A model generated the notes under the pieces. That model had not been told where the DNA came from. It worked only from the letters and a program-made list of their open reading frames with translations, and made no database searches. A program made the translations under genes and the position numbers. Below are positions 1-64,000 of a stretch of DNA of 64,000 nt, one piece after another. The DNA comes from Belliella baltica DSM 15883 (GTDB taxonomy: Bacteria > Bacteroidota > Bacteroidia > Cytophagales > Cyclobacteriaceae), in contig NC_018010.1 of the NCBI RefSeq assembly GCF_000265405.1, forward strand, positions 2,873,501-2,937,500, given 5' to 3'. Within the stretch, counting starts at the first letter, position 1. Each line of letters begins with the position of its first letter.

Positions 1-45
1 GCATACATTTCAACGTCACATTCCAACCTACTAAATAATTTAGCA

Positions 46-1320
46 ATGAAAAAGCAACTAATTACAATGATCGCTATTGCCGGTCTATCAGTATCCGCAA
101 TGGCCCAAGGACTCCAAAGAGATATGCAATTCTAGAGATCTTATGACCAAAGAGGAGTCAATGTATTTGAAACAGGAAAAGCAGATACTGTTGGATTCGA
201 TGGAGTAAAAGTAAGAGTTGGAGGTCACTTCACTCAACAATTCCAAAGCTTAAGCCATAGCAACGCTACAGGTTCCCCTGAGTTGATTGAAATCGGAGCT
301 GGCACTAACCTTGCAACAGCAAACTTGAACATAGATGTAGCATTAGCAGATGGTGTTAGATTGAACTTGGTAACTTACCTTTCTTCAAGACGCCATCCAG
401 AAACTTGGGTGAAGGGTGGATTTCTACAAGTTGACAAATTGAGCTTCTTAAATCTTGGTAATACAGATTGGTTTGACAAATACCTTACTTTGAGAGTAGG
501 TCACATGGAAATTAACTATGGTGATGCTCACTTTAGAAGATCAGACAACGGTAATGCCATGTACAATCCATTCATAGGAAACTATATCATGGATGCATTT
601 ACTACAGAAGTTGGTGGTGAATTATTCTACCAAAACAATGGTATCATTGCGATGGTCGGTGTAACTGGCGGTGAAATCCAAGGTGGTATTACAAGACCAG
701 AAGATAGAAGCTTAAACTTCTTAGGTAAACTTGGATACGATAAGCAGATCAATGATGATGTAAGAGTTAGGTTGACAGGTTCTGTTTATTCTACAAGTGG
801 ATCAGCAAGAAATACCCTTTGGGGAGGTGATAGAGCAGGATCAAGATACTACTTGGTGATGGAAGCTGTAGGAGCATCTACTTCGGCACAATTCACATCA
901 GGAAGAATTAACCCTAATCAAACTGATAATATCACTGCGATGGTCTTGAATCCATTTGTGAAAATAAAAGGCTTGGAATTGTTCGGTAACTTTGAACAAT
1001 CTAAAGGTAAAGCAGCAAACGAGACTGAAGACAGAACATGGACAAACATGGGTGCGGATGCTGTGTATAGATTAGGTGCAAAGGAAAACTTATACCTAGC
1101 AGCTAGATACAACAAAGTATCAGGTCAACTTTCAGGTGGTCCAACAGCCCCAGAGATTAGCATGGATAGAATTCAAATAGGCGGTGGCTGGTTTGTAACC
1201 AAAAACATCCTTGCTAAACTTGAGTATGTAAGTCAAAATTATAATGACTTTGCAACAGGTGACATCAGAAATGGTGGTAAATTCAACGGTCTAATGATAG
1301 AAGGTGTCATAGGCTTCTAA
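46..1320 (+). pseudogene. Outer-membrane porin gene interrupted by an in-frame TAG
   Basis: The frame opens with ATG at 46 and encodes a clean Sec signal peptide (MKKQLITMIAIAGL..., cleavage after SAMA). Codon 30, at 133-135, is TAG. The same frame then stays open to 1320, so about 424 codons would make one protein. The part after the stop alternates polar and aromatic residues as expected of beta strands, and it ends in Phe, the usual last residue of an outer-membrane barrel. It resembles porins of the phosphate-selective/DcaP type; the substrate cannot be told. An alternative TTG start at 283 would give 345 residues without a signal peptide, which could not reach the outer membrane. Either the gene is a recent pseudogene, the TAG is read through, or the base is wrong. 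A YceI-like gene follows after 13 bases. Confidence 0.7.
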
Positions 1321-1333
1321 ATTAAAATTAATC

Positions 1334-1855
1334 ATGCGTGTCCTTATAGCTTTGATTCTAGTACTTAGTCACTTGGTTTCTTCAGAGAAGAAGCTCATTA
1401 TCAAGGAGAAAACAATATCAGTCTCAGGACAAACTTCTCTTGGTAGCTTTAAATGTGACTATCTGAATCAAGGTTTTAAGGACACGCTTTTTATTAATAG
1501 TGCTCAATCTAGAGAACCAATCGTGTTTGATATCCCTGTTCACGAATTTGGTTGTGGCAATTTTTTATTGAACAAAGATTTTAGAAAAACAATCAAAGCT
1601 GATGAATATCCGCACGCAAAAGTTCGTGTGAATAATCTTCAAACTAAAGGCAAGGATTACACTTGTGATGTCCTAGTTAATATTGTTGGGAAAAGACTTC
1701 ACTACAAAGCGCTGCATCTGAGCAATGGCGGTAAACAATTGAAAGGTGAAATCGTCATAAACTTTGATGAATTAGGACTTGAGCCTCCAAAAAAGCTTGG
1801 AGGATTGATCAAAGTTGAAGATAAGCTCGCTTTGGAAATTAAGCTTGGTTTTTAA
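1334..1855 (+). CDS. YceI-like domain protein, secreted
   Basis: A 173-residue protein with a hydrophobic N-terminus (MRVLIALILVLSHL) that looks like a signal peptide. The rest fits the YceI-like lipocalin fold: repeated beta segments, a central stretch DEYPHAKVRV followed by strands ending in ...ALEIKLGF. YceI proteins bind isoprenoid or amphiphilic molecules in the periplasm. It starts 13 bases after the broken porin gene on the same strand, so the two are probably co-transcribed, and loss of the porin may leave it without its partner. The specific ligand is unknown. Confidence 0.65.
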   Translation: MRVLIALILVLSHLVSSEKKLIIKEKTISVSGQTSLGSFKCDYLNQGFKDTLFINSAQSREPIVFDIPVHEFGCGNFLLNKDFRKTIKADEYPHAKVRVNNLQTKGKDYTCDVLVNIVGKRLHYKALHLSNGGKQLKGEIVINFDELGLEPPKKLGGLIKVEDKLALEIKLGF

Positions 1856-1864
1856 TTTTGTGAA

Positions 1865-3202
1865 TTAAAATATTAACAAATCTCCCAATGCTTTATTTAC
1901 TTTTTCGAATTCAAATTTAGCGATAGTTAGGTTCATTTTACCCTTGATTTCAGAAGTACATAAATTCCCAATACTTCCTTCATGCGTGTGATTGACCTCT
2001 TCTTGATTGGGAGAAAAATCATTTTGCTCAATAGCTAATCCAACTTTTTTGTATGCATCTCTAAAAGGTATACCTTGAAGTACTAATTCATTGACTACCT
2101 CAACCGAGAAGACATGCTTATAAAATTCATCCTTTAGTATCTTTTCTGTAATACGGATTTCTTTCAACATAAAAGTGCTCATTTTGATGCAATCTATCAT
2201 AGTCTCAAAACCAGGAAAGATTGACTCCTTGAGTAATTGTAGATCTCGATGATAACCAGTAGTCATATTACTCAATTGCAATGTCACTGTATTTGGTAAG
2301 GCTTGAATTTGGTTAGTTTTTGCCCTGATCAACTCAAAAACATCTGGATTTTTTTTATGTGGCATAATACTACTTCCAGTAGTAAGCTCATCTGGGAAAG
2401 AAATAAACCCAAAGTGCTGATTCATGAAAATACAAACATCAGAAGCAAGTTTGTTTAGTGTTCCTGCCAAGCCTGATAAAGCAAATGCAATTGTTTTTTC
2501 CGTCTTACCACGGCTATTTTGTGCATTGATCACATTGTGGTGAAGATCATCAAAGCCAAGCAAATTAGTTGTTAAATTTCGGTCAAGCGGAAATGAAGAA
2601 CCATAGCCAGCTGCTGAGCCTAAAGGGTTTTTATTCGATAGTTTGTAAGCTGAAAGAATTAGATCTAAATCTTCTGTCAAACTTTCGGCGAAAGAACCAA
2701 ACCATAAACCAAATGAAGAAGGCATAGCCAACTGGGTATGGGTGTAACCTGGCATAAGATCATTTTTATGCTTTTCAGATAGCTTTTGTAGCAAGCCAAA
2801 TAGTTCTTGGATTTCTTCAACAAGTTCTCGAATCATTGCTCTATAAAAAAGCTTTAAATCAACCAGTACTTGATCATTTCTAGACCTTCCACTGTGAAGC
2901 TTTTTGCCGACATCACCAAAACGCTGCGTGAGTAAAAACTCTACTTGTGAATGAATATCTTCTACTCCTTCCTCAATTTGAAACTGCCCTTTTTCAATTT
3001 CAAGATAAATATCTTTTAAACCTTTTCTCAAAACTGCCAATTCCTCGACAGAGAGTAATCCAATACTTTGAAGCATCATTGCATGTGCCATTGAACCTAA
3101 AACATCAAATGGAGCCAACAGTATATCATATTCTGGATCTTTACCAATTGTAAATGATTCAACTTCCTTTTTGCTTGTTTTATCTTTTTGCCAAAGTTTC
3201 AT
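1865..3202 (-). CDS. argH: Argininosuccinate lyase
   Basis: A 445-residue enzyme for the last step of arginine synthesis, splitting argininosuccinate into arginine and fumarate. It carries the fumarase/lyase superfamily signature GSSIMPHKKNPD with the mobile catalytic serine loop, the HSGRSRNDQV substrate loop near residue 105, and GYTHTQLAMP with the catalytic histidine near residue 155. Length is close to the family norm of about 450-460. It is the last gene of the minus-strand arginine operon, starting 35 bases after the deacetylase gene ends. Confidence 0.95.
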   Translation of the reverse strand: MKLWQKDKTSKKEVESFTIGKDPEYDILLAPFDVLGSMAHAMMLQSIGLLSVEELAVLRKGLKDIYLEIEKGQFQIEEGVEDIHSQVEFLLTQRFGDVGKKLHSGRSRNDQVLVDLKLFYRAMIRELVEEIQELFGLLQKLSEKHKNDLMPGYTHTQLAMPSSFGLWFGSFAESLTEDLDLILSAYKLSNKNPLGSAAGYGSSFPLDRNLTTNLLGFDDLHHNVINAQNSRGKTEKTIAFALSGLAGTLNKLASDVCIFMNQHFGFISFPDELTTGSSIMPHKKNPDVFELIRAKTNQIQALPNTVTLQLSNMTTGYHRDLQLLKESIFPGFETMIDCIKMSTFMLKEIRITEKILKDEFYKHVFSVEVVNELVLQGIPFRDAYKKVGLAIEQNDFSPNQEEVNHTHEGSIGNLCTSEIKGKMNLTIAKFEFEKVNKALGDLLIF

Positions 3203-3237
3203 ATTGGATGGTTACTTTTGATTTGGGTAATGAATAT

Positions 3238-4323
3238 TTAGTCTTGATGATAAATGTACGAATTCAATACATTTATATAGCCTTCAATGCCTTTATGGAT
3301 TTCACTGATGAAGATGTATTCATCAGCTGTATGGGAGCGTGCAGAATCTCCTGGACCAATTTTGATAGATGGGTAGGGTATCAAAGCCTGATCTGATAGG
3401 GTAGGGCTGCCATATTGAACTAGGTTCAATTGCTTTATAACTTTGTGAATTTTATGATCGGAAGGGATTTTTGAGGAATTTAATCTTAAAGATCTTGGCT
3501 TAAGCTCCGCTTGAAGATGATTTTGGAGTTCCTTGAAAGCTTCTTCTAAAGTATAACTGTCCGTGACACGTACATCCAAAGTATAAGTACAAATATCTGG
3601 GATTACATTATGTTGTGTTCCTGAATTGATAATCGTAGCAGTAACCTTAGTTTTTCCTAAAAATTCAGATTTTCGCTTGAATTCAAATGACTTGACGATA
3701 TTCAAATCTTCTAAAGCCTTGTATATTGCGTTTTCGCCTTCTTCTCTTGCAGCGTGTCCAGCTTTACCTCGAACAACCGCATCTATAACCATAAGTCCTT
3801 TTTCGGCTACAGCAACTTGCATTTTTGTTGGTTCTCCGACAATTGCTACTTCTACATTTGATAGTAAATGAAGTAGGCTTTCAATCCCATTTTTCCCAGA
3901 AATTTCTTCTTCTGCACTAGCTATAAGAATGAGATTATATGGCATTTCTTGTGAATAAAAATGAAGAAAAGTTTCAATTAGGGAAACCAGGCAACCACCA
4001 GCATCATTACTGCCCAATCCAAATATTTTTTCATCTTCCTTTATTGCTTCAAATGGATTTTTAGTGTAGCCTTCATTAGGCTTTACAGTATCATGATGGG
4101 AATTCAGAAGGATGGAAGGTTTACTAGAATCAAAGTGTTTACTTTTAGCAATGATGTTATTTCCTACTCTTTGATAAGCAATTTTATGTTGATCAAGATA
4201 TTCTTCTAGGATTTTTGCGGTCTCTGCCTCTAGCTTACTTAAAGAAGGTGTAGCAATCAATTTTTCCAGAAGAGCTATAGCCTTCACAGCGTATGTTGAA
4301 ATTTCAGAAGCACTTGGGAGCAT
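3238..4323 (-). CDS. argE: M20 deacylase of the arginine pathway (ArgE-like, N-acylcitrulline)
   Basis: A 361-residue M20-family metallopeptidase. Visible metal ligands: NSHHDTV near residue 76, the bridging Asp in GSNDAGG, the general base pair SAEEEISG and the GEPT motif. The dimerisation lid lies in the middle (GKAGHAAREE...). Inside this operon it removes the N-acyl group. Because the neighbouring carbamoyltransferase is the N-acylornithine type, the natural substrate is probably N-acetyl- or N-succinyl-citrulline rather than acetylornithine; that is inferred from the Bacteroides fragilis and Xanthomonas pathways. It lies between argB and argH with short gaps. Confidence 0.88.
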   Translation of the reverse strand: MLPSASEISTYAVKAIALLEKLIATPSLSKLEAETAKILEEYLDQHKIAYQRVGNNIIAKSKHFDSSKPSILLNSHHDTVKPNEGYTKNPFEAIKEDEKIFGLGSNDAGGCLVSLIETFLHFYSQEMPYNLILIASAEEEISGKNGIESLLHLLSNVEVAIVGEPTKMQVAVAEKGLMVIDAVVRGKAGHAAREEGENAIYKALEDLNIVKSFEFKRKSEFLGKTKVTATIINSGTQHNVIPDICTYTLDVRVTDSYTLEEAFKELQNHLQAELKPRSLRLNSSKIPSDHKIHKVIKQLNLVQYGSPTLSDQALIPYPSIKIGPGDSARSHTADEYIFISEIHKGIEGYINVLNSYIYHQD

Positions 4324-4415
4324 ATTGAATAGGTCGTCAGCTTGAATTAATTGTAGCTGAAAATTGTTTAAACCAAATATTTGTTATTATCTATTAAAAT
4401 ATTGATAATCAATTA

Positions 4416-5216
4416 TTAATAAAGGTCGTATCTGTGTTTTTCGATATTTGTTCCTGAAACTTTTCCTTTAGCTGCCAACAGAAGGTTTTCAGCTTTTCCT
4501 ATCCATACATGGTTAACACCTTTGTTGAGTGCAGCAAAAGCATTATCTAATTTTGGAATCATTCCTGAGTGTATAACATCCTCTTTTTTCAATTCAGCAT
4601 AAATATCTTCATTGATAAGCGGTACGATGGAGTCATCATTTTTTTCGTCAATCAAAACCCCTGCTTTATTAAAACAATAATAAAGATTCACCTTATGTCT
4701 TCCCGAAAGTGCCACAGCGATTTCAGAACTGATGCTATCTGCGTTGGTATTTAGTAACTGTCCTTTTTTATCATGTGTGATGGCACAGACTACAGGAATG
4801 ATATCTTCACAAAGAAGAGTGCTTAGAAGGTCGGTATTAATTTCTTTAATATCACCAACAAAACCATAATCAATGGTTTTTACAGGTCTTTTTTTAGACT
4901 GAATTAGGTTTCCATCTGCCCCTGTCATTCCCAATGCATTTTGTTTAAGCTTTTGAAGATTTGCTACGATTTGCTTGTTGATCAAACCGGCATAGACCAT
5001 AGTTACAATATCTAAGGTGTCCTTGTCGGTAATTCTTCTTCCATCAATCATTTCGGGCATTACACCCATGCTTTCGCCGAATTTAGAAGCTAAAACACCT
5101 CCTCCGTGAACGAGAATCTTCTTCCCTGGAAATCTTGAAAATAAATATAGAAATTCGTCAAGTTTTTCGGGGTAGTCTATTACGTTACCACCGATTTTAA
5201 TGATACTAATATTCAT
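4416..5216 (-). CDS. argB: Acetylglutamate kinase
   Basis: A 266-residue amino-acid kinase that phosphorylates N-acetyl- (or N-succinyl-) glutamate, the second step of arginine synthesis. It begins with the nucleotide-binding IIKIGGNVID, followed by the glycine-rich LVHGGGVLAS near residue 36, and contains NTNADSISSEIAVALSG, the typical ArgB substrate/ATP segment. It has no long N-terminal kink helix, as found in arginine-feedback-inhibited hexameric ArgB proteins, so it is more like the short E. coli type. It sits 32 bases after argF' and 92 bases before the deacylase. Confidence 0.93.
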   Translation of the reverse strand: MNISIIKIGGNVIDYPEKLDEFLYLFSRFPGKKILVHGGGVLASKFGESMGVMPEMIDGRRITDKDTLDIVTMVYAGLINKQIVANLQKLKQNALGMTGADGNLIQSKKRPVKTIDYGFVGDIKEINTDLLSTLLCEDIIPVVCAITHDKKGQLLNTNADSISSEIAVALSGRHKVNLYYCFNKAGVLIDEKNDDSIVPLINEDIYAELKKEDVIHSGMIPKLDNAFAALNKGVNHVWIGKAENLLLAAKGKVSGTNIEKHRYDLY

Positions 5217-5248
5217 GGTTTTTGTAGGTTTGTGAGGTTTTTTAGTTG

Positions 5249-6193
5249 TTATATTATAATCTTACTGAGCACTGCTTGTGCTGCAAAGATTCTGTTTTCT
5301 GCTTGTTTTTGTACAAGACTTCGTGGTCCATCAAGGATTTCGTCTGATAGTTCTACATTTCTTCTTACAGGGAGGCAATGCATTACTTTAGCCTCAGGAG
5401 CATTTTCAAAATGTGATTCTGTAAGCATCCATGATGAGTCTGTAGAGTGAATTTTCCCATAATCATTGAATGCAGACCAGTTTTTGACGTAAACGAAGTC
5501 TGCATTTTTTAATGCTTTTTTCTGATCTAATTCTATAACAGCGCCTTGAGTGAATTGGGGATCTAAATCATAGCCTTCAGGATGAGTAATTGTCAAATCA
5601 TGACCACAACCCACTGCCCATTCTGCAAATGAGTTAGCTACTGCGTGTGGAATTGCTTTGATGTGGGGAGCCCAGGTGAGGACTACCTTGGGTTTTTTAA
5701 TTGCTTTGCTATTTTCTTGAATAGTAATCATGTCAGCAAGACTTTGAAGAGGATGTCTAATTGCACTTTCGAGACTGATAATCGGCACGTTGGCGTATTT
5801 TTTGAACTGATTCAAAACAAAATCTTCTATATCTTCATCCTTATTGGTTAGTGTAGGAAAGGCTCTGATAGCCAAAACATCAAAATAAGTACCTAAAACT
5901 GCTGCTGCATCTTTGATATGCTCCACAGTGGTTTTATTCATTACTGCACCTTCCTGCATCTCAAGTGCCCAACCTTCTTTGTCCATGTTGATGATAATAG
6001 GTTCCATTCCTAAGTTTAATGCTGCAATTTGTGTGCTTGCTCTAGTTCTTAATGAAGGATTTAAAAAAATGCAGCCAACTCTTTTTCCTAAACCTTTAGA
6101 GATGTGTTTTCTTGAATCAATTTTATATTGTAATGCTTGCTCAATTAGTTGCTCAGCAAGGGATATATTTTCGAATTGAGTGAAATGCTTCAT
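5249..6193 (-). CDS. argF': N-acylornithine carbamoyltransferase (AOTCase/SOTCase type)
   Basis: A 314-residue transcarbamylase with carbamoyl-phosphate site NPSLRTRAST (residues 45-54), RHPLQSLAD and the diagnostic MHCLPVRRNVEL. That last motif, with two arginines, marks the enzymes that carbamoylate N-acylated ornithine instead of ornithine. Published work assigns acetyl- versus succinyl-ornithine preference to one residue (Glu92 in the Xanthomonas enzyme, Pro90 in the Bacteroides one). The aligned position here, residue 90 in KTTVEH, is Val, so the acyl group cannot be read from the sequence. It lies between argD and argB. Confidence 0.9.
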   Translation of the reverse strand: MKHFTQFENISLAEQLIEQALQYKIDSRKHISKGLGKRVGCIFLNPSLRTRASTQIAALNLGMEPIIINMDKEGWALEMQEGAVMNKTTVEHIKDAAAVLGTYFDVLAIRAFPTLTNKDEDIEDFVLNQFKKYANVPIISLESAIRHPLQSLADMITIQENSKAIKKPKVVLTWAPHIKAIPHAVANSFAEWAVGCGHDLTITHPEGYDLDPQFTQGAVIELDQKKALKNADFVYVKNWSAFNDYGKIHSTDSSWMLTESHFENAPEAKVMHCLPVRRNVELSDEILDGPRSLVQKQAENRIFAAQAVLSKIII

Positions 6194-6315
6194 TGTAGAT
6201 TTACCTTTTTTAAAGAAATGCTCTTTATGGAAGTTTGAAGTAGAAATTTTTTTCTTTTTAGAAAGAGATAATTTTGAAGATTGATTTACCTCTTTATATT
6301 GATTTGGTTAATGAC

Positions 6316-7446
6316 TTAACTCAATATTTTCTTTAAACTATCCAAAAACGAAGATAGTTGAATAATTTCAATATTTAATGGGGGAAGCAAACGAATTGTA
6401 TGTTTACTTGAAGAACTACCTGTAAATATTTTGTATTTATTGACTAATTCAGAACGAATAGGAGCTGCTTCTTTTTCCAAATCAATTCCTATCATCAAGC
6501 CCTTTCCTCTCACATCTGTTACACCATTGATCGTTTCTAATTCCTTCAACAGATATTCACCAGATTTTAGAGCTTGTTCTTGAAGTTTTTCTTTTTCAAG
6601 AATTTCCAAGACAGCTAATCCAGCAGCACAGGCCAAATGATTTCCTCCAAAAGTAGTTCCAAGCAAACCAAAGCTAGCTTTGATATCAGGATGAATCAAC
6701 ACACCTCCAACAGGATAGCCATTTCCCATTCCTTTGGCCATCGTTATCATATCTGGAACGAGCCCAGTGACCCATTGATGTGCAAAAAACTTACCAGTTC
6801 TCCCGTATCCTGATTGAACTTCGTCAAGAATCAATTTGGCATCATATTTTTTGCATAATTCAGAAAGCTTTATTAGAAATTCAGGATTGGGAATTTGAAT
6901 CCCTCCAACTCCTTGAATTCCTTCTATGATAATTCCTGCAATATTCCCTTTTCGCAAAAGATTTTCTACTCCAATAAGTTCATTAAAATTTAAAATATGA
7001 ACATCTGTTCGTTGATTGCTGGGAGCAATTATTTTGGGATTATCAGTCAAAGCTACTGCTCCTGATGTCCTCCCATGAAAAGCACCTGAAAAAGAAATAA
7101 AGCCAGATTTTCCTGTTACAAATGAAGCTAATTTGAGTGCATTTTCATTTGCTTCGGCTCCTGAGTTACATAAGAATAGGTTAAAATCTGTGTATCCAGA
7201 AAGCTCTCCTAATTTTGTAGCCAATTGTTTTTGAATCGGTATCTGAACCGAATTAGAATAAAAGGCGATTTGATCAAGTTGATCTTTGATTCGCTGGTTG
7301 AAATGTGGGTGTGAATGTCCCACAGAAATCACAGCATGACCACCGTACAAATCCAAGTATTCAGCCCCATTTTCATCCCAAAGTTTAGCCCCTAGAGCCT
7401 TTACAGGGGTGACGTCAATTAAAGGGTAAACGTCAAATAAATTCAT
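6316..7446 (-). CDS. argD: Acetylornithine/N-acylornithine aminotransferase
   Basis: A 376-residue class III PLP aminotransferase that makes N-acylornithine from the semialdehyde. Family marks: YLDLYGGHAVISVGHSHP near the N-terminus, CNSGAEANENALKLA (phosphate binding), LILDEVQSGYGRTGKF with the PLP Asp, and the Schiff-base lysine in TMAKGMGNGYPVGG. Length matches ArgD. It starts 10 bases after argC and is followed by a 122-base gap before argF', the longest gap inside the operon. Confidence 0.93.
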   Translation of the reverse strand: MNLFDVYPLIDVTPVKALGAKLWDENGAEYLDLYGGHAVISVGHSHPHFNQRIKDQLDQIAFYSNSVQIPIQKQLATKLGELSGYTDFNLFLCNSGAEANENALKLASFVTGKSGFISFSGAFHGRTSGAVALTDNPKIIAPSNQRTDVHILNFNELIGVENLLRKGNIAGIIIEGIQGVGGIQIPNPEFLIKLSELCKKYDAKLILDEVQSGYGRTGKFFAHQWVTGLVPDMITMAKGMGNGYPVGGVLIHPDIKASFGLLGTTFGGNHLACAAGLAVLEILEKEKLQEQALKSGEYLLKELETINGVTDVRGKGLMIGIDLEKEAAPIRSELVNKYKIFTGSSSSKHTIRLLPPLNIEIIQLSSFLDSLKKILS

Positions 7447-7456
7447 CTCTCTTAAC

Positions 7457-8422
7457 TTAAAATGCGATACTCTTCAATTTTAAACCCAAGTTTTCATCCA
7501 ATCCAAAAGCGAGATTAAAGTTTTGAATGGCTTGCCCTGAAGCTCCTTTGAGTAGGTTGTCTATAGCAGAGTAAATTACCAATTGTCCTCGTTCTTTTTT
7601 GATATGGATAATGCATTTGTTAGTATTTACCACTTGCTTCAAATCAATGTCATTTCGCGAAATATGGGTAAATGGAGCGTCTTTATAGAAGGTTTCGAAC
7701 AATTGGTACGCTTCTTCAAGTTCTCCATCAAAAGGAAAGTAGGAAGTAATCCAAATACCTCTTGGGAAATTTCCTCTGTAGGGGATAAAGAGCAACTCTG
7801 AATTGAATTCAGGTTGAATTTGCAGGAAAGTTTGTTTGATTTCCTGAAGATGCTGATGGGTGAAAAGCTTGTAAACAGACATGTTGCTACTTCTATAGCT
7901 AAAATGTGAGGTTTCGGCTAATTTTTTCCCAGCTCCCGTGCTGCCTGTTATTCCAGAGATATGAACAGGATTTTTGATCCAATTTTTTGCAACAGCAGGA
8001 GCAAGGCCTAGTTGAATCGCGGTAGCAAAGCAGCCTGGATTGGCTATTTTCTTGGCTGATTTTATTTGTTCGCTGTTAATTTCTGGAAGTCCGTAAAGGA
8101 AACCATTGCTTTCATCTCTAAAATCTGTACTCAAATCAATGATTACAGTATCATCAGAAAATTTGTGTTTATCAAGAAAACCTTTGGTCTCTCCATGTGG
8201 CAAACCAAGAAATACGGCATCAATTCCATCTGTAGAAACTTGATCTGTAAATTTCAAATCTGTATCTCCAATCAAATCAGGATGTACTTCATTAACGCGT
8301 TTTCCTTTTTGACTATTGCTGTGAACATAAGACAAATTCACCATCGGATGATGAACCAAAAGTCTCAGTAATTCTCCACCTGTATAGCCCGCTGCACCGA
8401 TAATGGCTACATTAATTTTCAT
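7457..8422 (-). CDS. argC: N-acetyl-gamma-glutamyl-phosphate reductase
   Basis: A 321-residue NADPH-dependent reductase. The Rossmann loop is IIGAAGYTGGELLRLL at the N-terminus, the catalytic cysteine is in ANPGCFATAIQL near residue 133, and HxxE-like residues follow in THQHLQEI. Its first 11 bases overlap the end of argG, which indicates translational coupling in the same transcript. Third enzyme of the pathway. Confidence 0.94.
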   Translation of the reverse strand: MKINVAIIGAAGYTGGELLRLLVHHPMVNLSYVHSNSQKGKRVNEVHPDLIGDTDLKFTDQVSTDGIDAVFLGLPHGETKGFLDKHKFSDDTVIIDLSTDFRDESNGFLYGLPEINSEQIKSAKKIANPGCFATAIQLGLAPAVAKNWIKNPVHISGITGSTGAGKKLAETSHFSYRSSNMSVYKLFTHQHLQEIKQTFLQIQPEFNSELLFIPYRGNFPRGIWITSYFPFDGELEEAYQLFETFYKDAPFTHISRNDIDLKQVVNTNKCIIHIKKERGQLVIYSAIDNLLKGASGQAIQNFNLAFGLDENLGLKLKSIAF

Positions 8423-9611
8423 GATCTGGCTTGTTTACTTGATGGAAAATTGCGGTTTGGTTACCGAGAATCTTGGTGAATCCTTTGACATCTTGTGCTG
8501 TGTAACCTTTGTTCATCTCGCCATAACTGCCAAACTTGGATGCCATCAAATCGTGCTCAGACTCTATTCCTATCACTTGGAAACGGAAAGGATGCAGCAT
8601 TACTTTCACCTTTCCAGTGACAAATGTTTGTGTATCTGCTAAAAAAGCTTCTAAATTCCGCATCACAGGATCTAGATAATGTCCTTCGTGCAGGTGATTG
8701 CCATAGAATTCGGCTAGCTGATTTTTCCAGAAAGTCTGCCATTTGGTTAAAGTGTGTTTCTCAAGTAATTGGTGGGATTTGATAATAATCAAAGGTGCAG
8801 CAGCCTCAAATCCAACGCGACCTTTGATTCCAATTATCGTATCTCCCACATGAATATCTCTTCCAATTCCGAATGGAGCAGCCAATTCATTTACTTTCAA
8901 TATGGCTTCCACTGGATTATCAAATAGGGTGTCATTGACACCAATCAATTCACCTGTTTCAAAGATTAGACTTATTTCTTCGGCTTTCTCCTTAGTAACC
9001 TGAGTAGGCCAAGCTGAATCAGGAAGTGTTTGACTGGAAGTCAAGGTTTCCTTTCCTCCAACAGAGGTTCCCCAGATTCCTTTATTGATACTGTAGGCGG
9101 CTTTTTCGAAGTTCATCGAAATGCCATGTTTTTTGAGATAATCGATTTCGGCTTCTCTGCTCAACTGAAGGTCACGGATAGGAGTGATGATTTCGATGTC
9201 AGGAATGATCGTTTGAAAAATCATATCAAAACGAACTTGATCATTTCCTGCTCCTGTACTTCCATGTGCGACACATTTGGCACCTATTTTCTTAGCATAA
9301 TCTGCAAGCGTTTTGGCTTGTAATATTCTTTCAGCAGATACAGAAAGTGGATAAGTTTGATTTTTCAAAACATTGCCGAATACCAGGTATTTGATGACTT
9401 CTTGGTAGTAAGTTTTGGTTACATCAAGAATGGTAAATGATGAAATCCCAAGGCTATCTGCTCTTTTTTCGGTTTCCGATAGTTCTTCACTTGAAAAACC
9501 TCCTGTATTGATCAGTACTGCGTGGACTTCATATCCAAGGTCTTTGGTCAGGTGAAGTGCACAAAAAGTGGTGTCCAATCCTCCGCTGTATGCTAATACT
9601 ACTTTTTTCAT
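8412..9611 (-). CDS. argG: Argininosuccinate synthase
   Basis: A 399-residue ATP-dependent ligase joining citrulline and aspartate. It begins with the PP-loop KVVLAYSGGLDTT, and has AHGSTGAGNDQVRFD and the SVGGKETLTS segment. It overlaps argC by 11 bases and follows the GNAT gene after 33 bases. In this pathway free citrulline comes from the M20 deacylase of the same operon. Confidence 0.95.
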   Translation of the reverse strand: MKKVVLAYSGGLDTTFCALHLTKDLGYEVHAVLINTGGFSSEELSETEKRADSLGISSFTILDVTKTYYQEVIKYLVFGNVLKNQTYPLSVSAERILQAKTLADYAKKIGAKCVAHGSTGAGNDQVRFDMIFQTIIPDIEIITPIRDLQLSREAEIDYLKKHGISMNFEKAAYSINKGIWGTSVGGKETLTSSQTLPDSAWPTQVTKEKAEEISLIFETGELIGVNDTLFDNPVEAILKVNELAAPFGIGRDIHVGDTIIGIKGRVGFEAAAPLIIIKSHQLLEKHTLTKWQTFWKNQLAEFYGNHLHEGHYLDPVMRNLEAFLADTQTFVTGKVKVMLHPFRFQVIGIESEHDLMASKFGSYGEMNKGYTAQDVKGFTKILGNQTAIFHQVNKPDHEN

Positions 9612-9644
9612 TTTAAGATTTTTTGTAAGCTTTCGGCTTGTGGT

Positions 9645-10325
9645 TTAAAATAGGTTGATGGTTTTACTCTTGGTTTTTTTAAGATTCAACAAGACATATT
9701 TTTTCAATCTTGTCCAACGCTCAAAAAGCTTGATATTTTTCTTGAAATCGTCTCGAAGGGCCAAGTCTTCATGCTGAATTTTTTGAGCTTTTGGTTCGTA
9801 AAGCATGGCTGTACAAAGGCAGTTTTGTCTGTTTTTGCTTTGTAAGATTTCAAAATTGACACAGCTTTGACAGCCTTTCCAAAACTGTTGGTCATCAGTC
9901 AGGTCGGAGTAAGAAACAGGAATATAACCCAATTCAGAATTGATCTTCATCACTGCTGCGCCGGTTGTCAAGCCGAATATTTTGGATTCAGGATATTTGG
10001 TTCTGCTGAGTTTAAAGATTTCTTTTTTGATCTGACGGGCCAATCCAAATTTTCTAAACTGAGGAGCGACGATAAGACCTGAGTTGGCTACATATTTTCC
10101 ATGGCCCCAAGCTTCGATGTAGCAAAATCCCGCCCATTCGCCATCAGATGTGGTGGCGATTACCGCTTTGCCGTCCATCATTTTGGTAACGATGTATTCA
10201 GGAGATCTTTTAGCAATCCCAGTACCTCTGGCTTTTGCTGATTGCTCCATTTCATCTGTGATGATAGAAGCATAAATAGTATGTGCTTCCGTAGCTGGCT
10301 TGATTATAAAAGAGTAATTGTCCAT
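9645..10325 (-). CDS. GNAT acetyltransferase heading the arginine operon, probable N-acetylglutamate synthase
   Basis: A 226-residue GNAT-fold protein. Acetyl-CoA binding is suggested by SGLIVAPQFRKFGLARQIKK (residues ~82-101, the R-x-x-G-x-A loop). The C-terminal third has a cluster of cysteines (GCQSCVNFE and QNCLC, four Cys within about 22 residues) that could bind a metal, followed by a basic tail. It is the first gene of the arginine operon, which otherwise lacks any enzyme for the first step (no argA with a kinase domain, no argJ). Homologous GNAT proteins stand at the same place in other Bacteroidota arginine clusters. N-acylglutamate synthase is therefore the best guess, from context. 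Confidence 0.7.
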   Translation of the reverse strand: MDNYSFIIKPATEAHTIYASIITDEMEQSAKARGTGIAKRSPEYIVTKMMDGKAVIATTSDGEWAGFCYIEAWGHGKYVANSGLIVAPQFRKFGLARQIKKEIFKLSRTKYPESKIFGLTTGAAVMKINSELGYIPVSYSDLTDDQQFWKGCQSCVNFEILQSKNRQNCLCTAMLYEPKAQKIQHEDLALRDDFKKNIKLFERWTRLKKYVLLNLKKTKSKTINLF

Positions 10326-10750
10326 TGAGTTTATTGGAATAGACAGAGTGGTGACTCTTAGGTTAATTTAGAAATGATAAATTGAGGAAATATTGCTGAT
10401 TGAGGTCGCCCACATAGGGCACCAAAAATTAAGATAGGGGCGTTGCCCTAAAGCTATTCCTAAATTCTCTTAGCGGAGATAAAAATAACAAAGCCATTGA
10501 ACCCAAAATGTTTGGGACAATTGAAGAATAAGTTGCTATGTCTTTTTTACTGTACATGGTCTTTGTGTCAACAAAGGTTACAAGTATTGAAATAATATGC
10601 AAATTATTATATCAATAATTTAAAAATTCAAAGAATCTATTTCAGAATTAATAAAAAATGAGTTGTTCAATTAGTATCTGAAGAGATAATTAATAGTGAA
10701 GTAAAACACAGACTTAAAATCAGCTTGACAGTAAAGGTCGCACTATCTCT

Positions 10751-10805
10751 TACTTTGGTACTACTTTGGTGTTACTTTGCTACTACTTTGGTACGGCTTT
10801 GCTAT
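10751..10805. repeat. Tandem array of five 11-bp units
   Basis: Five consecutive 11-base units: TACTTTGGTAC, TACTTTGGTGT, TACTTTGCTAC, TACTTTGGTAC, GGCTTTGCTAT. The first and fourth are identical and the last is the most diverged. The period is close to one helical turn, so a protein binding each unit would lie on one face of the DNA. It is not inside a gene. Confidence 0.85.
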
Positions 10806-10985
10806 AGGACAGAATTAGGTGAGGATAAAGCAGGAATAAAAGTTAGATAATCTTTTCTTGAGTAATAGGATTGGAACTTTAGAGCCTCAAAATTCAAATT
10901 AGTGAATTTAATGATTCTTCGTCATTAACAGTTCATTCAAAATTTCTGTGTTTTAGTCATTAAGAAAATTATTAAGCTATTCCCA

Positions 10986-11046
10986 TCAATTGGAATAGCG
11001 CTTTAGCCCATTCATCATAATAAGGATTCAGGAATATTGGCTTTAG
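10986..11046 (+). repeat. 61-bp direct repeat, copy 1
   Basis: Begins TCAATTGGAATAGCGCTTTA and matches 12073-12133 at 58 of 61 positions (differences C/T, A/T and G/A). The copies lie 1087 bases apart in the same orientation, on either side of the toxin-antitoxin genes. This could be a dispersed intergenic repeat family or a duplication linked to acquisition of the module. Confidence 0.85.
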
Positions 11047-11236
11047 CCAAAGCTATATTTTCCTGAAATTAAATTCAAAGATTGCAGTTTCTTTTAAAAG
11101 AGTTCATTGCTAAGAAAAGATAGGCTAGCAAAGAAAATATAGCCAATAAGAAACATAGATTTCCTTACAGGAAGTTGTGGTAAAGCTATCGATCAAACAA
11201 TCAGAGCTCTTTCAACTTCTGCTAAAGTAAAAAATG

Positions 11237-11244
11237 TATATTTG
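11237..11244 (+). promoter_or_regulatory. Possible -7 element of the TA operon
   Basis: TATATTTG fits the Bacteroidota -7 consensus TAnnTTTG and lies 29 bases before the antitoxin start. The expected -33 TTTG is not clear (TTTC at 11210). Just downstream, ATGAATAC occurs twice (11253 and 11273), a possible operator for the ribbon-helix-helix antitoxin. Weak evidence. Confidence 0.3.
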
Positions 11245-11272
11245 GAGCACGAATGAATACAAATAAACACAA

Positions 11273-11521
11273 ATGAATACATCTAAAAGAAAAACAACAT
11301 CACTAAGGCTTAGTGACTCCGTTAGAGAAAAGCTTGAGTACCTTGCAAAAAAAGAAAATCGTAGCTTGAACAATCTAGTAGACACATTGCTTGCGCAAGT
11401 TCTTGGATTGAGGGAGGTGGGTGAGGAGTATGAATTACCTGAAGATTTTCATAATGGGATCACAAAAAGTGAACTAATGAAAGGTATAGAGGAGGATTTG
11501 AAAAAAATCTATCATAAATGA
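11273..11521 (+). CDS. Ribbon-helix-helix antitoxin
   Basis: An 82-residue protein. Residues 5-45 (RKTTSLRLSDSVREKLEYLA...NNLVDTLLAQVL) fit a ribbon-helix-helix DNA-binding domain: a short basic strand followed by two helices. The C-terminal part is acidic (EEYELPEDF...KGIEEDLKKIY), as expected of a region that wraps the toxin. Its stop overlaps the start of the downstream gene by four bases (ATGA), typical of type II toxin-antitoxin operons in which the antitoxin comes first and represses the operon. Confidence 0.8.
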   Translation: MNTSKRKTTSLRLSDSVREKLEYLAKKENRSLNNLVDTLLAQVLGLREVGEEYELPEDFHNGITKSELMKGIEEDLKKIYHK

Positions 11522-11847
11522 AAGTGCTCTTCCTTCCTGAAATCAGGGCATACTTTGAAGAGTTGTCATTAATTCTTTATGAAAAGGAGTACTTCGGCTT
11601 TTTCGAAGATGCGTACCGTTATGCTGATGATCTTTTTGCCGAAATCGAAAAAGATCTACCGAATAAATCCAAAAAACCTGCGCCAGAGTATTTCGAAAAG
11701 TATGGAAAGGGAATGCATTATACTTCTTTCAAGAGAAATAAGAATACAACTTGGTATGTGTTCTTCAATAGTTATAGACAAGATCAAGAAATGTTCTATT
11801 TGGTTCGATTTTTAAGTAATAATCATCGAATAGGAAAATATCTATGA
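11518..11847 (+). CDS. ParE/RelE-family toxin
   Basis: A 109-residue protein coupled to the antitoxin by a four-base overlap. The fold pattern (N-terminal strand MKVLFLPEI, two helices, then strands TSFKRNKNTTWYVFFNSY and MFYLVRFLSNNHRIGKYL) fits the RelE/ParE superfamily, with basic and aromatic residues near the end that in RelE contact RNA. Whether it cleaves ribosome-bound mRNA or inhibits gyrase cannot be decided from sequence. Confidence 0.75.
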   Translation: MKVLFLPEIRAYFEELSLILYEKEYFGFFEDAYRYADDLFAEIEKDLPNKSKKPAPEYFEKYGKGMHYTSFKRNKNTTWYVFFNSYRQDQEMFYLVRFLSNNHRIGKYL

Positions 11848-11868
11848 CGTGAGCATTGCTATGTAATT

Positions 11869-12039
11869 TCACTCTTGATTTCTTTGTCTTTTTTTCATGG
11901 TTAGCTCAATTAATCCCATAATTATAAGTGCTGGGAAAATAAAATATCTAGCTAAAGTCTTATCATAGAAAAAGAGAACAATCGTTATAAAGCCAACGAT
12001 TAATCTAGGTATCAATTTAATTTTGCTGTCTTTATACAT
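11869..12039 (-). CDS. Very small membrane protein (56 aa)
   Basis: A short open frame, starting MYKDSKIKLIPRLIVGF, with two hydrophobic segments (about residues 9-24 and 32-45) separated by YDKTLAR and a basic C-terminus KKRQRNQE. The charge pattern suggests a two-helix membrane protein. No family recognised. It points toward the TA genes, and its upstream neighbour on that strand is the zinc-ribbon protein at 12349-12504. Existence as a gene is inferred from the membrane pattern and clean ends. Confidence 0.5.
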   Translation of the reverse strand: MYKDSKIKLIPRLIVGFITIVLFFYDKTLARYFIFPALIIMGLIELTMKKRQRNQE

Positions 12040-12072
12040 TTTTTTTTATTTAATACCACTAACGTAATTTCT

Positions 12073-12133
12073 TCAATTGGAATAGTGCTTTAGCCCATTC
12101 ATCTTAATAAGGATTCAGGAATATTAGCTTTAG
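12073..12133 (+). repeat. 61-bp direct repeat, copy 2
   Basis: Begins TCAATTGGAATAGTGCTTTA; 58 of 61 bases match the copy at 10986-11046. Further on, two imperfect 19-base relatives of another motif occur at 12215-12233 (AGGACTAGCGCCCCTATAG) and 12269-12287 (AGGACTAATGCTCCTTTAG). The whole block looks like decayed intergenic repeats. Confidence 0.85.
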
Positions 12134-12348
12134 GCGAATTTTTCCAAATAGATTAAGATTTCAGGTATATACCCTTCTGGGTTTGGTTGCTCAATTTTTT
12201 TCTACTAGAAATAAAGGACTAGCGCCCCTATAGACATTACAAAATTCTAATTTTTTCAAGAAGATTATAGGACTAATGCTCCTTTAGCTAATTTTTTGTT
12301 ACCTCACTTTATATTCCTTAAGAGAGTTATACTTCTGAAAACATTCCA

Positions 12349-12504
12349 CTAAAAGATAAAAAGGATCAATAAAAAGATTGCTAGCAATACAGCTACCCAA
12401 GCATAAATGGGATTTCGACGGGGGAATTCAAAGTTGCAGATTGGACAAAAAACAGCTGTTTTATCTACATCCATGGCACAGGAAGGACACTCTTTTGTTT
12501 TCAT
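12349..12504 (-). CDS. Small zinc-ribbon membrane protein (51 aa)
   Basis: A frame beginning MKTKECPSCAMDVD. It holds two CxxC pairs (CPSC near residues 6-9 and CPIC near 20-23) spaced as in a zinc ribbon, then one transmembrane helix (AWVAVLLAIFLLILFIF) that ends the protein. The architecture is the common 'zinc-ribbon plus one TM' of small membrane-anchored proteins. It is divergent from the FrnE-like gene, 56 bases away. No function assigned. Confidence 0.7.
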   Translation of the reverse strand: MKTKECPSCAMDVDKTAVFCPICNFEFPRRNPIYAWVAVLLAIFLLILFIF

Positions 12505-12560
12505 ATTTCGGAACTCTTGGTGTTGAAATTTGATTGTAATTACAATAAAACCTAAAAATC

Positions 12561-13265
12561 ATGAAAATAGAAATTTGGTCGGATATCATGTGTCCTTTTT
12601 GTTATATTGGCAAGAGACGATTGGAATCTGCTTTAGAGAATTTTGAGTATAAAAACCATGTTGAAATCGTCTGGAAAAGCTTTTTGCTCAATCCAGATAT
12701 GAAAACAGACCCTAGCAAATCAACTGCTGAATATTTGGCAGAAACTAAGGGCTGGAGTTTAGAACAAACCCATCAAATCACCAATCAAGTGACAGAAATG
12801 GCGAGGGGTGAAGGCTTGGTGTACAACATGGACAAAACCGTAGTCGCCAATGCCAAAAATGCACATCGCTTGTTACAACTTTCAAAAACCTTAGGAAAAG
12901 GTGATGAAATGAAAGAAAGACTTTTGAGGGCTTATTTTACAGAAGGAAAAAACATTGATGACTTGAGTACTTTAATTTCTTTGGCAGAAGAAGTAGGAAT
13001 AGATAAAGAAAGGGCTCAGGCATGTTTGGAATCAAATGAGTTCGCTGAAAAAGTTGAGAAAGATATCTCGGAGTCAAGACAAATTGGAGTGAGAGGTGTT
13101 CCTTTCTTTGTTCTTGATAGGAAATTTGGTATTTCGGGAGCTCAACCTGTTGAGGTATTCCAGGATACTTTGAATAAAGCTTGGGAAGATTATGTGAAGG
13201 AAAATCCCATTTTACAAATGAACAGTTCTGAAGGAAGCTCTTGTGACATAGAAGGGAATTGTTAA
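12561..13265 (+). CDS. DsbA-family oxidoreductase, FrnE-like
   Basis: A 234-residue thioredoxin-fold protein. The active site CPFC is at residues 11-14 (SDIMCPFCYIGKRRLE), followed by the helical insertion of the DsbA/HCCA-isomerase family, and the cis-proline loop VRGVPFFVLDRKFGISGAQ near residue 180. There is no signal peptide, so it is cytoplasmic, like FrnE of Deinococcus. It ends in a second cysteine pair, CDIEGNC, beyond the folded domain; FrnE also carries an extra C-terminal pair that exchanges disulphides with the CxxC site. Likely a disulphide isomerase in oxidative stress. Confidence 0.82.
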   Translation: MKIEIWSDIMCPFCYIGKRRLESALENFEYKNHVEIVWKSFLLNPDMKTDPSKSTAEYLAETKGWSLEQTHQITNQVTEMARGEGLVYNMDKTVVANAKNAHRLLQLSKTLGKGDEMKERLLRAYFTEGKNIDDLSTLISLAEEVGIDKERAQACLESNEFAEKVEKDISESRQIGVRGVPFFVLDRKFGISGAQPVEVFQDTLNKAWEDYVKENPILQMNSSEGSSCDIEGNC

Positions 13266-13439
13266 CAAGAATGCTTGCTACAGAATTATATTTTGATAAA
13301 ACTGTAATTTATTCTTGAAGCCCAGTAGTTTTTGAAGTATTTATTTAAAACTTAGATAGATTAGTGTGGGGTAAAGTGATTTTACTAGTTTTGTGAAATT
13401 AAAGTTCTTTACTATAATTCTATATCATCCGGAATTGGT

Positions 13440-13600
13440 TATGCTTAGGTGTGTATTAAAAGGGAATCGTGTGCAAATCACGAACTGTCGCGCAACTGTA
13501 AGTAACAATCCAAAGGTTTTTGTCCTAGTATGTCCACTGTTTTAAATAAAATGGGAAGGACGACAAAAGCTGTTACAAGTCAGGAGACCTGCCTATTTCG
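13440..13600 (+). ncRNA. Cobalamin (AdoCbl-type) riboswitch
   Basis: The conserved elements are in order: AAAGGGAATC near 13459, GTGTGCAAATCACG, then CTGTCGCGCAACTGTAA (about 13484-13500), a variable stem formed by TTTTTGTCCT and AGGACGACAAAAG, and the B12 box AAGTCAGGAGACCTGCCT at 13577-13594. This is the classic B12 riboswitch layout. It lies in the 591-base leader before metE, so cobalamin should shut off the B12-independent methionine synthase. The 250 bases between the aptamer and metE hold the expression platform; a CCAAA/TTTGG hairpin followed by TTTTT around 13691-13718 is a weak terminator candidate. Confidence 0.92.
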
Positions 13601-13856
13601 ATATGACGATGCTTTCGCGATTTGAAGCTTTTAGTCAAGTGTGATTCAATTTCCTTCTATGCTTTTTTGGCATTTCTATAGGTCTTTGATCCAAAGTGAT
13701 TTACCGATTTTGGTTTTTCCTTGATAGGAAAAGTGTGTCTGATTTGGGACATATTTATTTCCTTCACTTTTCTAACACCTTCTTTTCCAAAAGCATTTTT
13801 GATTTATTGTGATGAGCTTTTAACCAATTATTTCAAACAAATAAAGTTAAAAGACC

Positions 13857-16199
13857 ATGCAAACGCATAATCTTGGCTATCCGCGAATTGGTAGTCAGCG
13901 AGAATTGAAAAAGGCCTGTGAAAACTATTGGGCAGGAAAAATCACAAGGCAGGAGTTATTTCAAGTAGGAAACGAAATCAAGCTCAGCAATTGGACCTTA
14001 CAGAAAGAATGTGGGATAGATTTGATTCCTTCAAATGACTTTTCTTACTATGACCATGTTTTGGATATGGCATTTACAGTTGGAGCCATTCCCGAAAGGT
14101 ATCATTCTGTAATTTTTGACAAAAATAAGTCTGAAATCGATTTGTACTTTGCAATGGCGAGAGGATATCAGGCAAATGGTTTGGATATCAAGGCCATGGA
14201 AATGACCAAATGGTTTGACACGAATTATCATTACATCGTACCGGAGTTCAAGAAAAATCAAGAGTTTAAGCTATTTTCTTCAAAAGTCATTCAGGAATTT
14301 GCAGAAGCAAAACTGGCAGGTTTCAAAACGAAGCCTGTTATTTTGGGGCCAGTTTCTTTCCTTTTACTGGGTAAGGAAAAAGAAGCAGGTTTTGATCGCA
14401 TTGACCTAATAAAAAATCTTCTTCCTGTTTATTTCCAAATATTGGATAAGCTTGTAGAACATGGTGTAGAGTGGGTTCAGTTTGACGAACCATTTTTGGC
14501 TATGAATCTTTCAATTAAAGATAAAGAGGCTTTTCAAAGCGCCTATTCCCAAATCAGAAAAAAGTACCCTCACTTGAAGACATTGTTAGCAACTTATTTT
14601 GGAGGTTTGTACGAAAATATAAGCGTAGCAACATCTTTACCTGTTTGTTGTCTTCATGTAGATTTGGTCCGTTGTCCCGAGCAATTGGATGAGTTGTTAG
14701 GAAATAGACCGAAAGATCTTTCCATTTCACTTGGATTAATTGACGGAAGAAATATTTGGAAAAATGATTATAAAAATTCATTGAATCTAATTCAAAAGGT
14801 TCTGAGAAAAGTTGATCCCGAAAAATTATTTATAGCTCCTTCTTGCTCTTTACTTCATTCACCATGCGATTTGGATAGTGAGTTGAAGCTTGATAATGAT
14901 ATCAAAAGTTGGCTTTCATTTGCCAAACAAAAATTGGTGGAAATTAGTGATTTGAAGAAATTGTCAAAATCTGTCAATGTTCCAAATGCGAATGGTTTAG
15001 AATCTTTTGAAAATGTATTTTCTGATATTTTCAATAAAAATCAGGAAGCAATCAGCAACAGAACAAATTCAAGCTTGATTCATAAAAATGAAGTAAAGAA
15101 GCGATTGAATAATGTTTTGGACTCTGATTTTGAGAGAAAATCTTCGTTTCAGAATAGAAAGATTGTACAGGCAGAGTTACTGAATCTTCCGCTTTATCCA
15201 ACAACTACAATTGGTTCATTTCCTCAAACAAAGGAAGTAAGAAAAGTTCGTGCTGACTTCAAGGATGGAAGAATCGATAAGCAGAATTATGAACAATTCA
15301 TTAAAGATGAAACGGAGAAGACAATCAGAATCCAAGAAGAAATTGGTTTAGATGTCTTGGTTCATGGTGAATATGAAAGAAATGACATGGTAGAGTATTT
15401 CGGTGAGCGTTTGCACGGTTTTGCATTCACTCAATTTGGTTGGGTTCAAAGTTATGGCAGCAGATGCGTCAAGCCACCGATTATCTATGGAGATGTGTAT
15501 AGGCCGGAACCGATGACAATATTTTGGTCAAAATATGCTCAATCCCTCACTCCAAAGTTTGTGAAGGGAATGCTTACTGGACCGGTGACCATTCTCCAAT
15601 GGTCCTTTGTAAGGGATGATCAAGATAGAAGCGTGACATGTAATCAAATTGCTTTGGCTATTAGAGATGAGGTTTTGGATTTGGAAAAAGAAGGAATCCG
15701 TATCATTCAGATAGACGAGCCTGCATTGAGGGAAGGTTTGCCAATCAGGAAAGAACATTGGGAAGGATATCTAGATTGGGCTATCAAAGCATTTAAGCTC
15801 TCTGCAAGCGGGGTAGATGACAATACCCAAATTCATACACACATGTGTTATTCAGAATTCAATGACATCATTGGTCATATAGCCAACCTTGATGCCGATG
15901 TGATTACGATTGAATGCTCTCGTTCACAGATGGAGCTCTTGGATGCTTTTGCAGACTTCAAGTATCCAAATGAAATAGGGCCTGGAGTATATGATATCCA
16001 TGCACCAAGGGTCCCTTCCAAAGCTGAAATCATAGAATTATTGCAAAAAGCAGCAGATGTAATTCCATCAGAACAGATATGGGTGAATCCTGATTGTGGA
16101 TTGAAAACAAGACAATGGGAAGAAACCCACAAGTCTCTAGTCGAAATGGTTTTGGCTGCAAAAGCTATGAGAGAACTAGTTCCTGTTACGTTGAATTAG
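13857..16199 (+). CDS. metE: Cobalamin-independent methionine synthase
   Basis: A 780-residue enzyme that transfers a methyl group from methyltetrahydrofolate-triglutamate to homocysteine. Two-domain layout: the N-terminal domain begins NLGYPRIGSQRELKKA, the C-terminal barrel begins PTTTIGSFPQTKEVRKVR near residue 440. Zinc and homocysteine ligands are visible in IHTHMCYSEF, ITIECSRS and NPDCGLKTR. Length is slightly above the 755 of E. coli MetE. The cobalamin riboswitch upstream fits an organism that also has, or can obtain B12 for, MetH. Confidence 0.96.
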   Translation: MQTHNLGYPRIGSQRELKKACENYWAGKITRQELFQVGNEIKLSNWTLQKECGIDLIPSNDFSYYDHVLDMAFTVGAIPERYHSVIFDKNKSEIDLYFAMARGYQANGLDIKAMEMTKWFDTNYHYIVPEFKKNQEFKLFSSKVIQEFAEAKLAGFKTKPVILGPVSFLLLGKEKEAGFDRIDLIKNLLPVYFQILDKLVEHGVEWVQFDEPFLAMNLSIKDKEAFQSAYSQIRKKYPHLKTLLATYFGGLYENISVATSLPVCCLHVDLVRCPEQLDELLGNRPKDLSISLGLIDGRNIWKNDYKNSLNLIQKVLRKVDPEKLFIAPSCSLLHSPCDLDSELKLDNDIKSWLSFAKQKLVEISDLKKLSKSVNVPNANGLESFENVFSDIFNKNQEAISNRTNSSLIHKNEVKKRLNNVLDSDFERKSSFQNRKIVQAELLNLPLYPTTTIGSFPQTKEVRKVRADFKDGRIDKQNYEQFIKDETEKTIRIQEEIGLDVLVHGEYERNDMVEYFGERLHGFAFTQFGWVQSYGSRCVKPPIIYGDVYRPEPMTIFWSKYAQSLTPKFVKGMLTGPVTILQWSFVRDDQDRSVTCNQIALAIRDEVLDLEKEGIRIIQIDEPALREGLPIRKEHWEGYLDWAIKAFKLSASGVDDNTQIHTHMCYSEFNDIIGHIANLDADVITIECSRSQMELLDAFADFKYPNEIGPGVYDIHAPRVPSKAEIIELLQKAADVIPSEQIWVNPDCGLKTRQWEETHKSLVEMVLAAKAMRELVPVTLN

Positions 16200-16212
16200 T
16201 GTTTACCGAAAG

Positions 16213-16249
16213 ATCAGCAAGTTTGTATAGAAGCTTGCTGATTCTTTTT
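16213..16249 (+). terminator. Rho-independent terminator after metE
   Basis: Nine-base stem ATCAGCAAG (16213-16221) pairing with CTTGCTGAT (16234-16242), followed by a T-rich tract TCTTTTT. It sits just after the metE stop. Confidence 0.75.
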
Positions 16250-16333
16250 GATTCATTTGAGAAAATTGAAGGCTCGACTTAAGAATAAAGATAAGAAAAC
16301 AGTTGCGTTCGCAGCTTTTGAAACAAAAATAAT

Positions 16334-16717
16334 ATGAACTTAGAAGAAAGGATACAGCAATCAGAAACGCACATTTTTAAAGCGGTTTTCCCCAATACCA
16401 CGAATCATTATGGGACGCTTTTCGGAGGAACAGCAATGCAGTTGATGGATGAAGTGGCATTTATCACTGCTACTAGATTTTGCCGTCAACGGGTAGTGAC
16501 AGTAAGTAGTGATAGGATTGACTTTACTCAGCCTATTCCTGAAGGCACATTTGTAGAATTGGTAGGTAGAGTTACTTCAATTGGAAACACAAGCCTCAAA
16601 GTCCATGTAGAGATTTATGTTGAAGAAATGTATGACGACAAGAGAGAAAAGGCAGTTTCAGGAGTATTTACATTTGTAGCAGTAGATCAAAACAAAAAAC
16701 CAATCAGCATAGTATGA
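16334..16717 (+). CDS. Acyl-CoA thioesterase, YciA/ACOT hot-dog family
   Basis: A 127-residue single hot-dog domain. The family signature is HYGTLFGGTAMQLMDEVAF with the catalytic Asp/Glu in the central helix, then VVTVSSDRIDFTQPIPEGTFVEL. It hydrolyses acyl-CoAs in the cytoplasm; substrate length is not predictable. The end of the gene lies inside the terminator stem. It is separated from metE by that gene's own terminator, so it is probably an independent unit. Confidence 0.85.
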   Translation: MNLEERIQQSETHIFKAVFPNTTNHYGTLFGGTAMQLMDEVAFITATRFCRQRVVTVSSDRIDFTQPIPEGTFVELVGRVTSIGNTSLKVHVEIYVEEMYDDKREKAVSGVFTFVAVDQNKKPISIV

Positions 16718-16745
16718 TAGCTATGCTGATTGGTTTTTTGTTTTT
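16694..16745 (+). terminator. Strong terminator with a 19-bp perfect stem
   Basis: AAAAAACCAATCAGCATAG at 16694-16712 pairs perfectly with 16721-16739 across an eight-base loop, followed by GTTTTTG. The left arm overlaps the last codons and stop of the thioesterase. Because both arms carry A or T runs it can also stop transcripts arriving from the minus strand, though the SMP-30 gene at 16767 already ends just beyond it. Confidence 0.9.
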
Positions 16746-16766
16746 GCTGCCTAAGGAAAGCTCAGA

Positions 16767-17675
16767 TTAGTAAGTTCCGTAAACTTTCATTCTTATTTTG
16801 TAAACGGACTCGGAAGCTGTAATAAAAAGCGTTTTTCTGTCTGGACCTGCAAAAGTCACATTTGCTGTCCATTTTTCGGGAATTGGTATGTGACCAATTT
16901 CTTCCGACTTTTTGTTATAGATTTTTACTCCATCTTCACCAGTTACATAGATATTTCCCCTGAAATCAATAGTCATCCCATCAGATCCTCTCTCCAAGTA
17001 AATTTCTCTATTAGAAAGGTATCCATCTTCAATAATATCGTATTTGTAAATCTTATTTGCACCTGGATCAGATACATACAAGTTTTTCCCATCAGGTGTT
17101 CCGACGATTCCGTTTGGTCTTACAAGATTTTCATCTACTGGCATAAATTGTAACCTGTTTGCAGAAAGGAAATACAAATGTTCGCCGTCTTGTTGTGATT
17201 CGGGATCTCTAGTCCAATAGTCTCTTTTGTACAATGGATCGGTGATGTACATTTCTCCAGTAGGTGTAATAAATAAATCGTTCGGACCATTTAATTTTTT
17301 GCCTTGATAACTTTCGATCAGAATGGTTTTATTGCCTTCTTCATCAATTGACCAAATCTGATTATCCATATCAGCACAGGCAATCAGATTTCCACTTTTA
17401 TCAAAAAACATCCCATTTGATCTGCCTGCATTTTCTAAGAAAACTTCTGTTTCTCCAGTGAAAAAGGACCATTTCATAATCCTGTTGTTAGGCTGATCTG
17501 TGAAATAAACATCACCCAAGCGACTTACTGCCGGTCCTTCGGTAAATGAGAATCCACCCTCAATTTTCTTTAATTCAGCATTCTTTTCTATCAAATTCTT
17601 TTTGTCCACTATCTGAGCTTGGATATTGCCGAAAGTAGCAAGCAGGAATAAAATGATCATGGGGAAATTACGCAT
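16767..17675 (-). CDS. SMP-30/gluconolactonase-family secreted beta-propeller
   Basis: A 302-residue protein with a signal peptide (MRNFPMIILFLLATFGNIQA). The body matches the SMP-30/LRE propeller: EGPAVSRLGDVYFTDQPNNRIMKWS, the LNGPNDLFITPTGEMYITDP blade with metal-ligand Asn/Asp, and VRPNGIVGTPDGKNLYVSDPGANKIYKY. Members hydrolyse lactones with a bound divalent metal. A periplasmic sugar-lactonase role is likely. The next gene upstream on the same strand, 84 bases away, is another secreted propeller protein. Confidence 0.8.
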   Translation of the reverse strand: MRNFPMIILFLLATFGNIQAQIVDKKNLIEKNAELKKIEGGFSFTEGPAVSRLGDVYFTDQPNNRIMKWSFFTGETEVFLENAGRSNGMFFDKSGNLIACADMDNQIWSIDEEGNKTILIESYQGKKLNGPNDLFITPTGEMYITDPLYKRDYWTRDPESQQDGEHLYFLSANRLQFMPVDENLVRPNGIVGTPDGKNLYVSDPGANKIYKYDIIEDGYLSNREIYLERGSDGMTIDFRGNIYVTGEDGVKIYNKKSEEIGHIPIPEKWTANVTFAGPDRKTLFITASESVYKIRMKVYGTY

Positions 17676-17759
17676 ACTTTATAAATTTTGGGAGTATTAA
17701 GAATGATCTATGGATAAATTTTCGTCGCAAGGTACAGGACTTTTTTTGTTATTGAAAAA

Positions 17760-18656
17760 TCAATCCATTCGATCCATGACAATAATAATTTTCTTGAGTT
17801 TTGGCGAATAAGATAGTCGACTTATTTTTTGGTAATTTGGAAGATTTACTTCACCAATTTTATACCAAGTATCCTCGTTAAATTTTCTAATAAAAAGACT
17901 GTTTCCTTCTGAAGTGAGCAGGTGTTTCTTGTCAAGCCAAATGAAATCCTCTACCAGCCCTTTGGTTGAACCTAAGTCAATACTTTCCTTCTTCTCAAGA
18001 TCAAATCCTTTGATAGCATAAGACTTTGAATCCGAGATTTCACTTATAGAATTCTTATCTATAAAGCTAATAATGCTTGTTTTGGGTCTTTTGACCACGC
18101 TTCTTCCGATATTCTGACTGATGGTCAAAACATCAGATTTACTATAAGGGTAAACCAAAGAATTGGGCTGACCAAGGACAAACATCGCTGCTTTGTTGTC
18201 AAACCAATCATAGTAGCCAACCGGCAAAATATCATCATAAAGGAGTTCTGGTTCACCAAAATTCGTTGGATACAGCCAAAGCCTTTGTAACCCGCCTTCT
18301 TCTACGGTGACTGCGGAGACATAAAGCCCGCAATCTGTAATTCTTGGAGAATATTCGTTTTGATTGGGTGTTTTTGTCAGGTTGGTAAACTTACCCGTTT
18401 CGAAATTATAAATAATGATATCAAAATTCCCTTTTTCATCAGCTGAGGAAAATGCCAATTGCTTGTCATTGATAAAATTAGGCTGATTGTCATATCCTTT
18501 TCTATCCGTAATTTTCGTTTCTGTTCCAGGAATAAGCTCAATTTTACCGAAAGATTTCTTCACATCAATGGCAATAATATCAGTGGAATTTTGAGCGAAA
18601 CTTTTTAAATTAAATAGTAATATAAAGAATAAGAGGGTATATGTCTTCTGAAGCAT
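17760..18656 (-). CDS. Secreted TolB-like beta-propeller protein
   Basis: A 298-residue protein with a signal peptide (MLQKTYTLLFFILLFNLKSFAQ). Repeats of the type NQNEYSPRITDCGLYVSAV and NFINDKQLAFSSADEKGNFDIIIYNF match WD40-like/PD40 blades as in TolB. No catalytic residues recognised. Probably a periplasmic binding or scaffold protein. Downstream lies the SMP-30 gene; upstream, divergently, the MpaB-type oxygenase. Confidence 0.6.
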   Translation of the reverse strand: MLQKTYTLLFFILLFNLKSFAQNSTDIIAIDVKKSFGKIELIPGTETKITDRKGYDNQPNFINDKQLAFSSADEKGNFDIIIYNFETGKFTNLTKTPNQNEYSPRITDCGLYVSAVTVEEGGLQRLWLYPTNFGEPELLYDDILPVGYYDWFDNKAAMFVLGQPNSLVYPYSKSDVLTISQNIGRSVVKRPKTSIISFIDKNSISEISDSKSYAIKGFDLEKKESIDLGSTKGLVEDFIWLDKKHLLTSEGNSLFIRKFNEDTWYKIGEVNLPNYQKISRLSYSPKLKKIIIVMDRMD

Positions 18657-18707
18657 AAGTATGAATGAATTCCAAAAACTAAATTACAAAATGAAGGTTA
18701 GAAGTAG

Positions 18708-19793
18708 GTGGATAAATTAAAATTATATCAAAATGAATCAATGGAAGCCTTGCGTAGTCAAGGTGATCCGTTGGCAGATGTAGTAATTCCAGTTTTGATC
18801 GCTAATGCAGATTTAGCCGTTCAGATCAACTCTTGGAAGAATTTCCCCGAAGCGGATGTTTACAGTCATTTTCCTGAACCCTTAAAAGCTTTTTTAGATT
18901 TTTATCAAGATGCACCGGGTTTTATAGATGAAAAGAAGGTTTTGGCTTCGCAAGAATTCTTCAATGCCGAAGGGAATTTGTATTTAGCGATGTTGGGTTT
19001 TTATTCTTTGCCATATTGTTATGCATTTGGTGATGGTGCTCAAGTTTTGATTCGATCCAAAAGAATCAAAGATGAAGTAGGCATGCGTCTTTCGGAGACA
19101 GCTTTGTTTTTATTAGATGTGTACAGACCAGGAACATTTATTTCTGATAGTCAAGCTTTGTTGACGATAGCAAAAGTAAGGTTGATTCATGCCTTCAGTA
19201 GATATTTTGTGCAGCAATATGCCAAAGATTGGAAATCAGAATGGGGTATTCCAATAAACCAAGAGGATTTGATTGGGACGAATAGCACGTTTAGCTTGCT
19301 GGTGATGCGTGGTTTTGAGAAAATTGGTAGATTTCCTGGAAAAGAAACTTTGGAAGCTGTGCTTCATTACTGGAAAGTAGTTGGACATTATATGGGTTTG
19401 AATATAGATTTTTGGTCTGAAACCTCGAAAGAGTCCTTTGAATTAAGTAAAATCATCAAAACAAGACAACTCAAGAAAACAGAGGCTGGAAAAATTCTGA
19501 TTAATTCTTTGATCAACTATTATAAAGAAAGTATTCCTGATAAGAATTTGACGAAATATATGGAAACTGTGATCGCTTATTTTATAGGAAAAGAAGCTTC
19601 CAATATGCTTGATATCAAAGAAGAGTTCAAATTACCTAAAGAACTTTATGGGTTATTGTTGGAATTGAGTTTTTACCGACAATCTGGACGAAAACCTTCA
19701 TATCAAAAAATACGCGCTCAATTTATGGCCCAGTCCAAAATCAACTTTGGAAAGGAGGTTCAGTTGAATATTCCCGTTATCAATCGTTCATAA
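18708..19793 (+). CDS. MpaB/rubber-oxygenase (DUF2236) family protein
   Basis: A 361-residue alpha-helical protein. Recognisable segments: KVRLIHAFSRYF (with a candidate haem or metal histidine), WGIPINQEDLIGTNSTFS, and HYWKVVGHYMGLN with a second histidine. These are typical of the DUF2236 family that includes the haem-b latex-clearing protein Lcp and fungal MpaB. There is no signal peptide, so it is intracellular. The reading frame starts at GTG 18708; ATG 18741 is an alternative start. Substrate unknown. Confidence 0.7.
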   Translation: MDKLKLYQNESMEALRSQGDPLADVVIPVLIANADLAVQINSWKNFPEADVYSHFPEPLKAFLDFYQDAPGFIDEKKVLASQEFFNAEGNLYLAMLGFYSLPYCYAFGDGAQVLIRSKRIKDEVGMRLSETALFLLDVYRPGTFISDSQALLTIAKVRLIHAFSRYFVQQYAKDWKSEWGIPINQEDLIGTNSTFSLLVMRGFEKIGRFPGKETLEAVLHYWKVVGHYMGLNIDFWSETSKESFELSKIIKTRQLKKTEAGKILINSLINYYKESIPDKNLTKYMETVIAYFIGKEASNMLDIKEEFKLPKELYGLLLELSFYRQSGRKPSYQKIRAQFMAQSKINFGKEVQLNIPVINRS

Positions 19794-19901
19794 CCGAACA
19801 CTTTTTGTCCGTTTTTAATAAGTATTTTCTTTGAATAGGGCTTTTTAGCCCTTTATGACCATTTTTTACACTTGGCATTCTTTTCGTACTTTTCCGATCA
19901 A

Positions 19902-20207
19902 ATGAAAAAGATAATTACATCTGTGAGGAAATTGCCACTTGAACTGATCTTTTGGATCGGGGCTCTGATTGGCATTTTGAGAATAGATCCATACGATGCA
20001 CATCATTTCAGCCTTTGCCCATTGGATAACCTAGGATTTTCTTGGTGCCCAGGCTGTGGATTGGGTCGATCGATGAGCCTTTTGACTAGGGGTGAATTTC
20101 AAGAATCATGGTCTATGCACCCTTTGGCGATGTTTGCCTTTGCAGTTATTATTTATCGCATATTTGAATTAATCAGAAACAACAAAACAATTAAACACTA
20201 TGGCTAA
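19902..20207 (+). CDS. DUF2752 small membrane protein
   Basis: About 101 residues from the ATG at 19902 (an in-frame TTG at 19872 would add ten). Two hydrophobic helices flank FSWCPGCGLGRSMSLLTRG, the CPxCG-GR motif that defines DUF2752. No known activity. Its end overlaps the start of the TM2 gene by eight bases, suggesting an operon with the next two genes. Confidence 0.8.
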   Translation: MKKIITSVRKLPLELIFWIGALIGILRIDPYDAHHFSLCPLDNLGFSWCPGCGLGRSMSLLTRGEFQESWSMHPLAMFAFAVIIYRIFELIRNNKTIKHYG

Positions 20208-20586
20208 TGTATTAAGACACCTTCCAGAATTAGAGGGTATGGAATTAGGTTACATCCAAGGAATCTTAAAAAATATGGATGATGAGCAAGCAAATCTTTT
20301 TGCACAGGTTTACCGAGCAAGAAGAAAAGACAATCAAATGGTATTGATTCTTTGTTTGCTTGGATTCTTTGGGTTCGCAGGTTTGCATAGATTTATTCTT
20401 GGCCAAATTGGTTTGGGGATACTCTATATCTTGACGGTAGGTCTATGTTTTATTGGTACAATCGTCGATTTGATCAATTACAAAAGCTTGGCTTATGAGT
20501 ATAACATGAGAGTAGCGCACGAGACCTTGTCCATGATGTCTAATGGAAATTTCTCAGCACCAACAAATACAAATTCCAATGTATAA
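20200..20586 (+). CDS. TM2-domain membrane protein
   Basis: A 128-residue protein with an N-terminal cytoplasmic helix region and two membrane helices (residues ~48-67 and ~72-90) with the TM2 pattern FFGFAGLHRFILGQIGLGILYILT. TM2 proteins have the G-x-x-G-x-H-R-F hallmark. It overlaps DUF2752 upstream and the lipoprotein downstream, so all three are translated together. Confidence 0.85.
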   Translation: MANVLRHLPELEGMELGYIQGILKNMDDEQANLFAQVYRARRKDNQMVLILCLLGFFGFAGLHRFILGQIGLGILYILTVGLCFIGTIVDLINYKSLAYEYNMRVAHETLSMMSNGNFSAPTNTNSNV

Positions 20587-21529
20587 TAAGTCATTCTTAG
20601 TACTACTTTTCTTCGGAATAGTAGTACTTCTTTCTTCTTGTGAAAGTGAAGGTCCGCTCGTTACCCGTACATCTGAAGAATCATTTGAAGAGATTAGAGA
20701 AATTGAAGTCAATGGGAAGTATTTGGAAGTTTCCTATGAAGGCATAGAAAATGCATCTAAAGTGACTTTAAATTCTTATTTGGAAGTTCCAGAGAATAGT
20801 GATTTGGATGTGAAATTTCGAAAATCAGGTTCTAAGTTGATTGTAGAAGTAACGGGTAATGCTGTTCAGCTCAACTTTTTCAATTTTAATGGAGGGGATA
20901 ACGGTTTCATCAGCCTTACAGGACCTGAAGATATCAAACTGAATATTTCAAATAGCTCAGGATCTATTGATGTTAAATATGTCAAACATGATCATATCGA
21001 TCTTCAGGTTAACTCAGGTTATATTAATGCACTAGCCTTAAACGTAGAAGATATCAATCTCAAAGCTTCTTCTGGCAGCATCAAAGCTGAAGGGCTTGTG
21101 GGAGATGTCAAAGCTCAGGTTAATTCTGGTAGCATTACCATGAATGAAGTTCAAGGCGATGTACATGCACAAGCTTCATCAGGTAGTTTGAAGTTAGAAG
21201 ACGTCGAAGGTACTGTCAGTGGAAAAGTAAACTCAGGTTCTATGAAATTTAATCAAATCACTTATTTGGGAGATTTGACAGTAAGCTCAGGAAGTATCAA
21301 TGCCACAAATGCAGGTCTTGGAGAGCAAACAGTTCTGAAATCAAACTCAGGAAGCATAAAAATTCAAACTCCTTCTGACCTTACAAAATTCAATTTTGAT
21401 CTGAGTGCCAATAGCGGTTCAGTGACAGTAGGAGAGCAAAAGGGCTCAAAGAGACTTGAAATTGACAATGCTAGCGAGCACACCATTCAAGGAAAAGCGA
21501 GTAGTGGTAGTATTAGGATTATGAATTGA
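20579..21529 (+). CDS. GIN/DUF2807-DUF4097-like lipoprotein with SGS repeats
   Basis: A 316-residue protein from ATG 20579, which overlaps the end of the TM2 gene; a longer frame from 20543 would spoil the signal. The N-terminus MYNKSFLVLLFFGIVVLLSSC is a lipobox. The body repeats S/N-SGSI about ten times at intervals of about 20 residues (SSGSIDV, SSGSIKAEG, NSGSITMNE, SSGSLKLED...), a pattern giving a parallel beta-solenoid. Such 'head GIN' or putative adhesin domains are common in Bacteroidota. Function unproven; likely an envelope-stress or surface structure. Confidence 0.8.
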   Translation: MYNKSFLVLLFFGIVVLLSSCESEGPLVTRTSEESFEEIREIEVNGKYLEVSYEGIENASKVTLNSYLEVPENSDLDVKFRKSGSKLIVEVTGNAVQLNFFNFNGGDNGFISLTGPEDIKLNISNSSGSIDVKYVKHDHIDLQVNSGYINALALNVEDINLKASSGSIKAEGLVGDVKAQVNSGSITMNEVQGDVHAQASSGSLKLEDVEGTVSGKVNSGSMKFNQITYLGDLTVSSGSINATNAGLGEQTVLKSNSGSIKIQTPSDLTKFNFDLSANSGSVTVGEQKGSKRLEIDNASEHTIQGKASSGSIRIMN

Positions 21530-21687
21530 TTAAATGGGTTATTGAAAAGTTTTATTTCCCCATCCGAAAATGACATATTTAGTTTTTTCATTAAATAAAA
21601 CTTGAGAGAGAAGACAAAATGAGTCATTTTTTTTTAATTACAATTATCATAAATTATATAGATAAGGTATAGAAATTAAGAAAATTT

Positions 21688-21723
21688 GTCCGTAATTTTG
21701 TCCGTGTACGTAAAATCGTCCGT
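21688..21723 (+). promoter_or_regulatory. Three GTCCGT repeats before the methyltransferase
   Basis: GTCCGT occurs at 21688-21693, 21700-21705 and 21718-21723, immediately before the ATG at 21728. Direct repeats next to an arm-type DNA-binding domain gene could be arm-type sites inherited from an integrase or an operator for the methyltransferase itself. Repeats are seen; the role is inferred. Confidence 0.5.
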
Positions 21724-21727
21724 ATTT

Positions 21728-23935
21728 ATGGCAACAATCAATTTTTATCTCGACAAATCAGACAAGAAAGGGCTTGCCCCTATTCATTTAAGGATTAACT
21801 GTTCTGGCACACAAATTAAGTTGGCGACAGGACAAAAGATTGACCCAGAGCTTTTTGACAAGAAAAGACAACGAGTTAAAGGGATTACAATTGAAGCGAC
21901 TGAGACAAATCACTATTTGAATTTTCTCAATGAACGTGCAGATGAATTATTACATCATTCTAACAAAAAAACGTTTTCACAAGATGAAATCAAAGATATT
22001 CTCAATCAACATATTGACGGGTACAGAGAAAATCATACTGTTAATATTGTAAAGGAACAGATTTCACTATATGGTAAGCCTTTTACTTTCATTGACTTGT
22101 TTGCAGGTGCAGGTGGTTTTAGTGAAGGCTTTTTACAAGCAGAAGTTAATAATAAATTCTTTGACTTCATTGCGGCAAGCGACATAAATGAAAATTGCGA
22201 ACTCACTCACATAGTAAGATATAATCATCAATTGGGGTTAAATGCGGAATTTTTAAAACAAGACATTACAGAACCTGATTTTTTAGACAACCTTTTACAA
22301 AAGATAGGTAACAAAAAAATTGATGTGGTTTGTGGTGGACCGCCTTGCCAAAGCTTCAGTCTGGCTGGAAAGAGAAAGAAGTTTGATAAAAAAGATGATT
22401 TATTTTCACACTACCTCGAAGTAATTAAAATATTGCAACCGAAGTATTTTGTAATGGAGAATGTAAAAGGGATTCTTACAAAAGAAAATGGGAAAATCAA
22501 AGATTTAATAATTCAAGAAATCAATTCAATAGTTGACAATAAAGAAATTCCAGTTTTAGTTTCATTTATCAGAAAAATGAAGTCTGATAAAAATAGTTTC
22601 TTGCTTGAAAGTATTATAAAACGAGTTGAAATTGAAAAATTAAGGGATGCTGAAATTGAAATAGGCAGAGAAGAATTTATTCGATTTGTAGATAATAGAT
22701 TCAAGCAACTTACACCTAAAATTGCTGATTATAAAACCAGCAAGACTGATTCAAGAATAAATACCATTAGACACGGTTTTAATATTCTTGCCCGAACCAA
22801 AGAATGGGAAAAACTGAAACGTGACATCATTAAAGAGAAAGACTTCTGCAATATTGATAGTGACGCATTTGTAGAAACATTCACGACTTTCTTAACCCAT
22901 ATCGGGTCTGAGAGTGTAATTGAACAAATTGAATTTGCATTTAAGGGACTCAAAGTTCCTTCCAACTATATAAAAGACTGTTCTGATATAATAACAGCAC
23001 TTAAAATTTACACGAATTCATTTGATGAAACCTTAGACATCCTATTAAACCTATGTTCTGAAAAGGAGAAATCTGAACTCAACAAAATTCTGGACAGCAT
23101 TAGGCTTTATAAAATCGAAAAACCACTTGTCGCAAACGCTTCAAATTATGGTGTTCCACAAAATCGTGAGCGTGTTCTTTTTATAGGTTGCAGAAAAGAC
23201 CAGAAATTTATTTCTGAAATCCCACCAACCGTAAAGGAAAATGAAAAAGTAACCATTTTTGAAGCTTTATACGACCTTGATTTTATAGGTAATAATCAAG
23301 AAGCTCACCACTATGAATTAGTAAATATTTCAAAACAATATAACGGAACAGCCGAAAAAATGAAAAGTCTCTTGAAAAAAAGGACTATTGACGGCAAGGA
23401 AAATTCTAAAACCGGAAAATCTTTTGCGGAATGGTCAAGAGGAGGTCGGTTAATTGAAAGGTATCAACCCAAAACTAAACCTTTCTATGTGAGAAATTTT
23501 GAAGGACTTCAAAAGGGAGAAAAATATTTTGACATTCTAAATAATCACAAAACAAGCAATCAAAATGATGACGTAATAAAACGGCTTGAAATTATTCTAA
23601 AAAATGGAGATTATAAAAAGGCTCAATGTGAAATAGATGATTGCGGTTTGACCTCAAATAAAAGAAATTACAATGTATTGAAACCAGATGAACAAAGTTC
23701 AACTATTATGACAATCCCAGATGATTATGTTCATTACAACTCACCAAGAGCTTTGACAGTTCGTGAAATGGCAAGGCTTCAATCATTTGATGATTCTTTT
23801 GTTTTTCAGGGAAAGCGTTCAACTGGTGGTAATAATAGAAAGACAGAAGTTCCGCAATACACTTTGGTTGGTAATGCCGTACCGCCATTATTGGCAAGAG
23901 CAATTGCCACTGAGATTTTAAAAAATATTAAATGA
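21728..23935 (+). CDS. DNA cytosine-5 methyltransferase with N-terminal integrase arm-type domain
   Basis: From ATG 21728 the protein has 735 residues. Residues 1-~95 (MATINFYLDKSDKKGLAPIH..., ATGQKIDPELFDKKRQRVKG, ETNHYLNFL) look like the arm-type DNA-binding domain of Bacteroidota tyrosine integrases. The catalytic part follows: motif I FIDLFAGAGGFSEGF (~120-135), motif IV GGPPCQSFS (catalytic Cys ~207), motif VI MENVKG, then an insertion of ~180 residues, motif VIII QNRERVLFIG (~478), a target-recognition region, and motifs IX/X (TVREMARLQSF, YTLVGNAVPP). No integrase catalytic residues exist, so this is a fusion, not a decayed integrase. It overlaps the endonuclease gene by four bases. 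Confidence 0.9.
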   Translation: MATINFYLDKSDKKGLAPIHLRINCSGTQIKLATGQKIDPELFDKKRQRVKGITIEATETNHYLNFLNERADELLHHSNKKTFSQDEIKDILNQHIDGYRENHTVNIVKEQISLYGKPFTFIDLFAGAGGFSEGFLQAEVNNKFFDFIAASDINENCELTHIVRYNHQLGLNAEFLKQDITEPDFLDNLLQKIGNKKIDVVCGGPPCQSFSLAGKRKKFDKKDDLFSHYLEVIKILQPKYFVMENVKGILTKENGKIKDLIIQEINSIVDNKEIPVLVSFIRKMKSDKNSFLLESIIKRVEIEKLRDAEIEIGREEFIRFVDNRFKQLTPKIADYKTSKTDSRINTIRHGFNILARTKEWEKLKRDIIKEKDFCNIDSDAFVETFTTFLTHIGSESVIEQIEFAFKGLKVPSNYIKDCSDIITALKIYTNSFDETLDILLNLCSEKEKSELNKILDSIRLYKIEKPLVANASNYGVPQNRERVLFIGCRKDQKFISEIPPTVKENEKVTIFEALYDLDFIGNNQEAHHYELVNISKQYNGTAEKMKSLLKKRTIDGKENSKTGKSFAEWSRGGRLIERYQPKTKPFYVRNFEGLQKGEKYFDILNNHKTSNQNDDVIKRLEIILKNGDYKKAQCEIDDCGLTSNKRNYNVLKPDEQSSTIMTIPDDYVHYNSPRALTVREMARLQSFDDSFVFQGKRSTGGNNRKTEVPQYTLVGNAVPPLLARAIATEILKNIK

Positions 23936-25110
23936 GAGTACTAACAGAAGCAGAACAGTTAAAAATTAAAATCCTGACCAAAAATCAGGTTTCTCTTTCT
24001 CTAATTGAGCCAACTGAAACTGGTTTAAAAAAATCAATTATGGATGCCACTGGCTCAGTTAGAAGTTTTCTAAAAGAAAATAGCATTCACGACTATGATA
24101 TTCAAGGGCAAGGTCAAGAAAACAAAGTTCAAATTGAAGCTCTTATTTATCAGGACTTTCAAGTAATCCATTCAACAGCTTCTTTATACAGACCACAAAC
24201 TAAAAAAGGAGACCCAAGAATTTGGTTTTCGGGACTAACAAAAATTGCTAATCCAAATGATATAATAGCAATTATATTTTTTGATGATTGTCTTCATATT
24301 TTCAATCTAACAAGGCTTAATATTGGTACTTTGATAGATTCTGCTTTAACCAATCCATTTAAAGAGTTAATATCTGCAATAAATTTTGAAGAAAGTGAAA
24401 TAGCAATTGAATTACTCAACAAGCTAAAACTAATTGCTAATTCAGGTTTTGTAAAATCAGTGGTTAATTCAGACACAGGAATTGGAAGAACGATCGAATT
24501 ATTACTTGGCATTGAGATGAATTCTTCAAAATCTCCAGATTATAAAGGCATTGAATTAAAATCATTTAGGGACTCTCGTAACAATAGAAAAGGACTTTTT
24601 GGAAAAACGCCAGATTGGAAACTCAGTAAATTTAAGTCCAGAGTTGAGATTTTAGATGCTTTCGGATATTGGGAAAAAGGTGTTTTTCGCCTATATAATA
24701 CCATAAGGGGAACTGGTAGAAATGCACAAGGTTTAATCTTAAAAATAGAAGATAAAAAGGATTGGTTAGTTGAAAATTCAGATAGACCAGAAATTGGGGA
24801 TTTTTTAGTTTGGAAATTAGAGACTTTGAGAAAAGAACTTTTGAAAAAACATAAAGAAACATTCTGGATTAAGGCAGACAGTAAAATTGAAGATAACAAC
24901 GAATATTTCCATTTTAAAGAAGTTGAGCACACTAAGAATCCAATGATTGATAAATTTGAGATTTTAGTTGAAACTGGTGCAATTACACTTGATTACCCAA
25001 TTAAAAGAATGCCAGACGGAAAAGTCATAGATAAGGGATGTAATTTTAAATTGAAAGCTAACTGTTTAGACCTTTTATTTCCACCGAGTGATATTTATAA
25101 TCTAACTTAG
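23932..25110 (+). CDS. Type II restriction endonuclease, MvaI/BcnI family
   Basis: A 392-residue protein coupled to the methyltransferase by ATGA. The nuclease core is visible at about residues 184-218: TGIGRTIELLLG, then SPDYKGIELKSFR, giving the Glu...Asp...Glu-x-Lys arrangement of the MvaI/BcnI family. MvaI cuts CCWGG and BcnI CCSGG as monomers; the site here is probably a CC-N-GG relative, but that is inference. Codon use is AT-rich like the methyltransferase. The pair sits between unrelated housekeeping genes, as expected of an acquired restriction-modification unit. Confidence 0.8.
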   Translation: MRVLTEAEQLKIKILTKNQVSLSLIEPTETGLKKSIMDATGSVRSFLKENSIHDYDIQGQGQENKVQIEALIYQDFQVIHSTASLYRPQTKKGDPRIWFSGLTKIANPNDIIAIIFFDDCLHIFNLTRLNIGTLIDSALTNPFKELISAINFEESEIAIELLNKLKLIANSGFVKSVVNSDTGIGRTIELLLGIEMNSSKSPDYKGIELKSFRDSRNNRKGLFGKTPDWKLSKFKSRVEILDAFGYWEKGVFRLYNTIRGTGRNAQGLILKIEDKKDWLVENSDRPEIGDFLVWKLETLRKELLKKHKETFWIKADSKIEDNNEYFHFKEVEHTKNPMIDKFEILVETGAITLDYPIKRMPDGKVIDKGCNFKLKANCLDLLFPPSDIYNLT

Positions 25111-25240
25111 TAAACCAACATTTTTTTTGTATTCAAAGAATAAGATTTTTCAAATATCAAAGAAGTCAATTTATACTTTAAATCATTTTTCATAAAAATG
25201 TAGATATTGGATGGTATAGTTATTACAATTGATAAATAAA

Positions 25241-25651
25241 CTACTGATCTTCTTTTTTGAAATCCATAGATACGGAATTGATGCAGTAGCGGATTCCTCC
25301 TCGATCTTTAGGACCATCAGGAAAGCGATGTCCAAGATGTCCTCCGCATTTTGCGCAAAGAATCTCTTCCCTGATCATCATATGTGAATAATCCATCTGA
25401 ACATCTATTGCTTTTGGTGAAATAGGTTCTGTAAAAGCAGGCCATCCGCAGCCACTATCGTATTTGGCGGAAGAATGGAAAATATCATTTCCACAGCCTT
25501 TACATTCATATATTCCAGTTTCTTTATTCAGGTAATATTGTCCTGTATTGGGTTTTTCGGTTCCCTTTTCTCTTAAGACTTTATAGCTTTGCTCGTCTAA
25601 TTCAGCCCTCCATTCGGATTCGGGTTTATCTATAGGATAGTATTTTTTCAT
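25241..25651 (-). CDS. msrB: Peptide-methionine (R)-S-oxide reductase
   Basis: A 136-residue SelR-domain protein. Zinc is held by CKGCG and CAKCGG; the catalytic cysteine is in RYCINSVSMDF; the substrate pocket has GCGWPAF and GHLGHRFPDGP. Repairs oxidised methionine in the cytoplasm. Single-domain, without an MsrA fusion. Confidence 0.93.
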   Translation of the reverse strand: MKKYYPIDKPESEWRAELDEQSYKVLREKGTEKPNTGQYYLNKETGIYECKGCGNDIFHSSAKYDSGCGWPAFTEPISPKAIDVQMDYSHMMIREEILCAKCGGHLGHRFPDGPKDRGGIRYCINSVSMDFKKEDQ

Positions 25652-25739
25652 TGGTTCAGCTTATTTAATTCTACTTACTAAATAACATTTGTAGCAAGTA
25701 TAAGTTTAGGATAACTCAAAAAACGAGCTAGAGAATCTA

Positions 25740-28142
25740 TTAATCACTTTTTGGAGTGAAAGTAATTGTACCTTTTGCATTGTTTTTAATTTGAGATTCA
25801 TTCATCAGTTGTGGTCTGTATTTTCCAGTAGCAAACATTTCCGCCTGATTACTGTAATATGGGCTGAATAGGTTTCCACTTTGACCTGTGGGTAAAATAG
25901 ACTCCGATGCTTCTACATTGGCAAAGTCAACGATTATACGCATTGCAGGACCAGATTTCACCTGATAAATCCCACTTCCATTGAGATCGAAAGTCAATTT
26001 ATTGACGGACTCTTCGTTGGCCGAAACAGCTGGTGCATTAACATTGAAAATTCTATCCAATGGCTTTTTGGCCCCAAGAGGATGGGGATGTTCTAATACT
26101 ACTGCATTTTTCCAAGCCCATTTTTCTATATTGGATCCAAATTGATCATCCAATTCAGACAGCGTTTTTTCTAATGCATTCTGAATAATTTCTGACCTGC
26201 TTTCTACTTTTTCTGTACTAGAATCGTCCCACCATGGAGAATCTTCAGTTTGGATTAAGGTTGGAACACTTCTGATATACAGGAAAGTCTTCAAAAAGCT
26301 CTCAAAATCTGCATCACCCAATTCATCTGACATCATTCCATGGAGTGTATGGTAAAGCCATTTGTAATAAACAGTAGGAGCGATGCTTTCTAAATCATGA
26401 TTCCCATCCCAGTTGGACAAGATATTTTTAGCATTTTCAAAATCACCAAAAGACGCATTTTCTACAGCTTCAAGCATACTTTTTGCATTGATGGGATGAT
26501 TTTCATTGATTGTTTCCAATTGCAGGGATTTGATACTTTCTTGTGTCCAGTCATTTCTTGATCTCACAGTTTTATCAATTCTATCCCATCGATCTCCGGG
26601 GTAGTAATAGCCAGGGTAAAATGTTCCATTCGACAAGGTATCAGGTTGATTGTTTGCAGAAGCTACAAAGCCCGATTCAGGATTGATGCTCATAGGATTT
26701 TCTTCAAATGGCATCCAACCAGTTGGCTCGTCCACATTACTCGTTCCATCCAAAAATACTTTTGAGTTGACATGTGCTGGTCGGATTGGGAGTTTGGCAG
26801 CTGCCCACCAAGCTATATTCCCAGTTTTATCTCCATACATCACATTCAATCCTGGTGCGTGAATTAGCCTAACCGCTGATTCTACTTCTTGGATATTTTG
26901 AGCATGATTCATTCTGTATACCGCTTCCAACGCTCTGGTTGGTTCTAAAATATACACCCACCAAGAGGCAACAGGATTAGTTGTAAGTTGACCAATTTCA
27001 GGAATTACCTCGTTCATGATAGGACCATGAACAGATTCTTTTACTTCAAAATCTATTGGGTCTTTATCTTTAATTGAGATTCTTTCCAATCTGGTTTTCA
27101 AAGGTTTAAATTCATCACCGTAAACCGTTTGATTAGGATTATTTGGGTCTAGTTGCTCTTCGAAAAAATCCTGATCATCATTTTCAAACATGGTCAGACC
27201 TATACTCAATTCTCTAGTGTGACCGACCAAACCAAAAGGAACGCCAGCCAAATGATTTCCATAAAAACTGAATTCCGGATACTCAAGATGTGCTTCGTAC
27301 CAAACAGAACGTTGCGCAAAACCAATGTGTGTATCATTCAAAAAGAGTACTTCGCCAGAAGCAGTTCGACTGCCATCGATAACCCAAGAATTACTTCCTT
27401 CCAGAAGAGGAACAGGCAACTTTTCAAATAGGGTAGTCAAAGTTTCCTCGAAGACAATTTCTTTGGATTCTGTATTTCGATTGGGATAATTGTTTGGAAT
27501 AACATGGTGTTCTGCTAGCGTATGAACAGATAGTACTTTCAAATAGTCAGGACCCAATTGACGTGAGATCCTCGTGATCAGCGGATCAGTTTTCATGGCC
27601 ATTGCAAAAGTAAATGACATATATCCCACGATGCTATGAACATCATTGATGGTGAATTCCCTCGGTTTTGTTCCTAATAGAGTATATTCCAAAGGGAGTT
27701 TCCCATTTTCTATAAATTGATTAACTCCTTTGATGTAGGCATCAGTAGCTGCTTTCCAAGGGGTACTTCCTTCTTTATTCCACTCTTCTGTACTCCATTC
27801 AGCATGTTTGGGAATTCCAAGAGTTCTAAAAAATTTATCTACATCTACCAAATCTTCTCCCAATAGCTCCGCTAAAGTTCCAGAACCCACTCTTCGCATC
27901 ATTTCCATTTGGAAAAGACGATCTTGAGCATGCACATAACCTAATGTCATGTATGCATCTAGCTCATTTTCAGCATAAATATGTGGAATTCCAAAATCAT
28001 CGAAATAGACTTCAGAATTAGCTTGTAGGCCGATGAGTTCTTTGGTTCCATGATATTCAGGAGCAAATCGGTGTTTAATCACTTGATAACCGACTACAAC
28101 TGCGAAAAAGAGGAAAAGGATAAGGAAGAGCAGTTTTTTCAT
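25740..28142 (-). CDS. Penicillin acylase-family Ntn hydrolase
   Basis: An 800-residue precursor with an N-terminal membrane anchor or signal (MKKLLFLILFLFFAVVVGY). Alpha-chain features are near residue 49 (YFDDFGIPHIYAENELDAYMTLGYVHAQDRLFQME). Autocleavage exposes the nucleophile serine of EGSNSWVIDGSRTASG near residue 250, and FLNDTHIG follows. This N-terminal-nucleophile family hydrolyses amides such as penicillins, acyl-homoserine lactones and cyclic amides. The natural substrate is unknown; periplasmic location is likely. Confidence 0.88.
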   Translation of the reverse strand: MKKLLFLILFLFFAVVVGYQVIKHRFAPEYHGTKELIGLQANSEVYFDDFGIPHIYAENELDAYMTLGYVHAQDRLFQMEMMRRVGSGTLAELLGEDLVDVDKFFRTLGIPKHAEWSTEEWNKEGSTPWKAATDAYIKGVNQFIENGKLPLEYTLLGTKPREFTINDVHSIVGYMSFTFAMAMKTDPLITRISRQLGPDYLKVLSVHTLAEHHVIPNNYPNRNTESKEIVFEETLTTLFEKLPVPLLEGSNSWVIDGSRTASGEVLFLNDTHIGFAQRSVWYEAHLEYPEFSFYGNHLAGVPFGLVGHTRELSIGLTMFENDDQDFFEEQLDPNNPNQTVYGDEFKPLKTRLERISIKDKDPIDFEVKESVHGPIMNEVIPEIGQLTTNPVASWWVYILEPTRALEAVYRMNHAQNIQEVESAVRLIHAPGLNVMYGDKTGNIAWWAAAKLPIRPAHVNSKVFLDGTSNVDEPTGWMPFEENPMSINPESGFVASANNQPDTLSNGTFYPGYYYPGDRWDRIDKTVRSRNDWTQESIKSLQLETINENHPINAKSMLEAVENASFGDFENAKNILSNWDGNHDLESIAPTVYYKWLYHTLHGMMSDELGDADFESFLKTFLYIRSVPTLIQTEDSPWWDDSSTEKVESRSEIIQNALEKTLSELDDQFGSNIEKWAWKNAVVLEHPHPLGAKKPLDRIFNVNAPAVSANEESVNKLTFDLNGSGIYQVKSGPAMRIIVDFANVEASESILPTGQSGNLFSPYYSNQAEMFATGKYRPQLMNESQIKNNAKGTITFTPKSD

Positions 28143-28298
28143 AAATTGATATTTTGGGTTTTATAATTAGTACCCTAAAGTAAAAAGAAATGAAGATAGA
28201 GAAAGGATAATTATTCCTAAGGCTGAAATGAATCATGAAAAAACTTATTGACTTTAAGTCAAAAAAATTAAATCGTGTAAAAAATTCTGTATTTAGAA

Positions 28299-29480
28299 TC
28301 AAACTTCGTCTATTGCTTTCAGAATTATTTCGCAGGCTTCTCTGATTTGAGATTCGGTGATAATCAATGGTGGTGCAATGCGCATGGCATCATCACAGAA
28401 CAAAAACCAATCTGTAATCACGCCCATTTCTATGGCTTTGTCAATGATAGGCTTGAGTACATCAAAAGAGTCAAACTCAACCGCCATCATCAATCCCATA
28501 TTTCTAACCCCCTTGATTTTAGGGTGTACTAGTAATTTTTTGAAGATTTCTGCTTTGCTTTCAACGGACTCAAGGAGACCTTCATCTTTTATGATTTGAA
28601 TTGTGGCCAAAGAGGCTGCTGCACTTACAGGGTGTCCTCCAAAGGTGGTAATATGACCTAGCAGGGGGTTGTTTTTGAAAACTCCCATGACCTCTTTGTT
28701 AGCTATAAAAGCTCCTATCGGCATTCCACCGCCCATTCCTTTGGCACATACAAGGATATCAGGTTCTATTCCAAAATGCTCAAAGGCCCAAAATTTTCCT
28801 GTTCTACCAAAACCAGCCTGAATTTCATCCAAGATCAGTAGGGTACCTGTTTCATCACAACGCTTTCTCAGGGCTTGAAAATAATTAGAACAGGCTACTT
28901 TGATTCCTGCTTCGCCTTGAATGGTTTCTATGATAACTGCTGCTGTGTCAGTGGTGATTTGATCAAGTTGAAAAAATGAACCGTAGACAATATTTTTGAC
29001 GCCGGGTAGGAGGGGTCTGTATGCTCTTTTGAAGATTTCGTTCCCACCGACAGAAAGTGCGCCTTGGGAAGAACCATGATACGCATCCACACAAGAAATG
29101 ATATCTCTTCGATTGGTATAGCGTTTTGCTAACTTGAGAGCACCCTCAACTGCCTCAGAACCACTATTTACTAGATATACATTGTCTAAGTGCTTTGGAA
29201 GTGTATCACATAAGGCCTTTGCTAGAAGTGCTTGAGGACTTTGAACATATTCTCCATATACCATCAAGTGAAGGTATTTGTCCAGCTGTTCTTGAATTGC
29301 GGTCAATACCTTTGGGTGTCGATGTCCAACATTACTGACTCCTATTCCGGAAATTAAATCAATATATTTTTTTCCATCCGGTCCAAACATATAAATTCCT
29401 TCAGCCTTCTCGATTTCAATCATTAAAGGAAAATCAGTCGTCTGTGCAAGGTGAGAAAGGAATAATTGTCTATTGTTCAT
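28299..29480 (-). CDS. Class III PLP aminotransferase
   Basis: A 393-residue aminotransferase of the acetylornithine/ornithine/GABA group: DLISGIGVSNVGHRHP, LVNSGSEAVEGALKLAKR, LILDEIQAGFGRTGKF and the PLP lysine in VCAKGMGGGMPIGAF. It is a paralogue of the ArgD in this window but is not in a biosynthetic cluster. Substrate not assigned; ornithine, beta-alanine or another omega-amino acid are possible. It follows the methyltransferase gene by 21 bases on the same strand. Confidence 0.85.
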   Translation of the reverse strand: MNNRQLFLSHLAQTTDFPLMIEIEKAEGIYMFGPDGKKYIDLISGIGVSNVGHRHPKVLTAIQEQLDKYLHLMVYGEYVQSPQALLAKALCDTLPKHLDNVYLVNSGSEAVEGALKLAKRYTNRRDIISCVDAYHGSSQGALSVGGNEIFKRAYRPLLPGVKNIVYGSFFQLDQITTDTAAVIIETIQGEAGIKVACSNYFQALRKRCDETGTLLILDEIQAGFGRTGKFWAFEHFGIEPDILVCAKGMGGGMPIGAFIANKEVMGVFKNNPLLGHITTFGGHPVSAAASLATIQIIKDEGLLESVESKAEIFKKLLVHPKIKGVRNMGLMMAVEFDSFDVLKPIIDKAIEMGVITDWFLFCDDAMRIAPPLIITESQIREACEIILKAIDEV

Positions 29481-29501
29481 GGAATGTTTTGAAATCTTAT
29501 T

Positions 29502-30398
29502 TTATAATTTTCTGAATCTGAAGAAAATACCAACCGGTAGTTTTTTCTCGAATCTATCTACTAGGTACAACTCACCATGCTCTGCATTGTTGACTTCTTT
29601 GAAGTTGGAGTTTACCAAATTTGCGGCGATTATCGAGCTAAAGCTGAGAGAATACATATTTAGAATGAGGAAATGATGATCAGGTTCCAAAAGTTCAGCA
29701 CATAGCTTGAGCATTTCATTGATTTGCTCTTCTAAAATCCATTTTTCACCGTCAGGCCCTCTTCCATATGCGGGAGGATCCAATATGATTCCATGGTATT
29801 TATTTCCCCTTCTGACTTCTCTTTTGATAAATTTCATCGCATCGTCTACGATCCATCGGATCCCTTCCATTCCAGAAGATTCCATGTTGTGCTTTGACCA
29901 AGTGACCACTTGTTTGACAGAGTCAAGATGAGTAACTTCAGCACCTGTACCACGAGCTGCGACACTTGCAGCTCCTGTATAAGCGAAAAGATTTAAGATT
30001 TTTGGATTTTTAATGGGAAGTTTTTTGACTGTGTCAGTAATGTAATCCCAGTTAACGGCTTGCTCAGGAAACAAACCGATATGTTTGAAAGATGTCATTG
30101 CCAAATTCAAGTTTAGCTTTAATTCATCTTGATTTTTGTATTGAATCTGCCAATTATGAGGAATCTTCTTGAGCTCGTTCCAATGTCCTTTTTCGGGATT
30201 GTTCTTTTCTTTTGAAAAAATCGCATGTGCCATGGCTTTCCATTCTTGGTCAGTCATGCTTTTGTCCCAGATTGCCTGAGGCTCAGGTCTACTTAAAACA
30301 TATTCTCCAAAACGCTCTAATTTTTCAAAACCGCCTGTATCTATCAGTTCATAATCTTCCCAGTTGCTGGGTGTCAAAGACAAAATCGTTTCTTTCAT
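29502..30398 (-). CDS. Class I SAM-dependent methyltransferase, RlmI/RlmK-like
   Basis: A 298-residue methyltransferase. SAM-binding motif ILNLFAYTGAASVAA near residue 135, acidic loop VTHLDSVKQVV, and the catalytic motif ILDPPAYGRGPDGEKW of N4/N6 or RNA methyltransferases of the PF10672 type. Homologues modify 23S rRNA, but an RNA-binding PUA domain is not present here. Its start codon is only 42 bases from an IS66 insertion, which may have replaced its promoter. Confidence 0.75.
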   Translation of the reverse strand: MKETILSLTPSNWEDYELIDTGGFEKLERFGEYVLSRPEPQAIWDKSMTDQEWKAMAHAIFSKEKNNPEKGHWNELKKIPHNWQIQYKNQDELKLNLNLAMTSFKHIGLFPEQAVNWDYITDTVKKLPIKNPKILNLFAYTGAASVAARGTGAEVTHLDSVKQVVTWSKHNMESSGMEGIRWIVDDAMKFIKREVRRGNKYHGIILDPPAYGRGPDGEKWILEEQINEMLKLCAELLEPDHHFLILNMYSLSFSSIIAANLVNSNFKEVNNAEHGELYLVDRFEKKLPVGIFFRFRKL

Positions 30399-30439
30399 GC
30401 TGCAAAAGTAAACATATAAGTTTAATGAGTAGAAAAAAC

Positions 30440-32022
30440 GTAACTACTCAGGTTGTAAATTAGCTATATGATTTAGATTTTCTAAGATATTTCCCGAACG
30501 TTTGATCAGGGTATCCACGACGGATCTTATAACACAGAAGTTTTCAGCTCCATTGTTGGATTTGAACTGTCCTGATATTTTTTGTTTCACCTTGATGTTG
30601 CGTATGGCTCTTTCAGAGGCATTGTTATCCGGTGGTACTTTTTGGTGATAGAGAAAAGTAAAAAGTGACTTTCTGTATTTCAGGAGTCTTTTTTGTAGGG
30701 ATACTGCTTCTTTATGTTTTGACTCTACAGGTTGGGCGAGTAGGTTATCCATCTTCTCTTCAATGGAAGCAATACTCCTGCTATTCTCTGGATCTGGTAG
30801 TTTTTTGAGTTTTCTCTTCAGTGAGATAGCTTCCCTGAACAGGGCCCTAAGGCTGTCAGCCCATTTAGATTTATAGCGTTCAACAATGTAGTTGAGCTCC
30901 CTAAGCAGATGTGCACAACAGAGCTGGTGCAGGTTTTCCGAATAGTTGAAGTATGCCCTCCATGCATCGTGGCACAATACTGCCTTTCCGAACCCATCGG
31001 GAAAATGTGTATTCATCGCCTTAAGTCCACGTGATTCAGATATAGCTAACAGGGTGAGTTCCTCGGTCTGATAAGTCCAGACCCACTGTTTGTTTCCATC
31101 CACTTTAGCCCCAGTCTCGTCAGCTCCTATCACAGGACTTTTAGAGACTGCCGTCTTTATCTTTGCATATATTGGTGCAGACTTGCGGGCAAACCTACCG
31201 ATAATGTTATCGATACTCCCCTCGCTGAGATTAATACCGAAGCAGTCCCTGAGAAGTTCTTTCATCCTTCTATAGGGAACATACTGTCTGGCATGCAGAT
31301 AACCGACAATGGTTTCAACACCGCTCCCGTACTGTATGGGGGCATTGATATTGTCAGGGAATGACCCACTGATCTTTTCTCCACAGGAACAGTTTTTGGA
31401 AAAGATTCTATGCTCGGTACATACCACTTTAATCACAGGAAGATCCAGGACCTGTCTTTTGGAGGACAGTTCTGCTGGAACCGCCGACAGATCACCACCA
31501 CAGCAGGTACAGAATAAAGGGATGTGGTTTTCTATTATGTCCGGGGAGGATGTCATTTCAAGGGTATGGCCTTTGTGTCCAGGCTGACCGCCGGTTTTGC
31601 GCCCTGTATCCTGACGGAGACTCTGATTTTTTTTGGGGCGGTTCTCGTCTTTTGAAGGGGGAACCGAGCTGTTGCGGCTGTTTTTGGGATTACGGTAACG
31701 GGCAAGCTCATTTTCCAAATCGGATACCCTAGATTTTAAAGACTTGACCTGCTCCATAAGCTGGAGGTTCATCTTGATCAGTTCCTGAATAAGCGTATCC
31801 CTGTGGTCCAATATACTATAGAAATGTTTCCTGAATATCAGCACATAATCCCATGAATACCAATAATCCACGCTGTTTTTCCCCACAAAAAAATGTGGAT
31901 AAACCAACTTTAAAGCTGATTTTCGTACATTCACATACAAATACGCATCAATACACCACAGAGGGCAACAAGACTCCAAATACTTGAATATCGGTCAGTA
32001 AATAATGTACCTGAGTAGTTAC
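30440..32022 (-). mobile_element. IS66-family insertion sequence, single-ORF type
   Basis: A 1583-base element. Ends are 14-base perfect inverted repeats: GTAACTACTCAGGT at 30440-30453 and its complement at 32009-32022. It is flanked by an exact 8-base target duplication GAAAAAAC (30432-30439 and 32023-32030), the length expected for IS66. It encodes only the large transposase and no TnpA/TnpB, as in the ISBst12 subgroup. Clean ends, intact gene and perfect duplication indicate recent insertion. It sits in the divergent space between the methyltransferase gene and the gene at 32118. Confidence 0.95.
30444..31772 (-). CDS. IS66-family transposase (TnpC)
   Basis: About 442 residues from ATG 31772; the frame stays open further upstream to 31979, but the leucine-zipper start MNLQLMEQVKSLKSRV is the natural beginning. 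Then come a Ser/Pro-rich linker (NSSVPPSKDE), the IS66 zinc finger CTCCGGDL, and the DDE nuclease with VIGADETGAKVDG, VLCHDAWRAY and the final glutamate in PPDNNASERAIRNIK. The stop codon lies inside the left inverted repeat. Confidence 0.93.
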   Translation of the reverse strand: MNLQLMEQVKSLKSRVSDLENELARYRNPKNSRNSSVPPSKDENRPKKNQSLRQDTGRKTGGQPGHKGHTLEMTSSPDIIENHIPLFCTCCGGDLSAVPAELSSKRQVLDLPVIKVVCTEHRIFSKNCSCGEKISGSFPDNINAPIQYGSGVETIVGYLHARQYVPYRRMKELLRDCFGINLSEGSIDNIIGRFARKSAPIYAKIKTAVSKSPVIGADETGAKVDGNKQWVWTYQTEELTLLAISESRGLKAMNTHFPDGFGKAVLCHDAWRAYFNYSENLHQLCCAHLLRELNYIVERYKSKWADSLRALFREAISLKRKLKKLPDPENSRSIASIEEKMDNLLAQPVESKHKEAVSLQKRLLKYRKSLFTFLYHQKVPPDNNASERAIRNIKVKQKISGQFKSNNGAENFCVIRSVVDTLIKRSGNILENLNHIANLQPE

Positions 32023-32117
32023 GAAAAAACAAATGAAAATGAACTTGGATTGTTTATATTTAGAAGGTGATAAAAAAAGATAACTTTGTTAAATATTGCT
32101 TCTAAATCTTATTGAAT

Positions 32118-32780
32118 ATGCTTTTGCGATTTACAGTTCTAGTTTATTTCAGTGTACTTTCTTTTTATTCATTTGAAGGAAATGCTCAAATTGAAAATGA
32201 TGTACTGTATTATAAATCAGGATTTAATTCAGTTACTATTAATGCACGAACTGTTGGCGTAAAAGGAACTCCATTTCTATTTGATGATGCTGTATTTGGC
32301 GATATTCTATTACCAAATGGAACAACTCATTTGAAGATTCCTTTCAATTTTGAAATGGTAAAAGAAGAATTGGTTATCAAAATGTCAGATGATGATAACC
32401 CTCCATTTCCTGTCAAAAAATGGATTTCCGTTGAGACAAAAGATGAAAATCCAAGAAAGTTTATCCTTGAGAATATAGAAGCAAAAAAAAGAATTGTGGA
32501 GTATATTGGTGAATGGGAGGGTTTCAAGATTGTTGCACTTCATTCAAAAAAACTATACAAACCCACTAACCTTCCAGATAGCTATTCCTCACCCCAATTT
32601 GATACTTATCAACATTATATAAAATTCTTTAAAATCAAAGGGCTTCAATTTGAGGAGTTGAAAGTAAATCAATTTGTTAAAGACCTCGGTGGAAAAGAAA
32701 TTAAAGAATTCATCAAATCAAATAAATTAAAGGTTGATGATCCTGTAGACTTGAAAATGTTACTCCAGAGTCTAAATTGA
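32118..32780 (+). CDS. Secreted protein of unknown function
   Basis: A 220-residue protein with a signal peptide (MLLRFTVLVYFSVLSFYSFEGNAQ). No family recognised. The mature part is mixed beta then helical, with a charged C-terminal region (VKDLGGKEIKEFIKSNKLKVDD). The ATG at 32118 is preferred over an upstream TTG at 32112. The IS66 end is 95 bases upstream, so expression may depend on the insertion. A Bacteroidota-specific periplasmic protein is the most that can be said. Confidence 0.6.
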   Translation: MLLRFTVLVYFSVLSFYSFEGNAQIENDVLYYKSGFNSVTINARTVGVKGTPFLFDDAVFGDILLPNGTTHLKIPFNFEMVKEELVIKMSDDDNPPFPVKKWISVETKDENPRKFILENIEAKKRIVEYIGEWEGFKIVALHSKKLYKPTNLPDSYSSPQFDTYQHYIKFFKIKGLQFEELKVNQFVKDLGGKEIKEFIKSNKLKVDDPVDLKMLLQSLN

Positions 32781-32788
32781 GATTTGAT

Positions 32789-33622
32789 TTACATCCATTT
32801 TTCAAGTAGTTCAGAACTTTTATTCCAAAGTTTATCTCTCATACTTTTAGAGTTTGCTGATCTAGATGGAGTCACAGGTTTTGATTTTTTGAAATAAGCA
32901 CCGTTGTGTTTGTCATCAATCTTATTTTTGGCAAGGTAAATGGTGGTTTGAGCTCCTTGTTCTGCTGTGATCATAAATGGACTTGCCAATTTCCAAAGAA
33001 AGGAAAACGCGCCTGCTGTTTCTTGTCCAAAATTAGTTTTGACAACCCCGGGATGAAGTGCATAAGATTTCAAACCTTCTGAGCCAAATTTTTCTACTAG
33101 TGACTTTGAAAATAAGATATTGAATAATTTGACATTTGCATAAAATCCGAAAGAGCTAAAACTTCTTTTGTCATAATTTAGATCGTTGAAATTAACATTT
33201 CCCATTCGATGTGCTTCTGAACTTACATGAATGACTTTAGAAACTTTGCTTTTCAGGAGCAGCGGCAAGAGTTTATTTGTCAATAAATAATGACCAAGAT
33301 GATTTGCAGATAAACTCATCTCAAAACCATCTTTTGTGATTTCTTTTTCTTTAAAAATCCCACCGGCATTATTGATTAAAACATCAAGGTGATCTGTTTT
33401 AGAACTGATCTTTTCAGCTGCTTTCACGACGGAATCCATGTCAGCAAGATCTATATAAATAAAAATACATTTTTTTTGATCTTCTTTTGAAAACTCTTGA
33501 ATGATATCATTTGCTTTCTTTTCATTTCTGGCTAGGATAAAAATTTGCTCAAAATCATGTATTAAACTTTTCAAAGCTTGTTCGCCAATTCCTGAGGTTG
33601 CACCTGTTATCGCTATATTCAT
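32789..33622 (-). CDS. Short-chain dehydrogenase/reductase, retinol-dehydrogenase-like
   Basis: A 277-residue SDR from ATG 33622 (a GTG at 33637 would add five residues). Cofactor loop ITGATSGIGEQAL, NNAG motif (LINNAGGIF), catalytic Ser in IHVSSEAHR and YxxxK as YANVK, followed by HPGVVKTNFG. The pattern resembles retinol dehydrogenase/WWOX-like SDRs, but the substrate is unknown. It is convergent with the gene at 32118. Confidence 0.85.
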   Translation of the reverse strand: MNIAITGATSGIGEQALKSLIHDFEQIFILARNEKKANDIIQEFSKEDQKKCIFIYIDLADMDSVVKAAEKISSKTDHLDVLINNAGGIFKEKEITKDGFEMSLSANHLGHYLLTNKLLPLLLKSKVSKVIHVSSEAHRMGNVNFNDLNYDKRSFSSFGFYANVKLFNILFSKSLVEKFGSEGLKSYALHPGVVKTNFGQETAGAFSFLWKLASPFMITAEQGAQTTIYLAKNKIDDKHNGAYFKKSKPVTPSRSANSKSMRDKLWNKSSELLEKWM

Positions 33623-33795
33623 TTTCTTTTCTTTCACTTCTTAACTCAATTTTATTGGTTTTGTTAAGAAATTTAAAAGGTATGATATTTTGTCTGATTA
33701 AATAAAACTTATATTTTATCTAAAAATTTGTATTTTTAAGCCTTTGAAATTTTAATATTTCACAAAAAACAGAAACTTATTCTTTGATAGACTTC

Positions 33796-34692
33796 ATGAT
33801 CCTTGTGACTATCAAAGGATTAAGAGAAACTGAAAATCAGCAAACTCAAAACACCTACTTGTACCAAGTGAAAGTAAAAGAACCTTTTATAGATGTTGAA
33901 AAAGTATTGAAGGATAAAAATCCAAAGCTTCATAGTTGGTTGCCTTCTTTTTTGATCAAGTATATCAAAAGAATTGTTCATGAAAATGACATCAATCATG
34001 TGATGGCTAAAAACGGTCATCTTCAAGGAATGGAATTTGTCAATGCTTTAATTGATGAATTTGGTGTAGAGGTTACTCTTACTGGAGCTGAAAATATTCC
34101 CTTGGACAGATCTGTGATTTTTGCTGCAAATCATCCATTAGGTGGAATGGATGGAATTGCATTCATGTATGCGCTTGGAAAATTTCGGACAGATATCAGG
34201 TTTTTGGTAACTGATATTTTGACCAATATTACCAATTTTGAACCAATGTTTATTCCAGTTAACAATCATGGAGCAAATAGCAGGGAATTGACAAAATTGA
34301 TAGACAGTGCCTACGCTAGTGAAAATGCAATCTTAGTATTTCCAGCAGGCTTGGTTTCTCGAAAACAAGATGTTGGGATTATGGATTTGGAATGGAAGAA
34401 AAGTTTCATCAGTAAATCAAAAAGGTATCAGAAAGATATTGTTCCTGTGTATATTGAAGGTAAGAATTCGATTTTCTTTTATAACTTAGCTAAGTTTAGA
34501 AAGATGTTGGGGATAAAGTCAAATATTGAGATGTTTTATTTAGCAGATGAGATGTTTTCCCAAAAAGGCAAAAAGGTAGTTATACATATAGGTAAGCCAA
34601 TTTCTTACAAACATTTTGATAAATCAAAAAGCGAAAAAGATTGGGCAGAAGAAGTGAAGCAAATGGTTTATCAAATGGCCAAAAAAGATTAA
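33796..34692 (+). CDS. Lysophospholipid acyltransferase-like protein (GlsA/OlsA-like)
   Basis: About 298 residues from ATG 33796; a TTG at 33784 is an alternative. A PlsC-type domain begins VTLTGAENIPLDRSVIFAANHPLGGMDG. The acyltransferase histidine and aspartate are there but five residues apart (H-x5-D) instead of the usual H-x4-D. Next come FVPVNNHG-like and VFPAGLVSRK segments. It is three bases from the GNAT-type N-acyltransferase gene. The same pair order is known for glycine-lipid synthesis (GlsB/GlsA of Bacteroides), in which this one adds the O-acyl chain. Confidence 0.75.
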   Translation: MILVTIKGLRETENQQTQNTYLYQVKVKEPFIDVEKVLKDKNPKLHSWLPSFLIKYIKRIVHENDINHVMAKNGHLQGMEFVNALIDEFGVEVTLTGAENIPLDRSVIFAANHPLGGMDGIAFMYALGKFRTDIRFLVTDILTNITNFEPMFIPVNNHGANSRELTKLIDSAYASENAILVFPAGLVSRKQDVGIMDLEWKKSFISKSKRYQKDIVPVYIEGKNSIFFYNLAKFRKMLGIKSNIEMFYLADEMFSQKGKKVVIHIGKPISYKHFDKSKSEKDWAEEVKQMVYQMAKKD

Positions 34693-34695
34693 TTT

Positions 34696-35649
34696 ATGCA
34701 AGAAATTATACCAGCTGTAGATAAGGAATTGTTAAAAAAGGAATTGATACCTGAGCGATTTTTAAGATATACTAATAATGGCAATAATCATATATATTTA
34801 ATTGATTACCATAACTCTCCAAATGTTGTAAGAGAAATAGGAAGATTAAGGGAATTGACTTTTAGAGGTGCTGGAGGAGGTACAGGTCAGCCTTTGGACA
34901 TTGATGAAAATGATACCTGTGAAAATTGCTATCAGCAGTTGATCACTTGGAATCCTGAGGATGAAGAAATCGTTGCCGGCTACAGATTGATTGATTGTAA
35001 AAATGCTCAAATAGATAAAAAAGGTGAATTAAATTTATCTACTTCACATTTATTTAAGTTTTCTGAGAAATTTATCAAAGAATATATTCCCCATACGATT
35101 GAACTAGGTCGTTCTTTTGTTCAACCAAAATACCAACCAAGCATTGATAATAGAAAAGGCTTATTTTCCTTGGATAATCTGTGGGATGGTTTGGGAGCGG
35201 TTGTAATGCTTCATCCAGAAGTTAAATATCTTTTTGGAAAAGTGACGATGTATCCCCATTACAATCGAGAGGCAAGAGATTTATTGCTCTATTTTATGAA
35301 TCATTATTTTCCGGATAAGGAAAATTTGGTAAGCCCGCTTGACAACTTAAGGTTGACATATGAAACAGATATGACAGAGGTAAGAGATACTTTTAAAGAT
35401 TTAGAGTATAAAGAAGGATATAAATTGCTTAACTCCCGTATCCGGGCAGCAAAGGAAAATATACCTCCTTTGATCAATACTTACATGAATCTTTCTCCGA
35501 CTATGAAAACTTTTGGAACTGCACTCAATGATGAATTTGGTGCTGTTGAAGAAACGGGGATTCTTATTACCATTGCAGATATTTACGAAAGTAAAAAACA
35601 TAGACACATGGAGACTTTTATCAGAGATCAGGTCTTTGGGAGTAGATAG
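34696..35649 (+). CDS. GNAT-type N-acyltransferase for amino-lipid synthesis (GlsB/OlsB-like)
   Basis: A 317-residue protein of the hemolysin-like/OlsB acyltransferase family: EIGRLRELTFRGAGGGTGQ, then EEIVAGYRLI, then TIELGRSFVQPKYQP and LWDGLGAVVMLHPEVKYLFGKVTM, features of the acyl-ACP-dependent N-acyltransferases that start ornithine or glycine lipid synthesis. It follows the O-acyltransferase gene by three bases. Together the two would make a diacylated amino-acid lipid for the membranes; which amino acid is not determined. Confidence 0.75.
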   Translation: MQEIIPAVDKELLKKELIPERFLRYTNNGNNHIYLIDYHNSPNVVREIGRLRELTFRGAGGGTGQPLDIDENDTCENCYQQLITWNPEDEEIVAGYRLIDCKNAQIDKKGELNLSTSHLFKFSEKFIKEYIPHTIELGRSFVQPKYQPSIDNRKGLFSLDNLWDGLGAVVMLHPEVKYLFGKVTMYPHYNREARDLLLYFMNHYFPDKENLVSPLDNLRLTYETDMTEVRDTFKDLEYKEGYKLLNSRIRAAKENIPPLINTYMNLSPTMKTFGTALNDEFGAVEETGILITIADIYESKKHRHMETFIRDQVFGSR

Positions 35650-35658
35650 AAGAATGAA

Positions 35659-36024
35659 ATGAAGAATACAGTCATCATAGGAGCTACTACAAATACCTCT
35701 AGGTATGCATACATAGCTGCAGAAATGCTTTTTGAAAATAAAATTCCATTTACACCTGTTGGAATCAAGAAAGGGTCTGTTTTTGGTAAGGAAATCTTAG
35801 ACCTGAATGACAAGCCAATTATAGATGATGTCGATACGATTACATTATACATCGGACCAAGGCATCAGCCTGAATGGTATGACTACCTTATTTCCCTCAA
35901 GCCCAAAAGAATTATTTTTAATCCAGGGACAGAAAATATAGATTTGGCTAAATTAGCTCAAGAAAACAATATTGAAACTGTAAATGCTTGTACTTTGGTC
36001 ATGATCAGTACAAAGCAGTATTAA
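35659..36024 (+). CDS. CoA-binding domain protein
   Basis: A 121-residue single Rossmann-like CoA_binding_2 domain: TVIIGATTNTSRYAYIAAEML, FTPVGIKKGSVFGKEI, IIFNPGTEN. It begins 9 bases after the N-acyltransferase and ends overlapping the blh remnant on the other strand by four bases. Function in the family is unclear; it may bind acyl-CoA or NAD-like ligands. Confidence 0.85.
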   Translation: MKNTVIIGATTNTSRYAYIAAEMLFENKIPFTPVGIKKGSVFGKEILDLNDKPIIDDVDTITLYIGPRHQPEWYDYLISLKPKRIIFNPGTENIDLAKLAQENNIETVNACTLVMISTKQY

Positions 36025-36797
36025 GATTCTCTTTTTTCTAAAAAATTATTCATCACCCAAATATGTGGTGCTGAAATCAAACTCACCAAGATGAAAAATA
36101 GAAGAATCATTTGTTCTTCGTTGAGATAGCTAGTTGCTAGGAATAAAATAAGACCAATTCCTATAAAACTAATAATACTGAAAGGTGCTAATTGAACAAT
36201 AAACTTTTTGATTTTCCCATGTTGGATATTCGCTGTCAAGGAGTCGAATTCGGCCATCATACTCGGTAAAGCATGCCAAAATCCGAAATAAAGAATAAAA
36301 GCCATGAGCACAGGTAGGAGGTAAAGTAAAAAACTAAGGACGATAATCTCTGCTAGCAGCAAGTGAATTTTATTTAAATTTTGAATAGAAACTACAATAA
36401 GACTTGATATGAATAGAGAAATCATGGTTATTGAACCATAGTCAATGAATGGTGTGATGTCAACTATAGATTCTAAAATGGTCGCTGTAGCTATATAATC
36501 GCTGAAAAGAATCACTCCTAAAAAATTACAACCCACAATGAAGTAGGTGAGTCGTTTGTATTTGACAATTTTTAAATGAATAAAATGCCCTTGACCAAAG
36601 TGATAAGCAGAAATCAATAAAAATATTGCTAAAGAGACCGCGGGAAAAATCATCCATAGAATAAAATACGCGCCTATGATCCCTAAGTATTTGATTATAA
36701 ATATGCTTAATCCACTGATCCTCTTTCTACAAAGAAGAAAACTGCGGACGCAAACATAGCCATATACCCAATGAAAAAGGTAATGGCAACTGGGTCG
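36021..36797 (-). pseudogene. blh: Truncated blh (beta-carotene 15,15'-dioxygenase, Brp/Blh family)
   Basis: The frame is open from after a TAG at 36798-36800 to 36021; its first ATG is at 36653 (210 residues). Blh hallmarks are present: LISAYHFGQGHF, LYFGFWHALPSMM and SAPHIWVMNNF, with several membrane helices and metal-ligand histidines. Full Blh proteins are about 280-300 residues and begin with a PHG-x-x-D-type segment carrying essential histidine and aspartate; that part is absent. In-frame Blh-like sequence continues upstream of the ATG (IKYLGIIGAYFILW), so this is a deletion, not a natural start. The enzyme would normally make retinal for rhodopsins. Confidence 0.75.
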
Positions 36798-36850
36798 CTA
36801 TTAATAACGCGCTCCAATCCGATTAATTCTGCTGTAATAATGGTGTTCAT
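36707..36850 (-). pseudogene. N-terminal remnant of a proteorhodopsin/xanthorhodopsin gene
   Basis: Forty-seven codons from ATG 36850 to TAA 36707. The product contains DPVAITFFIGYMAMFASA followed by VFFFVERGSVD, which matches the start of helix A of bacterial light-driven pumps (DPV-x-ITF ... FFF-x-ER). Right after GSVD, where rhodopsins continue with GKWK and six more helices, the sequence switches to blh in another frame. The remaining ~190 residues, including the proton acceptor/donor positions and the retinal lysine, are missing. The two genes were evidently adjacent on this strand and fused by a deletion. Confidence 0.72.
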
Positions 36851-39187
<2,337 letters not shown>

Positions 39188-39206
39188 TCTTGATAAATCA
39201 TATTTG

Positions 39207-39233
39207 AAAGGGAGCCAAAAGCTCCCTTTTTTT
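39207..39233 (+). terminator. Terminator after gyrB
   Basis: Nine-base stem AAAGGGAGC/GCTCCCTTT around a five-base loop CAAAA, followed by a T run. It lies 19 bases after the gyrB stop. Confidence 0.9.
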
Positions 39234-39314
39234 ATTCTTTAAAAAATTCTTAAACTTAGACTTTATTAAAGGACAAATATTTAATTAGATTTGCTTAATC
39301 CTGAAGTAACCCAT

Positions 39315-41438
39315 ATGAATATCACAGCAAAAGATAAATTTGAAAGCATTATAGATTCCAGCGACTTAGTGAGTAGAGACTTGAGTTGGCTGAAGTTTAA
39401 TGAGCGCGTGTTTGATCAATCCAAAAAGGAAAACCGATCCATTTTTGAGAAATTGAAGTTTTTGGCAATTACCGCATCCAATCTTGATGAGTTTTTTATG
39501 ATTCGAGTTGGGTCATTGTACAATTACCTTGATTATGATAAAGAGAGGGTCGATTATTCAGGTTTGAGAGAAGAGCCTTTCAAGATGAAATTGATGCTTG
39601 AGTGTCAAGATTTTCATAAAAAGTCGCAAGAGCATTTCCAAAAAGTACTTTTGCCAAGTATGGCAAATTCAGGGTTTGTCTTGAGTAATGTCAAAAATTT
39701 GTCAGAGGACGAACAAGATTACATCAAGTCCTACTTCAACAAGGCAATCTACCCGATGCTGACACCGATGGTGTATGATGGCTACAGGACTTTTCCTATT
39801 TTGATGAATAAACTCCTTGTATTTGGAGTAGTGACTTTGGCACCTGGCGAGAAAAAAGAAAATCGAAAACTTTCTTTTGTTCAGATTCCTGCGAATATTC
39901 CAAGATTTTTTGAAATTGAAAGAGAGGATGTTGTGCTTTACATACCTATTGAAGAGGTAATTAGAGAAAATTTGATTTCTCTATTTAGAAATGTAAATAT
40001 TGAATCAGTCAATTTGTTCCGAATTACTAGGAATGGAGATTTCACTCTGGAAGAAAGTGAGGATATGGACGCGAACTTCCTTGAGGAAGTCAAAAGAAAG
40101 CTGAATGAAAGAAAAACAGGTAGAGTAGTCCGAATTGAAATTGAAGAAGGATATAGCAAATGGATGATCAATTTGCTCAAAGAGCGTTGGAATATACAAG
40201 ATGATAGTATTTTCAAAGTGGAAAAAAGAAGTATGCTTGACTTTACAGGTCTCTGGCAAGTAATTGGAAATAAGCGATTCAAAGATCGGCTTCCCCAAAT
40301 GCCCTCTCCTGTACATCCACTTTCTTATCCTGAAGAGGGTACGGAAGATATTTTTCAGGTTTTAAAAAATAGGGATATTCTGCTTCACCATCCTTACAAT
40401 AATATTGATCCAATTTTGGATTTGATTGAAAAAGCGGCTGAAGATCAAAATGTCATGGCTATAAAAATGACAATTTATAGACTTGCTAGTGATTCAAGAA
40501 TTACCAAAGCCTTATTAAGAGCTGCTGAAAATGGAAAGCACGTTTCCGTTCTTTTTGAGGTAAAAGCTAGGTTTGATGAAGAAAATAATATTCGAGAAGC
40601 CAAAAAACTCCAAAAAGCAGGTTGTTTTGTCATTTATGGTATTTCAAATTTGAAAACACATACCAAATTGATGTTGATCGTCAAAAAGGATGAAAATAAA
40701 ATTACAAGATATGTTCATTTGGGAACGGGTAATTATAATGAAGATACCGCACGTTTATACACTGATATTGGGTTATTGACTACCAATGAGGTGATCGCAA
40801 ATGATGTATCTGAATTCTTTAATGTAATTACAGGACATTCAATGCCTGATACCTATGAAAGTTTGATTACTGCTCCTAGAGATATGCGTAATCAGCTGAT
40901 TGAGTATATTGAACAAGAGTCAGAAAATGCTAGGAATGGATTGCCAAGTGGCGTGTTTATCAAGGTAAACTCTTTAGAAGATTCAGAAATTATCTATGCA
41001 CTGTATCGAGCTTCTCAAGCAGGAGTTCCTATTAAATTGATCATTAGAGGGATTTGTTGTTTAAGGCCAGGAAGGAAGGGCTTGAGTGAAAATATTGAAG
41101 TAATTTCTATAGTGGGTGAATTTTTAGAGCATTCTAGAATTTATCATTTTCATAATACTGGAAAAACCAGAACTTATGCCGGAAGTGCAGATATGATGGT
41201 CAGAAGTTTTGACAAAAGATTGGAGTCTTTGTTTAAAGTTGATGCTCCTCTTTTAGAAAAGCAATTGATGAATATTCTTTCGTATAATTTAAAAGATAAT
41301 GTCAACGCTTACAAGATGCTAGAAGATGGAACTTATGTTTCAAAAATTCCGCAAGCAGATGAAGAGGAGTTTAATATTCATAAAGAATTCTTCAATTTAA
41401 ATGTCGATAATGTAATGAAAGTCAAATTGATTGAATAA
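39315..41438 (+). CDS. ppk1: Polyphosphate kinase 1
   Basis: From ATG 39315 (707 residues; a TTG at 39291 would add eight). N-terminal signature SRDLSWLKFNERVFDQ, the head domain ITASNLDEFFMIRVGSL, then VMAIKMTIYRLASDSRITKAL and the phosphorylated histidine in LKTHTKLMLIV; a second histidine lies in FLEHSRIYHFHN. It makes inorganic polyphosphate from ATP. The Ppx-type phosphatase that removes polyphosphate lies convergent 300 bases away. Confidence 0.96.
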   Translation: MNITAKDKFESIIDSSDLVSRDLSWLKFNERVFDQSKKENRSIFEKLKFLAITASNLDEFFMIRVGSLYNYLDYDKERVDYSGLREEPFKMKLMLECQDFHKKSQEHFQKVLLPSMANSGFVLSNVKNLSEDEQDYIKSYFNKAIYPMLTPMVYDGYRTFPILMNKLLVFGVVTLAPGEKKENRKLSFVQIPANIPRFFEIEREDVVLYIPIEEVIRENLISLFRNVNIESVNLFRITRNGDFTLEESEDMDANFLEEVKRKLNERKTGRVVRIEIEEGYSKWMINLLKERWNIQDDSIFKVEKRSMLDFTGLWQVIGNKRFKDRLPQMPSPVHPLSYPEEGTEDIFQVLKNRDILLHHPYNNIDPILDLIEKAAEDQNVMAIKMTIYRLASDSRITKALLRAAENGKHVSVLFEVKARFDEENNIREAKKLQKAGCFVIYGISNLKTHTKLMLIVKKDENKITRYVHLGTGNYNEDTARLYTDIGLLTTNEVIANDVSEFFNVITGHSMPDTYESLITAPRDMRNQLIEYIEQESENARNGLPSGVFIKVNSLEDSEIIYALYRASQAGVPIKLIIRGICCLRPGRKGLSENIEVISIVGEFLEHSRIYHFHNTGKTRTYAGSADMMVRSFDKRLESLFKVDAPLLEKQLMNILSYNLKDNVNAYKMLEDGTYVSKIPQADEEEFNIHKEFFNLNVDNVMKVKLIE

Positions 41439-41461
41439 TTTTTGTTAAAAATAGTTTAAGT

Positions 41462-41503
41462 AAAAAAGGAGCTATAAACCGTTAGATTTTAGCTCCTTTT
41501 TTT
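41462..41503 (+). terminator. Terminator after ppk1
   Basis: AAAAAAGGAGCTA (41462-41474) pairs with TAGCTCCTTTTTT (41490-41502) and the right arm supplies the T tract. It is 23 bases after the ppk1 stop and would also stop transcripts from the opposite strand. Confidence 0.88.
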
Positions 41504-41738
41504 ATTCTGATATTTATCATTTTAAGTAAAATAAGGCATGCTGAAAGTAGCCATCTGTAAATATGATTCCTTTACTTTAAATGAATAGTTTGTTTATCAT
41601 GCGTTCAGATTTTTTGCTAGTGCAAGTTTTTTAATTGAGTTGAGCAATTTTTTATGTTCCTGAAAATTACAATATTCTGTTATACTGTAACAATATTTCA
41701 AATCAACCGATACGGGAAAAATCGGGGTTAATTGTGTA
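41504..41738. other. Non-coding gap between ppk1 and ppx
   Basis: With the terminator, 300 bases without a gene. Beyond it I see an imperfect palindrome AATATTCTGTTATACTGTAA followed by CAATATT (about 41670-41696) and a small CCGAT/ATCGG stem near 41707-41725, perhaps ending the minus-strand transcript. Nothing else. Confidence 0.4.
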
Positions 41739-42620
41739 TCATTTTTTGATTTTATTTCTCTCATAGAGCACATTCATCAAACCATCCTTCAATCCCACAT
41801 CAGGTACGATCATTTTTTTTGATGCAGCAGCAGCCATTGCAGCAAGATAAATTCGACTTGCTGGAAGTATTACATCTGCTCTATCAGGATTAAGGTTCAA
41901 TTTGTTAATTCTATCTTCGTAAGAAAACGAGGCTATATAAGCTTGAATTTCTTCTATTTTGCTATAATCCAAAAATCTTTTGCTCTTGCTAGGTTTAGAT
42001 AGTTCAAAGATTTTATTGATGTTGCCACCAGTACCAATACAAGTGATTTTATCTTTTTTGGTTACATTTTCACTTATAAATTTGCTCATGCTATTCCAAA
42101 CTGAGTTGGGTATTTTGTCATCCAAAGCTCTAACAGAGCCAATTTTAAATGACTTTGAAGCTACTTTTTCTTTGTTGATGTAGATATTCAACTCAGTACT
42201 ACCACCACCAACATCAATATGTAAATATGATTTTTCGTCAATATAAGACCACAATGCTAGGTTGATCAACTCAGCCTCTCTATTTCCATCTATTACTTGA
42301 ATTTTAAGACCGATATCTTGTCTGACTTCTTCTACTATGTCCTTGCCATTGGTAGATTCACGCATGGCAGAGGTGGCGCAGACCATGTAATCATCAACTT
42401 CATACAAATCGATCAAAAGCTTGAATGCTTTCATCAACTTGACAAACTTTCTTCTGTTTTTGTCGCTGATTTTCTGTACATGAAAAACATCCATTCCCAA
42501 TCTAAGCGGGAACCTTAAATATTCGATTTTTTTAAAAGTGACTTTTCCTTCGTAATGTGTAACGTTGGTGATTTGTAATCTGATGGCATTCGAGCCAATA
42601 TCTACGGCGGCTAATTTCAA
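41739..42620 (-). CDS. ppx: Ppx/GppA-family phosphatase (exopolyphosphatase)
   Basis: A 293-residue ASKHA-fold phosphatase: phosphate-1 loop AVDIGSNAIRLQI, catalytic Glu region VCATSAMRESTNG, DVGGGSTELNI. Short Ppx lacking the C-terminal HD domain. Hydrolyses polyphosphate or pppGpp. The convergent position to ppk1 supports polyphosphate turnover. Confidence 0.88.
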   Translation of the reverse strand: MKLAAVDIGSNAIRLQITNVTHYEGKVTFKKIEYLRFPLRLGMDVFHVQKISDKNRRKFVKLMKAFKLLIDLYEVDDYMVCATSAMRESTNGKDIVEEVRQDIGLKIQVIDGNREAELINLALWSYIDEKSYLHIDVGGGSTELNIYINKEKVASKSFKIGSVRALDDKIPNSVWNSMSKFISENVTKKDKITCIGTGGNINKIFELSKPSKSKRFLDYSKIEEIQAYIASFSYEDRINKLNLNPDRADVILPASRIYLAAMAAAASKKMIVPDVGLKDGLMNVLYERNKIKK

Positions 42621-42637
42621 AGTGACTTTAAGGTTTA

Positions 42638-42665
42638 AAAGAAAGGGACCGAAGTCCCTTTCTTT
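42638..42665 (-). terminator. UUCG-capped terminator after the 69-aa membrane protein
   Basis: A perfect 12-base stem AAAGAAAGGGAC/GTCCCTTTCTTT. Read on the minus strand, the four-base loop is TTCG closed by C-G, the very stable tetraloop, and a T run follows. It ends the small minus-strand gene at 42729 and sits just before the ppx start at 42620. Confidence 0.8.
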
Positions 42666-42728
42666 AATTGATTACATATTTTGTACCATCTAATTTAATT
42701 AATTGAAATTTAAATTATATGATAAATA

Positions 42729-42938
42729 TTATTTTTTTCTTGCTGCTACCAAGACGATGACCCCAGCCACAAGACTGATTCCTCCCGCATAATTTGGCCA
42801 AGACACATTATTTTCTTTTTGCTTATTTACTTGAATTGGTCCTGCATCAATGATATTTTCTTCGGTGTTGAAACTAAATCCTGAGAAAAAAAACATGGCA
42901 ATACCTGCTACAATCAATATTATTCCTAGTGCTTTCAT
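42729..42938 (-). CDS. Small two-helix membrane protein
   Basis: Sixty-nine residues from ATG 42938 (an earlier frame start at 42965 is less likely because the helix begins MKALGIILIVAG). Two transmembrane helices (residues ~2-20 and ~47-64) with a short periplasmic or cytoplasmic loop containing IIDAGPIQVNKQKENNVSW. This layout is common in Bacteroidota as a small uncharacterised protein. Function unknown. Confidence 0.6.
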   Translation of the reverse strand: MKALGIILIVAGIAMFFFSGFSFNTEENIIDAGPIQVNKQKENNVSWPNYAGGISLVAGVIVLVAARKK

Positions 42939-43088
42939 AGTTTTGAAGTTTTTAAAATTCAACAATAACTCAATATAAACAAGAATGCGACCAATTCTTG
43001 AATCTAAAATATCAATTATAAGATTTAAGTATCTTTTTATTTCGAATCAATAGGAAATTCACTGATAAAAGAAAAGTAAGTTCTGTTT

Positions 43089-43370
43089 CTACATTCCAAT
43101 GTAATTTCCTTTTTTCAATTTTTTCTTGACTTTAAAATAATTGAAGAAGCCAAGAAACATCAATCCTAAACTTAGTGCAAAACCAACATAACCTAATTCT
43201 CTGATATGACTCAGTACATTTACTTCCATCAGGGCTGTACCACTGACCAAAAAATAAAGCGACGTTCTGATGTAAGAAAGTAATGTTCTATCATTTGCTA
43301 AAGTAGTCCTTTGCCTTGCTAGATAATCTCTTACAATCATTTGTTCATCTGTTAGATTTTCTTTTTCCAT
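43089..43370 (-). CDS. DUF202 (YidH-like) membrane protein
   Basis: A 93-residue protein. The start, RDYLARQRTTLANDRTLLSYIRTSLYF, is the DUF202 signature (A-x-x-R-T-x-L-A-x-x-R-T), followed by two membrane helices and a basic tail. Function of DUF202 is unknown. It precedes the 69-aa membrane protein on the same strand by about 150 bases. Confidence 0.88.
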   Translation of the reverse strand: MEKENLTDEQMIVRDYLARQRTTLANDRTLLSYIRTSLYFLVSGTALMEVNVLSHIRELGYVGFALSLGLMFLGFFNYFKVKKKLKKGNYIGM

Positions 43371-43558
43371 GGTATGAATTTGAAATTTTCACAAATTTAT
43401 TAATACTATCCCTCTAAATTAAGTGATAAAAGTCGCACATTTACGATTTCAAATTCAAAAAAATAATCAGCTTAATCAAAGTAGTTTAGTTAATGTCTAT
43501 CTGGTTTTGTTGATTTTGAATTGTTCTATCAATTAAATTGAAATCCGATTGAATAAAA

Positions 43559-44041
43559 ATGATTAGACCTAATTTTGACGATATTTTTATGGAGCTGGCA
43601 GTGAATCTTGCCAAAAGATCCCATTGTATCAAAAAGCATGTTGGAGCAGTTCTCACCAAAGAAACAAGGATCATTTCGATAGGATATAATGGTCCACCTT
43701 CCGGTACACATAATTGTGATGAGGAGTTTCCAATAGATGGATGTGCTAGAGATAGCAAAGGAAGTTGTACTCTTGCACTTCATGCAGAACAGAATGCAAT
43801 TCTTTATGCAGTCAAAAATAACACTTCTGTAGAAGGATCTACTCTCTACGTCACACTTGCACCATGCTTGGCTTGTGCTAGAATTATATTTTCTATGGGA
43901 ATTAAGCGTGTAATTTTTATGTATTCCTACGCTGAATATAAAGGCTTGCCTTTTGATGAAGGGCTTGAGTTTTTAAAGAAGTTTGGTGTTGAAGTCCATA
44001 AATATGAAAAGGATATCAAGTTTGAGGATAATCTGATTTAA
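43559..44041 (+). CDS. Deoxycytidylate/CMP deaminase family protein
   Basis: A 160-residue zinc deaminase: CIKKHVGAVLTKETRIISIGYNGPPSG, the zinc motif LALHAEQNAI with catalytic Glu, and the second half LAPCLACARIIFSMGIKRVIF. Makes dUMP for thymidylate synthesis. It ends overlapping the 3' end of murB by four bases on the opposite strand. Confidence 0.9.
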   Translation: MIRPNFDDIFMELAVNLAKRSHCIKKHVGAVLTKETRIISIGYNGPPSGTHNCDEEFPIDGCARDSKGSCTLALHAEQNAILYAVKNNTSVEGSTLYVTLAPCLACARIIFSMGIKRVIFMYSYAEYKGLPFDEGLEFLKKFGVEVHKYEKDIKFEDNLI

Positions 44042-45051
44042 AGGAAATTAACTTCTGTAAGAAGCGAAATTCCAAATTTTTCTTCTATAGAAGCTTGAAT
44101 TTTTCTGCTCAACTCTGCAATTTCTTGACCATCACCATTGCCGTAATTTACCAATACCAAAGGTTGAAGTTTGTGGACTCCAATATTCCCAAAAGTTTTT
44201 CCTTTCCAGCCTGCCTGTTCAATCAACCATGCTGCGGGAATTTTAATCCCTTCATCGTTTGGAAAACCTGGAACAGTAGGGTTTTCTGATTTTATTTTCT
44301 CGAACATTTGTGGTTCAACAGTTGGATTTTTGAAAAAGCTTCCAGCATTGCCGATTACTTTGGGATCAGGAAGTTTACTTTGTCTGATTTTGATCACTGC
44401 ATCAGAAATAGACTTGATAGAAAGATTTGTGACTTTCATTTCCTCAAGCGTCTGAGCGATTGCCCCATATTCTGTGTGGTAAACCGGCTTCTTTTTTAAT
44501 CTGAACTCAACTCTAGTGATAATATATTGATCTTTGAGATCATTTTTGAATATGCTTTCTCTGTATCCAAATTGACAATCTTCCCAATGAAATATTTCTT
44601 CTTTTCCAGTAGTTCTGTGGATGGCTTTTAGACTTTGAAAAACTTCCTTGATTTCGATTCCATAAGCTCCTATGTTTTGCATCGGAGAAGCGCCAACCGT
44701 GCCAGGAATCAAAGAAAGATTCTCCACACCAGCCAGGTTTTTTTCTATGCAATAAAGTACAAATTCATGCCAATTTTCACCAGCTCCTACTTCTATAAAA
44801 ACCTCTTCATCAGTTTCTTTTGTGATTTGTATCCCTTTGATTTCGATTTTCAAAACGACTGCTTCCAGATCTTTGGTCAACAAAATGTTACTTCCTCCTC
44901 CCAAAACAATTAGAGGGAGGTTTAATTCTTTAGCTTTATCCAAGGCTTGTAGAATGTCCTTTTCTGTTGTTGCTTGAATAAAAAATTTGGCTTTTTTGTC
45001 AATTCCAAAAGTATTGAATGGTTTTAAAGAAATGTTTTCTTGTATATTCAT
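44038..45051 (-). CDS. murB: UDP-N-acetylenolpyruvoylglucosamine reductase
   Basis: A 337-residue FAD-dependent reductase of peptidoglycan precursor synthesis. Start signature NISLKPFNTFGIDKKAKFF, FAD loop LIVLGGGSNILLT, PGTVGASPMQNIGAYGIEI, catalytic Ser in GNAGSFFKNP, and the final LLTEVNFL. Length indicates the longer type I form, as in E. coli. Confidence 0.95.
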   Translation of the reverse strand: MNIQENISLKPFNTFGIDKKAKFFIQATTEKDILQALDKAKELNLPLIVLGGGSNILLTKDLEAVVLKIEIKGIQITKETDEEVFIEVGAGENWHEFVLYCIEKNLAGVENLSLIPGTVGASPMQNIGAYGIEIKEVFQSLKAIHRTTGKEEIFHWEDCQFGYRESIFKNDLKDQYIITRVEFRLKKKPVYHTEYGAIAQTLEEMKVTNLSIKSISDAVIKIRQSKLPDPKVIGNAGSFFKNPTVEPQMFEKIKSENPTVPGFPNDEGIKIPAAWLIEQAGWKGKTFGNIGVHKLQPLVLVNYGNGDGQEIAELSRKIQASIEEKFGISLLTEVNFL

Positions 45052-45141
45052 GGCTGAAAATTATACCTGCGAATTAAGTAAGATTTTGTGCAAATAGAAA
45101 GGAGAGGTCTATATTTCGAAAGCTATTAAAATTAAGACTCT

Positions 45142-46086
45142 ATGAAAGAAATGGTTATCAATGGCGTGAGAATTAGGCCAGGGCAAACTTTAAATATTGA
45201 AATTGCGATTGCTAGACTGCCTACACACACCTTAATTGATCTTCCCATATTTATCAAAAGAGCCAAAGAAGATGGTCCTGTTGTGCTTATTTCAGGGGGA
45301 GTTCATGGTGATGAAATCAATGGAATAGTAGCAGTAAAGCGAATGTTAGAAGAAGATTTGATTTCGCCATTGAAGGGAACCATCATTTTTATTCCTCTTG
45401 TGAATGTTTATGGGTTTTTGAGCAATTCCAGAACTTTTCCTGATGGACGAGATTTGAATAGAAGTTTTCCAGGAAGCAAAAAGGGGTCTTTAGCTTCTCA
45501 AATTGCCTTTATCTTGACAAATGATATTATTCCCTTGATAGATTACGGAATTGATTTCCATACTGGTGGTCGGATGCTTTCTAATTTTCCACAGGTTCGT
45601 GTGGACTATAGAGATAAGAAAGTTTTGGAATTGGCAAAAGCTTTTGGGACACACTTTATATTGAATTCTCCACATATTGATAAATCCTTCAGGAAGGAAG
45701 CATACAAGAAAAGAAAGCATATCATGGTTTATGAAGGTGGTGAATCCATGCGTCTAGATGATTATGCAGTAGAGGAGGCTGTTGCAGGCACGAAGAGGCT
45801 GTTGGCTCACCTTGGGATGATTGAGAGAGATTCTGAGCCTAAGGATACCATCATGATTTCAGAAAGCTCTTGGATGCGGGCAAAGATTTCAGGGATTTTT
45901 ACTTCCACCGTTCAGTTGGGTGATTCTGTGAAAAAAGGTCAAATATTAGCGAAAATTTCAGATCCTTATGGCAAAGTAAAAGTCCCAGTGAAATGCACTT
46001 CTAATGGCTACGTTGTTGGCTTGAACAATAATCCTGTAGTAAATGCGGGTGATGCCTTGGTTCATGTTGGTAAGACAGCAAGCTAA
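45142..46086 (+). CDS. Succinylglutamate desuccinylase/aspartoacylase-family protein
   Basis: A 314-residue zinc deacylase. Metal ligands in SGGVHGDEINGI and DFHTGG; catalytic Glu in VYEGGE. The C-terminal 80 residues form a biotinyl-lipoyl-like beta hammerhead (SSWMRAKISGIF..., QLGDSVKKGQILAKISDP), usual in this AstE/AspA subgroup. Often found near RimK-type ligases; here it stands alone between murB and tamL. Substrate unknown. Confidence 0.8.
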   Translation: MKEMVINGVRIRPGQTLNIEIAIARLPTHTLIDLPIFIKRAKEDGPVVLISGGVHGDEINGIVAVKRMLEEDLISPLKGTIIFIPLVNVYGFLSNSRTFPDGRDLNRSFPGSKKGSLASQIAFILTNDIIPLIDYGIDFHTGGRMLSNFPQVRVDYRDKKVLELAKAFGTHFILNSPHIDKSFRKEAYKKRKHIMVYEGGESMRLDDYAVEEAVAGTKRLLAHLGMIERDSEPKDTIMISESSWMRAKISGIFTSTVQLGDSVKKGQILAKISDPYGKVKVPVKCTSNGYVVGLNNNPVVNAGDALVHVGKTAS

Positions 46087-46088
46087 GT

Positions 46089-48506
46089 CTAGAAAGGATA
46101 TCCTATTCCTATATTGAAGACTGTTTGTCCAGGTTCTCCGAGAAAACCTTTGAAAAAATTACCTAAAATTAATCTATTTCCTTCTGGCCTCGCAGGGTCT
46201 ATTGCTTTTACTCCCATATCTAATCGAAGAACAAGAAAATCAAAATCCATCCTTAAACCTATACCTGTTCCTACAGCAAGTTCTTTGTAGAATCTATTAA
46301 ATTTAAAATCTGCTCCAGGTCGGGTAGGGTCTTCTTGAAATGTCCAGCTATTTCCAATGTCAACAAAAAATGCTCCATCAAAATAGCCATAAAGCTTTTG
46401 TCTTAATTCGAACATTCCCTCAAATAAAATATCTCCAGGCTGCTCAAATCTGTAATCAAAAGAGCCATTTTCGTTTATCGGTGGTGTATATGAACCAGGT
46501 CCTAATCTACGTGGCTGCCAAGCTCTAATACCAGTACTTCCTCCCGCAAAGAAGTATTTTTCATAAGGCAAAACTCCATCACTAATTCCATAAGGTTTTG
46601 CTAATCCAAGATTCAAACGGTAAGCAAAAGTTCGTTTACTTGAGATTGGAATATATCGTCTAAAATCAGCTTGGAATTTTAAAAATTGGAAATATGCTAA
46701 ACTCCTGTTTTCTAATAAGCTTCTATCCACAAAATTCAATGTTGTCCCTCCACTTTCAATAAATATTCGAAGTAATGAAGCATTGTTTTTTTGGAAAGTT
46801 CCATATTGATTAAAATTTACTACGACCTGACCTGACATGCTACTAACGTAGGAGGGAAGGAAGGAATTGATCAAGTTATTCCCCTGATTTTGAAAATCTT
46901 CAAGGATAATTCTGAAATCATCACTTAAGCTTGATCTGATGAAATTTGCATCCAATAAGTTGAAAGTAAACTGCTGTCTAAGATTTCTTGTATTCCAATT
47001 GTAAGCTAGTATCCCATTGACACTTTCCCTGGTATATTCTGGTCGATCGACATAATTATAACCTACTAATGTTCTTGTTCGCGGATTGTAACGTCCAAAT
47101 TTCTCTAAAGAGGATCTATTGATTGGGATCAAAAATTGAGGAAAAATAATCGATGCTGATGTATTGAGCTCTCTCGACCGAAACACACCACCTTCTCCTG
47201 TGGCTGAAACTACGCCCTCAAGACCTGCTCGAAAATTGAATTCAAAAATTTCAGCTCCTCTGAATAAATTTCTATTTCTCAAAGAATGGCTAAAAAATGG
47301 ACCCGGAACTTGCTCTGTAATGCTAGCACCAAGTTGATTTGTGATTAAGTATTTTTGATTAGGTTGAGTGAAAATTCTCGGTCTCAAGACATCACCAAGA
47401 GTATCAAATGAAATATTCACAAATCTGAATAAATCTAAATTTGCTAATTGCCTTTGTGTTTCTAATACATCCGTCTTATTGTAAAGCGCACCTTTGCTCA
47501 AGAAAATTCTAGAGGAAATGATTTTTTCTGAGTATCGATCCCTGTAAATTTTAAATTTGATGTCCTGATAAGTCGATTCTGCTTCTTCGTCAAAGATCAA
47601 ATCAGAAGGAGAATCTATAGAAAAATAAGTAGAGTCTAAAGTGTAAACTTTATGAAAATCTTCAAATTCTGGTTTTCTAATCAGTTGCTCAATTTCAACA
47701 GTTTTATTTAATGTGTCTTGATAGACATTATATTCTATGTATGATTTCGAAAAAGTATAGTACCCGTTGTTTTTTAAGAAATCCTCTACTCTTTGCCTTT
47801 CTCTCGAAAGCTGGGCTTGTTCATATCGAGACTTAACTTTAATTTCTGTTTGATTGCTATTTTTGTTTAGTAGCTGATAGATATTTTCATCATCAGATCG
47901 GAAAAAAACAGAATCAATAATGTAAGGCTCATTTTCAATGACCTGATAGGTGACATAAGCCTTTTTTCCTTTTGTCTTTACATCATAATTCACATAACTA
48001 TCAAAAAAGCCGTTATTAGACAGGTTGAATGACATTTGTCTTTTGGAATCTTCTGTAGCTACGCTGTCTAAGATAACCCGAGCATTTCCGGTACGCATGA
48101 AAAAATTGCCAAACTCTAATTTCTTATCGTAAGAAGTAATTTGACTGTTTATTTTGTTGTATCTCTTGACTTCTTTCCTTGAAAGTTCTATACCTTGATT
48201 CTGCTTTTCTAGAAGAGCATTTCTTTCTTCAAATAGTTCCTCTCTCTTATTAATAATTTTCGTGCTATCAAAAGTCAAGAGACCAAATCTATAAATTGCA
48301 ACACCAATAGAGGTGTTTAAAAGTGGAATTCTAGTATTTGGTGTTTGTTTGATCAACCGAGTTAAGGCGTCCTTATCGCTTTTTTCAATCCCTTCTATCT
48401 TAGCTTGGTAGACGACATATTCATTTTCTTTCAAGCCTTTGGTCAAAGAACATGAAGAAATCAAAAAGAGTAGAAAAAGAAAGTTTATATATTTGACCTT
48501 ATTCAC
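46089..48506 (-). CDS. tamL: TamL-type BamA/TamA-family outer-membrane lipoprotein
   Basis: An 805-residue protein with a lipobox (MNKVKYINFLFLLFLISSC). Then POTRA-like domains (KGLKENEYVVYQAKIEG..., LSRERQRVEDFLKNNGYYTF..., DVLETQRQLANLDLFRFVNISFD) followed by an Omp85 16-strand barrel with FFAGGSTGIRAWQPRRLGPG and the final VFNIGIGYPF. It is the lipoprotein counterpart of TamA in Bacteroidota, which lack a lipid anchor on TamA. Likely role: insertion of outer-membrane proteins or transport of lipids with TamB. Confidence 0.85.
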   Translation of the reverse strand: MNKVKYINFLFLLFLISSCSLTKGLKENEYVVYQAKIEGIEKSDKDALTRLIKQTPNTRIPLLNTSIGVAIYRFGLLTFDSTKIINKREELFEERNALLEKQNQGIELSRKEVKRYNKINSQITSYDKKLEFGNFFMRTGNARVILDSVATEDSKRQMSFNLSNNGFFDSYVNYDVKTKGKKAYVTYQVIENEPYIIDSVFFRSDDENIYQLLNKNSNQTEIKVKSRYEQAQLSRERQRVEDFLKNNGYYTFSKSYIEYNVYQDTLNKTVEIEQLIRKPEFEDFHKVYTLDSTYFSIDSPSDLIFDEEAESTYQDIKFKIYRDRYSEKIISSRIFLSKGALYNKTDVLETQRQLANLDLFRFVNISFDTLGDVLRPRIFTQPNQKYLITNQLGASITEQVPGPFFSHSLRNRNLFRGAEIFEFNFRAGLEGVVSATGEGGVFRSRELNTSASIIFPQFLIPINRSSLEKFGRYNPRTRTLVGYNYVDRPEYTRESVNGILAYNWNTRNLRQQFTFNLLDANFIRSSLSDDFRIILEDFQNQGNNLINSFLPSYVSSMSGQVVVNFNQYGTFQKNNASLLRIFIESGGTTLNFVDRSLLENRSLAYFQFLKFQADFRRYIPISSKRTFAYRLNLGLAKPYGISDGVLPYEKYFFAGGSTGIRAWQPRRLGPGSYTPPINENGSFDYRFEQPGDILFEGMFELRQKLYGYFDGAFFVDIGNSWTFQEDPTRPGADFKFNRFYKELAVGTGIGLRMDFDFLVLRLDMGVKAIDPARPEGNRLILGNFFKGFLGEPGQTVFNIGIGYPF

Positions 48507-48523
48507 TATTATATCGGCACCGA

Positions 48524-49264
48524 ATGTTGAGCAAAAATACGCTTAAGTTTATTAAATCCTTGCAGCAGAAAAAATTCCGTAAACAAGAAAACGCATTTTT
48601 TGTGGAAGGTACTAAAAATGTAACGGAATTATTAAACTCAGATTTCGAAATCTCACATCTCTTGTACACTGAAAAGTTTGCTTTAGAACATTCAAGTATG
48701 CTCAAGAAATTCAAAGGTGAATCCTATTTAGTTAATCAAAACACGCTGCAGGCAGCAGGATCTTTTCAAACCAATGATTCTGCTTTGGCAGTAGCAAAAA
48801 TCAAAGAAAATCATCTTCCAAAGATTTCAAGTAAGGATCTTGTTTTGGCTTTGGATGATGTCAGAGATCCAGGAAATTTGGGCACAATCATAAGAATTGC
48901 TGATTGGTATGGGATTCGCAATATCATTTGTTCGAACGAATCAGCAGACTTTTACAATCCAAAGGTATTGAATTCTAGTATGGGAAGTTTTACAAGAGTA
49001 AATGTTTCATATACAGATCTGTATGAATATTTACTTCAAGTTAATTCTCCAATATTTGGGGCTTTTTTAGAGGGAGAAAATATTCACCAATCCCAATATT
49101 CTCCGTCAGGTGTGATAGTCATGGGAAATGAATCAAATGGGATTTCTGATCAGATTGGGAAATTAGTGACTCAAAGAATTACAATTCCAAGATTTGGAGA
49201 TGCAGAGTCATTAAATGTAGCTATTGCTACTGCTATCATTTGTGATAATTTCAGAAGGTCTTAA
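48524..49264 (+). CDS. SpoU/TrmH-family RNA 2'-O-methyltransferase
   Basis: A 246-residue protein. N-terminal substrate-binding domain (KFIKSLQQKKFRKQENAFFVEGTKN) and a knotted SPOUT domain with ALDDVRDPGNLGTIIRIADW, IVMGNESNGIS, and IPRFGDAESLNVAIATAI. Acts on 23S rRNA or tRNA ribose. It starts only 17 bases from the divergent tamL gene, a very compact shared promoter region. Confidence 0.9.
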   Translation: MLSKNTLKFIKSLQQKKFRKQENAFFVEGTKNVTELLNSDFEISHLLYTEKFALEHSSMLKKFKGESYLVNQNTLQAAGSFQTNDSALAVAKIKENHLPKISSKDLVLALDDVRDPGNLGTIIRIADWYGIRNIICSNESADFYNPKVLNSSMGSFTRVNVSYTDLYEYLLQVNSPIFGAFLEGENIHQSQYSPSGVIVMGNESNGISDQIGKLVTQRITIPRFGDAESLNVAIATAIICDNFRRS

Positions 49265-49277
49265 GGGAATTTTAATT

Positions 49278-50279
49278 ATGTCAGCTTTATTCGGGAATCT
49301 AAAAAAGGTCGGTCTTAATACTTTTTTCTTCTTATTGATAGGTGTAATTTTTCTAGCTAAGATATTCCCTGACTGGGGAACGGAAGCTAGTCCTATTCCG
49401 CTTAAACCGATAACAGGAGTAGGGATTTCGGTGATTTTCTTTTTCTATGGAGTCAAGTTAAATCCACGGAAACTGATTCAAGATTTAGCAAATTGGAAAT
49501 TACACTTGGTTGTTCAAGCTACTACTTTTTTGATATTCCCACTTGTTATCATTTTTCTATATTCTATTTGGGGAGATGAAAATTCCTATTTGTGGTTAGG
49601 TACTTTTTATTTGGCAGCATTGCCATCAACTGTATCTTCATCTGTAGTCATGGTATCACTTGCTGGAGGAAATCTTCCAGCAGCGATTTTCAATGCAAGT
49701 ATTTCTAGTATGGTGGGGATATTTATTACTCCAATTTGGATGGAACTACTGCTTCCTGACTCTGCGGTCGCTTTTGATTTGACAGATACCTTTATCAAGT
49801 TGAGTTTGCAAGTGCTTCTTCCTTTGATCTTTGGACTCTTCCTTCATCATTTACTTAATAATTGGGTAAGTAAAAATTCAAAATCTTTAAAGAACTTGGA
49901 TCAATTCATCATTTTGTTGATTGTATTTACAGCTTTTGCTGAATCCTTTGCTGAGAAAATGTTTGATGGAAAGACCGCGGCAGAGTTGATAACTTTAGGT
50001 GCTTTAATGCTTTCGTTTTTCTTATTGATGATGCTTTTAATGCATATAATCGCAAAAGCCTTGAAATTCAATGATGCTGATAGAATCACAGTCCTTTTCT
50101 GTGGGAGTAAAAAATCATTGGTGCAAGGAGCTGTAATGGGGCGAGTGATGTTTCCGGACCCGATGATTTTTGGAGTTATTTTGCTGCCTTTGATGATTTA
50201 CCACGCTTTGCAATTGATTGTAGGCTCTGCTATTGCGCAGAGGTTAGGAGATAAGTATAAAATGTTGAACAAAGAATAA
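49278..50279 (+). CDS. SBF-like (bile acid:sodium symporter-family) transporter
   Basis: About 333 residues from ATG 49278; an earlier start would run into the previous gene. Around ten hydrophobic helices with the SLC10A7/RCH1-type sequence: FFYGVKLNPRKLIQDL, AALPSTVSSSVVMVSLAGGNLPAA, and FCGSKKSLVQGAVMGRVMF. A sodium-coupled organic-anion transporter of this 'SBF-like' branch; the substrate is unknown. It follows the methyltransferase after 13 bases and precedes phzF by 7. Confidence 0.8.
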   Translation: MSALFGNLKKVGLNTFFFLLIGVIFLAKIFPDWGTEASPIPLKPITGVGISVIFFFYGVKLNPRKLIQDLANWKLHLVVQATTFLIFPLVIIFLYSIWGDENSYLWLGTFYLAALPSTVSSSVVMVSLAGGNLPAAIFNASISSMVGIFITPIWMELLLPDSAVAFDLTDTFIKLSLQVLLPLIFGLFLHHLLNNWVSKNSKSLKNLDQFIILLIVFTAFAESFAEKMFDGKTAAELITLGALMLSFFLLMMLLMHIIAKALKFNDADRITVLFCGSKKSLVQGAVMGRVMFPDPMIFGVILLPLMIYHALQLIVGSAIAQRLGDKYKMLNKE

Positions 50280-50286
50280 ATTAAAG

Positions 50287-51075
50287 ATGTATTTAAATAT
50301 TTATCAAATAGATGCTTTTGCCGAGAAGGCTTTTGAAGGGAATCCTGCTGCTGTGATTCCTTTGAATTCTTGGTTGCCTGATGAACTGATGCAGCAAATT
50401 GCGGAAGAAAATAACCTTTCTGAGACTGCTTTTTATATTCCTGATGGAGAGGGTTTTCAGATTCGTTGGTTTACTCCAGGCGTTGAAGTGGACCTTTGTG
50501 GTCATGCTACTTTAGCTACTGCGCATGTGATTTTTCAGCATCAAGGCTTTTCAGGGAAATTGATCAAATTTCTTTCTCCAAGATCGGGTGTTTTAGAAGT
50601 TGAATTAGAAGCTGATGGACAAATGACTTTAAATTTTCCGACTGACAAAATACAGCAAATTGATATTCAGGAAGAAGTCATTGCAGGTTTTAGTGAACAT
50701 CCAAGAGAACTTTGGAGAGGTTTGAGTGATTTTATTTTGATATATGATAATCAAAGTCAAGTTCAAAATATGAAAGTTGACCTTAGCGAATTGGCTAAAG
50801 TAGAGACAAGAGGCTTTATCATAACCGCTCCAGGTGATCAAGTGGATTTTGTTTCTAGATGGTTTGGTCCAAGAGTTGGTGTAAATGAAGATCCTGTTAC
50901 TGGTTCTGCTCACACTTCACTGACACCATTGTGGGCAGAAAAGTTGAGTAAAAATGATTTGACTGCGGTTCAGTTATCTAAGAGAACTGGGAAACTTTCT
51001 TGTAAAATGCTCGGTGAAAGAGTAAAAATAAGTGGGAAAGCGGTTACTTATATGTTAGGTAAAGTTGAAATCTGA
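50287..51075 (+). CDS. PhzF-family isomerase
   Basis: A 262-residue protein of the diaminopimelate-epimerase fold. Start YQIDAFAEKAFEGNPAAVIPL, catalytic Glu in NNLSETAFYI near residue 45, then CGHATLATAHVIF and NEDPVTGSAHTSLTPLW. Many PhzF relatives outside phenazine clusters have unknown substrates. Confidence 0.9.
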   Translation: MYLNIYQIDAFAEKAFEGNPAAVIPLNSWLPDELMQQIAEENNLSETAFYIPDGEGFQIRWFTPGVEVDLCGHATLATAHVIFQHQGFSGKLIKFLSPRSGVLEVELEADGQMTLNFPTDKIQQIDIQEEVIAGFSEHPRELWRGLSDFILIYDNQSQVQNMKVDLSELAKVETRGFIITAPGDQVDFVSRWFGPRVGVNEDPVTGSAHTSLTPLWAEKLSKNDLTAVQLSKRTGKLSCKMLGERVKISGKAVTYMLGKVEI

Positions 51076-51097
51076 AACTAACTCAGTCTTAACTAGC

Positions 51098-51140
51098 AAA
51101 TCCTGTCTGGTTTTCAAAACCGGACAGGATTTTCATTTTT
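51098..51140 (+). terminator. Terminator after phzF
   Basis: AAATCCTGTCTGGTTTT pairs (one T-G wobble) with AAAACCGGACAGGATTT over a single-base core loop, then TCATTTTT. It lies between the convergent ends of phzF and the KAS III gene. Confidence 0.85.
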
Positions 51141-51154
51141 GTAGCCAAATTTCC

Positions 51155-52234
51155 TTAAGGCACCAAATAAATGAATGCATTGACATTCATACCCGCTCCA
51201 ACAGAAGCAAATACAAGATGATCTCCTGAATTGATCTGATGCCCTTCAAGTTCGCCTTTGATGATCATGTCATAAAGAATCGGAACAGTGGCCACAGAGT
51301 TATTTCCCAATTTAGAAATTGTCATGGGCATGATTCGAGAAGAATCTGTTAAAGGCAAATCAAATAATTTAAAGGTTCTCTGAATAATGGCTTCATCCAT
51401 TTTTGCATTGGCTTGATGGATCAGCACTTTTTTGATTGATGTTAGAGGAACACCTGACTTTTCAATTGTTTCTTTGATCAATTGAGGTACTGTATTCAAA
51501 GCATATTCGTATAGTTTCCTCCCGTTCATTTTCATAAAAAGTGTATCATCAGCAAATTCAGGATGATAGGATATATCCATTTTGAGAAAATGAGCTTCAT
51601 TCAAAGTATCAGTTCTAGTTTTATGACATAAAAGTCCAATAGGACTAGAAGATTCTTTTGCTTGTAAAACTACAGCTCCGGCTCCATCAGAATAAATCAT
51701 GCTATCTACATCATGCGGGTCAGCTATTCTAGAGAGGTTTTCCGCCCCAATAACCAAAACTGATTTGGCATCGCCAGATTTGATGTAATAATTTGCCTGA
51801 ATGATTCCTTGAACCCAACCTGGGCAACCAAATGGCAAATCATAAGCAACACAATCTGGATTTTCGATCTTCAATAAGTGTTTTACTCTTGAGGCCAAAG
51901 TAGGTACCATGTCAGATTTGACATTATTATGAAGGATATCACCAAAATTATGTGCAACAATAATATAATCTAATGTTTCTGGGTCAATATGGGCAGAGGC
52001 TATGGCTTTTTCAGCAGCAAAAAAAGCCATGTCGGATGTATTGTACTCTGAGCTGAGATATCTTCTCTCTTGAATATCAGTGATTTCTTGAAATTTTCTT
52101 ACTATCTCAGGAACTGGTTTTGCGAGAACTTCCCCTTGGTCGTTGGTAAAAGTTCGATTGAAGAATTCTTCATTTTTTACAACTATTTCAGGAATATATT
52201 TACCAGACCCTGTAATTATTGAATAAATCTGCAT
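51155..52234 (-). CDS. 3-oxoacyl-ACP synthase III family protein
   Basis: A 359-residue thiolase-fold protein. Catalytic triad visible: Cys in LPFGCPGWVQGI, His in VLIHQANAKMDEAI, Asn in KLGNNSVATVPI. It is not the canonical FabH (GxxCAAF context), so it may start a special lipid, aryl-polyene-like or natural product. It diverges from the arsenosugar operon with 246 bases between them; no other biosynthetic genes adjoin it. Confidence 0.85.
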   Translation of the reverse strand: MQIYSIITGSGKYIPEIVVKNEEFFNRTFTNDQGEVLAKPVPEIVRKFQEITDIQERRYLSSEYNTSDMAFFAAEKAIASAHIDPETLDYIIVAHNFGDILHNNVKSDMVPTLASRVKHLLKIENPDCVAYDLPFGCPGWVQGIIQANYYIKSGDAKSVLVIGAENLSRIADPHDVDSMIYSDGAGAVVLQAKESSSPIGLLCHKTRTDTLNEAHFLKMDISYHPEFADDTLFMKMNGRKLYEYALNTVPQLIKETIEKSGVPLTSIKKVLIHQANAKMDEAIIQRTFKLFDLPLTDSSRIMPMTISKLGNNSVATVPILYDMIIKGELEGHQINSGDHLVFASVGAGMNVNAFIYLVP

Positions 52235-52480
52235 ATAATTCTATTGGTAGGTGAAGATTTGTTAATAGATCGAAATTTAGAAAGAATATCTTAATTGGGC
52301 TCAAAAAAACAAAAATTGTAATTAATTTCTTTTTGAAACTGCCTGTCCACTCTCAATAAATTGTAAGAGTATTTTCAGTTTTTCCTCTTGTTTAAAAATT
52401 TAAAGTTTAAATTCAAAAATTATCTTCAAACATAAATCTATTTGAAAGGCTTAATACGTAAATCAATAAATTTTAAAACT

Positions 52481-52813
52481 ATGAAAACATACTACAATCC
52501 TGAAGACCTTAAAAAATTTGGCAAAATCGGAGAATTTCAGAAATCCATGGCTGATAAATTTTTCGACTATTATGGAGAGGTTTTTAAAGAAGGCGCATTG
52601 ACTGCCCGTGAAAAATCTCTAATTGCATTGGCTGTCGCTCATGCAATTCAATGTCCATATTGTATCGATGCTTATACTGTAGATACAATGGAAAAAGGCT
52701 GTGATGAAGAACAAATGATGGAAGCCGTTCATGTAGCAGCTGCAATTAGAGGTGGCGCTTCCTTAGTTCATAGCACGCAAATGATGAATAAAGTAAAAGA
52801 GATTTCTATGTAA
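52481..52813 (+). CDS. Arsenosugar-associated AhpD-like/carboxymuconolactone decarboxylase-family protein
   Basis: 110 residues from ATG 52481. AhpD-fold signature EKSLIALAVAHAIQCPYCIDAYTVD, with the CxxC pair of a thiol peroxidase site and downstream His. It opens the arsenic gene cluster and is 27 bases from arsS. Family members at this place are called arsenosugar biosynthesis-associated peroxidase-like proteins. Start: an in-frame TTG at 52442 is ignored for the clear MKTYYNPEDLKKFG. Confidence 0.85.
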   Translation: MKTYYNPEDLKKFGKIGEFQKSMADKFFDYYGEVFKEGALTAREKSLIALAVAHAIQCPYCIDAYTVDTMEKGCDEEQMMEAVHVAAAIRGGASLVHSTQMMNKVKEISM

Positions 52814-52840
52814 TCTCCGACGAATTAGATCAACCAACCA

Positions 52841-53884
52841 ATGAAATCATTAAAAGCACAACAACATCCACTTTCAAAAATTGAGTATGAACTGGAAGTC
52901 TTAGATGCTCCGATAAATGGTGTCAGTTTTGCCGATAAGCTTGCTGAAACCAATCTTTTTCCTCTCAAACCTACTCAAATCGATGTCTTACAGATCAATA
53001 TGGGTAAAATGTGTAATCAAGTTTGTAAACATTGCCATGTAGATGCTGGACCTGATCGCAAAGAAATTATGACTAGAGAGACCATGCTTGATTGTCTTGA
53101 GGTTATCAAAAAAGGAAAAATCAAATCTGTTGATTTGACAGGCGGAGCTCCTGAAATGAATCCTGAATTTAGATGGTTTATAGAAGAAATTAGAAAAATA
53201 AGCGCTGAGGTTCAAATTATTGTCAGATGTAACTTGACCATCATTTTGGCTAATCCAAAATACCACGATCTCCCTGAGTTTTACAAAAAGCATAAAATTG
53301 AAGTCGTTTCTTCACTGCCATATTTCACAGCTGTGAAGACAGATTCACAAAGAGGTGATGGGGTTTTTGAAAAATCAATTAAAGCCTTAAAAATGCTCAA
53401 TGAAGTTGGGTACGGAATGGAAAATTCTGATTTGGTTTTAAATCTTGTTTATAATCCATCTGGAGCTTTCTTGCCAGCAGCGCAGGAAGGTTTGGAATTG
53501 GAATTCAAAAAGCGCCTCAAAAATGGATATGAAATTGATTTCAATTCCTTATTTACTATCACTAATCTTCCCATAAGTAGATTTTTAGAGTATTTGCTCA
53601 GATCAGAAAACTACGATAGTTACATGGAAAAGCTTTTAGAAGCATATAATCCTGTAGCAGCTTCCAATGTCATGTGTAGAAATACCATTTCTGTTGGCTG
53701 GGATGGTTATTTGTATGATTGCGATTTCAATCAAATGTTGGAATTAAAAGTGGCAGCTCCGTCTAGTCAGCATATTTCTGAATGGAATCAGCAATCACTA
53801 CTTGAAAGAGAAATTATTTTAAAACAACATTGCTTCGGCTGTACAGCTGGGGCTGGTTCTAGCTGCGGGGGAGCAACAGCTTAA
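52841..53884 (+). CDS. arsS: Arsenosugar biosynthesis radical SAM protein ArsS
   Basis: A 347-residue radical SAM enzyme. The iron-sulphur ligands are in MCNQVCKHCHVDAGPD (C-x3-C-x2-C), with LTGGAPEMNP following. The C-terminal part is the ArsS-type domain (LYDCDFNQMLEL), ending in a cysteine-rich FGCTAGAGSSCGG. Known ArsS adds an adenosyl/ribosyl group to dimethylarsinous acid. It stands 5 bases before the next gene. Confidence 0.92.
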   Translation: MKSLKAQQHPLSKIEYELEVLDAPINGVSFADKLAETNLFPLKPTQIDVLQINMGKMCNQVCKHCHVDAGPDRKEIMTRETMLDCLEVIKKGKIKSVDLTGGAPEMNPEFRWFIEEIRKISAEVQIIVRCNLTIILANPKYHDLPEFYKKHKIEVVSSLPYFTAVKTDSQRGDGVFEKSIKALKMLNEVGYGMENSDLVLNLVYNPSGAFLPAAQEGLELEFKKRLKNGYEIDFNSLFTITNLPISRFLEYLLRSENYDSYMEKLLEAYNPVAASNVMCRNTISVGWDGYLYDCDFNQMLELKVAAPSSQHISEWNQQSLLEREIILKQHCFGCTAGAGSSCGGATA

Positions 53885-53889
53885 TACCT

Positions 53890-54507
53890 ATGCAATCGAA
53901 AAAAGCACTGATTGTTTTTCAGAAAAATCCTGTTCTTGGCAAAGTAAAAACTCGAGTTGCTGCTACTCTTGGAGAGAAACAAGCTTTGGAAATTTATTTG
54001 CAGCTTTTGAGACATACTTACAAGATGATCAATCAGCTACAAGAAATAGATACATTTATCTATTTCAGTGAAAAGATAGATTCAGATTTGGATGAGATTT
54101 TTGTCGAAGAAGTTCAATTCCGTGTTCAAAATGGAGCTGACTTAGGTTCAAGGATGAAAAATGCATTCGAAGAGGTTTTCAATGAAGGTTATGAAAAAGC
54201 AGTAATTATTGGGACAGATTGTCCTGAAATCACTGTATCTATTATTCATGACGCTTTTGAGAAACTTGATCTAACAGATGTGGTTTTTGGCCCGGCAGAA
54301 GATGGTGGATATTATCTTTTAGGAAAGAAAAAAATTGATTCAGCCCTTTTTGATAATATGACTTGGAGTCACAAAAATGTTTTATCTGACTCTATCAAGC
54401 GCTTAAATTTAAAACAACAAACTTTTACACTTCTTGAAATGCTTTCTGATATTGATAATGAAGCAGATTGGGAGCGATACAAGAATTTAATTTCACAAAC
54501 TTTATGA
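53890..54507 (+). CDS. TIGR04282-type arsenosugar glycosyltransferase
   Basis: A 205-residue GT-A fold protein: LIVFQKNPVLGKVKTRVA (nucleotide binding), IIGTDCPEIT, and VFGPAEDGGYYLLG. This family of small CofC-like nucleotidyl/glycosyltransferases is found with arsM and arsS. It overlaps arsM by four bases (ATGA). Confidence 0.85.
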   Translation: MQSKKALIVFQKNPVLGKVKTRVAATLGEKQALEIYLQLLRHTYKMINQLQEIDTFIYFSEKIDSDLDEIFVEEVQFRVQNGADLGSRMKNAFEEVFNEGYEKAVIIGTDCPEITVSIIHDAFEKLDLTDVVFGPAEDGGYYLLGKKKIDSALFDNMTWSHKNVLSDSIKRLNLKQQTFTLLEMLSDIDNEADWERYKNLISQTL

Positions 54508-55475
54508 GTAATTACTTAGATGCAACAGTTGACGTCTACAGAGACGCTGCACTCAAGCCTGATGTTGGTTTATGTTGTACCACAACACCAATTTGGCAGT
54601 TTCCGGGATTGAAGATTCCTAAAATCATGCAAGAGATGAATTATGGATGTGGAAGCACAGTTCATTTTGCTGATTTGGTCAACAACCCCAATGTGCTTTA
54701 TGTGGGTGTTGGTGGTGGTATGGAAGTACTTCAATTCTCCTATTTCTCTAGAAAAGAAAATGGAGTTATCGGAGTTGATATCGTTGACGAAATGATCAAG
54801 GCCTGCGAGGATAATCTTGAAATCGCCGAAAAAGAAAATGATTGGTTTAAAAAAGAGTTTGTTTCCATCAGAAAAGGCTCTGCTCTAGCATTACCAATTG
54901 AGGACTCAAGTATCGATGTAGCTGCTCAAAATTGCCTTTTTAATATTTTCACCAAAGATGATTTGGCTTTAGCTTTGAAGGAAATGTACCGAGTTTTGAA
55001 GCCACATGGAAGATTGGTTTTGAGTGATCCTGTCACTGAGCAACCTATGCCAAAATCATTGAGAAATGATGATAGGTTAAGGGCTTTGTGTTTAAGCGGC
55101 TCACTTTCACTGAAAGAATATCTTCAAATGATCACAGATGCAGGTTTTGGAACTGTTGAAATCAGAGCCAAAAGACCGTATCGTGTTTTGGATCCTGGTC
55201 ACTATTATACTCCTGAAATGATTTTCTTGGAGAGCGTTGAAGTCTGTGCGATCAAAGATCCAATGCCAGTTGATGGGCCATGTGTTTTCACAGGAAAAGC
55301 AGCAATATACTTCGGTTCAGAGGAGTACTTTGATGATCAAAAAGGACATGTTTTGATGCAAAATCAGCCACTTTCTGTATGTGATAAAACGGCTGGTGCC
55401 ATCAAAGATTTAGGAAGATCAGATATTTATATTTCTGAATCGACTTATTTTTACGATGGAGGGGGTTGTTGTTGA
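54504..55475 (+). CDS. arsM: Arsenite methyltransferase ArsM of the arsenosugar type
   Basis: 323 residues from ATG 54504. SAM-binding motif VLYVGVGGGMEVLQF, then GVDIVDEMIKAC, ENLF-like QNCLFNIF and the arsenic cysteines: Cys-Cys at GLCCTT near residue 27-30, CGC in NYGCGS, and the CC end of GGGCC. This is the long ArsM of arsenosugar clusters, with a C-terminal cysteine tail. It methylates As(III) to the dimethyl form that ArsS uses. Confidence 0.9.
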   Translation: MSNYLDATVDVYRDAALKPDVGLCCTTTPIWQFPGLKIPKIMQEMNYGCGSTVHFADLVNNPNVLYVGVGGGMEVLQFSYFSRKENGVIGVDIVDEMIKACEDNLEIAEKENDWFKKEFVSIRKGSALALPIEDSSIDVAAQNCLFNIFTKDDLALALKEMYRVLKPHGRLVLSDPVTEQPMPKSLRNDDRLRALCLSGSLSLKEYLQMITDAGFGTVEIRAKRPYRVLDPGHYYTPEMIFLESVEVCAIKDPMPVDGPCVFTGKAAIYFGSEEYFDDQKGHVLMQNQPLSVCDKTAGAIKDLGRSDIYISESTYFYDGGGCC

Positions 55476-55523
55476 TAGAAATTTGATGAAATTGTAGGCT
55501 TAAATCTTGCTTTATAATTTCTT

Positions 55524-56114
55524 ATGATGAAATATACATTTATTCTGATCACCCTGCTATTGAGCTCTTTTCAGTCCTTGCAAGCGCAAGAAAAAATGGA
55601 ATTTGAGATTTCAGTAGCAGGGTTTTCCATTGGGGAAATGCAGGCTGTCAAAACTCAAAAAGGGGAGGAGTCTTTCTATGAAATCACAAGCGAAGTGGGG
55701 TTTTGGTTTTTTGGAAAAGTTAATGTCGATTATTCGATCAACTCCTACTACAAAGGAAATCAGTTAATTGAGGCAAAATCAAGAACTGTATCAAATAAAG
55801 GTAATTTTGCATCCGATATCAACTGGAAGGATGGGAAATATATCGTAGAGGCGACAAGCTATAAATACGAAAAAGACACGGTTATCAATCATCCAATATT
55901 TTTCAGTTCAGCTGCACTTTATTTCGAAGAACCTAAAAACCATAAATTATTTATGGCTGAGAATTTTGGACTACCTTCTAAGATTACGAAATACAGTGAT
56001 CACTATGAGGTGAATGTAAATGGAAATAGAAATAAATTTTATTACATCAATGGCAAATTCGATAAAGCCGTGATGGAAAGCCCAATCAAAAACTATGTAA
56101 TCAAGCGGAAATAA
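55524..56114 (+). CDS. Secreted DUF6134-like protein in the arsenosugar operon
   Basis: A 196-residue protein with signal peptide (MMKYTFILITLLLSSFQSLQA). The body is beta-rich (FEISVAGFSIGEMQAVKT..., VGFWFFGKVNVDYSIN) like the DUF6134/DUF3108 lipocalin-like group. It is the only exported protein in the cluster, 48 bases after arsM and 5 before the next glycosyltransferase. No role has been given to it that I know; perhaps handling arsenolipids at the envelope. Confidence 0.6.
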   Translation: MMKYTFILITLLLSSFQSLQAQEKMEFEISVAGFSIGEMQAVKTQKGEESFYEITSEVGFWFFGKVNVDYSINSYYKGNQLIEAKSRTVSNKGNFASDINWKDGKYIVEATSYKYEKDTVINHPIFFSSAALYFEEPKNHKLFMAENFGLPSKITKYSDHYEVNVNGNRNKFYYINGKFDKAVMESPIKNYVIKRK

Positions 56115-56119
56115 CTTTT

Positions 56120-56791
56120 ATGATGATCAGTATTATTATTCCTGTTTTGAATGAGGAAGAGAATTTGAGAAAATTGATTCCTTTAATTTTTCAAATTTCA
56201 ACAGAAAATCAATTTGAAATAATTGTAGTAGATGGTGGAAGTACTGATGATACTACTCTAATTGCAAAGTGCCTCGGAGCAAAAGTTGTCCAATCACCTG
56301 TAAAAAGCCGCGCTGCACAAATGAACCTTGGTAGCCAAATTGCCACTGGTGGAATTTTTTATTTTGTCCATGCTGATACAGCTTTACACCGAGATTTTGA
56401 AAATGATATAATTCAGGCACTTACAAATGGAATAGATGCAGGCTGCTACAGGTATCAGTTTGACTCCAATAAAGTCTTGCTAAAAATGAACGCTTGGTTT
56501 ACAAAATTTAATGGTATATTGGCAGGAGGAGGCGATCAGACGCTATTTATCAAAAGAGAAGTGTTCGAAGCTCTTGGTGGATTTGATGAAAAATATACCA
56601 TCATGGAGGACTTTGAATTTGTGGGTAGATTAAGGAAAAAACATCAGTTTCAAGTCTTGCCAAAAAGTATAGTGGTCTCTGCAAGGAAATACGAAACCAA
56701 CTCTTGGTTAAGAGTTCAGTTAGCCAATCTTACTGTTTTCACTTTGTATTTTTTGAAAAAATCACCTGATTCGCTCAAATCTATTTACTAG
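56120..56791 (+). CDS. TIGR04283-type arsenosugar glycosyltransferase
   Basis: A 223-residue family 2 glycosyltransferase: ISIIIPVLNEEENLRKLIP, the DxD-like IVVDGGSTDDTT, FVHADTALHRDF, and GGGDQTLFIKREVFEALGGFDE. Members co-occur with arsM/arsS and TIGR04282 and may add the sugar or glycerol-linked group of arsenosugars. Lies between the secreted protein and the VOC gene. Confidence 0.88.
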   Translation: MMISIIIPVLNEEENLRKLIPLIFQISTENQFEIIVVDGGSTDDTTLIAKCLGAKVVQSPVKSRAAQMNLGSQIATGGIFYFVHADTALHRDFENDIIQALTNGIDAGCYRYQFDSNKVLLKMNAWFTKFNGILAGGGDQTLFIKREVFEALGGFDEKYTIMEDFEFVGRLRKKHQFQVLPKSIVVSARKYETNSWLRVQLANLTVFTLYFLKKSPDSLKSIY

Positions 56792-56831
56792 AAGAATGCT
56801 AAATTATCGTTAAGAAATCTATTGATTGAAT

Positions 56832-57905
56832 ATGAGTCAAAGTAATGGAAACCTTCCCATTGTCACGGGAATTCAACAAGTTGGAATTGGAGTGGCAAAT
56901 GCAAAGGAGGCTTGGGCTTGGTACAGAAATTTTTTTAAAATGGACGTACCTGTTTTTGAAGATGCCGCCACAGCAAATCTAATGACAAAATATACCTCAG
57001 GAAAAGCACAGGAGCGCTTTGCAATTTTGGCTTTGAATATGCAAGGTGGTGGTGGTTTCGAAATTTGGCAATACACGAAGAAAACTCCTGTTGCACCAAA
57101 GTTTGAATTGAGCTTAGGTGATTTAGGGATTTTTGCTGTTAAAATTAGAACCCGAGATATTCAAAAAACTTATGACTTTTTTCTTAAAGAAGGGGTAGAG
57201 ATTTTATCCAAACCTCAAAAATCTCCCTGTGGAAGGTCACATTTCTACGTCAAAGATCCTTATGGAAATGTCTTTGAAATGATTGAAAGTACTTCCTGGT
57301 TTAAACTTAATCAAGACAATACAGGAGGTGTAGCAGGTGTTTCGATTGGGGTGCGTGATATTGACAAGGCATTGAAATTATACCAAGGAATCTTGGGATA
57401 TACCACAATCAAATCCGATGAAACAGATTCCTTTGAAGATTTGAAGCAGCTTCCTGGAGGAAAAGAAAAGTTCAGAAGGGTCTTGATTAATAGATTAGAG
57501 AATAGAGTAGGGGCATTCAGCAGATTACTTTGCAAAACTGAAATCGAGCTTTTCGAATTGAAAGAGAAAGAACCCAAAAAGATTTTCGAAAATAGAGATT
57601 GGGGAGATTTAGGCTTTATCCACGTGTGTTTTGATGTCACAGGCATGAAGCAATTGGAGATGAAGTGTGCAGAAACTGGCTTTCCTTTCACCGTTGATAG
57701 CAGCAATAGTTTTGATATGGGGAAAGCCGCGGGACATTTTTCTTATTGCGAAGATCCGGATGGCACGTTGATCGAATTTGTAGAAACGCACAAAATTCCC
57801 ATCATGGAAAAATGGGGTTGGTTTTATAGCTTGAAATCAAGAAAAGCTGAAAAACCACTTCCCAATTGGATGTTTACCTTTATGGCATTGAACAGAAAGA
57901 AATAA
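56832..57905 (+). CDS. Two-domain VOC (glyoxalase/bleomycin-resistance fold) protein
   Basis: 357 residues from ATG 56832. Two VOC modules: QVGIGVANAKEAWAWYRNFF... YVKDPYGNVFEMIE and GVSIGVRDIDKALKLYQGILGY... YCEDPDGTLIEFVE, with metal-ligand His and Glu positions in each. Such proteins are dioxygenases or lyases; with the arsenosugar genes 40 bases before it, a role in the final sugar chemistry or in binding an arsenical is suggested but unproven. The IS1182 element begins right after its stop. Confidence 0.8.
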   Translation: MSQSNGNLPIVTGIQQVGIGVANAKEAWAWYRNFFKMDVPVFEDAATANLMTKYTSGKAQERFAILALNMQGGGGFEIWQYTKKTPVAPKFELSLGDLGIFAVKIRTRDIQKTYDFFLKEGVEILSKPQKSPCGRSHFYVKDPYGNVFEMIESTSWFKLNQDNTGGVAGVSIGVRDIDKALKLYQGILGYTTIKSDETDSFEDLKQLPGGKEKFRRVLINRLENRVGAFSRLLCKTEIELFELKEKEPKKIFENRDWGDLGFIHVCFDVTGMKQLEMKCAETGFPFTVDSSNSFDMGKAAGHFSYCEDPDGTLIEFVETHKIPIMEKWGWFYSLKSRKAEKPLPNWMFTFMALNRKK

Positions 57906-57910
57906 AAAAG

Positions 57911-59692
57911 GAGGCTGTCCAAAAAGTAAGGACAGCCTTTTTTTTGCTGTTTTTAATCTAAAATATTATCTTAGAGTTGCATAAAAAACAAGCAATGGCT
58001 AAAGTAATATTTAAATCGCAATCGATCAATACTCCGGAACTTTTTCCGATAAATATTTTTGACAAAATCCCAGAAAACCATCCTGTTCGCTTAGTAGATC
58101 AAGTTGTCAATTCATTGGATATCAATACCATTCTTAAGAAATATAAAGGAGGTGGCACCTCGGCTTACCATCCCAGAATGATGCTTAAGGTTTTGTTTTA
58201 CAGTTATTTGAGCAACACTTATTCTTGTCGAAAAATAGCAAAAGCACTCACCGAGAACATTCATTTTATGTTTATTTCAGGCAACTCAACCCCTGATTTT
58301 AGAACTATCAACGATTTTAGAGGAAAGATTTTAAAAGAGAACATCAAAGATTTATTTGCCGAGGTAGTCAAAATGCTTGTGGAAATGAAATACATAAGTC
58401 TTGATATTCAGTATATCGATGGAACAAAGATAGAAGCCAAATCCAATAAATATACCTTTGTTTGGCGCGGTTCTATAGAGAAATACAAAGAAAAACTCGA
58501 AGTAAAAATCAATAGTATTTTATCCGATATCGAAAATAGTATAGCATCAGATAACCAAGAAATTAACAAAGAAGAATTGCCAAAAAAAATAAACTCGGAA
58601 GAGTTAAAAGAGAAATTGGCTGAGCTAAATAAAAAACTCAAAGAGCCAAACAAAAAAACAGCCAAAGAGCTTCAAAAACTTCAAGAGGAACATCTGCCAA
58701 AACTCGAAAAATACGAAAAAGATTTAGTGGTTTTAGGCAATAGAAACTCCTATAGCAAGACTGATCCTGACGCTACCTTTATGAGAATGAAGGAAGACCA
58801 TATGAAAAACGGACAGTTAAAACCTGCATACAACCCTCAGATATCCACAGAGAATCAATTCATTACAAACGTAACCATCCATCAAACACCTAACGACACT
58901 ACGACTTTAAAATCCCATCTGGAGGAATTTGAAAAAAGGTATCAAAAACAAAGCAAAACAGTGGTGGCCGATGCTGGTTATGGAAGTGAAGAAAACTACG
59001 AAATGCTCGAAAATAAAGAAATAACAGCCTATGTAAAGTATAATTATTTTCACAAAGAGCAGAAGAAAAAAATGAAGGGCAACCCGTTTCTTGTCCAGAA
59101 TTTGTTCTACAATATACAACAGGATTTTTATGTGTGTCCAATGGGACAAAGAATGGAGAACATTGGAAGTGGAAAACGGACATCGGCCAATGGATACGAA
59201 TCGCAAGTGTTTTATTATCAAGTAAGAAGATGTAGTGGATGCCCACTTAGAAGTTTATGCCATCAAGCCAAAGGAAACAGAACAATAGAAGTAAACCACC
59301 GACTGAACCAATTAAGAGCCAAAGCAAAAGAGCTCCTTAACAGTGAAAAAGGACTCGAGCATCGCAGTAAACGCCCAATAGAAGTTGAAGCCGTCTTTGG
59401 ACAGCTAAAAAGCAACAATAAATTTAATCGATTTACCTTTAAAGGATTAGATAAAGTAGAAATGGAGTTTCTATTGATGGCTATTGGACACAATTTTAGA
59501 AAAATGGTGGCAAATAACAATAAAAAGCACAAGACCCATATAAAATTTTCTGTGCGAGTTCGAAATAGACTTACAGAAGTCGAAATTTACCTTTTTAAAA
59601 CCGAAACAGAATATTTTTTCATAAATCAACCAACGAAAAATCAATCCCTAAAATTTGCTGCATAAAAAAGGCTGCCCTTTTCGGACAGCCTC
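57911..59692 (+). mobile_element. IS1182-family insertion sequence
   Basis: A 1782-base element. Left end GAGGCTGTCCAAAAAG and right end CTTTTCGGACAGCCTC are inverted repeats with one mismatch. Each end also has its own internal inverted repeat (GGCTGTCC ... GGACAGCC, then a T run on the left; GGCTGCCC ... GGACAGCC on the right), so both ends can work as terminators. The left one, at 57913-57945, is the only terminator after the VOC gene. No convincing target duplication is visible in the A/T-rich flanks. Confidence 0.9.
57995..59665 (+). CDS. IS1182-family transposase
   Basis: About 556 residues from ATG 57995. N-terminal ELFPINIFDKIPENHPVRLVDQ, the catalytic Asp in QYIDGTKIEA, Asp in VVADAGYGSEENY and Glu in IEVEAVFGQLKSNNKFNRF, which mark the IS1182 branch of DDE transposases. 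A lysine/glutamate-rich insertion (residues ~180-255) is a coiled coil. A cysteine cluster (CPMGQ, RRCSGCPLRSLC) binds zinc. Intact and probably active. Confidence 0.92.
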   Translation: MAKVIFKSQSINTPELFPINIFDKIPENHPVRLVDQVVNSLDINTILKKYKGGGTSAYHPRMMLKVLFYSYLSNTYSCRKIAKALTENIHFMFISGNSTPDFRTINDFRGKILKENIKDLFAEVVKMLVEMKYISLDIQYIDGTKIEAKSNKYTFVWRGSIEKYKEKLEVKINSILSDIENSIASDNQEINKEELPKKINSEELKEKLAELNKKLKEPNKKTAKELQKLQEEHLPKLEKYEKDLVVLGNRNSYSKTDPDATFMRMKEDHMKNGQLKPAYNPQISTENQFITNVTIHQTPNDTTTLKSHLEEFEKRYQKQSKTVVADAGYGSEENYEMLENKEITAYVKYNYFHKEQKKKMKGNPFLVQNLFYNIQQDFYVCPMGQRMENIGSGKRTSANGYESQVFYYQVRRCSGCPLRSLCHQAKGNRTIEVNHRLNQLRAKAKELLNSEKGLEHRSKRPIEVEAVFGQLKSNNKFNRFTFKGLDKVEMEFLLMAIGHNFRKMVANNNKKHKTHIKFSVRVRNRLTEVEIYLFKTETEYFFINQPTKNQSLKFAA

Positions 59693-59744
59693 TTTTATAT
59701 TTTCAAATACCTTATGAAGAAAGTTAATTTTACATATGGTGCCG

Positions 59745-59770
59745 CTGTTGACCGTCGACAGTCGACTATA
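59745..59770. repeat. Short GTCGAC tandem
   Basis: TGACCGTCGACAGTCGACTA contains two copies of the palindrome GTCGAC separated by one base. It sits between the IS1182 end and the M20 gene. A small sequence oddity, perhaps a decayed repeat. Confidence 0.4.
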
Positions 59771-59772
59771 CC

Positions 59773-61107
59773 TCACTTTTTCCCATCCATCATCACCTCC
59801 TGATTTTTTAAAATATCCATTGCAAAACTCGTCATCGCTTTGATCCCTGTTTTGATGGTAGGTTCTGGGACTGGTGCGAAATAGGGACTATGTAATCCCG
59901 GAATATCTAAACCCTTTTCCTTTGCTTCTTTGAGAAAATCAGGATCATTGGCTCCTAGGAAGAACATGCTGATAGGAATTTGTCTTTCTTGATTTCCATA
60001 AGCACTAAAATCCTCACCGATCATCAAGGCTTTTACTTCTACCAATTTTTCATCATCAAAGTTTCGCTTGAAAACATTCACCATCTGATCAGTCAAAGCT
60101 GCATCATTGATCAAAGGCTTGGTAAATGGCTCTCTAATCCAATATTCCGGCATTTTATCCTCTCCCAAACCTGCTGCTCTGGAGTAATTTTCGCTGATTT
60201 CTTTGACTCTGCTGATTATTTTTTCTCTTACATCTAAGGAGTAGGTTCTGATTGTCAGTTGCATCATCACTTCGTCAGGAATAATATTGTGAACCGATCC
60301 ACCATGAATAGAACCCACAGTCACCACAGCAGGATCCGTTGGGGTTAATGTACGGCTTACGATCGTTTGATAAGCTTGAATGATCTGTGCAGACAAAACA
60401 ATCGGGTCAATCGTCGTGTGTGGAGCTGCACCATGTCCACCTTCACCAAAAATTTTCACATTCATCATATCAACACCAGCCATCAATGGACCGGCTTTAT
60501 ATCCCAATGTTCCCGCAGGTAAAAAAGGATCATCATGCAAAGCAATCGCATAATCAGGATGTGGGAATTTTTCATACAGCCCATCCTTCATCATATTGAA
60601 AGCACCGAGACCATTTTCTTCCGCAGGTTGTGCTACCATCAGAACAGTTCCTCTCCAGCTGTTTTTGTAATCCATCATCATCTTGGCAGTGCCGACAAAT
60701 ACAGACATGTGGATATCGTGTCCACAAGAGTGCGTGATAAAGGTTTCTTTGCCATCATTGGAAGTACCTTTTTTGGTAGATGCATACGGCAATCCCGTTT
60801 TTTCCTCCATCGGCAAAGCATCCATATCTGTTCTGATTAGGAGAACAGGCCCCGGACCATTTTTGAACATGCCGACTACGCCATAGCCACCAATATTTTC
60901 AGTGACTTCATAGCCTAAAGACCTGAGTTCTGAAGCCATCTTTGCGGAAGTTTCTTTTTCCTGCAAGGAAAGCTCAGGGTTTTGATGCAGTTCTTTGTAA
61001 AGCTTAACCAAATGAGGATAAAACTGCTCAATAGAGCCGTCCAAATCTTGGGCTGAAAGGCTAAAAGTGATTGCTAGGGTAAGTATAAAACTGAGGTAAA
61101 TTTTCAT
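59773..61107 (-). CDS. Exported M20D amidohydrolase
   Basis: 444 residues from ATG 61107 (the frame extends to 61128 without a better signal). Signal peptide MKIYLSFILTLAITFSLSAQ. Metal sites: LIRTDMDALPMEEKTG, HSCGHDIHMSVF, QPAEENGLGA, and the final HSPYFAP. M20D members hydrolyse N-acyl or IAA-amino-acid conjugates. A periplasmic hippurate/IAA-amino-acid hydrolase-like role. Divergent from the YheT-like gene. Confidence 0.88.
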   Translation of the reverse strand: MKIYLSFILTLAITFSLSAQDLDGSIEQFYPHLVKLYKELHQNPELSLQEKETSAKMASELRSLGYEVTENIGGYGVVGMFKNGPGPVLLIRTDMDALPMEEKTGLPYASTKKGTSNDGKETFITHSCGHDIHMSVFVGTAKMMMDYKNSWRGTVLMVAQPAEENGLGAFNMMKDGLYEKFPHPDYAIALHDDPFLPAGTLGYKAGPLMAGVDMMNVKIFGEGGHGAAPHTTIDPIVLSAQIIQAYQTIVSRTLTPTDPAVVTVGSIHGGSVHNIIPDEVMMQLTIRTYSLDVREKIISRVKEISENYSRAAGLGEDKMPEYWIREPFTKPLINDAALTDQMVNVFKRNFDDEKLVEVKALMIGEDFSAYGNQERQIPISMFFLGANDPDFLKEAKEKGLDIPGLHSPYFAPVPEPTIKTGIKAMTSFAMDILKNQEVMMDGKK

Positions 61108-61197
61108 GTGTGCTTTTGTTTTGATCAATGAATTAACAAAAAAATTCCTGATTAGGCGATATGTTTTTACTTTCGTGGTATTAAATCTCTTTTTTCT

Positions 61198-62160
61198 ATG
61201 CCTATTATTTCAAACTCTACTTACGGAAGACCCCCAAGACATCTTTTCAATGGACATTTGGAAACCATCATTCCAAGTATTTTTAGGAAAATAGAAGGAG
61301 TAACTTACAAGCGAGAAAGAATTGCCACCCCAGATGGGGATTTTTTGGATTTGGATTGGGCGAGAAATGAAAGCAGAAAGCTGCTGATTATTTCCCATGG
61401 ATTGGAAGGGAGTTCTGAGCGGCATTACGCCAAAGGATTGGCGAAATTATTCAATCAACATGGATTTGATGCCTTGGCTTGGAACAACAGAACTTGCAGT
61501 GGAGAGATGAATTTGCAGCCTATTATGTATCATCATGGTGCTTCGTATGATTTGAATACCGTATTTGAGCACGCAGAAGCAGCAGGCGTTTATGATGAAT
61601 ATTATTTGGCTGGCATCAGTATGGGAGGTGCACAGACCTTGAAGTTCCTAGGTGAAAAAGGGACTGACTTGAATTCAAAAATCAAAAAAGCCGCAGTCTA
61701 TTCCACTCCTTGCAACTTGACGGATTCTGCTGCTACGCTGTCGTTCAAAGGAAATGGTTTTTACAGAAAGCGCTTTTTGAGTAAGTTGAAGTTGAAAATG
61801 CAGCTCAAAGGTGAGCAATTCCCGGGATTGGTAGATTTAGACTTGCTGCAAAGAGTGCAAGATTTCGATACATTTGATACGCATTTTACAGCCAAGCTTC
61901 ATGGCTTCAAAGATGCAGCTGATTTTTATCAGGCAGTCAGTGCAGACAATTGGATGAAACATATCCAAATCCCAACTTTAATCATCAATGCCCTCAACGA
62001 TCCCTTGATCCACGACCGCTGCTATCCCATCAAGTTAGCCGAGCAATCACATCATATCTTTTTAGAAATGCCCAAAAGAGGAGGTCACACCGGCTTCCTA
62101 GTCAAAGGACAAGAATTCACCTGGGCAGAGATGCGGTTTTTGGAGTTTTTGAATAGCTAA
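61198..62160 (+). CDS. YheT-family alpha/beta hydrolase
   Basis: A 320-residue hydrolase. The opening RPPRHLFNGHLETIIPS with Gly-His-x-Glu is the YheT signature; nucleophile elbow LAGISMGGAQTL has Ser near residue 145; catalytic Asp in LNALNDPLIHD and His in RGGHTGFL. Substrate unknown. Confidence 0.85.
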   Translation: MPIISNSTYGRPPRHLFNGHLETIIPSIFRKIEGVTYKRERIATPDGDFLDLDWARNESRKLLIISHGLEGSSERHYAKGLAKLFNQHGFDALAWNNRTCSGEMNLQPIMYHHGASYDLNTVFEHAEAAGVYDEYYLAGISMGGAQTLKFLGEKGTDLNSKIKKAAVYSTPCNLTDSAATLSFKGNGFYRKRFLSKLKLKMQLKGEQFPGLVDLDLLQRVQDFDTFDTHFTAKLHGFKDAADFYQAVSADNWMKHIQIPTLIINALNDPLIHDRCYPIKLAEQSHHIFLEMPKRGGHTGFLVKGQEFTWAEMRFLEFLNS

Positions 62161-62261
62161 AGAATTCCTACAAACCAAACCAAAATTTCAGAATTTGAAT
62201 TTTTAGTTTCAACAGATTCAAATATCTTTAAGGATCAAAAAATTTTTAATCAACCCATTGA

Positions 62262-64000
62262 ATGGCTTTTTTCCAAAACTCAGTTCTTAAAAAATACCTT
62301 GCAACACAAGATCAACCTCTTGTCAAGGAAGCCTATACAGCTTATCAGAAATATTTTCATCACCCTCAGATTCGGGAAAATATACGAGCGGCCAAAGAAG
62401 AACAATTTCAGGAAGGTTTTCTCCGAGAGCTTTTTGTCAATATTCTAGGCTATACCATCAATCCTAACCCGGATTATGACCTGACCACAGAGCTGAAGAA
62501 TATCAAGGATGCTAAAAAGACCGATGGCGCGATTTTGAAAGACGGGAAGGCTTTGGCAGTTATCGAACTGAAGGGGACGGATACCAAGGACCTGGAAAAA
62601 ATCCGTGATCAAGCTTTCAATTATAAAAACAATCAGCCTGAATGCGTCTATGTTATCACCAGTAATTTCGAGAAATTACGCTTCTACATCGACAATGCAG
62701 TGGATTTCCTGGAGTTCAATATCCTGGCGATGCAGCTGGAGGAATTCAAGGTTTTTTGGCTGCTGCTTCAAAAGGAAAATCTGCTTTCGGGCATTCCCAA
62801 AAAGATCAAAGAACAATCCTTACTGGTAGAGGAGCAGATCACCAAACAACTCTACGCGGATTATTCGGCCTTCAAGCAGGAGCTTTGGCAGGATATGGTC
62901 AAGTTGAATGCTGGCACTGATGAACTTGAACTCTACAAGAAAAGTCAAAAGCTCTTGGATCGTTTTCTATTTATCTTTTTTGCAGAGGACAAGGGTTTAC
63001 TTCCGCCTAATTCCATTATGGAAATAGTCACGCATTGGAACAAACTCTGCGATCTGGACGAATACAGGCCTTTGTATCAGATTTTCAAAAAGTATTTTGG
63101 GTACTTGAATACGGGGAGAGTTCAGCCGGGGAAGGCAGAAATACATGCCTACAATGGCGGGCTTTTCGCTCCTGATCCGATTTTGGATGCACTGGAGATT
63201 TCGGATCAGGTACTTGAAAAGCACGTTCGGAAGCTGACCGAATATGATTTTGAATCCGAGGTAGATACCAATATCCTGGGACATATTTTCGAGCATTCCC
63301 TCAATGATATCGAAAATGTCCGTGCCCAACTTGCGGGTGAGGTCGTGGACCGTTCCAAGACCAAGAGGAAGCGGGATGGGGTTTTTTATACACCCAAGTA
63401 CATTACCAAATACATCGTGGACAATACCCTAGGGAAGCTATGCACGGAGAAAAAAGCGGAACTCGAAATCGTAGACGAGGATTTTGCAGAGGGCAAAAGA
63501 GGCAGGCAGAAGAAAACAATTCAACGACTCAAAGAAAAGCTAGATACCTATCGCTCCTGGCTGCTACAGCTGACGATTTGTGATCCTGCCTGTGGATCGG
63601 GAGCTTTTCTAAATCAGGTCTTGGAGTTTTTGATGGCAGAGCATCGCTATGTGGATGAACTGGAATCCCAACTCTTCGATTCACCCTTGATCCTTCCCAA
63701 TGTAGAAAACCACATTCTGGAAAACAACATCTTCGGCGTGGACATCAACGAGGAATCCGTACAGATCGCCCGACTTTCCCTATGGCTCCGCACCGCCAAA
63801 AAAGGCCGTAAACTCAGTAGTCTCAATTCCAATATCAAAGTAGGCAACTCCCTGATCGATGATCCCGAAGTAGCAGGAGACTTGGCCTTCAACTGGTCAG
63901 CGCAGTTCCCAAAAGTCTTTGCCAAAGGAGGCTTTGATGTGGTGGTGGGTAATCCGCCTTATGTAGATATAAAAGCGCTAGATCCAGAACTTGTAAAAGT
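62262..64000 (+). CDS. Type IIG-like restriction-methylation enzyme, partial at window end
   Basis: The frame from ATG 62262 is open to the window edge (579 codons so far) with no stop. N-terminal nuclease candidate: DAKKTDGAILKDGKALAVIE followed by LKG, a Asp-x(n)-Glu-x-Lys layout, residues ~90-112. Adenine-methyltransferase motifs follow: DPACGSGAFLNQV (SAM), FGVDINEESVQIA, and VGNPPYVD at the very end. Eco57I-type fused enzymes have this order, and the target-recognition domain would come after the window. GC content is clearly higher than in neighbouring genes, especially in the last 700 bases, a sign of horizontal acquisition. Start is preceded by no clear RBS. Confidence 0.85.
   Translation, partial: MAFFQNSVLKKYLATQDQPLVKEAYTAYQKYFHHPQIRENIRAAKEEQFQEGFLRELFVNILGYTINPNPDYDLTTELKNIKDAKKTDGAILKDGKALAVIELKGTDTKDLEKIRDQAFNYKNNQPECVYVITSNFEKLRFYIDNAVDFLEFNILAMQLEEFKVFWLLLQKENLLSGIPKKIKEQSLLVEEQITKQLYADYSAFKQELWQDMVKLNAGTDELELYKKSQKLLDRFLFIFFAEDKGLLPPNSIMEIVTHWNKLCDLDEYRPLYQIFKKYFGYLNTGRVQPGKAEIHAYNGGLFAPDPILDALEISDQVLEKHVRKLTEYDFESEVDTNILGHIFEHSLNDIENVRAQLAGEVVDRSKTKRKRDGVFYTPKYITKYIVDNTLGKLCTEKKAELEIVDEDFAEGKRGRQKKTIQRLKEKLDTYRSWLLQLTICDPACGSGAFLNQVLEFLMAEHRYVDELESQLFDSPLILPNVENHILENNIFGVDINEESVQIARLSLWLRTAKKGRKLSSLNSNIKVGNSLIDDPEVAGDLAFNWSAQFPKVFAKGGFDVVVGNPPYVDIKALDPELVK

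Follow-up and report, generated by a model that had tools for sequence, protein, structure and literature searches.

The described system closest to the locus treated here comes from Polaribacter, in the study of Kumagai et al. 2018. In Polaribacter, a member of the class Flavobacteriia, the joint loss of proteorhodopsin and blh from a fixed and conserved chromosomal neighbourhood was inferred from synteny, with the genes being absent at that site, and the neighbouring gene codes for an L-serine dehydratase (PMC5932025). A figure legend of that paper mentions lost genes, while the term pseudogene is absent from its main text. For rhodopsin losers, a solar-panel or parasol idea was also put forward there, which involves genes for flexirubin or aryl polyene (PMC5932025).

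The scar identified in Belliella baltica DSM 15883 is the same kind of event as this known joint loss of rhodopsin and blh, located in another class, with a third gene included and caught half-way. Unlike in Polaribacter (PMC5932025), both end fragments remain at the site, and a lycopene cyclase gene has been lost as well. No published report of the Belliella scar was found in a search by title and the start of the abstract, with subscription papers lying outside this search. The analysed stretch of DNA, here called the window, consists of 64,000 nt of NC_018010.1 (positions 2,873,501-2,937,500) with a G+C content of 36.0%, and a value of 36.8% is given for the B. baltica type strain in PMC5167729. 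Judged from the comparison with related genomes, the region is almost certainly the scar of one recent deletion in an ancestral phototrophy cassette.

The junction and the intact locus of Belliella aquatica

On the minus strand of the window, codons 1-47 of a proteorhodopsin gene, comprising the N-terminus and helix A (36850-36710), are fused directly to codon 62 of a Brp/Blh gene (36710-36021). The rhodopsin remnant is 94.3% identical on the nucleotide level to the rhodopsin gene of Belliella aquatica, and its 47 amino acids show no difference (100% identity) from positions 1-47 of the intact 249-residue protein. The dinucleotide AT at positions 36710-36711 fits both sides of the junction, forming a microhomology of 2 bp. 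A two-sided alignment revealed that the TAA stop at 36707-36709, which closes the 47-codon frame (36707-36850 including the stop), was created by the fusion from bases of the blh side. The blh remnant (36021-36710) comprises codons 62-290 and the stop, is open in frame and has lost the original start; it shares 93.2% nucleotide identity with positions 7982-8670 of the B. aquatica locus L029. Within it, the mechanical ORF list contains an ORF of 210 amino acids (36021-36653), starting at the first in-frame ATG at residue 81. The existence of both frames, as stated in the original prediction, was confirmed from the ORFs, the profile matches and the alignment to relatives.

Both neighbours were assigned by Pfam and are located on the plus strand. 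To the left, gyrB (37226-39187) is divergent from the cassette, and to the right, a gene for a CoA-binding protein (CoA_binding_2, 35659-36024) is convergent, its 3' end overlapping the blh stop. Further to the right, a GlsB-type glycine N-acyltransferase gene (34696-35649; 509 bits, cut-off 300) adjoins an acyltransferase-like gene (33784-34692), and the two are likely to form a glycine-lipid pair. By reading translations, two transposase-like frames were identified at 30444-31979 and 57977-59665, neither of them at the scar. By the same means, a gene resembling DNA cytosine methyltransferases was noted at 21686-25110, where it precedes one that probably codes for a restriction endonuclease.

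For B. aquatica CGMCC 1.12479, the closest available relative and the reference for the deletion, locus L029 contains at the same chromosomal site, between gyrB and the CoA-binding gene, intact genes for rhodopsin (249 amino acids), lycopene cyclase (393 amino acids) and Blh (290 amino acids). The site and the genes are those of the scar, with the difference that in B. aquatica all three genes are open. The window aligns to L029 in two blocks, with window 41467-36710 corresponding to L029 1229-5985 (85.9% identity) and window 36711-33001 to L029 7980-11687 (84.3% identity). The blocks meet at the scar and are collinear over 8.5 kb of the window, interrupted by a single large gap of 1,996 bp; all other indels span a few bases each. 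The block without a counterpart in the window, L029 5986-7981, includes the 3'-terminal 609 bp of the rhodopsin gene (L029 5845-6594), a spacer of 35 bp, the entire cyclase gene (L029 6630-7811) and the remainder of blh codons 1-61. The blh start of the 290-residue form (L029 7798) overlaps the end of the cyclase gene.

The B. aquatica rhodopsin contains the seven-helix Bac_rhodopsin domain (PF01036, 145.8 bits), and its best solved relatives are proteorhodopsins. The stretch RYVDWTLTVPLMCVEF in helix C, which is wholly deleted in the window, aligns without gaps to two solved proteorhodopsin chains. The residues D, T and E within RYVDWTLTVPLMCVEF form the proton-pump motif. The cassette cyclase of B. 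aquatica matches PF05834 with 163 bits (cut-off 23.4) and stays far under the NCBIfam CrtY cut-offs.

A single deletion had been predicted to join the rhodopsin start to a truncated blh gene, and this was borne out by the one gap against the intact locus. Its predicted size of about 0.8 kb was 2.5-fold too small, and rhodopsin and blh are not direct neighbours as had been assumed, since the lycopene cyclase gene lies between them in all 28 mapped family loci with a full rhodopsin and was deleted as well. The remnants have undamaged orthologues at the corresponding site of close relatives, as expected of pseudogenes formed by deletion. Such a join would arise in exactly the same form if 2 kb of an intact cassette had been dropped during sequencing or assembly. 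This explanation is very improbable. The genome, the only one of its species in the comparison, is a single contig of 4,196,595 bp with a completeness of 99.98%, searches of the rest of the assembly did not recover the deleted genes, and the two sides of the join have only 2 bp in common, which makes a repeat collapse an unlikely cause; no single-base error, moreover, bridges 1,996 missing bp. Plasmid records searched at the DNA level gave no match.

The deletion, with 2 bp shared by both ends, was probably one illegitimate event of the microhomology or replication-slippage type. It struck an arrangement that is old in the family, in which the genes for rhodopsin, lycopene cyclase and Blh follow one another between gyrB and the CoA-binding gene, and it eliminated the final 81% of rhodopsin, the complete cyclase gene and blh codons 1-61.

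The rhodopsin and blh remnants

The leftovers are predicted to be hardly able to yield a seven-helix pump, because rhodopsin ends after helix A, or a working dioxygenase, because Blh is devoid of its start and of the PHGxxDH segment. The rhodopsin remnant lacks everything past residue 47, and by itself does not make up a seven-helix protein. On its own, it reached no Pfam or NCBIfam model at cut-off. Since the 47-codon frame has kept its start, it might be regarded as a genuine small gene, the more so as seven other short relatives of 31-74 amino acids were found, one of 49 amino acids with two members on a contig of 8,091 bases. However, the same residues form the N-terminus of full-length rhodopsins in relatives, eight of which, in addition to B. 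aquatica, are 81-87% identical over all 47 positions. Four of the seven short relatives were inspected, of which two continue past the stop residue of the window and two end earlier, and the source record of a fifth describes it as a partial sensory rhodopsin, so that these sequences look like cut or broken rhodopsins. A small gene in its own right is thus hardly conceivable, and the frame is best described as the start of a lost rhodopsin gene.

The Blh frame was identified by two profiles, TIGR03753 (109.8 bits, cut-off 95.25), where the match begins at profile position 54, as in a truncated member, and PF15461 (103.5 bits, cut-off 28), where it also begins inside the profile. The readable part begins with residue 62 of 290, which means that 21% of the protein is missing, or 28% when counted from the first ATG at residue 81, upstream of which no in-frame ATG, GTG or TTG is present. 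The first third of Blh had been predicted to be absent, which overstated the loss. An alignment of 115 Blh sequences was made, taken from the best 120 of 148 matches (114 with at least 280 amino acids besides the one of the window) with B. aquatica Blh added. In this alignment, an identity of 98% or more is reached by five histidine columns, namely H45, H50, H98, H207 and H277. The last three are retained in the window, while H45 (115/115) and H50 (114/115) fall in the deleted part, which carries the PHGxxDH segment with these two near-invariant histidines. Because not every near-invariant histidine is present, the frame is classed by its sequence as a blh remnant rather than a functional Blh.

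Some observations would also suit a shortened enzyme of 210 amino acids, still working or re-purposed and expressed from the internal ATG. The 210 codons from this ATG are still open, three of the five near-invariant histidines are kept, and dN/dS against B. aquatica is about 0.11, a low ratio of replacement to silent changes that would be expected of a product under continuing selection. The constraint may, however, wholly predate the deletion, and the frame no longer has its original start or two of the near-invariant histidines. Among 245 genomes of the family searched at E of at most 0.001, a rhodopsin match was found in 85 and a blh match in 81, with both in 80, which gives no sign of a use of blh without rhodopsin; the genome of the window is the only one with blh alone. 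A surviving enzyme is highly unlikely on this evidence, and an inactive blh remnant is the preferred reading. Rhodopsin without a blh match was found in five genomes (G071, G109, G126, G142 and G238), of which G142 and G238 are under the rhodopsin cut-off.

Silent divergence and the age of the deletion

Compared with B. aquatica, the blh remnant shows 32.5 silent and 14.5 replacement differences over 228 codons (dS 0.25, dN 0.028). For the rhodopsin remnant, 8 silent and 0 replacement differences were counted over 47 codons. The blh remnant contains no stop and no frameshift. Of its 12 amino acid differences from B. aquatica, 6 are placed on the B. baltica branch, 3 on the other and 3 on either, numbers too small to reveal a relaxation of selection after the deletion. 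The lack of new stops and the few amino acid changes in the remnants make the deletion look young relative to the split from B. aquatica, as had been predicted. A rough age bound, which supposes that half of the silent changes fall on each branch, is in agreement: an unconstrained gene would be expected to gain about 56 replacements on the B. baltica branch, so that 6 to 9 replacements confine the unconstrained part to 12-24% of this branch or less (95% upper limits).

The silent divergence of the remnants from B. aquatica is far lower than that of their surroundings, with 40.5 differences at 185 silent sites against 766.5 at 1,351.5 in five flanking genes, namely ppk, gyrB, the CoA-binding gene, glsB and the acyltransferase-like gene (Fisher p 7e-20). 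A sixth, more distant gene, named a short-chain dehydrogenase by reading (67.6/176.8), was left out; when it is included, the flanks amount to 834/1,528 (p 6e-18). At the end of blh, identity with B. aquatica drops from 0.94 to 0.75. The low divergence of the remnants would be accounted for if the two lineages had exchanged the cassette before the deletion occurred.

Low silent divergence of blh was also identified in the other two Belliella sister pairs, with 0.18 against 0.41 for gyrB in G002-G005 and 0.18 against 1.26 in G003-G007, and is therefore common to all three pairs in the genus that bear blh or its remnant. In other genera, it was found for G150-G179 and G025-G165; the loci concerned are L029-L036, L148-L167 and window 36021-36710. 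Usable values for both gyrB and blh were obtained for 16 pairs within genera, and in five of them, three from Belliella, blh lies below half of the gyrB value. Of the 13 usable pairs from genera g85 and g88, 11 stay at or above this level. For these counts, pairs with gyrB values above 1.7 were dropped, G002-G007 and G148-G197 are saturated in blh, and the g19 pairs lack gyrB. One of the three g19 pairs, G025-G165, has a blh value of 0.19 against 1.20 for rhodopsin.

The low divergence of the remnants was considered as a demonstration that the cassette was imported from the B. aquatica lineage. This was rejected, since blh is low in two other Belliella pairs too, so that a general cause is conceivable, and import is kept as a side reading. 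Either recombination around blh is frequent in Belliella, or another cause holds the silent sites of blh. More speculatively, phototrophy might be an exchangeable allele, with the cassette being deleted repeatedly and its retinal part being swapped, again repeatedly, from one sister species to another, the retained flanks serving as the sites of homologous recombination. The low blh divergence in three Belliella pairs and two others would be the trace of this process, by which species would flip between phototrophic and non-phototrophic states; we regard this as possible and rather unlikely.

The cassette in the family and the genes that remain

In the family Cyclobacteriaceae, 31 loci were mapped, 11 from the initial set and 20 chosen non-randomly from rhodopsin-bearing genomes of seven genera. 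The order rhodopsin, lycopene cyclase, blh was found in 28 of the 28 loci with a full rhodopsin, and gyrB and the CoA-binding gene flank the cassette in 25 of these, covering 7 of 8 genera. In the three g19 loci, the cassette order is the same and neither flank lies within the fetched stretch. The agreement of 25 of the 28 loci in both gene order and flanks indicates that the cassette is ancestral in the family where it was mapped.

Within Belliella, rhodopsin and blh were identified in five of the seven congeners searched, and neither gene in G004 and G006. In these two, the CoA-binding gene and gyrB are separated by 218 and 227 bp, and no remnant was found between them. In a tree of five flanking proteins from 19 genomes, B. 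baltica groups with B. aquatica and G004 with G006, the latter pair standing beside G003 and G007 with 90% support. This placement points to two independent losses of the cassette in the genus. The two congeners thus share with B. baltica the site and the three missing genes, and differ in that their loss is clean and an independent event. Decay of rhodopsin within the same family was also observed in two species of genus g13, G019 (L111 5844-6236) and G161 (C1:2478999-2479713). Their blh matches are likewise only short, but rhodopsin is present in two or three nearby pieces there, with no single large deletion, and the blh piece is located far away in the genome.

The pump and retinal genes had been predicted to be lost from the genome of B. 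baltica, and searches of the whole genome agree. No second rhodopsin was found over the cut-off (two matches, the best with 13.8 bits against 24.6), and the remnant is the sole blh match, with no full blh elsewhere. An RPE65-type dioxygenase was not found, while 2 of 14 control genomes gave matches; the heliorhodopsin search was blank for this genome, as it was for all 14 controls, so that this blank is no sign of absence. With the PF05834 model, no full cassette-type cyclase was identified, the two partial matches (25.6 bits over 144 of 380 positions and 24.6 bits over 39 of 380, cut-off 23.4) being comparable to short matches in 10 of the 14 control genomes. Full cyclase matches, scoring 134.8-190 bits, were obtained from all seven congeners; five have one at the cassette, and G003-G007 have one at a second site. 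This second-site cyclase (L043-L047) is the sole copy in G004 and G006 and is absent from B. baltica, B. aquatica and G002. A CarR-type cyclase is present in B. baltica, B. aquatica, G002 and G005.

B. baltica has retained crtI-crtB, and a CarR-type lycopene cyclase of 235 amino acids (99.9 bits, cut-off 39.4) adjoins crtB. The same cluster codes for a CrtW-like protein (226.6 bits, below the cut-off of 350), a CruF-like protein (97.5 bits, below 154.7) and a CarH-like MerR/B12-binding regulator (L108 12054-12956; 95.2 bits, below 400), which is perhaps a light-sensing switch that has outlasted the loss of rhodopsin. With crtI-crtB and another type of cyclase remaining, carotenoids are still plausible, and a carotenoid pigment is likely to be retained in B. 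baltica.

From its gene content, the B. baltica cell is predicted to be non-phototrophic and incapable of retinal synthesis. The cyclase of the cassette can go while the separate carotenoid gene cluster persists. At this locus the event itself is readable, as one deletion with its ends, its content and a rough maximum age, and an intact sister species and a second, cleaner and independent loss in the same genus stand beside the scar. B. baltica DSM 15883 and B. aquatica form a natural pair in which to examine under what conditions retaining a light-driven pump pays off.
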